From positions 1 to 38,558 of the forward strand of contig CASEIZ010000073.1 of assembly GCA_949288185.1 (NCBI GenBank): a stretch of DNA of 38,558 nt, read 5' to 3'. Position 1 is the first letter of the stretch. Each line of letters starts with the position of its first letter. Made by a program: the position numbers and the translations under genes. The notes under the pieces were generated by a model. The model made no database searches and was not told the origin of the DNA. It saw only the letters and a program-made list of their open reading frames with translations. Shown one piece after another: positions 1 through 38,558 of this stretch. Origin of the DNA: an uncultured Eubacteriales bacterium (GTDB lineage Bacteria > Bacillota > Clostridia > TANB77 > CAG-508).

Positions 1-900
1 AGAGGAGATGAATGGTTATCATCTGTTCCATTACATTTACAATTATTCCATGAATTAGGATTTAAAGCTCCTAAATATGCACATATTGCACCAATCATGA
101 AAAATGATAATGGAAATAAGAGAAAATTAAGTAAAAGAAAAGACCCAGAAGCAGCAGTATCATATTATGATGAAATGGGAATTCCAAAAGAAGCAGTCAA
201 TGAATATTTATTAAATATTGCCAATTCTAATTTTGAAAATTGGAGAAGAGCAAACAAAGATAAATCAATTGACGAATTTGAATTACAATTAAACAAAATG
301 AGTGTGAGTGGTGCTCTATTTGATATGGTAAAATTATTAGATGTAGGTAAAACGGTTATATCTAAATTTACCGCAGAAGAAGTATATGAAAATGCTTTCA
401 AATGGGCAAAAACATATGATAAAGAACTAGAAGATATGTTACAAGATAAAGAATATGCTTTAAAAATATTTGGAATTGAAAGAGGAAATAAAAAGCCTAG
501 AAAAGATATCGCAAAATGGTCAGATGTAAAAGAAAACATAGAATATATGTATGATGAGAAATTCCTTTCAAAAGAACAAGAATATCCATATCAAGTTATC
601 AATGAAAAAGATGATGTTGATAAAATATTAGATTTGTATATGGAAAAATACTATAACGAAAATGATGATAAACAACAATGGTTTGATAACATAAAAGAAC
701 TTGCAGGAGAACTTGGATATGCAAAAGAAGTAAAAGAATATAAAGCAAATCCAGATATCTATAAAGCACATGTAGGAGATGTTAGTACAGTATTAAGAGT
801 AGCATTAACAGGAAGAACCAATACACCAGATATGTATGAAATTATGCAAGTATTAGGAAAAGAAAGCATCAAAAAAAGATTTGAAGTAGCAAGGAGATAA
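1..900 (+). CDS. gltX: Glutamyl-tRNA synthetase, C-terminal part (5' end outside window)
   Basis: Charges tRNA-Glu with glutamate in the cytoplasm. The reading frame is open from base 1, so the gene is cut by the window edge and 299 codons remain. The fragment begins with RGDEWLSSVPLHLQLFHELG, typical of the end of the class I catalytic domain of GluRS. KLSKRKD follows at about fragment residues 42-48, the KMSKS-type ATP-binding loop in its GluRS form. The rest is the helical anticodon-binding domain. It ends TAA at 900, and the DUF951 gene starts 2 nt later, with its ribosome site (AAGGAG) inside the end of gltX, so the two are probably co-transcribed. The discriminating N-terminal residues are missing, so the Glu rather than Gln assignment rests on the KLSKRKD context and on family length. 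Confidence 0.9.
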   Translation, partial: RGDEWLSSVPLHLQLFHELGFKAPKYAHIAPIMKNDNGNKRKLSKRKDPEAAVSYYDEMGIPKEAVNEYLLNIANSNFENWRRANKDKSIDEFELQLNKMSVSGALFDMVKLLDVGKTVISKFTAEEVYENAFKWAKTYDKELEDMLQDKEYALKIFGIERGNKKPRKDIAKWSDVKENIEYMYDEKFLSKEQEYPYQVINEKDDVDKILDLYMEKYYNENDDKQQWFDNIKELAGELGYAKEVKEYKANPDIYKAHVGDVSTVLRVALTGRTNTPDMYEIMQVLGKESIKKRFEVARR

Positions 901-902
901 AA

Positions 903-1121
903 ATGGAGTATCAAATAGGTGATATTGTAAGAACCAAAAAAGTACATCCTTGTGGAAGCAAATTGTGGGAAATTACTAGAGTGGGAGTAGATTTTAAATT
1001 AAAATGTCAAGGGTGTGGGCATGTTATTATGATTCCAAGAGAGAAAGCTTTAAAAATGATAACAAAGTTGGAAGAGAGAAAAGAACAGGATAGTAATGTA
1101 TCAAATATAGAAGAATCATGA
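903..1121 (+). CDS. DUF951 family small protein
   Basis: This 72-residue protein has the DUF951 pattern: a short start YQIGDIVRTKKVHPCGSKLW, then KCQGCGH, then a basic and acidic tail. The cysteines at C-G-S-K and C-Q-G-C-G-H could bind a metal, which is inference from spacing only. In Firmicutes this family often sits next to translation or DNA-replication genes, and its function is unknown to me. The ATG follows an AAGGAG site at 891-896 that overlaps the end of gltX, so translation is probably coupled. A bidirectional terminator follows at 1197-1227. Confidence 0.85.
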   Translation: MEYQIGDIVRTKKVHPCGSKLWEITRVGVDFKLKCQGCGHVIMIPREKALKMITKLEERKEQDSNVSNIEES

Positions 1122-1196
1122 TTAAAAAGAAATGTAAAAGTTGTTATTAAAAAAACATATATAGTTGAATTTTTAGATAAAATGAATGATATAAAG

Positions 1197-1227
1197 AAGA
1201 GGGTATTCAGTAATAGAATATCCTCTT
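1197..1227. terminator. Bidirectional terminator between gltX-DUF951 and engB
   Basis: A 12-bp stem, AAGAGGGTATTC with GAATATCCTCTT (one G-T pair), and a 7-nt loop lie between convergent genes. A-rich sequence lies on the left and ATTT on the right, so it could serve both strands. Its right arm reaches the engB stop codon. Confidence 0.6.
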
Positions 1228-1811
1228 ATTTAAAATGATTATCGATAAACTCCCAAACATCTTCCTTGTAGATTTTTCTTTCAGATGAGAAAGGTAGGGT
1301 AGGAATATCTCCAATAGGGTTTAATTCTTTTTGTAATGATTTTACAGTATCATCCACTTTGGTAATGGCAATTTTATCAGCTTTATTGGCAAGAATCAAA
1401 CAAGGCAAACCAGAAGAAATGATATAGTTATACATAAGTTTATCATTAGAAGTAGGGGAATGACGGATATCTATTAGAAAGATAATTAATGAAATTTCTT
1501 TTCTATGAAATAGATATTGTTCTATAAATTTTCCTACTTGTTCTTGTTCTTTTTTAGACATTTTGCTATACCCATATCCAGGTAAGTCTACAAAATAGAA
1601 GAGATTATCCATATTATAGAAATTGATTTGACGGGTTTTTCCGAGGTTCACTACTGGTTCTTGCTAATTTTTTTCTGTTGATCATGGTATTAATAAAACT
1701 AGATTTTCCAACATTGGATTTTCCAACTAAAACAATTTCGGGTAAATGGTTATTAGGATATTGTTTTGGACCAACTGCAGATATTTCAAATTTTGGATTT
1801 TTTATATTCAT
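1226..1811 (-). pseudogene. engB: Ribosome-biogenesis GTPase EngB/YsxC, broken by a one-base frameshift
   Basis: EngB/YsxC is a GTPase needed for assembly of the large ribosomal subunit. The start at 1811 gives a correct N-terminus with the P-loop GKSNVGKSS (residues 30-38) and runs to [10 protein letters not shown], then goes out of frame. The next frame resumes exactly with [10 protein letters not shown] and contains DLPGYGYSKM (G3), NKAD (G4) and the C-terminal helix, ending at 1226. Removing one base near 1643 (plus strand TTTTTCCGAGG to TTTTTCCAGG) restores SSEPGKTRQ and a protein of about 194 residues, the usual family length. Because the gene is normally essential and all GTPase motifs are intact, a sequencing or assembly error is more likely than real loss. 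It lies 13 nt downstream of purA in the same transcript. Confidence 0.85.
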
Positions 1812-1824
1812 AATTAAAATTCTC

Positions 1825-3177
1825 CTATATATCTTCTCTTACAATTAAATCATCACTAGCAGGACCAGTTCCTATGTATTTAACAGGGATACCAGAAGCC
1901 TTTTCTACAATTTCAACAAATTTTCTTGCAAGCTCTGGAAGGTCTTCATATTTTTTACAAGAAGAATCAATTGTCCAACCACCTTCTAAAGTTTCATAAA
2001 TAGGTTCAGGAATTTCACCTGTTACCATGATATCATCAGGATAATGATGGATTTTTTCACCTTTATACATGTAACTTGTACAAACTTTAACATATCCTAA
2101 TTTTTTACCAATTTCTCCTAAAGTATCTAAATGATTTAAGCATAAATAATCGATACCAGAAGTATATTTAGCAGAGCAAAGAATAGGGCAATCCATCCAT
2201 CCACATCTACGAGGACGACCTGTTGTTGTACCATACTCATGTCCTGTATCACGAACAACGTCACCTTCTAAAGGAGTGGCATCTTTTATAACATTTCCGT
2301 TTTCATCAATTGAAGCAGGTAATTCAGTAGGGAATGGGCCATTACCAACTCTACTGTTATATGCTTTATCCACACCAATAACCACATTTAAAGCTTGTGC
2401 TGGTAAAGCTGCTCCACAAAGTGTTCCTGAAACAACTGGGTGAGAGCTTGTAACCATTGGGTAATCTCCATGGTCTAAGTCTAAACGGAAAGCTTGAGCA
2501 CCTTCTACAACGATTTTTTCATTATGTTTAATACTATTGAAAATTAGAGGCTCAATATCTGCAATATAATTTTTTAATTTTTCTCCATATTCATGATATT
2601 GTTTACCTAATTTTTTGCTATCTACAATACATCCTTCCATATTGTTTGCTTTGAAAACTTGATTATGTACTTTTGTAGCTTCTTCAATTTTATGAGTTAA
2701 TTCATCTTCTGGAAGAAGTAAATCATACATTCTAATACCAATACGATTACTTTTATCTGCATAAGTTGGACCAATTCCTCTTTTGGTTGTTCCAACTGGT
2801 TTATTCTTTAAAGATTCATATAATCCATCTAACTCTTTATGATAAGGAAGTGTGACATGTGTACGTCCACTAATTTTTAATCTTGATTCAATATCTGGAA
2901 TGCCACATTTCTTTAAAAATGCAATTTCTTCAAATAATACTTCTAAATCAAGTACAACTCCAGGACCAATAATACAAGTGGTTTGAGGATAAGCAATTCC
3001 TCCTGGAACTAAGTGTAATGGTAATTTTTGTCCTTTGTAAATGACTGTATGTCCAGCATTACTTCCACCAGTTGCTCTAATAACTAACTTTGCATTTTGT
3101 GCTTCTATTGCAGCTATTTTTCCTTTTCCTTCATCGCCCCATTTAGCGCCAACTATTATTGTTACATTTTTATTCAT
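1825..3177 (-). CDS. purA: Adenylosuccinate synthetase
   Basis: Joins IMP and aspartate, using GTP, in the first committed step of AMP synthesis. The N-terminus carries WGDEGKGK (residues 13-20), which includes the catalytic Asp, and GGSNAGHTV (37-45) with the catalytic His. Further on are [11 protein letters not shown] (IMP loop), a VTSS segment and [13 protein letters not shown] near the C-terminal GTP site. At 450 residues it is somewhat longer than the usual 425-430. The central segment reads [21 protein letters not shown], where most PurA have EGAQG followed by a GTYP..TSSN pattern, so this is a divergent branch. The ATG is preceded by AAGGAGAAG. It sits between serS upstream and engB downstream on the same strand. 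Confidence 0.92.
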
Positions 3178-3226
3178 TTCCTTCTTCTCCTTTTTAGAAT
3201 ATTTATAAAATTTTTATATAGTTATT

Positions 3227-3277
3227 GTATAGGAAAAATCGGATTTTATCTTGATTCTCTAAGATTTTTCCGTATAC
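3227..3277. other. Long hairpin in the serS-purA intergenic region
   Basis: GGAAAAATC (3232-3240) pairs with GATTTTTCC (3263-3271). The stem is extended across a small internal loop by GTAT and ATAC. It lies about 50 nt upstream of the purA ribosome site. There is no U-run on the minus strand after it, so it is not an obvious terminator; it may be a leader structure or a pause site. Confidence 0.35.
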
Positions 3278-3295
3278 AACAAGGTTAAGCTTTTC

Positions 3296-4585
3296 TTATT
3301 TTTTCTTAGGTTCAATTTTTTCTAGTCCACCCATATATGGTCTTAATACTTCTGGAATAATCACACTACCATCTGGCTGATAGTTATTTTCCATAATAGA
3401 AATTAACATACGAGGTGGAGCAACCACTGTATTATTTAATGTATGTGCAAAATAATTTCCTTTTTCACCTTTAATTCGAATACCTAAACGTCTTGCTTGT
3501 GCATCTGTTAGATTTGAACAACTTCCTACTTCGAAATATTTTTGTTGTCTAGGAGACCATGCTTCAACATCACAAGATTTTGCTTTTAAATCAGCTAAAT
3601 CTCCACTACAACATTCTAAGGTTCTTACTGGAATGTTCATACTTCTAAAAAATTCCACTGTATATGACCACATTTTATCATACCAATTCCAACTATCTTC
3701 AGGTTCACAAACAACAATCATTTCTTGTTTTTCAAATTGGTGAATTCTATACACACCACGTTCTTCTATTCCATGTGCACCTTTTTCTTTTCTAAAGCAA
3801 GGTGAATATGAAGTCATGGTATAAGGCATATCTTCTTTTCTTAAAATTTGGTCTTTAAATTTACCAATCATAGAATGTTCAGAAGTACCAATTAGATATA
3901 AATCTTCTCCTTCAATTTTATACATCATAGCATCCATTTCTTCAAAACTCATAACACCAGTAACAACATCACTTCTTATCATAAATGGTGGGATGCAATA
4001 GGTAAATCCTTTATTAATCATAAAATCTCTAGCATAAGTTAAAACAGCAGAATGAAGTCTGGCAACATCACCCATTAAATAGTAAAATCCATTTCCAGAA
4101 ACACGTCTAGCACTATCTAAATCTAAACCACCTAAGTTTTCTAATATTTCACCATGGAAAGGGATTTCATAATCTGGAACAATAGGTTCTCCAAATTTTT
4201 CAACCTCCACATTTTCAGAATCATCTTTTCCAATAGGAACAGATTCATGCATAATGTTTGGTATTTTCATCATTCTGTTTTTAATCTCTTCAGCATATTC
4301 ATTTTCTAGTTTTTCATTTTCTTCAAGTTTAGCGTTAATTTCTTGGACTTGTGCTTTGATTTTTTCAGCATCTTCTTTTTTACCAGCTTTCATCAATTCT
4401 CCAATTTGAGAACTTAAAGATTTTCTTTCAGCCCTTAAATTATCACCAGTAAGTTGTGCTTCTCTATTCTTCTTATCTAATTCAATTACTTCATCAACCA
4501 TAACCAGTTTATGGTCTTGAAATTTTTTCTTGATATTATCTTTTACAACATCAGGATGTTCTCTTAAAAATTTAATATCTATCAT
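3296..4585 (-). CDS. serS: Seryl-tRNA synthetase
   Basis: Charges tRNA-Ser and tRNA-Sec with serine. The real start is ATG at 4585 (MIDIKFLREHPDVV), preceded by AAGGAGG; the frame runs open further upstream only because it reads through the repeat at 4620-4686. The protein is 429 residues, the family norm. Residues 1-115 form the long antiparallel coiled-coil arm. The class II core follows, with a motif-2 region CFRKEKGAHGIEERGVYRIH and a motif-3 region ending in SIMENNYQPDGSVIIPEVLR. Motif 2 and the segment TLNNTVVAPPRML differ clearly from common bacterial SerRS (CFRSEAGSAGRDTRG; TLNGSG-A-GR), so this is an unusual lineage. It shares a transcript with the DUF1653 gene upstream. Confidence 0.92.
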   Translation of the reverse strand: MIDIKFLREHPDVVKDNIKKKFQDHKLVMVDEVIELDKKNREAQLTGDNLRAERKSLSSQIGELMKAGKKEDAEKIKAQVQEINAKLEENEKLENEYAEEIKNRMMKIPNIMHESVPIGKDDSENVEVEKFGEPIVPDYEIPFHGEILENLGGLDLDSARRVSGNGFYYLMGDVARLHSAVLTYARDFMINKGFTYCIPPFMIRSDVVTGVMSFEEMDAMMYKIEGEDLYLIGTSEHSMIGKFKDQILRKEDMPYTMTSYSPCFRKEKGAHGIEERGVYRIHQFEKQEMIVVCEPEDSWNWYDKMWSYTVEFFRSMNIPVRTLECCSGDLADLKAKSCDVEAWSPRQQKYFEVGSCSNLTDAQARRLGIRIKGEKGNYFAHTLNNTVVAPPRMLISIMENNYQPDGSVIIPEVLRPYMGGLEKIEPKKK

Positions 4586-4619
4586 AAAAATCCTCCTTTT
4601 TTTAAAATTTTCTTTTGGG

Positions 4620-4686
4620 TGTCGCATTAAGATCGTTTGTCTGTGCGACATTTTTTGTCTCATTGAGATCGTTTGTCTGTGCGACA
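4620..4686 (+). repeat. 31-bp palindromic element, subfamily B, tandem pair (B1a, B1b)
   Basis: Two 31-bp units at 4620-4650 and 4656-4686 are separated by five T. Each ends in GTGCGACA and has CGTTTGTCTGT in the middle; the first begins TGTCGCAT and the second TGTCTCAT. The pair fills the gap between the DUF1653 stop codon (2 nt away) and the serS leader. Confidence 0.85.
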
Positions 4687-4688
4687 TT

Positions 4689-4952
4689 TTATTTCTTAGT
4701 ATAATCTTTTTCTAAATTTGTTACTAATGCAAATCTTGTTTTTTGACCAGTAATATTGTCTGGTCTTTCTGGAATTTCTTCCAAAAACATTTTTTCAGGT
4801 CTAACCCACAAGGAGCGTCCATCATCTCTAGGGTATAAAGGTTTATATACAACCATTCTTTCTTTTGTTTCCGAGTTATATGCCACATTTTCAACAAAAT
4901 AATAGTTTCCTTTAAAATGGCGATAAACTTGTCCAATTTTAACTTCTTCCAT
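4689..4952 (-). CDS. DUF1653 family protein
   Basis: This 87-residue protein shows the DUF1653 signature: YRHFKGNYYFVENVAYNSET, then ERMVVYKPLYP and LWVRPEKMFLEE. The family folds as a small beta-barrel, and I know of no established function. The start ATG at 4952 is close to a TTGCCA-17-TATAAT promoter at 4982-5010, so the gene probably leads the DUF1653-serS-purA-engB transcript. Its stop codon lies 2 nt from the pair of 31-bp elements. Confidence 0.85.
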   Translation of the reverse strand: MEEVKIGQVYRHFKGNYYFVENVAYNSETKERMVVYKPLYPRDDGRSLWVRPEKMFLEEIPERPDNITGQKTRFALVTNLEKDYTKK

Positions 4953-4981
4953 AAATTCACGCTCCTTTACAATACGAAGCC

Positions 4982-5010
4982 ATTATATAATATTTTTTAA
5001 TAAATGGCAA
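4982..5010 (-). promoter_or_regulatory. Sigma-A type promoter for DUF1653-serS
   Basis: On the minus strand, TTGCCA (5005-5010) and TATAAT (4982-4987) are separated by exactly 17 nt, about 30 nt before the DUF1653 start. Confidence 0.6.
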
Positions 5011-5131
5011 TAAAATTGGGCAAAATAACCAATATAAATCGTTGTTTAATCGCTTATACAGTGTCTTAAAATTATAAAAAGATATGGATGATTGAACTAT
5101 GACAAAAGCAGAAATAGAAAGAGGTATAAAA

Positions 5132-5989
5132 ATGATTTTTGAAATAACAAAATTTTTTATATATTCTATATTTATTGTAATAATTTCAAAATATATTTTA
5201 GTGAAAGCTTTAAGAAAGTTAGCAGAAAATTTGAATTTAAAACCAAGAGTAATAGGGAATATTGCAGGAATTGCGACTTCGATTCCTGAATTTCTGACTG
5301 TAACAGTATCTAGTTTTAAAGGATTAATGGGAACCAGTTTATATAATATAATTAGTTCTAATGTTATCAATTTTATTCAATATAGTGTGTCTTTAATCAT
5401 CAATAAAAATCATAAAGCTTTAAAAAATAAAGGAATCATCATTCAAAATATACTTGTCATCTTAACGATTGTTTTTCCAATCATCTTATTAAAATTAGAA
5501 AATACACTCAATATCATGATAGCATTTCTATTAGTTGCTTTGTATATTATTTTTTACTGGATATCTAAAAAAATACATGAAAAATACTTAAATGATGTAG
5601 ATACAAGAATGGAGCAAAAAGAAGACGAAAGAATAGAAAATGAAACAGAAGCAATAGATAAACATAAAAATAAGCAATCATTTATATATGTAGGATATAT
5701 TGTAATAGCAGGTATCTTATTATATTTTATAGGAGATGCATTAGGAAGCGTATTAGAAAATCTATCAGAGAGAGTTGGGATTGCAGAATCCATTTTAGGT
5801 ATTTTATTAGGATTAATAACCAGCATTCCTGAATTGATTACATTTTTTGAGTCACAAAAACATTATAAAAAGGAAGAAGATAAAAATTTATTGGGAGTTA
5901 TAGAAGCAACAAATAATTTATTGACATCTAATATGTTAAATTTATTTATTATACAAACTATTGGGATAGGAATATATGTATTGTTATAA
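5132..5989 (+). CDS. CaCA-family sodium/calcium exchanger-like membrane protein
   Basis: A polytopic membrane protein of 285 residues with two inverted alpha-repeats. The first, near residues 46-75, reads GIATSIPEFLTVTVSSFKG followed by GTSLYNIISSNVINF. The second, near 227-265, reads GLLTSIPE-like GLITSIPELITF followed by NNLLTSNMLNLF. The S-x-PE motif and the following S/N-rich helix are the ion-binding signature of the Ca2+:cation antiporter superfamily. A hydrophilic loop of acidic and basic residues (about 145-185) separates the halves. I chose ATG 5132 over 5099 because AGAAAGAGG lies 7 nt before it and nothing does before 5099. The protein is slightly shorter than typical YrbG-like exchangers (about 320). 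The transported ion is not known. Confidence 0.8.
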   Translation: MIFEITKFFIYSIFIVIISKYILVKALRKLAENLNLKPRVIGNIAGIATSIPEFLTVTVSSFKGLMGTSLYNIISSNVINFIQYSVSLIINKNHKALKNKGIIIQNILVILTIVFPIILLKLENTLNIMIAFLLVALYIIFYWISKKIHEKYLNDVDTRMEQKEDERIENETEAIDKHKNKQSFIYVGYIVIAGILLYFIGDALGSVLENLSERVGIAESILGILLGLITSIPELITFFESQKHYKKEEDKNLLGVIEATNNLLTSNMLNLFIIQTIGIGIYVLL

Positions 5990-6049
5990 ATAAAAAAATA
6001 TATCAAATAAAGCACGAAGAAAAAGAGAAATAAAAAAATTAAAAATTTA

Positions 6050-6078
6050 TAACAAAATTAATCTTATTATGGTATAAT
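6050..6078 (+). promoter_or_regulatory. Probable promoter of the 6127-7535 operon
   Basis: A perfect TATAAT lies at 6073-6078, about 50 nt before the start codon, with a weak TAACAA 17 nt upstream. Confidence 0.45.
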
Positions 6079-6126
6079 GTGTTTAAACAAAGGATATATA
6101 GTTAGATAATATAGAATGGAGAAATA

Positions 6127-7098
6127 ATGAGGAAAATTGTTTTGGATTTGAAAGACATAGATAAATCAGAATTGATTGATGAAAGTCAAAATAATAGTAA
6201 AATAGTGAAATCAAATAATGAAGGAATGTATGAGTATATTGATAAAGTTATGAAAAATCAAAAAGGAAAAATGGGGTTAGGTGTTCATGCAATACGAAAA
6301 GAAAAGATTAAAAGTAAATCTGTAGATGAAATTTTGAAAGGAATATGTGATAGGGGACTAGACATAAAAAAAGGGAGTTCTGTGTTAGCAACTATAAGTT
6401 CTTTAGGAGTAAGTTCTGAATTAAAAAGTTATCAAAGAAAAGAATTGAAAGATTATAGATTAGGAAGTGAAATGGCAGAATATGGAGTTGTTGCTTTAGT
6501 TCCTACAATATTGGAAGGAAATGGAGAGCAATTATATGTTGGATTTCCAGGAATGGATACAAGTGCGGTTGGAAATAATCACAAAATAACTTGTATTTTA
6601 GACCAATTATGTTGTAGCGATAATGATTATGGACAATTTCCAAAAGAATTTATTTTAGGATATTTCAAAGAAGAAAATGGAGAGAGAATATTCAACAAAA
6701 ATATGAACCATTTTATAGAAATGACAGATGAAGAAAAAGGAAATTTTATAAAAAAACTTTCAGATAGATTAACAGAACAACAAAAGCAAATAAGTGAAGC
6801 AGTGATTACTGGTGATATGCAAAGATTAGAACAATTATCTATAGAAATGTGTGGAGATAGAGATGGAGTTTTAGGAGAAAATACTGTAATTCAAAATGCT
6901 ATGTTTTATTTAAATAGAAACATAGAACAAGCTGAACAGAGCGGAAATAATGTAAAAAGCGATATTAGGAAATCTAAACGTAGAATTTTATTAGATGCAT
7001 ATCAAGATGTAAAATTATCAGATTTAGCTGGTGCTAAAGAAACATTAAGAGAAGGAATTGAACAACCACAAAAAAATTATGAAGGTAAAGAAATATGA
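6127..7098 (+). CDS. Hypothetical protein, first gene of a two-gene unit
   Basis: I do not recognise this 323-residue protein. It has no signal peptide or membrane segment and is charged throughout. Residues 1-75 are hydrophilic and lysine-rich. A likely globular core runs from about 75 to 210, including SVLATISSLG and YGVVALVPTILEGNGEQLYVG. The last 100 residues are predicted mostly helical. The start ATG follows TGGAGA. Its stop overlaps the next start as ATGA, so the two proteins are translationally coupled and probably act together. The downstream partner belongs to a small family with three members in this window. Base composition matches its neighbours. Confidence 0.75.
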   Translation: MRKIVLDLKDIDKSELIDESQNNSKIVKSNNEGMYEYIDKVMKNQKGKMGLGVHAIRKEKIKSKSVDEILKGICDRGLDIKKGSSVLATISSLGVSSELKSYQRKELKDYRLGSEMAEYGVVALVPTILEGNGEQLYVGFPGMDTSAVGNNHKITCILDQLCCSDNDYGQFPKEFILGYFKEENGERIFNKNMNHFIEMTDEEKGNFIKKLSDRLTEQQKQISEAVITGDMQRLEQLSIEMCGDRDGVLGENTVIQNAMFYLNRNIEQAEQSGNNVKSDIRKSKRRILLDAYQDVKLSDLAGAKETLREGIEQPQKNYEGKEI

Positions 7099-7535
7099 AT
7101 ATAAAAACTAAAGAAATCTATTCAGAAGTATATCAAGTATTGAACTTATTAGGAAATGAATATATTAATAAATTACCAAATAGTTTATTAAATATGTTGA
7201 AAGAAAAAAGAAATATTAATTACAATCCTCAATATATAGAAGATATACCATTAAATAAACAAAATATTAGAAAAGAAACTTTAGCAATAATAGCTTTATT
7301 ACACTTGAATTATTGGTGTGATAATGAAAAAGAAAAACTTGAACTAAAACAAATATTAAAGAATAATGAAGATAGATATCAACAAGAACTTAGAAATAAA
7401 TATAATCCAGAGGATATTTTTAAGAAAAATAAGCAAGAAAATATTGTAGAAAATCAAGTTTCAATGATAGAATATAAAGAGCCATTATTTAAAAGATTTA
7501 TTAGTAAAATAAAAAGTATATTTCATATGAACTAA
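7095..7535 (+). CDS. Small paralogous protein P1 of a three-member local family
   Basis: Function unknown. The protein is 146 residues, soluble and helical. It aligns along its length with the products at 23658 and 26441. Shared features are an N-terminal YSEVYQVL...KLP, a central ETLAIIALLHLNY segment, a charged helix, then KYNPEDIFKK. The C-terminal basic-hydrophobic tail, FISKIKSIFHMN, matches FIKKILHID in the 26441 product. The ATG overlaps the stop of the upstream gene (ATGA). Each paralogue follows a different, unrelated gene, so an accessory or adaptor role for the upstream protein is plausible, but this is inference. Hairpins at 7536-7572 and 7600-7635 close the unit. Confidence 0.75.
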   Translation: MNIKTKEIYSEVYQVLNLLGNEYINKLPNSLLNMLKEKRNINYNPQYIEDIPLNKQNIRKETLAIIALLHLNYWCDNEKEKLELKQILKNNEDRYQQELRNKYNPEDIFKKNKQENIVENQVSMIEYKEPLFKRFISKIKSIFHMN

Positions 7536-7572
7536 AGATATCCTATAATTATTGATACAATTATAGATATCT
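7536..7572 (+). terminator. Hairpin directly after the 6127-7535 operon
   Basis: AGATATCCTATAATT pairs with AATTATAGATATCT (14 bp, one bulged C) around an 8-nt loop. It begins at the stop codon. The T-run after it is weak. Confidence 0.5.
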
Positions 7573-7599
7573 AATTTTAAATTGGCAATAATATGTGAT

Positions 7600-7635
7600 G
7601 AGCAATTCAGAGAGAAATCTGGTTGCTTCTTTTTT
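7600..7635 (+). terminator. Intrinsic terminator upstream of the hrcA promoter
   Basis: GCAA(T)TCAGA pairs with TCTGG-TTGC with one bulge, followed by CTTCTTTTTT. It would insulate the heat-shock operon from the upstream unit. Confidence 0.6.
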
Positions 7636-7660
7636 GTTCACACAAAATTCACAAAATATT

Positions 7661-7687
7661 TTAGCAAAATGTATTGACAAGTGCTAA
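7661..7687 (+). promoter_or_regulatory. CIRCE operator 1 (degenerate)
   Basis: TTAGCAAAA-N9-AAGTGCTAA is a 27-bp match to the HrcA-binding CIRCE element (TTAGCACTC-N9-GAGTGCTAA). It overlaps the -35 hexamer at 7674-7679. Confidence 0.75.
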
Positions 7688-7700
7688 AATCGGGTATAAT
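7674..7700 (+). promoter_or_regulatory. Promoter of the hrcA-dnaK operon
   Basis: TTGACA at 7674-7679 and TATAAT at 7695-7700 have 15-nt spacing; TAATAT at 7697 would give 17. It is sandwiched between the two CIRCE sites, so HrcA bound at either would block it. Confidence 0.75.
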
Positions 7701-7710
7701 ATATATGAAG

Positions 7711-7737
7711 TTAGCAAACAAATACAAAGAGTGCTAA
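7711..7737 (+). promoter_or_regulatory. CIRCE operator 2
   Basis: TTAGCAAAC-N9-GAGTGCTAA is the better of the two CIRCE matches, with a perfect right half-site. It lies just downstream of the -10 box, about 86 nt before hrcA. Confidence 0.88.
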
Positions 7738-7822
7738 AACAACTTAAGAAAATTGCATAACAATGTAATAACATATGTAAAATAAAAGACTAACAATTTA
7801 ATCTAAAAGAGGTGAAGAAAAA

Positions 7823-8827
7823 TTGTTAGATGATAGAAAAAAGAAAGTATTACAAGCAATCGTAGAAGAATATATTAATACAGCAGAACCAGTCAGTTCA
7901 AATGCATTAACAACCAATCATGGATTAGATTGTAGTAGTGCAACCATCCGAAATGAGATGGCAGATTTGGAAAAAGCGGGTTACTTAGATAAAACCCATA
8001 CATCAAGTGGTAGAGTACCTTCTGAAAAAGGATACAGGTATTATGTGGATGAATTGTTAAAAGATGATGATATTAGCTTAGAGGAAATCAAATATATTAG
8101 TGATAAATTAGAAACAAAAGTAAATGAAATTGAAGATTTAACAAAGATTGCAGCAAATACGATTTCAGAAGTGACACATTATACAACCGTATCGATAGGA
8201 CCAAAAGCCAATAGTCAGATGATAGAAGAAATTAAATTTGTATTACTAGGTTCTAGAATGATGATGGCAGTTATCTTAACAGATAGTGGATTGGTTAAAG
8301 AAACCATTATCAAATTTGATGAGGATGTGACAGAAAAACAAGTAGAAACCATTAATTATATGTTTAATAAAAAATTAAAAGGGCAACCAATTGAAACAAT
8401 TGATAGACCTTTAGAAGATTATCTATATGATGAAATGACATATAGTGTGAATGTGATTAAACCAATTATTGAACAAATCAAAAAAGTAATAGAAGAAGAA
8501 AATATATATTTTGAAGGTGCAAATAAGTCATTTGATTTACCAGAATTTAATAGCTTAGAAGTAGCAAAAAACTTTATAAATGTACTAGATACCAAAGAAT
8601 TGGTAACAGATATGCTAGATTCTGGATTTGCAGATGATATTCATGTATATATAGGAGAGGAAAATCAGAAAGAAGAATTAAAAGATTTTAGCGTTGTTAC
8701 TTTTAAACATAAAGTCAATGGAAAAGATTTAGGAACAATTGGTATTATTGGACCTAAAAGAATGGATTATTCAAAAGTAATTTCTGTTATGAAATATATT
8801 AATAAAAAGTTAAAAGAAATGGAATAA
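7823..8827 (+). CDS. hrcA: Heat-inducible transcription repressor HrcA
   Basis: Represses the heat-shock operon by binding CIRCE and is kept active by GroEL in known systems. It has 334 residues, the family norm. The winged-helix N-terminus covers residues 1-75, with LQAIVEEYINTAEPVSSNAL and CSSATIRNEMADLEKAGYL. A central GAF-like domain follows, and the end reads GTIGIIGPKRMDYSKVISVM, a conserved HrcA block. The start codon is TTG, supported by AGAGGTGA 7 nt upstream. It is the first gene of the operon with grpE, the CYTH gene, dnaK and dnaJ, and two CIRCE sites upstream imply autorepression. Confidence 0.95.
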   Translation: MLDDRKKKVLQAIVEEYINTAEPVSSNALTTNHGLDCSSATIRNEMADLEKAGYLDKTHTSSGRVPSEKGYRYYVDELLKDDDISLEEIKYISDKLETKVNEIEDLTKIAANTISEVTHYTTVSIGPKANSQMIEEIKFVLLGSRMMMAVILTDSGLVKETIIKFDEDVTEKQVETINYMFNKKLKGQPIETIDRPLEDYLYDEMTYSVNVIKPIIEQIKKVIEEENIYFEGANKSFDLPEFNSLEVAKNFINVLDTKELVTDMLDSGFADDIHVYIGEENQKEELKDFSVVTFKHKVNGKDLGTIGIIGPKRMDYSKVISVMKYINKKLKEME

Positions 8828-8833
8828 ATTTGA

Positions 8834-8887
8834 AAAATAATCATCATTTGGTATTGTTGACCTTCATGGAGTTATAATGATTATTTT
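8834..8887 (+). other. Hairpin in the hrcA-grpE gap
   Basis: AAAATAATCAT pairs with ATGATTATTTT (11 bp) around a 32-nt loop. It may be a processing or partial-termination site in the operon mRNA. Confidence 0.35.
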
Positions 8888-8920
8888 CCAAATTAGAATT
8901 TTGAGAAAGGTGGTTAAATA

Positions 8921-9439
8921 ATGGCAGAAAAAGAAAATAACGAAGAATTAGAAAATGACGTAAAAAAAGAAGAAAAGCTAGAAAATAAAAAAGTAAAAAA
9001 AGAACAAGAAATTGTACCAAAGTCAGAATATGATGAACTAGATGATAGATATAAAAGAATTTTAGCAGAATTTGAAAATTATAAAAAAAGAAGTGCAAAA
9101 GAGAGAGAAAGCCTATATAATTCTATCTTATCAGATGTCGTAGAAGTGATGCTTCCTATACTAGATAATTTAGAAAATGCTGCTAAAGTAGAAACAAAGG
9201 ATGAAGAATATAAAAAAGGAATTGAGTTGGTATTGAAACAATTTCAAGATACATTAAAAGCAAAAGGGGTAGAAGAAATTAAAACTGTAGGAGAAACTTT
9301 TGATCCAGAATTACATGAGGCAGTAAGTAGCATACAAGATGAGTCAAAAGGTGAAAAAGAAATTGTTCAAGAATATAGAAAAGGATATAAGATTGGTACA
9401 AAGGTTATTAGGCATTCGATGGTTGTTGTAGCCAACTAA
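8921..9439 (+). CDS. grpE: Nucleotide exchange factor GrpE
   Basis: Releases ADP from DnaK. It has 172 residues. The N-terminal third is highly charged and forms the long helix and coiled coil. The conserved core begins at YKRILAEFENYKKRSAKERE and includes LPILDNLENA (as LPILDNLE), GVEEI, FDPELHEAV and YKIGTKVIRHSMVVVA. The ATG follows GAAAGGTGG. It sits between hrcA and the CYTH gene, in the usual hrcA-grpE order. Confidence 0.95.
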   Translation: MAEKENNEELENDVKKEEKLENKKVKKEQEIVPKSEYDELDDRYKRILAEFENYKKRSAKERESLYNSILSDVVEVMLPILDNLENAAKVETKDEEYKKGIELVLKQFQDTLKAKGVEEIKTVGETFDPELHEAVSSIQDESKGEKEIVQEYRKGYKIGTKVIRHSMVVVAN

Positions 9440-9546
9440 ATGAATGAAAAGTAGCAATCTTCACATTTTTATAAATTTGCTCAAACTTCGATGTACAAAC
9501 GTACACCTTCGGCTTGACCAATTTTATTACTTTGTAGTTTACCAAT

Positions 9547-9573
9547 GTATTTTACATATGTCATGTAAAATAC
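9547..9573 (+). other. Perfect hairpin upstream of the CYTH gene
   Basis: GTATTTTACAT and ATGTAAAATAC form a perfect 11-bp stem around the 5-nt loop ATGTC. It ends 7 nt before the chosen CYTH start, so it may limit translation of that gene. No T-run follows, which argues against a terminator. Confidence 0.45.
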
Positions 9574-9579
9574 AATTAA

Positions 9580-10188
9580 ATGGAAAAGAGTGTGAAATAT
9601 TTGAAACAAGAAATAGAAAGAAAATATGCAGTAAATTATCTTCCAAAAGAGTTGAAAATAACAAATATAATAGATATAGAGCAAGCATTTATATATAAAG
9701 ATGCCAAAACAGTGATTAGAATTCGAAAAATACAAAATAAGAAGTCTAATAGCATAGAATATATCTATACGGTTAAAACAAAGGGAGATATCCAACATCA
9801 AAAAGATGCTAACATTGCAAATGCATATGAAATAGAAAGTTATATTCAAGAAGAGGAGTTTAATAAACTCATAAAAAATAAAATCAGTAGCATAATAAGA
9901 AAGACAAGAATGGTCATACCAATAGGAGATAACTTGAATGTAGAAATGGACATATATAAAGATTACTTACAAGACTTGATAACAGCAGAAGTAGAATTTC
10001 CAAGTGAAGATATAGCCAAAAACTTCCAAAAGCCGGATTGGTTAGGGGAAGAAATGCAATATAAAGAATTATCAAATTGGAAATTATCTAATATGACAAA
10101 AGAAGAATGGACAAAAAAAGTAACAAGAGAAAGTTTAGAAAACAATCGAAAAATCATTCTTGATTTAAAACAGAATGGCAAGATATGA
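9580..10188 (+). CDS. CYTH domain protein (triphosphate tunnel metalloenzyme family)
   Basis: This 202-residue protein begins with the CYTH signature E-I-E-R-K (residues 11-15). Basic and acidic tunnel residues follow in alternating strands: VIRIRKIQ, YIYTVKTKGD, YEIESYI, IIRKTRMVIP, LNVEMDIY and AEVEF. Family members hydrolyse inorganic triphosphate or thiamine triphosphate, or act as class IV adenylate cyclases; the sequence does not tell which. A C-terminal helical extension of about 45 residues follows the barrel. The start is uncertain: ATG 9580 has no clear ribosome site, and GTG 9592 is in frame. Its place inside the hrcA-grpE-dnaK-dnaJ operon is unusual. Confidence 0.8.
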   Translation: MEKSVKYLKQEIERKYAVNYLPKELKITNIIDIEQAFIYKDAKTVIRIRKIQNKKSNSIEYIYTVKTKGDIQHQKDANIANAYEIESYIQEEEFNKLIKNKISSIIRKTRMVIPIGDNLNVEMDIYKDYLQDLITAEVEFPSEDIAKNFQKPDWLGEEMQYKELSNWKLSNMTKEEWTKKVTRESLENNRKIILDLKQNGKI

Positions 10189-10227
10189 AAGGTATTAATT
10201 TTAAAAATATAAATTTTATTATAGGGA

Positions 10228-12160
<1,933 letters not shown>

Positions 12161-12172
12161 TAATGATAAAAA

Positions 12173-12195
12173 GGGATTTTGGGGACGGACTCAAA
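12173..12195 (+). repeat. GGGACGGACTC repeat, copy 1
   Basis: A 23-nt sequence, from GGGATTTTGGGG to GACTCAAA, is identical at 24145-24167. It lies between dnaK and dnaJ, directly before the A1 hairpin. It resembles part of the GGGAC-containing elements but lacks the 31-bp frame. Confidence 0.6.
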
Positions 12196-12201
12196 TTTCC
12201 C

Positions 12202-12268
12202 TTTTTGTCCAATTGGGGACGTTTCTGTTTGAATGTCCCAAACAGAAACGTCCCCAATTGGACAAAAA
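12202..12268 (+). repeat. Subfamily A inverted pair (A1) forming a 29-bp perfect stem between dnaK and dnaJ
   Basis: The arms 12202-12230 and 12240-12268 are perfect inverted repeats around a 9-nt loop (GAATGTCCC). The right half is a full 31-bp unit in minus orientation (12234-12264). The left half is a plus unit lacking its last five bases. The transcript would fold into a very stable hairpin inside the chaperone operon. Confidence 0.9.
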
Positions 12269-12293
12269 TTAGAAAGAGGAGAAGAGTAGAAGA

Positions 12294-13463
12294 ATGGCAG
12301 GAAAAAGAGATTATTATGAAGTGTTAGGTGTTAATAAAAATGCGACAGATGACGAATTAAAAAAAGCATATAGAAAACTAGCAAAAAAATATCATCCAGA
12401 TGCCAATCCAGATAACAAAGCAGAAGCGGAAGCTAAATTTAAAGAGGTCAATGAGGCTTATGAAACCTTATCAGACCCACAAAAAAGAAGAATGTATGAT
12501 CAATTTGGACCAGATGGACCACAAGGATTTAATGGAGCAGGTGGACCATTTGGAGGACAAAATGGATATTACTCATATACATCTTCAGGCTTTGATGGAT
12601 TTGGAGACTTCGGAGATTTAGGAGATATCTTTTCTTCATTCTTTGGAGGCGGTTTTGGTGGTGGCAGAACTAGTAGCAGAAAACAAAATGGACCAAGAAA
12701 AGGTGCTGACTTAAATCTTCATATTGATATTACTTTTGAACAAGCTTTTTCAGGAGTAGAAAAAGAAATTACGATTACAAGAAATGAAGAATGTCAAGTC
12801 TGTCATGGAACTGGTGCAAAACCAGGAACATCTGTTACGAAATGTCCAACTTGTAATGGTACAGGACAAATTAGACAAGTGCAAAATACCATATTAGGAC
12901 AAATGCAAACAACAAGAACTTGTACAAATTGTCATGGAACAGGTGAAGTCATCAAAGAACCTTGTGAAAATTGTAAAGGAAAAGGAACAGTCAGAAAACA
13001 ACCAAAAATAAAAGTAAAGATACCAGCAGGTATTGATGATGGTCAAACTGTTGTCTTAAGAGGTGAAGGAGAGCCAGGTGAAAAAGGTGGTCCTAAAGGT
13101 GATTTATATATAACCGTTAGATTAAAGAAACATAGTATTTATTCAAGAAAAGGTAATCATGTATATTGTGATGTACCAATCACGATTACACAGGCAGCTT
13201 TAGGTGCAGAACTAGAAATACCAATGGTGGATGGAAGTAAAGAAAAATATAAAATACCAGAAGGAACACAAACTGGAACCAAATTTGTCATAAGAGGAAA
13301 AGGATTTAAATCAGTTACTTCAAATCAAGTTGGTGATTTTGTATTTACAGTTAATGTGCAAACACCAAAAAGACTTTCTAAAGAACAAAGAGAATTGTTA
13401 GTTCAATTAGCGAAAACAATGAATGAACAACCACCAATTAAAAAAAGAGGAATATTTGGATAA
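12294..13463 (+). CDS. dnaJ: Chaperone protein DnaJ (Hsp40)
   Basis: Delivers substrates to DnaK and stimulates its ATPase. It has 389 residues. The J domain (1-70) has the HPD motif in [11 protein letters not shown] Gly/Phe-rich linker (about 75-125) follows. The zinc domain has four repeats: [24 protein letters not shown] and CENCKGKG. The C-terminal substrate domains follow, so this is a complete type I DnaJ. The ATG follows AGAGGAGAAGAG. It is the last gene of the operon, with the B2 element/terminator 4 nt after the stop. Confidence 0.98.
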
Positions 13464-13503
13464 AAAATGTCGCATAGAGTTCGTTTGTCTATGCGACATT
13501 TTT
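13463..13503 (+). terminator. Terminator of the dnaK operon made by a subfamily B element (B2)
   Basis: The 31-bp unit at 13468-13498 (TGTCGCAT...ATGCGACA), with flanking A and T runs, forms a perfect 16-bp stem around the 9-nt loop GTTCGTTTG and ends in TTTTT. It starts 4 nt after the dnaJ stop codon and looks like a canonical intrinsic terminator. Confidence 0.85.
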
Positions 13504-13517
13504 CTTCCTTATTTTAC

Positions 13518-13546
13518 TAGACAGATTCTTGAAAAAAAGATATAAT
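13518..13546 (+). promoter_or_regulatory. Promoter of the glycosyltransferase/LtaS-like operon
   Basis: TAGACA (13518-13523) and TATAAT (13541-13546) are 17 nt apart, 88 nt before the first gene and just after the dnaJ terminator. Confidence 0.6.
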
Positions 13547-13633
13547 GTATGAGAAAAGTTGCTTGGAAAATAAGTAATGAAAACCAAAAATAGAAATGAT
13601 TTATCAATATAATAAGAAAAAGGGATAGATAAA

Positions 13634-14107
13634 ATGAAGAAAAAAGTATTATTTATATCAAGTACAGGAGGACATTTAACAGAATTATTACAACTTTCTC
13701 CTTTATTTGAAAAATATGATTATCATATTATAACAGAAAAAGATAAAGTGAATGAACATTTAAAAGAAACATATGGTGAAAAAATAGATTTTTTACCTTA
13801 TGGAACAAGAGCAAAATTATTTACATATATATTTAAATACTTGTATTTATGCATCAAAACAGTATATTACTATTTTAAATTAAGACCAAAGGTAATTGTA
13901 ACAACAGGAACACATACAGCAGGACCAATGTGTATATTGGGAAAAATTTTTGGAAGTAAAATCATTTATATAGAGACTTTTGCCAATACCAATAAAAAAA
14001 CAGCAACAGGAAGATTGATATATCCAATTGCAGATTTATTTATTGTACAATGGGAAGAAATGCTAAAAATATATCCAAAAGCAGTTTATGGAGGTTCGAT
14101 TTATTAA
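13634..14107 (+). CDS. Alg14/PssD-like glycosyltransferase subunit
   Basis: This 157-residue protein carries STGGHLTELLQLSPLFEKYD at the N-terminus, the Alg14/EpsE-type Rossmann start. A hydrophobic, membrane-associating helix pair lies near residues 58-75, followed by VIVTTGTHTAGPMCILGKIF. In this family the membrane subunit recruits an Alg13-like catalytic partner to build a two-part GT-B sugar transferase on a lipid carrier, and that partner is the next gene. The stop TAA overlaps the next ATG by one base (TAATG), so the subunits are coupled. ATG 13634 follows AGGGATAG. The sugar is unknown; an exopolysaccharide or wall glycolipid role is inferred from the LtaS-like neighbour. Confidence 0.85.
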   Translation: MKKKVLFISSTGGHLTELLQLSPLFEKYDYHIITEKDKVNEHLKETYGEKIDFLPYGTRAKLFTYIFKYLYLCIKTVYYYFKLRPKVIVTTGTHTAGPMCILGKIFGSKIIYIETFANTNKKTATGRLIYPIADLFIVQWEEMLKIYPKAVYGGSIY

Positions 14108-14595
14108 TGATATTTGTAATGTTAGGAACACAAAATAATCCGTTTCAAAGACTATTAGAAGAAATTGATAGATTGATCGGTAAAAAAGTAATTGATGAAG
14201 AAGTTGTGGTACAAGCAGGATATACAGAGTATCAGCCACAAAATGGAAAAATGAAGATAATAGATTTTATGCCGAGAGAAGAATTAGATACATATGAACA
14301 GAATGCAAATTATATTATCACACATGGAGGAGTAGGTTCTATTGTTACCTCACTTGAAAAGGGAAAAAAAGTTATTGCTGTGCCAAGATTACATCAATAT
14401 GGAGAACATGTGAACAATCATCAAACAGAAATTGTAGAAAAGTTTAATAAAGGTGGAAACATTATTGGACTACAATCTGTGGAAAAATTAGAAGAGGCAA
14501 TAAAAAGAGTGCAAGATTTTGAACCAAAACCATATATAGAAAACAATCATAAAATGTTAGAAATTATAGAGAACTTTATCGATCATATAAAGTAA
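14107..14595 (+). CDS. Alg13/PssE-like glycosyltransferase catalytic subunit
   Basis: This 162-residue partner of the preceding subunit supplies the donor-binding half of a split GT-B fold. The N-terminus is MIFVMLGTQNNPFQRLLEEI. The nucleotide-sugar loop is THGGVGSIVTSLEKGKK followed by VIAVPR and YGEHVNNHQ, the family signature shared with MurG and Alg13. The start at 14107 overlaps the upstream stop; an in-frame ATG at 14050 would extend into the upstream gene and break family similarity, so I rejected it. The LtaS-like gene follows after 21 nt. Confidence 0.88.
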   Translation: MIFVMLGTQNNPFQRLLEEIDRLIGKKVIDEEVVVQAGYTEYQPQNGKMKIIDFMPREELDTYEQNANYIITHGGVGSIVTSLEKGKKVIAVPRLHQYGEHVNNHQTEIVEKFNKGGNIIGLQSVEKLEEAIKRVQDFEPKPYIENNHKMLEIIENFIDHIK

Positions 14596-14616
14596 GGGGA
14601 GAAAGAGGAGAAAAAT

Positions 14617-16635
14617 TTGAAGGAAAAAAAAGAAAAACAAAAGAAAGCCCAAAAGATAGAGAAAAAAGAACTGATAGAAGAATTGGAAGAAAAAAATGCA
14701 AATAAAAAAGAAATGGTAGAAGAAATAGATAAAAAGAAAAAAAAGATAACCAAAACAAAAATAAAAGAAATAATCAATAGATTTTTTAATTCAATTGGAT
14801 TTACAATTGTAATAGGAATTTTATTGTTTTTAAAAACAATCTTTTTTTATTTAAATACGATATCCATTAGAGAAACCATAGATAAAGATACAGTCTTAGG
14901 GACGATTGCATTTTTAGCAACCATTATTTGCATGATATGTGCATTGCCTAATAGAGGTAGAACGATTACAACAATTGTTACAGATATATTATTAAGCATC
15001 TTATTATTTGCTGATAATGTATATCATACCTATTCAAGTTCTGTATTGTCTGTCGCACAAATTATGAATCTCCAATATGGAGAAGAAATTATGGATACAT
15101 TACCAATGTTAATACAAGCAAAAGAAATTTTGTATTTCTTAGATATTTTATTAATTATCGTATTACTATGTACAAAATTTTTAAAAATTCATAAAAAAGC
15201 AAAAACAAACTGGAAAATGAAATTAGCAAAAGTTACTATAGGGATTATTTCTATTACATTATTTTTTAAAATAGATGTAGACTTTATTGAAAAAGCGAAA
15301 GAAGACCCATATAATAAGGATATGCAGATAAAGAAGAGTACGATATATGGATATCATATATCAGATATAGAAAACACAATGAATATAAAAAAGCAAGCAA
15401 AATATACAACAAAAGAAGCGCTTTTGTCTGATTATGATGAGTTAAAAGAAATATATGAAGAAAATTATGGAGAGACGAATTATGATTTACAAGGAATAGC
15501 AAGAGGAAAAAATGTTATTATTTTACAACTAGAGTCTATTCAAAACTTTGTGATCAATAAAGAAATTAATGGAAAAGAAATCACACCAAATTTGAATAAG
15601 TTTATTAATGAAAATATAGAAATATCAAATATGTTTATGCAAAGCTATTCTTCAACAGCAGATTCGGAATTTTCAGCAACAACATCATTATATCCTATGG
15701 AAAATGGTATGTCATATAGTCGATATTATACAAATGCCTATGATGATATTTTTACCATGTTTGACAATGAAGATTATACCACATCTTATATGCATGGAAA
15801 CTATGGATTTTTTTGGAATAGAGAAAATGTGTACAAATCTTTTGAGGTAGAAAATATCGAATTAAAAGATTCTTTTGCAGATACATCAGAAAATATTATG
15901 GGATATTTATCAGATGAATTATTATATACACAAGCAGTGGAGAAATTAAAAGGTTATAATATGCCATTTGTTTCTTACATTGTTTCAGCATCTTCACACA
16001 CATCATTTAGTTTGGATGGATTACAAGATAGAAGTAAAGTAAGTATTGATGTTGGAAAATATAAAGATACATTTTTTGGAAACTATTTAGAATCTGTTAA
16101 TTATGCAGATTATGCTTTTGGAATATTTATAGAAAAATTAAAAGAAGCAGATTTATATGATGACACAGTTATTCTTTTATTTGGTGACCATAATGGAATG
16201 GATATGTATAATGAAGAAATGTTAGACTTTTTGCAAGGAACAGATTCAAATTTAACAGATACAGACATTAAATTAAACTATATTAGAGTAGCATGTGGGA
16301 TGAAGATACCAGGAATAGAAAATATGAAAATAGAAAAACCAGTTAGTAAATTGGACATAAAACCAACATTTGCTTATCTAATAGATGGTGATACAGGATT
16401 TAGTTTAGGAACGAATATGTTTGCTAGAAAAGATTTTATATGCTTAAATAATGAAAGAATAGTAACCAGTCGATATTATTTTGATGAGAAATGGTATCGT
16501 ATCAAAGATGGAACAGAAATAAACTTAGAAGAACTTGCACGAGATGAAAGAGAATTATTGAAAGATTATTATGATAATATGAGAAAGGAATTAGATATAT
16601 CTATTTCGATTAGTATTAATAATTTGTTGAAATAG
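14617..16635 (+). CDS. LtaS-like membrane sulfatase (phosphoglycerol transferase family)
   Basis: This 672-residue enzyme is anchored by about five membrane helices (roughly residues 55-230) and has an extracellular sulfatase-fold domain. Before the helices is a 50-residue, very lysine/glutamate-rich cytoplasmic stretch. The catalytic domain has NVIILQLESIQNF (metal-binding Glu), SSTADSEF with the nucleophile Thr at about 347, and LFGDHNGMD (Asp524, His525). In characterised relatives this domain transfers glycerol phosphate from phosphatidylglycerol to build lipoteichoic acid. The start is TTG with AGAGGAG 6 nt upstream. It sits with a lipid-sugar transferase pair that could make its glycolipid anchor (inference). 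The stop codon directly abuts element A2. Confidence 0.88.
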   Translation: MKEKKEKQKKAQKIEKKELIEELEEKNANKKEMVEEIDKKKKKITKTKIKEIINRFFNSIGFTIVIGILLFLKTIFFYLNTISIRETIDKDTVLGTIAFLATIICMICALPNRGRTITTIVTDILLSILLFADNVYHTYSSSVLSVAQIMNLQYGEEIMDTLPMLIQAKEILYFLDILLIIVLLCTKFLKIHKKAKTNWKMKLAKVTIGIISITLFFKIDVDFIEKAKEDPYNKDMQIKKSTIYGYHISDIENTMNIKKQAKYTTKEALLSDYDELKEIYEENYGETNYDLQGIARGKNVIILQLESIQNFVINKEINGKEITPNLNKFINENIEISNMFMQSYSSTADSEFSATTSLYPMENGMSYSRYYTNAYDDIFTMFDNEDYTTSYMHGNYGFFWNRENVYKSFEVENIELKDSFADTSENIMGYLSDELLYTQAVEKLKGYNMPFVSYIVSASSHTSFSLDGLQDRSKVSIDVGKYKDTFFGNYLESVNYADYAFGIFIEKLKEADLYDDTVILLFGDHNGMDMYNEEMLDFLQGTDSNLTDTDIKLNYIRVACGMKIPGIENMKIEKPVSKLDIKPTFAYLIDGDTGFSLGTNMFARKDFICLNNERIVTSRYYFDEKWYRIKDGTEINLEELARDERELLKDYYDNMRKELDISISISINNLLK

Positions 16636-16765
16636 TGTCCAATTGGGGACGTTTCTGTTTGGGACATTTTTATGTAAATTTTAAATATATCTAAATATGA
16701 AACATCTCTAGTATCATAAAGCTTTACATAAAAATGTCCCAAACAGAAACGTCCCCAATTGGACA
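16636..16765 (+). repeat. Subfamily A inverted pair (A2), 42-bp perfect arms
   Basis: Units at 16636-16666 (plus) and 16735-16765 (minus) are extended by the shared flank ATTTTTATGTAAA. This gives perfect 42-bp arms (16637-16678 and 16723-16764) around a 44-nt AT-rich loop. The left unit begins right after the LtaS-like stop codon; the right unit ends just before the ruvB ribosome site. Confidence 0.92.
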
Positions 16766-16788
16766 AACAAAAAGGAGGAAATGATAAA

Positions 16789-17793
16789 ATGGAGGAAGAC
16801 AGAATTATCAGTCCAGAATTAGAAAACACAGGAGAAGAACGATTAGAAAATTCATTAAGACCCAAAACATTAGATGAATATATTGGACAAGATAAAATCA
16901 AAGAAAATATGAAGATATATATAGAAGCAGCCAAAAAAAGAGGAGAGCCATTAGACCATGTTTTATTATATGGACCTCCTGGACTTGGAAAAACAACTTT
17001 ATCGAATATTATATCTAATGAAATGAATTCCAATATAAAAATTACTTCTGGTCCAGCCATCGAAAAGCCAGGAGATTTAGCAGCACTTCTTACAAATCTT
17101 TCAGAATTTGACGTTTTGTTTATAGATGAAATTCACAGACTTAGTAAAAGTGTAGAAGAAATTTTATATCCAGCTTTAGAGGATTATACATTAGACATTA
17201 TTATAGGAAAAGGACCAAGCGCAAGGTCAATTAGACTAGATTTACCTAAATTTACATTAATTGGTGCAACTACAAAAGCTGGTTCATTAACAACACCATT
17301 AAGAGATAGATTTGGAATTGTACATAGATTGGAGTTATATTCTGTAGAAGACCTTACCAAAATTGTAAAACGTTCAGCAGGAATTTTAAATGTGAAAATA
17401 GAAGAGGAAGCAGCAACAGAAATTGCTAGAAGGTCAAGAGGAACTCCAAGAATAGCTAACCGTTTATTAAAAAGAGTAAGAGATTATGCAGCTGTGTTAG
17501 GTGATGGAGATATTACCTTAAAAATTACAAAACATGCTTTAAATAAACTAGAAATTGATGAGCTAGGACTAGATGAAATTGATAGAAAAATATTAGATAC
17601 CATGATTGTACAATATACAGGAAGACCAGTGGGAATAGAAGCATTAGCAGCGACAGTTGGAGAAGAAGTAGATACCATTGAAGATGTGTATGAACCATAT
17701 TTAATTCAAATTGGATTTATTGCCAGAACATTGAGAGGAAGAGTGGTTTTACCACCAGCATATAAACATTTAGGGTATCCAATGTCGCATTGA
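16789..17793 (+). CDS. ruvB: Holliday junction branch migration helicase RuvB
   Basis: Hexameric AAA+ motor that drives branch migration with RuvA and RuvC. It has 334 residues, the usual length. Conserved blocks are [19 protein letters not shown], Walker [10 protein letters not shown], Walker B FIDEIHR, sensor [18 protein letters not shown], and the C-terminal winged helix with [17 protein letters not shown] 16789 is chosen because AAAGGAGG lies 10 nt before it; the frame's earlier ATG lies in the A2 repeat. ruvA is not next to it. The last residues MSH and the stop codon come from element B3. Confidence 0.97.
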
Positions 17794-17813
17794 GTTCGTT
17801 TGTTGATGCGACA
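17783..17813 (+). repeat. Subfamily B element B3 overlapping the ruvB stop
   Basis: TGTCGCAT...GATGCGACA with the CGTTT core in place. The TGA at 17791-17793, inside the unit, ends ruvB. A possible degenerate second unit with CGTTT and a terminal ACA follows at 17826-17856. Confidence 0.85.
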
Positions 17814-17887
17814 TTTTGTAGGAACAGTGGGACTAAATTCGTTTGAACCCAAAACAACGAAATAGAAGTAATAAGGGGAGTTTTTTA

Positions 17888-19588
17888 ATGAATAAAAAAA
17901 GGACAAATTATTTTGTAGCAATACTTAATTTGTTAGTAGTTATAACTATATACATAGTCTATTTTTCTACAGATTTTTTAAAATGGGGAATTATATCAAG
18001 TCCATCAGGCAGTCAAACAATTTATGATAGTGTTATCGTTAATATATTGGTACAAAATGCACAACCAATATTAGTATCTGTGTGTATGATGATAGGCATA
18101 CTGAATATTGTTTGTGCCATACAAAATAAACAAAATAAAAAAATATGCTTTTGGCAATTCATATTTGGAATTGATGCAATCATTTGGATTGTCTTAAATG
18201 TACTAAATCTTACTAATACAGATTTACAATTAGCTATTGATATCAGTGTTTATGCTGCTTTTCCAATCATATTAGCGATTAAAAATCTGATATGTATAAA
18301 AAAGAATCAACCAAAAGCTATTCAAATTGTGTCATATATTTTAACAATCATAGTGTCAGCTCTTATCATATTTGATATTATCAATCCGTATTGGAATATC
18401 ATTTGTATTATTATGCAGTTTATTTATATACATTTCCAAGACAAATATATACAAGAAAGCAAAACAAGAAGAATCGTTAATGTTATACTATATTATATCA
18501 TACAGGCAATTATTAGTATTGGCATATTTGTGATGGTGATTGGAGCTATCATTATAAATCAAGTGAATACAAATAAGATGAGTGGACAGGTAGAAGAAAT
18601 ATTAAACAATGTAGCAAATTTATCAGGAATAACAAATGAAGAACCTTATAGTGTGGTAGAAAAAGATTCAAAGTATGGTTTTATGAATGAACAGGGTGAA
18701 GAAACAATACTTTGTGATTATGATAGAGTATCCTATTTCTATAGTACAGATATTCATAATCAAAAATGTTATTTTGCATTAGCTGCAAAAGAGAATGAAT
18801 ATTATATAATTTCAAAAAATAATCAAAAAGTGAATATAAGTGATAATGTCTATTTTAGAAATATAGTAGATTATGTTGAAAATCAAATGATAAAATATAT
18901 TGAAGATGAAATGACAAATACTACCAATCATGACATAGATTATTTTTCTATAAATGCATATTCATTTGCTCTTCAAGCTCTTATAATGAGTAAAACGAGT
19001 ATAGACATACAACGTTTTCCAGAAGATACTTTTTATAATGAAATTAATTTACAAACAAATCATACTGAATCATATGAAGATTTAAAACTGTATTATGAAA
19101 ATGAAAATTTCACAATGACAATAGAGCTAATGGAAACAGATTATTCCGAATATAATATGGATACTAAATGTGAAGTAACCATCAAAAAAAATAATGGAGA
19201 AGAAAATTCGAATATAGAATATTTGCCAGGACTTAATCAATATACCCATACACTGGAGGTATTAAATGATGAATCTATTGTATATAAAACTTTAGATGAA
19301 CAGTATGGATGGTATAATCTTAATGGAGATAAGGTATCTCTTGCAAGTGGATATGAAATAAATAATATTATAAATGATATTATTATTGTAGAAAAATATG
19401 ATGAAGAAAAAAATCAAACAGAATATTATTTTTTAGATGAATCAGGAAACATTCTTTTAAAATCTTATGATGTTTTGTCTATTTTGGAAAATACATTTGT
19501 TGTAAGAAATGAAGAAAATAAGATGTTCATTTGTGATCAAAATTTAAACAACATTTCAGACGAATATGATCTTATAATGTTACCTTAA
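17888..19588 (+). CDS. Membrane protein with C-terminal WG-type repeats
   Basis: This 566-residue protein has an N-terminal half with about six membrane helices (roughly residues 8-225). A large soluble domain follows, presumably extracellular. Two WG-repeat-like motifs are visible, KYGFMNEQGEETILCDYD near residue 261 and QYGWYNLNGDKVSLASGYE near 472. Such repeats form small beta units in surface proteins, and their role is mostly unknown. ATG 17888 follows AAGGGGAG, which I preferred over 17843. The next gene starts one base after the stop. No function can be assigned. Confidence 0.75.
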   Translation: MNKKRTNYFVAILNLLVVITIYIVYFSTDFLKWGIISSPSGSQTIYDSVIVNILVQNAQPILVSVCMMIGILNIVCAIQNKQNKKICFWQFIFGIDAIIWIVLNVLNLTNTDLQLAIDISVYAAFPIILAIKNLICIKKNQPKAIQIVSYILTIIVSALIIFDIINPYWNIICIIMQFIYIHFQDKYIQESKTRRIVNVILYYIIQAIISIGIFVMVIGAIIINQVNTNKMSGQVEEILNNVANLSGITNEEPYSVVEKDSKYGFMNEQGEETILCDYDRVSYFYSTDIHNQKCYFALAAKENEYYIISKNNQKVNISDNVYFRNIVDYVENQMIKYIEDEMTNTTNHDIDYFSINAYSFALQALIMSKTSIDIQRFPEDTFYNEINLQTNHTESYEDLKLYYENENFTMTIELMETDYSEYNMDTKCEVTIKKNNGEENSNIEYLPGLNQYTHTLEVLNDESIVYKTLDEQYGWYNLNGDKVSLASGYEINNIINDIIIVEKYDEEKNQTEYYFLDESGNILLKSYDVLSILENTFVVRNEENKMFICDQNLNNISDEYDLIMLP

Positions 19589-19589
19589 C

Positions 19590-19901
19590 ATGAATCATTG
19601 GAATCAGGATTCATTAGAATCAGAATTATTTCAGGCGATTGATACGAAAAAAAATAAAGAACATAATAAAATGATTATTGTATTAAATATTGCACATCAA
19701 TGGGATGAAGTAGAAAATTTAATGAAAACACTTGATATATCAGAGTTATATCAAATTGCAAATACACCAGAAGAAGCTATGGGATACATAAAGGAAGACT
19801 TGAATAAGTTGAGATATAAAGATGGAGACAATTTTTTTTGGAGAAGAAATCCTGAAGAAGGTATAGAAAGTCAATCTGATTTAGATGATTATGCAAAATA
19901 A
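19590..19901 (+). CDS. Hypothetical small acidic protein
   Basis: A 103-residue soluble protein that I do not recognise. Its middle reads MIIVLNIAHQWDEVENLMKTL and IANTPEEAMGYIKEDLNKL, predicted helical, with a polar acidic end DLDDYAK. It starts one base after the stop of the WG-repeat protein without its own clear ribosome site, so it probably depends on translational coupling. queH follows 23 nt downstream. Length and codon use fit a real gene, but the function is unknown. Confidence 0.6.
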   Translation: MNHWNQDSLESELFQAIDTKKNKEHNKMIIVLNIAHQWDEVENLMKTLDISELYQIANTPEEAMGYIKEDLNKLRYKDGDNFFWRRNPEEGIESQSDLDDYAK

Positions 19902-19924
19902 TTGAAAAGGAGTTAAAAAGAAAA

Positions 19925-20497
19925 ATGAAATTATTATTACATACTTGTTGTGCACCATGCAGTGTATATTGTATAGACTCACTAAGAAAAGAAGACATTG
20001 AACCAACTGTATATTGGTTTAATCCGAATATTCATCCATATATGGAATATAAAGCAAGAAGAGATTGCTTAAAAGAATATACAAAAAGTATTGATGTAAA
20101 AGCGATATTTGAAGAGAATTATGGATTAGATGAATTCTGCAAACAGGTTATTGGAGATTTACAAAATCGATGTAAACAATATTGCTATCCAGTGAGATTA
20201 GAACAAACGGCAAAATATGCAAAGGAAAATGGATATACCCATTTTTCTACTACTTTATTGGTTAGTCCATATCAAAATCATGAAGCTTTAATAGAAGTGG
20301 CAAACCAAATGGCAAAAAAATATGATGTAGAATTTTTGTATAGAGATTTTCGAGTAGGTTTTAGAGAAGGGCAAGCGAAAGCAAGAGAGTTAGGACTATA
20401 TATGCAAAAATATTGTGGTTGTATTTTTTCAGAGGAAGATAGATATCAGAAGAAGATTGAGAAAGATTTAATGAAAAATAAAACGGAAAAATTATAA
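19925..20497 (+). CDS. queH: Epoxyqueuosine reductase QueH
   Basis: Carries out the last step of queuosine synthesis in tRNA, reducing epoxyqueuosine to queuosine; it is the non-cobalamin alternative to QueG. It has 190 residues, typical for the former DUF208 family. Signature cysteines are in LHTCCAPCSVYC (residues 5-16) and, near the C-terminus, KYCGCIFSEED, which bind an iron-sulfur cluster and a second metal. NPNIHPYMEYKAR and FRVGFREGQAKA are also conserved. The ATG follows AAAGGAG. A bidirectional terminator follows at 20515. Confidence 0.93.
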   Translation: MKLLLHTCCAPCSVYCIDSLRKEDIEPTVYWFNPNIHPYMEYKARRDCLKEYTKSIDVKAIFEENYGLDEFCKQVIGDLQNRCKQYCYPVRLEQTAKYAKENGYTHFSTTLLVSPYQNHEALIEVANQMAKKYDVEFLYRDFRVGFREGQAKARELGLYMQKYCGCIFSEEDRYQKKIEKDLMKNKTEKL

Positions 20498-20514
20498 GGA
20501 AAATAAAATAAACG

Positions 20515-20554
20515 AAAACTCCCTTAATAGAAAATACTATTAAGGGAGTTTTTT
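20515..20554. terminator. Bidirectional intrinsic terminator between queH and the PfkB kinase
   Basis: AAAACTCCCTTAATAG and CTATTAAGGGAGTTTT form a perfect 16-bp stem with a 6-nt loop, followed by T-rich sequence on the plus strand and on the complement. It serves the convergent genes. Confidence 0.92.
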
Positions 20555-20587
20555 AGTTTTTGACATGTGTCGTAAGAGTAGATATGA

Positions 20588-21490
20588 TTATTTTCTACTA
20601 CCAACTTGTGCAATAATATCTCTAGAAGACTTATTGGCAAGTTCAAATGTTTTATCTATAAAGGTTTTATCAATTTTTTCACAATAAGCATATTCTCTAA
20701 TGACAGTAGAAAAGAAAGCATCTCCTGCACCAGAGGTATCAACTGCATCTACAATAATAGAAGGTGTTTTATCAATTATCTGTAATTCGTTGTTCTCTTT
20801 GTACAAGAATTTAGCACCTTTTTTTCCATTAGTTATCACAAGCAAATCTAAATTCATCATGTTAAAAAATTCAACTTCATCTTTTATTTTAAATTTCTTA
20901 AATAAATAATCACAAATTACATGATTTAATTGCATCAGATTAGCTTGTCTAAAGAAATTAATTAAATATTGATTTGTATAATATTCAATAAATTCTTCTG
21001 CACCAACATCTAAACATACTTTTTTATTATCGATTTTTTGTAAAAATTCATAATTAATATTTTCAAATTTATCTAAAATAATGTAAACTTCTTTATCTTT
21101 AAAATCTTCAGGAATGTCTAATGGTAAATTATCAGAAAAATGCATCGTGCTTTTATTGGTAATCGGAGAATACCAAGTATGAATAACATCATTATCATCA
21201 AGAGAAGAGGATGCTGGAAGTAAAATATTCATGACATCTGTTCTGATGGTGTCATCTATTAAAACATTGTCTGTATTAACACCGGCACGTTTTAAAGAAT
21301 CAAGTGCGATTTTTCCTTCTTCATCGTTCCCACAACTTCCAAAGGCATAGCAAGTTTCTCCCATTAAACTTAAATTATATAAATCATTCCAATTGCAACC
21401 GCCACCATCTTGTTTTACAAGATTAAATTCAGAATCGTATATTTTGTCTAATATAATATCTGCATGAGATATAAAGATTTTATTGCTCAT
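20588..21490 (-). CDS. PfkB-family carbohydrate kinase
   Basis: A ribokinase-like sugar kinase of 300 residues. The N-terminal block includes GGGCNWNDLYNLSLMG and GSCGNDEEGKIALDSLKRAG, the substrate-binding region. The C-terminal signature DAVDTSGAGDAFFSTVIREY contains the catalytic Asp and the anion hole. An unusual feature is the long segment between about 150 and 215. The substrate cannot be told; fructosamine-type and fructose kinases are the closest in feel. The start ATG 21490 has AAGGAGG upstream. The gene is alone on this strand, facing queH and divergent from the deformylase-HAD gene. Confidence 0.85.
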   Translation of the reverse strand: MSNKIFISHADIILDKIYDSEFNLVKQDGGGCNWNDLYNLSLMGETCYAFGSCGNDEEGKIALDSLKRAGVNTDNVLIDDTIRTDVMNILLPASSSLDDNDVIHTWYSPITNKSTMHFSDNLPLDIPEDFKDKEVYIILDKFENINYEFLQKIDNKKVCLDVGAEEFIEYYTNQYLINFFRQANLMQLNHVICDYLFKKFKIKDEVEFFNMMNLDLLVITNGKKGAKFLYKENNELQIIDKTPSIIVDAVDTSGAGDAFFSTVIREYAYCEKIDKTFIDKTFELANKSSRDIIAQVGSRK

Positions 21491-21570
21491 AAAAAGGAAC
21501 CTCCTTACATATCAATTATAAGCCAAGTATATGATAAAATAGGAAAGATGTCAATAAAAGGTTTACATTT

Positions 21571-21792
21571 AAGCTTCGGGATTTTTCACAAGTGTGGTAC
21601 TATACATTTTTTTTATGATTTCCTCGGCTTGCTTCATAGATTATAACTTCTAATTTTTTAATAAGTGAGCCTCTCGCTGATCGCGCTTCCTCACTTATTA
21701 AAAATTAAGAATTTATACATCTATTCCACGGCACATTCGTCAATACTTAAAAAATAATGTATAGTACCACACTTGTAAAAATACCGAAGCTT
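21571..21792. mobile_element. MITE-like 222-bp palindromic element
   Basis: Terminal inverted repeats of 44 nt (21571-21614 and 21749-21792) begin with AAGCTTCGG and match apart from one substitution, one extra C and the A/T-run ends. Between them is a second hairpin whose arms contain TAATAAGTGAG and CTCACTTATTA (about 21652-21706). The 11-bp AAAGGTTTACA occurs on both sides (21557-21567 and 21798-21808) in direct orientation and may be a target duplication. No gene is inside. It fills most of the 395-bp space between the divergent kinase and deformylase-HAD genes. Confidence 0.7.
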
Positions 21793-21885
21793 GAAAGAAA
21801 GGTTTACAAAAAAAGTAGACAATGTGTTAAAAGTATGATAAAATTTTGTAGGAAACGTATTTTATATAAAAGGAGAAAAAATAAA

Positions 21886-23574
21886 ATGGAAAAATCAAAA
21901 GTTTTAAAATATGTAAATCCAGAAGATAAAGAAATTTTAAGAAAACATTCAGAAGAAATCGATATGACAAGTGAAGAAGGAAAAGAAGAAGCAAGAGCGC
22001 TTGCAATGGTTTTAATGGAAGAGGTAGAGAGGCAAAATGGAGCTGCTGGATTTTCAGCGCCACAATTAGGAAATTTAAAGAGGATAATGGCAATCAAGAC
22101 TTTCCAAGATAGAGAGACACAACTAATTTTGGTTAATCCAGAAATAATAGATATGCAAGGTGTTTCAAAGGAAGAAGAAGGTTGTTTTTCCATAGATTAT
22201 GATCATCACTATTATTGGACATTTAAAGATAGACCATTTAGAATTACAGTAAAGGCGCAAGATTTAGATGGGAATGAATTAACCATCCCTTTTTCTGTGG
22301 CAGATTCTATGATATTTATGCATGAATATGAGCATTTTTTTGGAGAATTAATCATAGACAATCTAGAAGAAAAATTGGATATTGTGAAAGCAGAAGCAGG
22401 AAAAACGGGAATTAGAACAAAAGAAGGCCTAACACAAGAGCAAATAGATAGATTTGTAGTAGAACTTCCAACAGAAGAAGAGAAGTATAAATGGAAAAGA
22501 GAACATCCTGAGCGTAAACGTGAAGTAAAAGATAGAGGAATGATTGATCATAAAGATTATATTGTTTTTTCAGATAAAGATGGAACATTAGACTTAGAAA
22601 CAGAAGAAGGATGTAAAACTTTAGCAGAAGCGATTACCTTAATAGAAGGAAAAAGCAATGGACTATTTGTTATTACAACAGCAAGACCAGCTGGAGAAAT
22701 TGTAAAAATTTTAGAGGATAAAGGAATACCTGTACCAAAATACATTATAGGAGATAATGGATTTATCTATAATACGATTGATGAAACTTATGTAACAGAA
22801 GAAAGGTTACCAAAAGAGGAAATGTTAGATTTAATTAATGACATGGTAACCAGTGGAAAAGCAGGTAAAGATGAAATAGAGTTTAGTACAGGAGATGTTG
22901 TTATATTACAAGATTGTCCATATACTGCAAAATCAAAAGCATATGAAAGAAAACTGGGAACAAGGATTTTTTCACAAGACGTTGTTCAGAGTTTATCAGA
23001 TACAGAAAAAGAAATTTTAAGTTTGTCACTTAGAGTTTCATCTGTACAGGCAGTGGAAGAAATAAGAGAATATATAGAAAACAATCATTTAAAAGTACAA
23101 TTAAATTATCAATCACTAGATGATGGCAATTATTCAGTAGACTTAGCACCTAGTGGAATTCATAAGGCAACATCTGTATTGAAACTTTCTCAATTGGCAA
23201 TAAATGGAGATAAAAAAAGAGAAGATATACGAGGAAAATTTACAACCATCGGTGATGGAACAAATGACATTACAATGCTTACAGCAGCATATGCTCATGG
23301 AGAAAATGCAGTAATAGCAGACAAGGATTCTGAAGAAAGTAAAGAATTGAAAGCAGAACTTGAAAATGCTATAAAACCATATGAAGGTTTTAAAACAGGA
23401 GAATTAGTAGAGTTAGATGGACCAGCAAATGACTATATATTAGCTTTAGCAAAAGAAAAAGCAGAAAAATTAGCAAGTAAAGCAATGAGAAGAGCAGTAG
23501 GAATGGTAGCAGAAAATGGAGAAATTCCTTCAGCAGAAAAAGGAAGTCCAACCAAAACAGAAAAATCAAAGTAA
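21886..23574 (+). CDS. Peptide deformylase-like / HAD phosphatase fusion protein
   Basis: A 562-residue two-domain protein. Residues about 1-170 are a peptide deformylase fold with all metal motifs: GFSAPQ (55-60, motif 1), EEGCFS with Cys100 (motif 2) and HEYEH (146-150; two His ligands and the Glu base). Residues about 222-530 are a Cof-type HAD hydrolase with FSDKDGT (nucleophile Asp230, Asp232), TTARPAGEIV, GDNGFIYN and GDGTNDITMLTAA (about 456), so both domains look catalytically competent. A short linker rich in charged residues joins them. I chose ATG 21886, which follows AAGGAG; the frame's earlier ATG at 21757 is inside the MITE arm. A small paralogous protein follows. The substrate is unknown. 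Confidence 0.82.
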   Translation: MEKSKVLKYVNPEDKEILRKHSEEIDMTSEEGKEEARALAMVLMEEVERQNGAAGFSAPQLGNLKRIMAIKTFQDRETQLILVNPEIIDMQGVSKEEEGCFSIDYDHHYYWTFKDRPFRITVKAQDLDGNELTIPFSVADSMIFMHEYEHFFGELIIDNLEEKLDIVKAEAGKTGIRTKEGLTQEQIDRFVVELPTEEEKYKWKREHPERKREVKDRGMIDHKDYIVFSDKDGTLDLETEEGCKTLAEAITLIEGKSNGLFVITTARPAGEIVKILEDKGIPVPKYIIGDNGFIYNTIDETYVTEERLPKEEMLDLINDMVTSGKAGKDEIEFSTGDVVILQDCPYTAKSKAYERKLGTRIFSQDVVQSLSDTEKEILSLSLRVSSVQAVEEIREYIENNHLKVQLNYQSLDDGNYSVDLAPSGIHKATSVLKLSQLAINGDKKREDIRGKFTTIGDGTNDITMLTAAYAHGENAVIADKDSEESKELKAELENAIKPYEGFKTGELVELDGPANDYILALAKEKAEKLASKAMRRAVGMVAENGEIPSAEKGSPTKTEKSK

Positions 23575-23657
23575 AGGTAGTGTAAAGTAATCTATGAAAA
23601 AATAGAATATGAAACATTATCCGGAAAATGTAAAAAAGTAAATAAGGGAGATATAAA

Positions 23658-23999
23658 ATGAAAGATTTATATCATTTACATCCAAAAGCATATACAGAAG
23701 GTTATCAAATATTAGATATGTTGCCACAAGAAAGTAAAGACAAAATTCCAGAAAAAATATGGGATTTTATAAAGAAAAATATGGATGTAAATCATGAAGT
23801 TACATTTGAAGATATTTATAAAAATAATTTGTTAGAAGATACCAATATATTACTTGCAATTATATATAAACAGTATCTTGCGACAGAAGAAGAGAAAAAA
23901 ATTATCAAAGCGAAAGAGGATATTGTAAAAAGGCGAAAAGAAAAAGAAGCTTATGAAAAATATAATCCAAATGATATATTTAAAAGACATAAAAAGTAA
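23658..23999 (+). CDS. Small paralogous protein P2 of the three-member local family
   Basis: This 113-residue soluble helical protein of unknown function is related to the products at 7095 and 26441. Shared blocks are HPKAYTEGYQILDMLP (compare FPKAYKEVIEILKHFP), KDKIPEKIWDF, LLEDTNILLAIIYKQY and KYNPNDIFKRHKK. It lacks the C-terminal basic tail of the other two. The ATG follows AAGGGAG. It lies 83 nt after the deformylase-HAD gene and is closed by a terminator at 24034, so the two probably form an operon. Confidence 0.75.
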   Translation: MKDLYHLHPKAYTEGYQILDMLPQESKDKIPEKIWDFIKKNMDVNHEVTFEDIYKNNLLEDTNILLAIIYKQYLATEEEKKIIKAKEDIVKRRKEKEAYEKYNPNDIFKRHKK

Positions 24000-24033
24000 T
24001 CATGTAAAAATTATTTATGAAGGTAAGACGAAT

Positions 24034-24080
24034 AAAAAATACAAGGGGTTAGCTGTAAAGTTTAAAACCTTGTATTTTTT
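24034..24080 (+). terminator. Intrinsic terminator after P2
   Basis: AAAAAATACAAGG pairs with CCTTGTATTTTTT (13 bp), a 21-nt loop and T-run. It closes the deformylase-HAD/P2 unit. Confidence 0.8.
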
Positions 24081-24144
24081 TAATAATATTATGAATTTGT
24101 AGAAATATTTTATGAAATATGATATAGTATTTTTGATTCAATTC

Positions 24145-24167
24145 GGGATTTTGGGGACGGACTCAAA
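24145..24167 (+). repeat. GGGACGGACTC repeat, copy 2
   Basis: Identical over 23 nt to 12173-12195, 27 nt before the GT-C gene. It may be a remnant of a related element. Confidence 0.6.
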
Positions 24168-24194
24168 AGGATAAAAAGAATATAGGAGAAAAGA

Positions 24195-25652
24195 ATGAAG
24201 GAAAAAGTAATAGGATTTATCCATTCAAAGAAAATAATCTTAATTGGTTTTGTATTAATGGCTATCATTTTTGCAGTACCATCTATTCAGTATTTATTAG
24301 AAAATGGAACAATATTAAATTTTAATGAATATTTTAAATTTTGTTTAGATGATAGTAATCAAGTGGAACAAACTATCATATATTTAATGCTATTAACAGG
24401 ATTAACTATATGCTATTTTTTAATTGTGAAACATAGAGAAAACTTATTTAAAAATAATAAGCAGATGTATATGTATATAGCGATTATTTCACTAATCTTT
24501 GTAGTAGTTGTACCATTTTTGAGTTCAGATGTGTTTTACTATTTAGGTGTAGGAAGATTAGATAGTGCATATGGACAAAATCCATATTATGTGACAATCA
24601 AAGACTTTGTGGAAAGTGAAGATAATAGCCAATATTTAGAGCAAGATACAGTATTAGCAAAGGGATATGAAAATGATTGGGGAAGTACAACAGTTGTATA
24701 TGGACCTGTGTGGACACTTGTTTGTAAGATTGTAGCAGGCATTTCCTTTGGGAATATTGATATCGGATTATTGGTATTCAAATTATTGAACATGGCAATT
24801 CATCTAGTGAATTGTTATCTTATCTATCAATTGACAGGAAAGAAATTATTTGTATTACTATATGGATTAAATCCGTATATGTTTATAGAAGGGATAGCAA
24901 ATGTACATAATGATATATATGTTGTGACATGTATATTAGCTTCTTTATATTTCTTATTAAAAAAGAAAAATATCATTGTTAGTATTGTATTTTTAGCATT
25001 GGCTACTGCAATAAAATATTTTGCAATTTTATTATTACCATTTATCATTATATATTATTTTAGAGACAAAAAACCTTGGGAGAGATTGAAGAATTGTTTT
25101 TTATATGGTATGCTATTTGTATTTATAGTAGCAATTACTTATTTGTTATACATACAAGATATACAAGTATTAAGTGGAATCATGACACAACAAGGGAAAT
25201 TTACGAAAAACTTTTATATTATACTAATGGAATATTTTGATATACCAGATTTGGTTTCTAATGTAAATATGATATTCCTCATCTCATTTATCATTATCTA
25301 TTTCTTTACCTGTTTGACATTATTATATAAAAAACAGATAACATTTAGAGAAGAAATAAGAAAAGCAGAATATTTTTTAGTAGTATTTCTATTTTTATTA
25401 ATTACCAATTTTCAACCATGGTATATTATGTGGTTATTTCCATTAATAATGTGGCAAAAGAAAAAAATGTTACAATTCGTTGTGCAAATCGCATTAATCA
25501 GTCAATTTGCCAATAGTGTTTTCTTAATCAATGGAGAGGGTTGGAGAAATGGAACACCATTTACATTTTTCATGTTGTTAGGGATTTTTGTATGTTTGAA
25601 TTTAATGTCGCATAGACAAACGAACTCTATGAGACAAAAAAATGTCGCATAG
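24195..25652 (+). CDS. Polytopic GT-C type glycosyltransferase (mannosyltransferase-like)
   Basis: A membrane protein of 485 residues with about eleven hydrophobic helices. The first extracytoplasmic region has VPFLSSDVFYYLGVGRLDS and YGQNPYYV, then a loop ending in VVYGPVWT; acidic residues after the first helix and the YGP motif are typical of polyprenol-phosphate-dependent GT-C enzymes. LNPYMFIEGIANVHND and NFQPWYIMWLFPL are further conserved blocks. It probably adds a sugar to a surface polymer or lipid. The native sequence ends near FVCLNL; the last 15 residues, from MSHRQTN on, are encoded by the B4 repeats, which also supply the TAG stop. ATG 24195 follows AGGAGAAAAG. Confidence 0.8.
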   Translation: MKEKVIGFIHSKKIILIGFVLMAIIFAVPSIQYLLENGTILNFNEYFKFCLDDSNQVEQTIIYLMLLTGLTICYFLIVKHRENLFKNNKQMYMYIAIISLIFVVVVPFLSSDVFYYLGVGRLDSAYGQNPYYVTIKDFVESEDNSQYLEQDTVLAKGYENDWGSTTVVYGPVWTLVCKIVAGISFGNIDIGLLVFKLLNMAIHLVNCYLIYQLTGKKLFVLLYGLNPYMFIEGIANVHNDIYVVTCILASLYFLLKKKNIIVSIVFLALATAIKYFAILLLPFIIIYYFRDKKPWERLKNCFLYGMLFVFIVAITYLLYIQDIQVLSGIMTQQGKFTKNFYIILMEYFDIPDLVSNVNMIFLISFIIIYFFTCLTLLYKKQITFREEIRKAEYFLVVFLFLLITNFQPWYIMWLFPLIMWQKKKMLQFVVQIALISQFANSVFLINGEGWRNGTPFTFFMLLGIFVCLNLMSHRQTNSMRQKNVA

Positions 25653-25673
25653 ACAAACGATCCCAATGCGACA
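25604..25673 (-). repeat. Subfamily B tandem pair (B4), left copy of a 70-bp direct repeat
   Basis: Units at 25606-25636 (TGTCTCAT type on the minus strand) and 25643-25673 (TGTCGCAT type) are separated by six A. The whole 70 bp is identical to 26876-26945. It overlaps the end of the GT-C gene. Confidence 0.92.
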
Positions 25674-25691
25674 AAAGAATAGGAGTTTTAA

Positions 25692-26420
25692 ATGATTTTA
25701 GCAGGAATAACAGGAAAATCTGGAAGTGGAAAATCATATTTTGCCAAAAAGCTAGCAGAAAGCATAGATAAAAGCAGTGTCATTTCTATTGATCATATTT
25801 TTTCTGGATTGATGAACAATGAACAAGTTATCGATAGAATTGTAAAAGAATATGGACAGAGCATATTAAAAGACGGAGAAATTGATTTAGATATTATATT
25901 AAATAATAAAGAAATATTTTCAAAGATTTATGAAATAATAGGAAAAGATATAGAAGCTGAAGTTGATAAAGAACTCAAAGAAAGAGAAAAAAGCGGAGAG
26001 AAGGCTTGTATTATGGAGTGGTGGGGACTACCTAATACAGATTTGATAAATCAATGTGATTGTTCTATATATATGCAAGCAAATTCAACAGAAAGACTAA
26101 CAGCATTAAAAAAGAGGGAAACATATATGACACAAGAAAGTATGAATGAAAGAGATAATGTATTAGGAGCGGATTATGCTAGTAAAGAATATGATTTAGT
26201 GATACAAAATGATTATGAAGAAAAGACGATTGCAAAAGTGATAGACTTAGTAAAAGAGCAAATAAAACTAAAAAGATTTTCAGTTGAAGAATTAGCAACA
26301 TTTAAGGATAGAGCTATTGTAGGGAAGAACAGAGCACTAAACAAAATAGAACAAAGTAAAAAAGTAGAAGATAGAAATAAACAGAATGAGGGAAAAGAAC
26401 AAACAGAAGAAGAAAAGTAA
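25692..26420 (+). CDS. CoaE-like P-loop kinase with C-terminal extension
   Basis: This 242-residue protein begins with the P-loop GITGKSGSGKSYFAKKLAES. Its middle follows the dephospho-CoA kinase pattern: YGQSILKDGEIDLDIILNNK, VDKELKEREKSG, then RLTALKKRETYMTQESMNER (lid-like region). CoaE adds phosphate to dephospho-CoA, but here the usual GG-IGSGKS and other blocks are altered, and a charged C-terminal tail of about 45 residues is added. It may be a divergent nucleotide or nucleoside kinase. ATG 25692 follows TAGGAG. It is followed by paralogue P3, and both are bracketed by identical 70-bp repeats. Confidence 0.65.
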   Translation: MILAGITGKSGSGKSYFAKKLAESIDKSSVISIDHIFSGLMNNEQVIDRIVKEYGQSILKDGEIDLDIILNNKEIFSKIYEIIGKDIEAEVDKELKEREKSGEKACIMEWWGLPNTDLINQCDCSIYMQANSTERLTALKKRETYMTQESMNERDNVLGADYASKEYDLVIQNDYEEKTIAKVIDLVKEQIKLKRFSVEELATFKDRAIVGKNRALNKIEQSKKVEDRNKQNEGKEQTEEEK

Positions 26421-26440
26421 ATATATAAGTGGAGGAAAAA

Positions 26441-26872
26441 ATGGAAGATAATTTTCCTAAAGCATATAAGGAAGTAATTGAAATATTAAAACATTTTCCT
26501 AAAAGAGATATCAACAAAATACCACAAAAATGGATAGACTTGTTAAATAGAAAAATGGATAAATCATATGAATTTCAAGTAGATATCAATAAATCACTTG
26601 AAGAACAAGATTTACTTGAGGAAACGAAAGATATTCTGGCTAATCTTTATAGAGATTATTTTGCAGATGAAAAAGAAAAAGCAAACATAAGGGAAAAAGA
26701 GAAACAAGAAATAGAACAAATAGAAAAAGAAAAAAGGGAAAAATATCCTGTTGATGTATTTAAAGAAAGAAAATATATTCCTAATATAAAAACAACAGAA
26801 GTGATTGTAAAAAAACAAAGTAGATTAATAAGAATAAAGAATTTTATCAAAAAAATACTACATATAGATTGA
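26441..26872 (+). CDS. Small paralogous protein P3 of the three-member local family
   Basis: This 143-residue soluble helical protein of unknown function is related to those at 7095 and 23658. The N-terminus is FPKAYKEVIEILKHFP, followed by NKIPQKWIDLL, LEETKDILANLYRDYF, a long charged helix, KYPVDVFKERK and the basic tail FIKKILHID. ATG 26441 with GGAGG 5 nt upstream is preferred to GTG 26429. It follows the CoaE-like kinase by 20 nt in one operon. The stop codon is 5 nt before the B5 repeats. Confidence 0.75.
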   Translation: MEDNFPKAYKEVIEILKHFPKRDINKIPQKWIDLLNRKMDKSYEFQVDINKSLEEQDLLEETKDILANLYRDYFADEKEKANIREKEKQEIEQIEKEKREKYPVDVFKERKYIPNIKTTEVIVKKQSRLIRIKNFIKKILHID

Positions 26873-26875
26873 TAA

Positions 26876-26945
26876 AATGTCGCATAGACAAACGAACTCT
26901 ATGAGACAAAAAAATGTCGCATAGACAAACGATCCCAATGCGACA
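26876..26945 (-). repeat. Subfamily B tandem pair (B5), right copy of the 70-bp direct repeat
   Basis: Units at 26878-26908 and 26915-26945, identical to B4 over 70 bp, start 1272 bp later. It lies between P3 and the polA ribosome site. Confidence 0.92.
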
Positions 26946-26968
26946 CAATGGGACATAGGAGGTAATAA

Positions 26969-29674
26969 ATGGATAATTTTGTTCTGATAGATGGAAATAG
27001 TATTATGAATCGAGCATTTTATGGAATTATGGGAAGTAAAATGCTAACAACAAAAGATGGAAAATATACAAATGCTGTATATGGTTTTTTGGCAATTTTG
27101 TTTAAATTAATAGAAGATACCAATCCTAAATATATGGCAGTTGCATTTGACCTAAAAGCACCAACAGCAAGACATAAATTATATGAAGGATATAAAGCAA
27201 ATCGAAAAGGAATGCCAGAGGAACTTGCAGAACAAATGCCTTTAATTAAAGAAATATTAAGAGCGATGAATATTGATATTGTGGAAAAAGAAGGTTATGA
27301 AGCAGATGATGTTTTAGGGACACTTTCTAGATATGGGGAAAAGCAAGGTCTTCATGTGACAATATTGTCAGGAGATAGAGATACTTTTCAATTAGCAACA
27401 GATAATGTAACTATCAGAATTCCTAGAACAAAAGGTGGAAAAACAGAAACGGATTTATTCGATAGGAGTAAGATAGTTGAAACTTATGGAATAGAACCAA
27501 AACAATTAATAGAGGTAAAAGGTCTGCAAGGAGATAGTTCAGATAATATACCAGGTGTTCCTGGAATTGGAGAAAAAACAGCATTATCTTTAATTCAGAA
27601 ATATGGTTCTATTGAAAATTTATATGACAAAGTAGAAAAAAATGAAGATGACTTAAAAGGAAAACAAAGAGAAAAGATTAAAGACAATAAGGAATTAGCA
27701 GAATTATCCAAAACATTAGGAACGATTAATTTAGAAGTACCAATCGAAGATACATTAGAACAATTTAAAGTAGAAGAATGGGACAAGGAAAAAGTATTAA
27801 AACTATTTAAAGAATTAAATTTTAATCGATATATTGAACGTTTTCATTTAACAGGTGAAAAAGACGATAGTCAAGAAGAAACCTATAAAATAGAATTTAA
27901 GACAGTTGAAAAAACAATAGAAGAGGTTATGAATATCATAAAAGCACAAAAAAATATGGTTTTTTATTTACAAACAGAGGCAGATGAATTACCAGCAAAT
28001 ATCATAAAAGAAAAAATAATAGGAATGAGTGTATATAATCCGGAAACCCAAGAAGCTTATTATATCAAAATAAGCCAAGAAGAAATCGTAAAACTAAAAG
28101 ATATATTTGAAGATGCAGAAATAAAAAAGACGAGCATTAATTTAACCAAAATATATATCTTATTAAAGCAAGCAGGTATTACTTTAGAAGGAATTGAAAA
28201 TGATATATCTATCGGAGCCTATATTTTAAATCCAACAAACAATAAATTAGACCTTAAAAATTTAGCAATGCAATATTTAGAATTGGATATAGAAGAATAT
28301 ATAGGAGAAGAGGAAAATACTCAAAAACAAATGACTTTATTTGAAGAAAATGATACACAAAATGATAAAAAAGCTTCAGAAAAATATACTTTGTATGCGT
28401 ATGTTATCGAAAAAATAAACACCATGGTATTACAAAAATTAAAAGAAACCAATAGTTTTGATTTATATACCAATATTGATATGCCAACCGTAGAAGTCTT
28501 ATCAAATATGCAATGGAATGGAATGTATGTAGATGAACAAGAATTAAGTGCATTTGGAGAAGAATTGACATCACAAATTGAGGTCTTAACTAAGGTAATT
28601 CATGAAATGGCAGGTGAAGAATTTAATATTAATTCTACAAAACAATTAGGGGAAATTCTTTTTGAAAAAATGAAATTACCAGTTATTAAAAAGACAAAAA
28701 ATGGATATTCTACTGATGTAGATGTTTTAGAAAAACTAAAAAGAGAAGATCCTATTATTGAAAAGATATTAGAATATAGACAATTAATGAAATTAAATTC
28801 TACATATGTAGAAGGATTAAAACCATTTATTAATCCAAGAACCAAAAGAATACATTCCTTTTTCCACCAAACCATAACAGCAACAGGAAGAATCAGTTCA
28901 ACAGAACCAAATTTACAAAATATTCCTACCAGATTTGAATTAGGAAAAAGAGTGAGAAAAGTATTTAAACCAGAAGAGGGAAAAGTATATATTGATGCAG
29001 ACTATTCGCAAATAGAGCTAAGAGTGTTGGCACATATTTCAGAAGATACACATATGATAGATGCTTTTAATCATAATGAGGATATCCATAAACAAGCAGC
29101 TTCAAAAGTTTTTAAAACACCAATTGATGAAGTAACTAAAGAACAAAGGAGTAATGCAAAAGCTGTAAACTTTGGAATAGTTTATGGAATTAGTGATTTT
29201 GGATTAGCAGAACAACTAGGAATTTCTAGAAAAAAAGCAAAACAATATATAGATGAATATTTAACAGAGTATGCAGGAATAAAAGAATTTATGGAGAATA
29301 TTATTGAAAAGACAAAAGAAAAAGGATATGTCGAAACCCTATTTCATAGAAGAAGATATGTTCCAGAATTGAATTCTAAAAACTATATGGTAAGACAATT
29401 TGGAAATAGAGTAGCGATGAATACACCAATTCAAGGAACAGCAGCTGACATTATGAAAATAGCGATGATTCATGTAAGTAAAGAATTGAAAAACAGAGGA
29501 TTGGAAGCCAAGATTATTTTACAAGTACATGATGAAATGATGATTGAAGCTCCAGAAAGTGAAAAAGAAGTAGTAAAAGACATCATGAAAAAAGAAATGG
29601 AGTCTGCAATACAATTAAAAATACCACTTGTTGCAGAAATATCAGAAGCTAAAAATTGGTATGATTCTAAATAA
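26969..29674 (+). CDS. polA: DNA polymerase I
   Basis: Repair and Okazaki-fragment polymerase of 901 residues. The 5'-3' exonuclease domain (1-290) starts DGNSIMNRAFYG and has EADDVLGTL and GDSSDNIPGVPGIGEKTA. The middle domain (about 310-480) is the 3'-5' exonuclease fold but lacks the acidic metal-binding residues, so proofreading is probably absent, as in Bacillus-type enzymes. The polymerase has motif A DADYSQIELRVL (about 677), motif B RSNAKAVNFGIVYG (about 727) and motif C QVHDEMM (about 852). ATG follows AGGAGG. It lies downstream of the repeat-bracketed kinase cassette. Confidence 0.97.
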   Translation: MDNFVLIDGNSIMNRAFYGIMGSKMLTTKDGKYTNAVYGFLAILFKLIEDTNPKYMAVAFDLKAPTARHKLYEGYKANRKGMPEELAEQMPLIKEILRAMNIDIVEKEGYEADDVLGTLSRYGEKQGLHVTILSGDRDTFQLATDNVTIRIPRTKGGKTETDLFDRSKIVETYGIEPKQLIEVKGLQGDSSDNIPGVPGIGEKTALSLIQKYGSIENLYDKVEKNEDDLKGKQREKIKDNKELAELSKTLGTINLEVPIEDTLEQFKVEEWDKEKVLKLFKELNFNRYIERFHLTGEKDDSQEETYKIEFKTVEKTIEEVMNIIKAQKNMVFYLQTEADELPANIIKEKIIGMSVYNPETQEAYYIKISQEEIVKLKDIFEDAEIKKTSINLTKIYILLKQAGITLEGIENDISIGAYILNPTNNKLDLKNLAMQYLELDIEEYIGEEENTQKQMTLFEENDTQNDKKASEKYTLYAYVIEKINTMVLQKLKETNSFDLYTNIDMPTVEVLSNMQWNGMYVDEQELSAFGEELTSQIEVLTKVIHEMAGEEFNINSTKQLGEILFEKMKLPVIKKTKNGYSTDVDVLEKLKREDPIIEKILEYRQLMKLNSTYVEGLKPFINPRTKRIHSFFHQTITATGRISSTEPNLQNIPTRFELGKRVRKVFKPEEGKVYIDADYSQIELRVLAHISEDTHMIDAFNHNEDIHKQAASKVFKTPIDEVTKEQRSNAKAVNFGIVYGISDFGLAEQLGISRKKAKQYIDEYLTEYAGIKEFMENIIEKTKEKGYVETLFHRRRYVPELNSKNYMVRQFGNRVAMNTPIQGTAADIMKIAMIHVSKELKNRGLEAKIILQVHDEMMIEAPESEKEVVKDIMKKEMESAIQLKIPLVAEISEAKNWYDSK

Positions 29675-29711
29675 AAGGGGAAACTTGAAATTTAAAGGAG
29701 AGGAAACTTGG

Positions 29712-30278
29712 TTGAAAAACAAACATAAAATGATAATTGGTACGGTTATTATACTACTCATAATAACTATACTATTTGTTATATTTAAAGATAAATTATT
29801 AAAAATATTATACCCTAAAACATATAGTGAAATTGTATCAGTCTATGCAGAAGAATATGATGTAGAAGAAAATTTAATATATGCAGTGATAAAAGCAGAA
29901 AGTAATTTTGAAAGTCAGGCAGTTTCTAATAGAGATGCGATTGGATTAATGCAAATTGTAGAAGAAACAGCAATTGATGTTGCAAAGAAAAATAACATAG
30001 ATATTGATACAGAAAATATAGAAGAAGAAATATTAGATATTGATAATAATATCAATATCGGAACAAAATATCTATCCACATTGTTAACACAATATGGAAA
30101 TATAGAAGTCGCATTAGCAGCATATAATGCGGGAATTGGAACTGTGAATAATTGGATAGAAAAGCAAGTTATACAAGCAGATGGATCAGATATTGAAAAT
30201 ATACCATATAAAGAAACCAATAATTATGTAAGAAAAATATTAAGAGATTATCGTATATATAACGAGTTATATGGATAA
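29712..30278 (+). CDS. Membrane-anchored lytic transglycosylase (SLT family)
   Basis: Cleaves peptidoglycan glycan strands outside the membrane. The 188-residue protein begins with a short basic stretch and a membrane anchor (about residues 7-26). The SLT domain follows, with AVIKAESNFESQAVS carrying the catalytic Glu at about 63, then AIGLMQI, a helical loop, INIGTKYLSTLL and ALAAYNAGIGTVNNW. The start is TTG at 29712, with GGAGAGG 8 nt upstream; an in-frame ATG at 29628 lies inside polA and lacks support. The stop codon directly abuts element A3. Confidence 0.88.
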   Translation: MKNKHKMIIGTVIILLIITILFVIFKDKLLKILYPKTYSEIVSVYAEEYDVEENLIYAVIKAESNFESQAVSNRDAIGLMQIVEETAIDVAKKNNIDIDTENIEEEILDIDNNINIGTKYLSTLLTQYGNIEVALAAYNAGIGTVNNWIEKQVIQADGSDIENIPYKETNNYVRKILRDYRIYNELYG

Positions 30279-30309
30279 TGTCCTTTTGGGGACGTTTCTG
30301 TTTGGGACA
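30279..30309 (+). repeat. Subfamily A element A3
   Basis: TGTCCTTTTGGGGACGTTTC...GGGACA, starting at the base after the transglycosylase stop codon and followed by TTTT. It may terminate the polA-slt transcript. Confidence 0.88.
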
Positions 30310-30418
30310 TTTTAAAGAGTTTTAAAGAAAATAGCAATTTGTTATTCCATATAGTTAGTAAAGATTACTTAAACAGAGCAATGATAAGTAAATAAGAAAT
30401 CTTTTTTACAAAAAATGG

Positions 30419-30447
30419 TTGAAAAAATAATCATATTGTAATATAAT
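30419..30447 (+). promoter_or_regulatory. Promoter of mreB/mbl
   Basis: TTGAAA (30419-30424) and TATAAT (30442-30447) are 17 nt apart, 76 nt before the gene. Confidence 0.65.
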
Positions 30448-30522
30448 TGTAACGAAATTGTAATAAAAATATATGATGATGAAATCATAAATTTTGATAT
30501 AGATAGAAGGGAAGATAAGCAA

Positions 30523-31533
30523 ATGTTTAAATTTGGTTTTGGGCAAGATGTAGGAATTGATTTAGGAACTGCAACTGTAATTGTATATGTAAAAGGGAAG
30601 GGAATTGTGTTAAGAGAACCTTCTGTTGTTGCTGTGGATAATATTACAGGAGAAGTATTGGCAGTGGGACAAGAAGCTAGAAGAATGCTTGGAAGAACAC
30701 CAGGAAATATTGTTGCAACAAGGCCTTTGAGAGATGGTGTTATATCAGACTATACAGTCACAGAAAAAATGTTAAAACATTTTATTAATAAAGTTTGTGG
30801 TAAATTTATTTTTGCACCAAGAATTATGATTTGTATCCCTTCACAAGTAACAGAAGTTGAGAAAAAAGCAGTTATAGATGCAGCAACACAAGCAGGTGCA
30901 AGAAAAGTATATTTAATAGAAGAACCAATTGCAGCAGCTATTGGAGCAGGAATTGATATATCAAAACCATGTGGGAATATGGTAGTTGATATTGGAGGAG
31001 GAACAACCGACATTGCTGTCATATCATTAGGTGGTTCAGTGGTGAATACTTCTTTAAAAGTAGCTGGAGATAAATTTGATGAATATATTGTAAAATATAT
31101 TAAGAAAAAACATAATATCATGATAGGAGAAAGAACAGCAGAAGATTTAAAAGTAAATATTGGTTGTGTATATCCTAAAATACAAGATACAGAAATGGAT
31201 ATACGAGGAAGAGATTTGGTAACAGGACTTCCAAAGACTTTAACTGTTCATTCTAGTGAAATGCTAGAAGCGTTAATAGAACCAGCCATGATGATTGTAG
31301 ATGCCGTTCATTCTGTGTTAGAAAGAACACCACCAGAATTATCAGCAGATATTAGTGATAAAGGAATTTACATGACAGGTGGAGGATGTTTGGTTGACGG
31401 ATTAGATAAACTATTACAAGAAAAAACAGGAATTAATGTTATGATTGCACAAGATACCGTATCATGTGTGGCATTAGGAACAGGAAAAGCATTAGATAAT
31501 TTAGATGTACTAGAAGGAAAATCATCTAGATAA
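30523..31533 (+). CDS. mreB: Rod shape-determining protein, MreB/Mbl family
   Basis: Actin-like filament protein that guides side-wall synthesis in rod-shaped cells. It has 336 residues. The ATP-site motifs are VGIDLGTATVIVYVKGKG (phosphate 1), DIGGGTTDIAVISLGG (phosphate 2) and MTGGGCLVDGLDKLL (adenosine). VLAVGQEARRMLGRTPGN and LKHFINKV are closer to Mbl than to MreB of Bacillus. mreC and mreD are not next to it, which also fits an Mbl-type stand-alone gene. The ATG follows GAAGGGAAG. It has its own promoter and a terminator (31581-31620), so it is monocistronic. Confidence 0.93.
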   Translation: MFKFGFGQDVGIDLGTATVIVYVKGKGIVLREPSVVAVDNITGEVLAVGQEARRMLGRTPGNIVATRPLRDGVISDYTVTEKMLKHFINKVCGKFIFAPRIMICIPSQVTEVEKKAVIDAATQAGARKVYLIEEPIAAAIGAGIDISKPCGNMVVDIGGGTTDIAVISLGGSVVNTSLKVAGDKFDEYIVKYIKKKHNIMIGERTAEDLKVNIGCVYPKIQDTEMDIRGRDLVTGLPKTLTVHSSEMLEALIEPAMMIVDAVHSVLERTPPELSADISDKGIYMTGGGCLVDGLDKLLQEKTGINVMIAQDTVSCVALGTGKALDNLDVLEGKSSR

Positions 31534-31580
31534 GTTAAAAATAATCTTCTTAAGAGTTAGAAATAGGAGAATCATGAAAT

Positions 31581-31620
31581 AAAAAGAGAAAACAATTATA
31601 AAGAGTTGTTTTCTCTTTTT
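31581..31620 (+). terminator. Intrinsic terminator of mreB/mbl
   Basis: AAAAAGAGAAAACAA and TTGTTTTCTCTTTTT form a perfect 15-bp stem around a 10-nt loop and end in a T-run. Confidence 0.88.
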
Positions 31621-31698
31621 GGTATATAGTTAGTTGATAAAAAGGAAAAATTATTACTAGATAAAATACATGATAGAGTTATATAATAAAGAATTATC

Positions 31699-31727
31699 TT
31701 GAAAATACTAGAAAAATATGTCATAAT
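31699..31727 (+). promoter_or_regulatory. Promoter of mtaB
   Basis: TTGAAA (31699-31704) and CATAAT (31722-31727) have 17-nt spacing and lie about 30 nt before the start codon. Confidence 0.55.
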
Positions 31728-31756
31728 AGATAGAGCTTTGTAAGAAGGAGAGAGAA

Positions 31757-33130
31757 ATGAAAACAGTAGCATTTATTACATTGGGATGTAAAGTGAATCA
31801 ATATGAGACAAATGCCATGACACAACAATTTATAGAAAAAGGGTATGAAGTGGTAGAACATACTCAAAAAGCAGATATCTATATTGTTAATACTTGTACA
31901 GTAACCAATATGTCAGATAGAAAATCTAGACAAATGTTAAGAAGAGTAAAAGAATTAAATAAAGAGGCAATTGTAGTTGCTTGTGGTTGTTATGCACAAG
32001 TAGCCAAAGAAGAATTAGAAAAGATAGAAGAAATTAACTTAGTGTTAGGAAATAATGAGAAAAAAGACATTGTAGAACATGTTGAAAAATATATAAAAAA
32101 TCAAATTTCTAAAAAATCAGAAGAAGATAAACGATATATAGAAATAAAAAACACAAAAGTGCAACAAACCACAGAAATACAAAAAAAGATAGAAACACAA
32201 ATAGAAGATGTAATGAATCAAAAGGAATTTGTGGAATTTGGTGATATCACATTTACAGAAAAGACAAGAGCTGTTATCAAAATTCAAGATGGTTGTGACC
32301 GTTTTTGTTCTTATTGCATTATTCCTTATGCACGAGGAAGAGTAAGAAGTAGAAAGCCAGAACATATCTTATCAGAAATTCGCAAAATAGCAAAAAAAAG
32401 CATAAAAGAAGTCGTTATAACCGGAATTCATATAGCATCATATGGAAAAGATTTTAAGCAAGAATATCGATTAATTGATTTATTAGAAGAAATGAATGAA
32501 ATAGAGGGAATTGAAAGAATCAGATTAGGTTCGATAGAGCCATTATTAATAACAGAAGAATTTGTCAGCAGATTAGAAAAATTATCTAAAATATGTCATC
32601 AATTTCATTTATCACTACAAAGTGGTTGTGATGAAACATTAAACAGAATGAATAGAAGATATACCACAGAACAATTTAAAGAGATAACAAAGTTGTTAAG
32701 AAAAACATTTGAAGATGCTATATTAACAACAGATATCATTGTAGGATTTCCAGGAGAAAGTGAAGAAGAATTTGAAAAAACATACGAATTTTTAAAAGAA
32801 ATAAAATTCTACAAAATGCATGTATTCAAATATTCACCAAGAAAAGGAACAAAAGCAGCAGTGATGCCAAATCAAATAGATGGAAACAAAAAAGAAGAAA
32901 GAAGTAAAAAATTAATAGAGTTATCCAACGAAAATGAAAAAGCATATAATGAGCAATATGTAGGAAAAGAAGTGGAAGTCCTTTTCGAAGAAGAAAAAAA
33001 TGGCATGTGGCAAGGACATACGAAAAATTACATATTAGCACATTATAAAACAGAGGAAAACTTAGAAAATAAAATGATAAAATTACAATGTGTAGAAGCA
33101 GAACAAGAATATCTAATTGTGTCCCATTAG
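31757..33130 (+). CDS. mtaB: tRNA (N6-threonylcarbamoyladenosine-37-C2) methylthiotransferase MtaB
   Basis: Adds a methylthio group to t6A37 in ANN-decoding tRNAs. It has 457 residues. The N-terminal UPF0004 domain has GCKVNQYE, NTCTVTN and CGCYAQ, the Cys ligands of the auxiliary cluster. The radical SAM motif is CDRFCSYC (near 178), followed by IPYARGRVRSR, TGIHIASYG, SLQSGCDETLNRM and DIIVGFPGE. A TRAM-like C-terminus follows. The sequence resembles MtaB (YqeV) rather than MiaB. The final VSH and stop TAG are encoded by repeat A4, which starts at 33120. ATG follows AAGGAGAG. Confidence 0.93.
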   Translation: MKTVAFITLGCKVNQYETNAMTQQFIEKGYEVVEHTQKADIYIVNTCTVTNMSDRKSRQMLRRVKELNKEAIVVACGCYAQVAKEELEKIEEINLVLGNNEKKDIVEHVEKYIKNQISKKSEEDKRYIEIKNTKVQQTTEIQKKIETQIEDVMNQKEFVEFGDITFTEKTRAVIKIQDGCDRFCSYCIIPYARGRVRSRKPEHILSEIRKIAKKSIKEVVITGIHIASYGKDFKQEYRLIDLLEEMNEIEGIERIRLGSIEPLLITEEFVSRLEKLSKICHQFHLSLQSGCDETLNRMNRRYTTEQFKEITKLLRKTFEDAILTTDIIVGFPGESEEEFEKTYEFLKEIKFYKMHVFKYSPRKGTKAAVMPNQIDGNKKEERSKKLIELSNENEKAYNEQYVGKEVEVLFEEEKNGMWQGHTKNYILAHYKTEENLENKMIKLQCVEAEQEYLIVSH

Positions 33131-33150
33131 GGACGTTTCTGTTTGGGACA
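33120..33150 (+). repeat. Subfamily A element A4 overlapping the mtaB stop
   Basis: TGTCCCATTAGGGACGTTTC...GGGACA with the downstream flank TTTTTATGTAAA shared with A2. The TAG stop of mtaB is at 33128-33130 inside the unit. Confidence 0.88.
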
Positions 33151-33313
33151 TTTTTATGTAAAGTTTCTAAAATTGAAAAGAAAAATGTAACAAAAATGTA
33201 ACGATTTTGTAATGTATATTTAACAAAAAAAACAATAAAAAATATTGATAAATAACGAAAGTTGTAGTACAACTAATATAATAAATATGTTACATTACAA
33301 AGGAGAAGTTTTA

Positions 33314-33664
33314 ATGGCAGATATAAGAGATGAAATTGATTTATGTGAAGGAATAGAATTTAATAATGAGGATAACAAAGAAGAACAAGTAAAAGAAAGA
33401 CAGGGAGAAGAGAAAGAACAAGAACAAGTTCAAGTATCTAATGGGGAAAACTTACCGATAAAACAAGGACTTTGGGAAAGGTTCAAAGTTTTCTGGTTCG
33501 AAAAAATCGACTGGAATAAAGAAATAAAAATAGAATTAACACCACATCAACAAAAAATAGAAAATGAAATAAATGAATTCTTACATCAAGAAGTTACTTG
33601 GAAAAAAATACATGATTTCTTATTCAAGAAAAGCCCATTTGGAAAAAAGAAAGCAGAAATATAA
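33314..33664 (+). CDS. Hypothetical acidic protein between two A elements
   Basis: I do not recognise this 116-residue protein. The first half is very acidic and glutamine-rich (low complexity, likely disordered). The second half has an aromatic stretch, LWERFKVFWFEKIDW, then a predicted helical part and a lysine-rich end, KKSPFGKKKAEI. It contains no membrane helix or signal. ATG 33314 follows AAAGGAG, which I preferred over 33245. It is bracketed by A4 upstream and A5, 3 nt after the stop. It may move with the repeats, but there is no direct evidence. Confidence 0.65.
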   Translation: MADIRDEIDLCEGIEFNNEDNKEEQVKERQGEEKEQEQVQVSNGENLPIKQGLWERFKVFWFEKIDWNKEIKIELTPHQQKIENEINEFLHQEVTWKKIHDFLFKKSPFGKKKAEI

Positions 33665-33667
33665 AAA

Positions 33668-33698
33668 TGTCCTTTTGGGGACGTTTCTGTTTGGGACA
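33668..33698 (+). repeat. Subfamily A element A5
   Basis: TGTCCTTTTGGGGACGTTTC...GGGACA, 3 nt after the preceding stop and 191 nt before the transposase start, with flanking AAAAA and TTTTT that extend the stem. Confidence 0.88.
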
Positions 33699-33800
33699 TT
33701 TTTATTATAGGCAAACAGAAATATTTGTTTTGAAGGATATAGCTTAAATAAATGATGTCGAAACAGTGACAAATAATATACGTAAAATAGAAATTATTTT

Positions 33801-33847
33801 AAAAAGTATAGCAAAATGAAGAGAAATATGCTATACTTTTTTTGTTT
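33801..33847 (+). terminator. Intrinsic terminator before the RAYT gene
   Basis: AAAAAGTATAGCA and TGCTATACTTTTT form a perfect 13-bp stem followed by more T. It should shield the transposase gene from upstream transcription. Confidence 0.85.
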
Positions 33848-33889
33848 TTAGGGGCAAGTAAAAAATAATAAAGTAAGGAGAGATGAATT

Positions 33890-34660
33890 TTGCCCCGTAT
33901 AGCAAGAAAAATTAGTAGTACAAAAGTATACCATATCATTTTAAGAGGAAATGATAGACAAGACATATTTTTGGATGAGCAAGACTTTCACAAGTTTTTA
34001 AAAATAATAAAAACTTTAAAAGGAAAGTATCAATATGATATATATGCATATTGTTTGATGAGCAATCATGTACATTTAGTTATCTATGATAAAAATATGC
34101 AGCTTTCTAAAATTATACAAAGTATGGAAATATCATATGCAAGTTATTTTGCAAAGAAATATAATAAAGTGGGACATTTATTCCAAAATAGATTTTTAAG
34201 CAAGAATGTCGAAACAAAAGAATATTTATGTAGGTTATGTAGATATATACATCAAAATCCACTAAAAGCTAGAATTTCAAATACACAGGATTATAAGTGG
34301 AGTAGTTATCATGAGTTTATTTATGGTGAAAAGATTATAAGCCCAGAATTAGTTTTATCAATGTTTGGTCCAAGTAAAAAGGAAGCTATAGAAAACTTTA
34401 TGATTTTTCATAGTTATGAAGCAAGCTTCATAAATGAGGAAGTTGAATATGAATGTATTGAGAAAATAACAGATGAACAAGTAAAGGAAAAAATTCAAAA
34501 AATATTGAATATAAAAGATGTAAGAATGATAAATTCATATGATAGAAAAACTAGAAATGAAGAATTGCAAAAATTAGAAATCATAAAAGGTGTGTCAAAA
34601 GCACAATTGTCAAGAGTATTAGGAATGAACAGAAAAATTCTAGAAAGAATAATGAAATAA
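33890..34660 (+). CDS. REP-associated tyrosine transposase (Y1, IS200-like TnpA_REP)
   Basis: A 256-residue single-strand DNA transposase of the HUH class. The N-terminus MPRIARKISSTKVYHIILRG and SNHVHLVI (His60 and His62) are the family signature. The helix ISYASYFAKKYNKVGHLFQ carries the likely catalytic Tyr (83, 86 or 91; not resolved). LCRYIHQNPLKA and YKWSSYHEF follow. The C-terminal 60 residues end in a helix-turn-helix-like GVSKAQLSRVLGMNRKILER. RAYTs mobilise or maintain REP palindromes, and the surrounding A elements are the obvious substrate. The start is TTG with AAGGAGA 8 nt upstream. The gene looks intact. Confidence 0.9.
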   Translation: MPRIARKISSTKVYHIILRGNDRQDIFLDEQDFHKFLKIIKTLKGKYQYDIYAYCLMSNHVHLVIYDKNMQLSKIIQSMEISYASYFAKKYNKVGHLFQNRFLSKNVETKEYLCRLCRYIHQNPLKARISNTQDYKWSSYHEFIYGEKIISPELVLSMFGPSKKEAIENFMIFHSYEASFINEEVEYECIEKITDEQVKEKIQKILNIKDVRMINSYDRKTRNEELQKLEIIKGVSKAQLSRVLGMNRKILERIMK

Positions 34661-34681
34661 TAGAATGAAAAGATAAAACGT

Positions 34682-34760
34682 CTTGAATAGAGATATTACA
34701 AAATGATGAATGAAAATGTCCTGAATAGGGAGATATCACAAAATGATGAATAAAAATGTC
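34682..34760 (+). repeat. Tandem imperfect 39/40-bp duplication
   Basis: 34682-34720 and 34721-34760 share TGAATAG, AGATAT, ACAAAATGATGAAT and AAAATGTC with a few changes. The array lies between the RAYT stop and A6, and its second copy runs into A6. Confidence 0.75.
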
Positions 34761-34787
34761 CCAAACAGAAACGTCCCCAAAAGGACA
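34757..34787 (-). repeat. Subfamily A element A6 (minus orientation)
   Basis: The complement reads TGTCCTTTTGGGGACGTTTC...GGGACA, identical to A3 and A5. It lies 96 nt after the transposase stop. Confidence 0.88.
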
Positions 34788-34837
34788 AAAGGACAAACAG
34801 ATGAAAGGAGGAAGGGGACAAGGACTTAACATAAAAA

Positions 34838-34868
34838 TGTCCCAAACAGAAACGTCCCCAAAAGGACA
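34838..34868 (-). repeat. Subfamily A element A7 (minus orientation), abutting radA
   Basis: Same 31-bp unit as A6. It ends 2 nt before the radA ATG, so AAAAGGA within it is the nearest ribosome-site-like sequence for radA. Confidence 0.88.
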
Positions 34869-34870
34869 AA

Positions 34871-36235
34871 ATGGCAAAAAGTAAAACAATTTTTGTATGT
34901 AGTGAATGTGGTAATGAGTCTAGTAAATGGCTTGGAAAATGTCCAGCTTGTAATAGTTGGAATACATTTTATGAACAAAAAGTGGTAGAGACCAAAGCAG
35001 GAGGACACAAGGATTTAGCCAAAAGTGAAAATAAGCCACAAAAGTTAAATTCTTATGAGGCAAAAGAAACATTGAGAACTTCTACAGGTTTTGGAGAGTT
35101 AGATAGAGTATTAGGTGGGGGACTTGTAAAAGGTTCTCTTGTATTACTTGGTGGAGAACCTGGAATTGGAAAGTCTACTTTAATTTTGCAAATATGTGAT
35201 AAAGTAAAAGGTGAAGGAAAAGTTTTATATGTTTCAGGAGAAGAATCTGCAGAGCAAATTAAAATGAGAGCAGATAGATTAGGTATCAACAATGATGATA
35301 TTTTATTTTTAGGGGAAACAGATATAGATGTTGTGAATCAAGCGATTATAGAAGTGAATCCTAAATTGGTAATTATTGATTCTATTCAAACCATGTATTC
35401 AGAAGAAATTTCAGCAGCTGCTGGAAGTGTTAGTCAAGTAAGAGAGATTACTTCACAGGTTATGAGAGTATGCAAATCTAGAGCGATTACAACCATTATT
35501 ATTGGACATGTAACAAAAGAAGGAAATATTGCAGGTCCAAGAGTTTTAGAACATATGGTAGATACTGTGTTGTACCTAGAAGGAGAAAGATATTTTTCAT
35601 ACAGAGTATTAAGAGGTGTTAAAAATAGATTTGGTTCAACCAATGAAATTGGCATGTTTGAAATGAATGAAGAAGGTATGTGTGAAATTACCAATCCTTC
35701 AGATATTTTGATTTCAGAAAGAGAAGATAATCCAGCTGGTTCTTGTATTGTTTCTAGTATAGAAGGAACAAGGGCCATCTTAATAGAATTACAAGCTTTA
35801 ACAACCCAAAGTATTTTCGGATTTCCCAAAAGAACAGCAAATGGAACGGATTATAATAGATTAGCATTATTAATTGCCGTATTAGAAAAAAGAGCAGGCA
35901 TTATGTTAGGAAGTCAAGACATCTATTTAAATTTAGTAGGAGGTATAAGAGTAAATGAACCATCTATTGATTTAGGTATGATGATGGCAGTGGTTTCCAG
36001 TTTTAAAAATGTACCAATTCCAAAAGACATGGTAATTATCGGAGAAGTGGGGTTGACAGGAGAAGTCAGAAGAATTAATGTGATTGATAAAAGGTTGAAA
36101 GAAGCAGAAAAATTGGGATTTAAGAGTTGTATTATTCCAGAATCTAACAAAAAAGACTTGAAAGAAACATATAAATTAGATATAATAGGTGTCAGCAATA
36201 TTAATGAAGCAATGAAAAAGATTGGATTAAAATAG
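34871..36235 (+). CDS. radA: DNA repair protein RadA (Sms)
   Basis: RecA-like ATPase that promotes branch migration in recombination. It has 454 residues, the usual length. The N-terminal zinc finger has Cys10, Cys13, Cys24 and Cys27 (CSECG, CPAC). Walker A is GGEPGIGKST (about 94-103), the RadA-specific motif is KNRFGSTNEIGMFEM, and the Lon-like C-terminal domain has YLNLVGGIRVNEPSIDLGMM. ATG 34871 lies 2 nt after A7; the only SD-like sequence is AAAAGGA within that repeat, about 5 nt upstream. disA follows, the common radA-disA order in Firmicutes. Confidence 0.96.
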   Translation: MAKSKTIFVCSECGNESSKWLGKCPACNSWNTFYEQKVVETKAGGHKDLAKSENKPQKLNSYEAKETLRTSTGFGELDRVLGGGLVKGSLVLLGGEPGIGKSTLILQICDKVKGEGKVLYVSGEESAEQIKMRADRLGINNDDILFLGETDIDVVNQAIIEVNPKLVIIDSIQTMYSEEISAAAGSVSQVREITSQVMRVCKSRAITTIIIGHVTKEGNIAGPRVLEHMVDTVLYLEGERYFSYRVLRGVKNRFGSTNEIGMFEMNEEGMCEITNPSDILISEREDNPAGSCIVSSIEGTRAILIELQALTTQSIFGFPKRTANGTDYNRLALLIAVLEKRAGIMLGSQDIYLNLVGGIRVNEPSIDLGMMMAVVSSFKNVPIPKDMVIIGEVGLTGEVRRINVIDKRLKEAEKLGFKSCIIPESNKKDLKETYKLDIIGVSNINEAMKKIGLK

Positions 36236-36245
36236 TTTGATGATT

Positions 36246-36282
36246 AAAAATATATATTTAATTCAAATCTAAATATATTTTT
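36246..36282 (+). terminator. AT-only hairpin between radA and disA
   Basis: AAAAATATATATTTA pairs with TAAATATATTTTT (about 13 bp) before TTATT. It is weak without G-C pairs, so it may be only a partial terminator. Confidence 0.35.
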
Positions 36283-36331
36283 ATTATGTTTTACACATTT
36301 ATAATATATTAAGTAAGAAGGGAGATTAATT

Positions 36332-37405
36332 TTGAAAAAGGTAAAAGAAGATAATATTACATCTGTTTTAAAATTAATAGCTCCAGGAACACCAATAAGA
36401 GATGGTCTGGAAAATATATTAAGAGCAAAGACAGGAGCATTATTATTAATTACAGATAATAATGAAGTGATAAAACAAATTGTTGATGGTGGATTTGTAA
36501 TTAATGAAGAATATACATCGTCAAAATTATATGAATTGGCAAAAATGGATGGGGCAATCGTATTGAGTGGAGATATGAAAAAAATCCTATATGCCAATAC
36601 ACAATTAATTCCAGAGCATGAAATTCAAACAACAGAAACAGGAACAAGACATAGAACAGCAGAAAGAACGGCAAAACAGACAGGAGAATTAGTCATTAGT
36701 ATTTCACAAAGAAGAAACATCATTACAGTCTTTAAAGGAAATGACAGATATGTTTTGGAAGGCACAGATGTTGTACTAAATAAGGCAAACCAAGCAATTC
36801 AAACATTAGAAAAATATAAAAAAGTATTTGATAATAAACTAAATATATTGAATGAATATGAATTTAATGATATAGTAACATTGCAAAATGTTGTACTTGT
36901 TATTCAAAGAGCAGAAATGGTTATGCGAATTGTAGAAGAAATACAAAGACAAATCTATGAGCTTGGAGATGATGGAAGACTAGTAAAAATGCAACTAGAT
37001 GAATTAATCGGAGGACTTGAAAAAGAGGAAAGTTTGATTATAAAAGATTATGTTGCTAAAAAGAAAAAATCTCCTGATAAGATTTTAGAAGAGCTAAAAG
37101 ATTTAGAATATGAAGAATTATTAAAAGAATCATCAATTGCAAAATTATTAGGATATGAATATTTTGATAATTATGATGAAGTTGCAGTTTATCCAAAAGG
37201 ATATCGAATTTTAAGCAAAGTGCCAAGAATGCCAAACAATATAGTAGAAAACTTAGTAGATTCTTTTAAATCATTTCAACATATATTGGCAGCAGATATT
37301 GAAAGCTTAGATGAAGTTGATGGTATTGGAGAAGTAAGAGCGAGAACAATTAAGCAATCATTAAAAAGAATGCAAGAACAATTTGTTTTTGATAATATGA
37401 TTTAA
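36332..37405 (+). CDS. disA: Diadenylate cyclase DisA
   Basis: Makes the second messenger c-di-AMP from two ATP and scans DNA for branched structures. It has 357 residues. The DAC domain has MDGAIVLSG (near 73) and TGTRHRTAERTAKQT (RHR near 106), the two catalytic motifs. A central helical linker follows, and the C-terminal helix-hairpin-helix DNA-binding domain contains IESLDEVDGIGEVRARTIKQ. The start is TTG with AAGGGAG upstream. It is paired with radA, whose product is known to restrain DisA in Bacillus. Confidence 0.96.
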   Translation: MKKVKEDNITSVLKLIAPGTPIRDGLENILRAKTGALLLITDNNEVIKQIVDGGFVINEEYTSSKLYELAKMDGAIVLSGDMKKILYANTQLIPEHEIQTTETGTRHRTAERTAKQTGELVISISQRRNIITVFKGNDRYVLEGTDVVLNKANQAIQTLEKYKKVFDNKLNILNEYEFNDIVTLQNVVLVIQRAEMVMRIVEEIQRQIYELGDDGRLVKMQLDELIGGLEKEESLIIKDYVAKKKKSPDKILEELKDLEYEELLKESSIAKLLGYEYFDNYDEVAVYPKGYRILSKVPRMPNNIVENLVDSFKSFQHILAADIESLDEVDGIGEVRARTIKQSLKRMQEQFVFDNMI

Positions 37406-37460
37406 TGGAACATTAGGGACGTGCCAAATCGTTTCAAAATGGAACAAAAGGGACAGACCT
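37406..37460 (+). repeat. Short direct repeat of TGGAACA..AGGGAC
   Basis: TGGAACATTAGGGAC and TGGAACAAAAGGGAC are 34 nt apart. CGTTTC lies between them, and the first unit could be a diverged form of the 31-bp frame (37416-37446 ends in ACA). It lies directly after the disA stop. Confidence 0.45.
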
Positions 37461-37520
37461 AAGAATGATATCAGTATTTCAAAATATTTAAAAAGATAAG
37501 AGAAAGGAAAAGTGAGTTAA

Positions 37521-38318
37521 ATGGGAAAATTTAAAAATATTATATGGATAGTTGCTTTAGTTATTTTAATTGTTTTAATAGGAGTTATTGCTTATGGATA
37601 TTATAGAAATGCAACAATGGAAGTTACAAGACCAGTAGCGACAATGGAAGTAGAAAATTTTGGGACAATCAAATTTGAACTATATCCAGAATATGCCCCA
37701 GAAACAGTAGCAAATTTCGTAACATTGGCAAATAGAGGATTTTATGATGGATTAACATTTCACAGAATTGTATCAGATTTTATGATTCAAGGTGGAGATA
37801 AGAATGGAGATGGAACAGGCTTAGCAACAACGAGTGATTTAAAAGACGATGGTGATGATACAGAATATACAATAAAAGGTGAATTCATAGCAAATGGTGT
37901 GGATAACAAGTTACAATTTGAAGAAGGTGTTGTTGCAATGGCAAGATCTGATTACACCAGTTATTCTTCAACATTAACAGAAGAATCATATAATTCAGGA
38001 AGTTCTCAATTCTTTATTATGACAGCAGAAAATACAGGATTAAATGGACAATATACTTCTTTTGGTAAAGTAATAGAAGGTATGGATATTGTACATCAAA
38101 TTGAAGCAGTAGAAGTGAAAGCAGCAGATGATGCAGAAACAACAGGAAACACAGAAGTAAGTACACCAGTAAATCCACCAGTTATTACATCAATTAGAGT
38201 AGAAACAAATGGAATTGATTATGGATTACCTGAAACACTAACACCATTTGATTATACATCATGGTTATATCAACAATATGGAATTGATCCAAGCAGTATG
38301 ACAACTGTTCAAGAATAA
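37521..38318 (+). CDS. Membrane-anchored cyclophilin-type peptidyl-prolyl isomerase
   Basis: This 265-residue protein has an N-terminal membrane helix (about residues 7-28) without a lipobox cysteine, so the catalytic domain lies outside the cell, tethered. It would assist folding of secreted or wall proteins. The cyclophilin core has FVTLANRGFYDGLTFHRIV, FMIQGGDKNGDG, SSQFFIMTAENTGLNGQYTS and FGKVIEGMDIV. Insertions with Thr/Asp-rich sequence make it longer than the 170-residue minimum. The ATG follows GAAAGGAAAAG. It follows disA by 115 nt. Confidence 0.93.
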   Translation: MGKFKNIIWIVALVILIVLIGVIAYGYYRNATMEVTRPVATMEVENFGTIKFELYPEYAPETVANFVTLANRGFYDGLTFHRIVSDFMIQGGDKNGDGTGLATTSDLKDDGDDTEYTIKGEFIANGVDNKLQFEEGVVAMARSDYTSYSSTLTEESYNSGSSQFFIMTAENTGLNGQYTSFGKVIEGMDIVHQIEAVEVKAADDAETTGNTEVSTPVNPPVITSIRVETNGIDYGLPETLTPFDYTSWLYQQYGIDPSSMTTVQE

Positions 38319-38383
38319 AAATGTACATAGAATGGAATAATAACAAAAAAATCGGAAAAAATAAAATAAAATTTACAAAATGG

Positions 38384-38413
38384 TTGACAAGATGGGGTGA
38401 AATAGTTTAAAAT
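38384..38413 (+). promoter_or_regulatory. Promoter of the tRNA cluster
   Basis: TTGACA (38384-38389) and TAAAAT (38408-38413) have 18-nt spacing, 36 nt before the tRNA-His gene. Confidence 0.65.
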
Positions 38414-38449
38414 AAGTAATGTGCTAATCAAAAGGTGCACGTAAACTAT

Positions 38450-38527
38450 GGTGGATGTAGCGTAGTTGGTTAACGCGCCAGTTTGTGGCACTGGAGACCG
38501 TGGGTTCGAGTCCCATCTTCCACCCCA
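38450..38527 (+). tRNA. tRNA-His (GTG anticodon)
   Basis: The anticodon stem CCAGT/ACTGG encloses the loop TTGTGGC with anticodon GTG. The acceptor stem GTGGATG/CTTCCAC has one T-T mismatch. The base before it is G (the G-1 typical of tRNA-His), facing discriminator C at 38524, and CCA is encoded at 38525-38527. The T-arm has GTTCGAGTC. Confidence 0.95.
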
Positions 38528-38534
38528 TATATAT

Positions 38535-38558
38535 TGGGCTGTAGCCAAGCGGTAAGGC
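38535..38558 (+). tRNA. 5' part of a second tRNA, probably tRNA-Gln (cut by window end)
   Basis: TGGGCTGTAGCCAAGCGGTA is the start of an acceptor stem and D-arm, 7 nt after tRNA-His. This 5' sequence is typical of clostridial tRNA-Gln(TTG), but the anticodon lies outside the window. Confidence 0.7.

Follow-up and report, generated by a model that had tools for sequence, protein, structure and literature searches.

The window, that is, the whole stretch of 38,558 nucleotides analysed here, is one of the 74 contigs (C73) of a 2.05-Mb genome of an uncultured Eubacteriales bacterium. Between mtaB and radA it carries the gene of a RAYT, a Y1 HUH transposase-like protein, which is flanked on both sides by inverted short repeats of a family termed A; further A units and units of a second family, B, lie elsewhere in the window (Table 1). 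Compared on opposite strands, A5 and A6 match over 39/39 bp and A5 and A7 over 38/38 bp, and a 35-nt A core recurs exactly at four window sites, 30279 (+), 33668 (+), 34753-34787 (-) and 34834-34868 (-), for which some 2e-10 pairs would be expected by chance. These coordinates and matches bear out a preliminary description of the locus, which had placed A5 in plus orientation upstream of the gene and A6 and A7 in minus orientation downstream; the 31-bp identity that it gave is real, although its length was understated. The A copies crowd gene ends, namely the mtaB stop, the stop codon before 30279 and the radA leader.

Table 1. The RAYT gene and the A and B units of the window
Feature	Position	Strand	Remarks
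RAYT (Y1 HUH transposase-like) gene	33890-34660	+	256 aa, HUH H60/H62, Tyr119
A5, upstream A unit	33668-33706	+	4 nt past stop codon of small ORF
A6, inverted A unit downstream of RAYT	34749-34787	-	
A7, second inverted downstream A unit	34831-34868	-	between radA Shine-Dalgarno and ATG
A unit over mtaB 3' end	33120-33162	+	provides mtaB stop codon
A unit directly past stop codon	30279-30313	+	core identical to A5-A7
Convergent A pair (A+, A-), 68-bp interior	16636-16765		REPIN-like
Truncated A+ fused to full A-	12206-12264		
Two tandem B units	4620-4686	+	family of C56 paralogue, not window RAYT
B unit	13468-13502	+	
B unit	17783-17817	+	
Two tandem B units	25606-25673	-	
Two tandem B units	26878-26945	-	

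Several smaller features surround the gene. From the RAYT stop to A6 (34680-34748) run two tandem repeats, degenerate and each about 40 bp long, with A-like beginnings (AATGTCCTGAATAG, AACGTCTTGAATAG); they are also present in the relative G181. In the A7 region (34807-34873) the outer end of the unit, AAAAGGACAAAATG, may substitute for the radA Shine-Dalgarno sequence; G171, which is without A7, carries AAAGGAGAGAAAAATG before radA. An in-frame N-terminal extension of RadA from an ATG within A7 was ruled out by a frame offset of 1. At the mtaB-end A site (33120-33130), B units are found in G190, and G171 and G164 are without an element.

The RAYT protein

The RAYT open reading frame begins with a TTG start codon behind a good ribosome-binding site (AAGGAGAG), and its product matches Pfam Y1_Tnp (2e-16). 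The predicted structural model (pLDDT 89) finds its best fold match in 4er8, the E. coli TnpAREP with a REP hairpin (E 4.6e-7), with the IS608 and ISDra2 TnpA proteins ranking below it, and shows an additional helical region at the C-terminus; no Pfam match to an HTH domain was obtained at E<=0.001, and a sequence search of solved structures with the protein returned no match. When 29 RAYT proteins are aligned, all of them share His60, His62 and Tyr119. With its HUH motif, a single catalytic tyrosine in a Y---NP context and the TnpAREP fold, the protein has the defining features of the RAYT superfamily, and its initial naming as a Y1 HUH enzyme and RAYT is supported by fold and catalytic residues. 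It scores 66.3 bits with the NCBIfam model for REP-associated tyrosine transposases (NF047646), under the 80-bit cut-off of a model that may centre on proteobacterial groups. The NHVH, FQ, SS(Y) and YIHxNP signatures are best fitted by subclass 2.1 of Quentin 2018, the largest TnpAREP subclass in that study (PMC6006769), although YIHQNP departs from the exact Y[IV]HLNP-type consensus of that subclass, YIHLNP. Judged by these signature motifs, the enzyme probably belongs to Quentin subclass 2.1, or Bertels group 1.

The gene is present in one copy in the genome, where its Y1 paralogues are 24-64% identical to it and each single, and its orthologues in about 20 species likewise lie between mtaB and radA. 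Being single in its family and fixed in place across these species, RAYT is vertically inherited and does not jump.

Repeat pairs, repeat families and their enzymes

Among the listed A copies of the genome, close neighbours have a uniform polarity, 15/15 being convergent and none otherwise arranged. The two ends of a pair are of the same subtype in 14 of the 15 (5.2 expected, P<1e-5), and over three genomes matched ends were found in 37 of 38 A pairs. In the relatives G164 and G169 the interiors of many different pairs, about 90-125 bp long, align with one another at 85-100% identity over part or full length and in either orientation; those of the window's own genome are more varied, some being common to small groups. 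Because the ends are matched and the interiors homologous, the A pair rather than the single A unit is likely to be the mobile unit, and it resembles a REPIN in that two inverted palindromic units round a spacer are dispersed in the genome. When 33 element clusters were compared with six relatives in search of empty sites and target duplications, two near-empty sites were all that emerged, with no usable boundary and no clean empty site or junction.

Such pairs could also be read as internal-deletion derivatives of a self-moving IS200/IS605-like insertion sequence formed by RAYT with A5 and A6/A7, since the gene has inverted ends that the non-autonomous pairs share. The HUH fold and the catalytic residues are indeed common to RAYT and the TnpA of IS608 and ISDra2, but here there is no tnpB, there are no multiple identical gene copies, and the motif is Y---NP and not Y---Q. 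The genome holds one copy per family, at a locus fixed in about 20 species, the interiors of the pairs checked resemble each other and not the RAYT gene region, and the stretch from A5 to A6 holds a host terminator that is retained in G190. We therefore consider the insertion sequence improbable. The radA locus of G190 is without RAYT, A5, A6 and A7; clean excision of a RAYT unit was ruled out there, and a deletion fits better, since the host terminator is retained and the radA leader resembles the leader of RAYT itself.

Copy counts throughout are pattern-based. The genome contains about 82 A and 99 B copies, and the joint A+B pattern gave 184 genome matches vs none for a reversed-pattern control. 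It encodes three Y1 genes (window, C56 and C14). The C56 RAYT, 63-64% identical to that of the window, has inverted B units on either side; beside the C14 RAYT, 24% identical, stand inverted units belonging to a third family, C (TGAACGTTAGGGACGTGCC...), the core of which occurs in about 23 copies. Since B flanks the C56 paralogue, there is no need to assign it to the window RAYT, for which the best interpretation is that it drives A and not B. The B units often form head-to-tail arrays of about 33-37 bp on a few contigs, often in one orientation (seen on C50 and C56 of this genome and on C15 of G190); A units form inverted pairs instead. The third family, whose cognate enzyme is the C14 RAYT, has a core at 37415-37429 of the window (AGGGACGTGCCAAAT). 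Cores of a further family, GGGGACGGACTCAAA, with about 12 genome copies, lie at 12181-12195 and 24153-24167. A RAYT flanked by this family was found in the relative G187 (C7) and none was seen in the window's genome, where the family thus looks orphan.

The pairing of family and enzyme recurs among 59 genomes of the genus, mostly draft assemblies of uncultured Clostridia, for which reason the absence of a RAYT can be an assembly gap. A is abundant (63-82 copies) in G000 (the window's own genome), G151, G164, G169 and G181; the RAYTs of the last four are 67-86% identical to the window RAYT and accompany 63-81 A but only 0-5 B copies. The RAYT gene of G169 is interrupted by one stop codon, yet A is abundant there. 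A variant one base shorter, A', reaches 50 copies in G171 and 70 in G103 (73% RAYT identity), and it matches the repeats beside their own RAYT. B-type RAYTs occur in two genomes, G000 and G190, and it is in these that B is abundant (99 and 131 copies), the two enzymes being 87% alike; G190, in which B units lie beside the gene, has 131 B vs 4 A copies. G201 is intermediate, with 28 A copies and a RAYT of 60% identity. On the RAYT tree, several branches of which are weakly supported, the A, A' and B labels require the minimum possible number of changes. Many elements in a genome that has no RAYT of this clade, the pattern that the preliminary description had named as contrary evidence, do occur, though only mildly: 36 A copies were counted in G160 (97% complete) and 42 B copies in G178 (80% complete), and each of these genomes carries a single RAYT, which is of the C14 sort and has other repeats beside it. 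These copies may be relics after enzyme loss.

We searched for the general core RGGGACRKWYC in 145 genomes of the family. Its median copy number is 17.5 in genomes with a RAYT vs 2 in those without, and at least 10 copies are present in 42/66 and 10/79 genomes, respectively (Fisher 1.3e-10); permutation within genera reproduced the link in 0 of 5000 trials (18 informative genera). RAYT presence and core copy number in relatives, the comparison by which the proposal was to be judged, are thus strongly linked across the family and also within genera. Inverted repeats flank 49 of 65 further named RAYT loci, mostly of Bacillota, compared with 0.9 for swapped flanks, and most carry an inward-reading GGGAC. 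A clear repeat was not found at two RAYT loci of a first set and at four of a second.

The T-run at unit ends and the way in which the units hug stop codons and ribosome-binding sites would suit host regulatory or terminator-like hairpins, spread by recombination and lying beside RAYT by chance. Against this stand the tracking of family type with RAYT type between close species, once at the same site, the homologous interiors of the inverted pairs, the link between RAYT and copy number within genera, and the presence of inverted repeats at the majority of Bacillota RAYT loci, and we regard chance association as very unlikely. That the window RAYT alone drives both A and B is the least credible reading of all: the two families do share a 35-nt framework and their enzymes 63-64% identity, but the C56 RAYT is flanked by B, G190 combines 131 B copies and a B-flanked B-type RAYT with a radA locus devoid of RAYT, and four genomes with an A-type RAYT have 63-81 A and 0-5 B copies. 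The earlier assignment of A to the window RAYT, whose clade A abundance tracks, is accordingly favoured by this sequence comparison, and its suggested extension to B is not sustained.

Recognition core, proposed mechanism and known systems

Neither the A nor the B unit contains a GTAG or GTGG tetranucleotide. Instead there is a conserved RGGGAC[G/A] core 5' of a hairpin, a layout that resembles a REP. The core also turns up at RAYT loci throughout Bacillota, and in many relatives the end repeat consists of RGGGACGKTTC, a hairpin and RGGGACACATCT. Stems of at least 6 bp are found in 24 of 31 segments between two RGGGAC cores, some pairs of segments being the two ends of one locus (shuffled best-stem mean 2.8), and the hairpin segments comprise 21 distinct stem sequences, so that pairing is preserved while the letters vary. 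The B unit forms a single strong 11-bp stem. A lone A unit folds weakly and ambiguously, into two short local hairpins of -4 to -6 kcal/mol, and its inner partner arm is degenerate (ATGTAAA).

We favour, with a probability of roughly 0.78, a TIRYT/TIRtron type of REPIN-RAYT-like system, in which the single-copy, vertically inherited window RAYT acts in trans on family A, and the C56 and C14 paralogues act likewise on B and C. The working unit would be the inverted A pair, which spans about 150 bp in close relatives and comprises an outer arm, the RGGGACG-TTTC core, an inner arm and the interior, followed by the mirror image. Each end could fold when single-stranded, such as at a replication fork; RAYT would recognise core plus fold in place of a GTAG foot, Tyr119 would nick, and strand transfer would spread the pair into new intergenic sites, provided that the present enzyme is active in binding and cleaving single-stranded DNA. 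Single A copies would be broken or decayed pairs. Copying in trans may underlie the association of RAYT with copy number and repeat type. More speculatively, and with more doubt than conviction, we propose that Bacillota group-1-type RAYTs read RGGGACG..TTC plus a variable hairpin instead of GTAG, that the code has diverged between paralogues into RGGGACG for A and RGWTCG for B, and that populations at the same site are replaced or re-typed to the resident enzyme, as may have happened at 30279, where G190 has an A-like stem joined to a B-like core.

The closest precedents are the TIRtrons (Di Nocera et al. 2013, PMC3733652), in which RAYT-like genes are accompanied by inverted repeats. These share GGGGWSAS, in the majority but not all of the TIRYT repeats, and in some cases belong to repeat families. 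Both systems have an HUH enzyme with FQ, SS and YIHxNP and inverted flanking repeats with a GGGG-type motif, and in both some repeats form dispersed families and dimers. They differ in that the A motif is GGGGACGT, with GGGACAG forms at related loci, and not strict GGGGWSAS, and that here there are tens to hundreds of copies, inverted pairs whose interiors are homologous, and a family of its own for each of three paralogues. In Quentin 2018 most TIRtrons fell into subclass 2.1; that study saw no REP-like sequences near this subclass and called for confirmation of its link to TIRs (PMC6006769); abundant REPIN-like populations, one per paralogue, therefore extend the known system. Our literature search on RAYTs in Firmicutes/Clostridia gave nothing specific.

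REPINs are inverted REP pairs copied by single-copy RAYTs and are commoner in RAYT-bearing E. coli. As in the Pseudomonas and enterobacterial REPIN-RAYT systems (groups 2 and 3; PMC3116915, PMC8049555, PMC8266576), a single-copy vertical RAYT is accompanied by non-autonomous inverted pairs of short palindromic units, and RAYT-bearing genomes hold more copies; unlike them, the present system has an RGGGAC[GA] core and no GTAG foot, resides in Bacillota, and carries Phe where those enzymes conserve Trp, close to the region that reads GTAG. The CGTC REP has a CGTC tag at one palindrome end and a CCA-like tail; A, compared with it by description only, has CGTC solely inside the unit. The system thus behaves like a REPIN-RAYT but is not a GTAG REP system; of the arrangement that the preliminary description had likened to known RAYT-REP systems, the inverted flanks stand. 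The absence of GTAG that it noted holds, and its suggestion of a possibly new recognition rule is partly supported, but the motif is not new in kind, GGGGWSAS around RAYT-like genes having been published in 2013.

Work on REPs and REPINs comes mainly from two proteobacterial RAYT groups with GTAG REPs. Here, enzymes resembling subclass 2.1 accompany abundant REPIN-like populations, with several independent enzyme-family pairs in one genome, and close species differ in the pair that they keep; such natural pairs make RAYT specificity and element maintenance testable.

The gaps at 16636 and 12203 hold different element families in relatives. At 16636, G151, G164 and G169 carry another inverted pair (GATGATTTTGGGGACGGAGCAAAAAATCATC), the interior of which recurs in G164 at the 12203 site.
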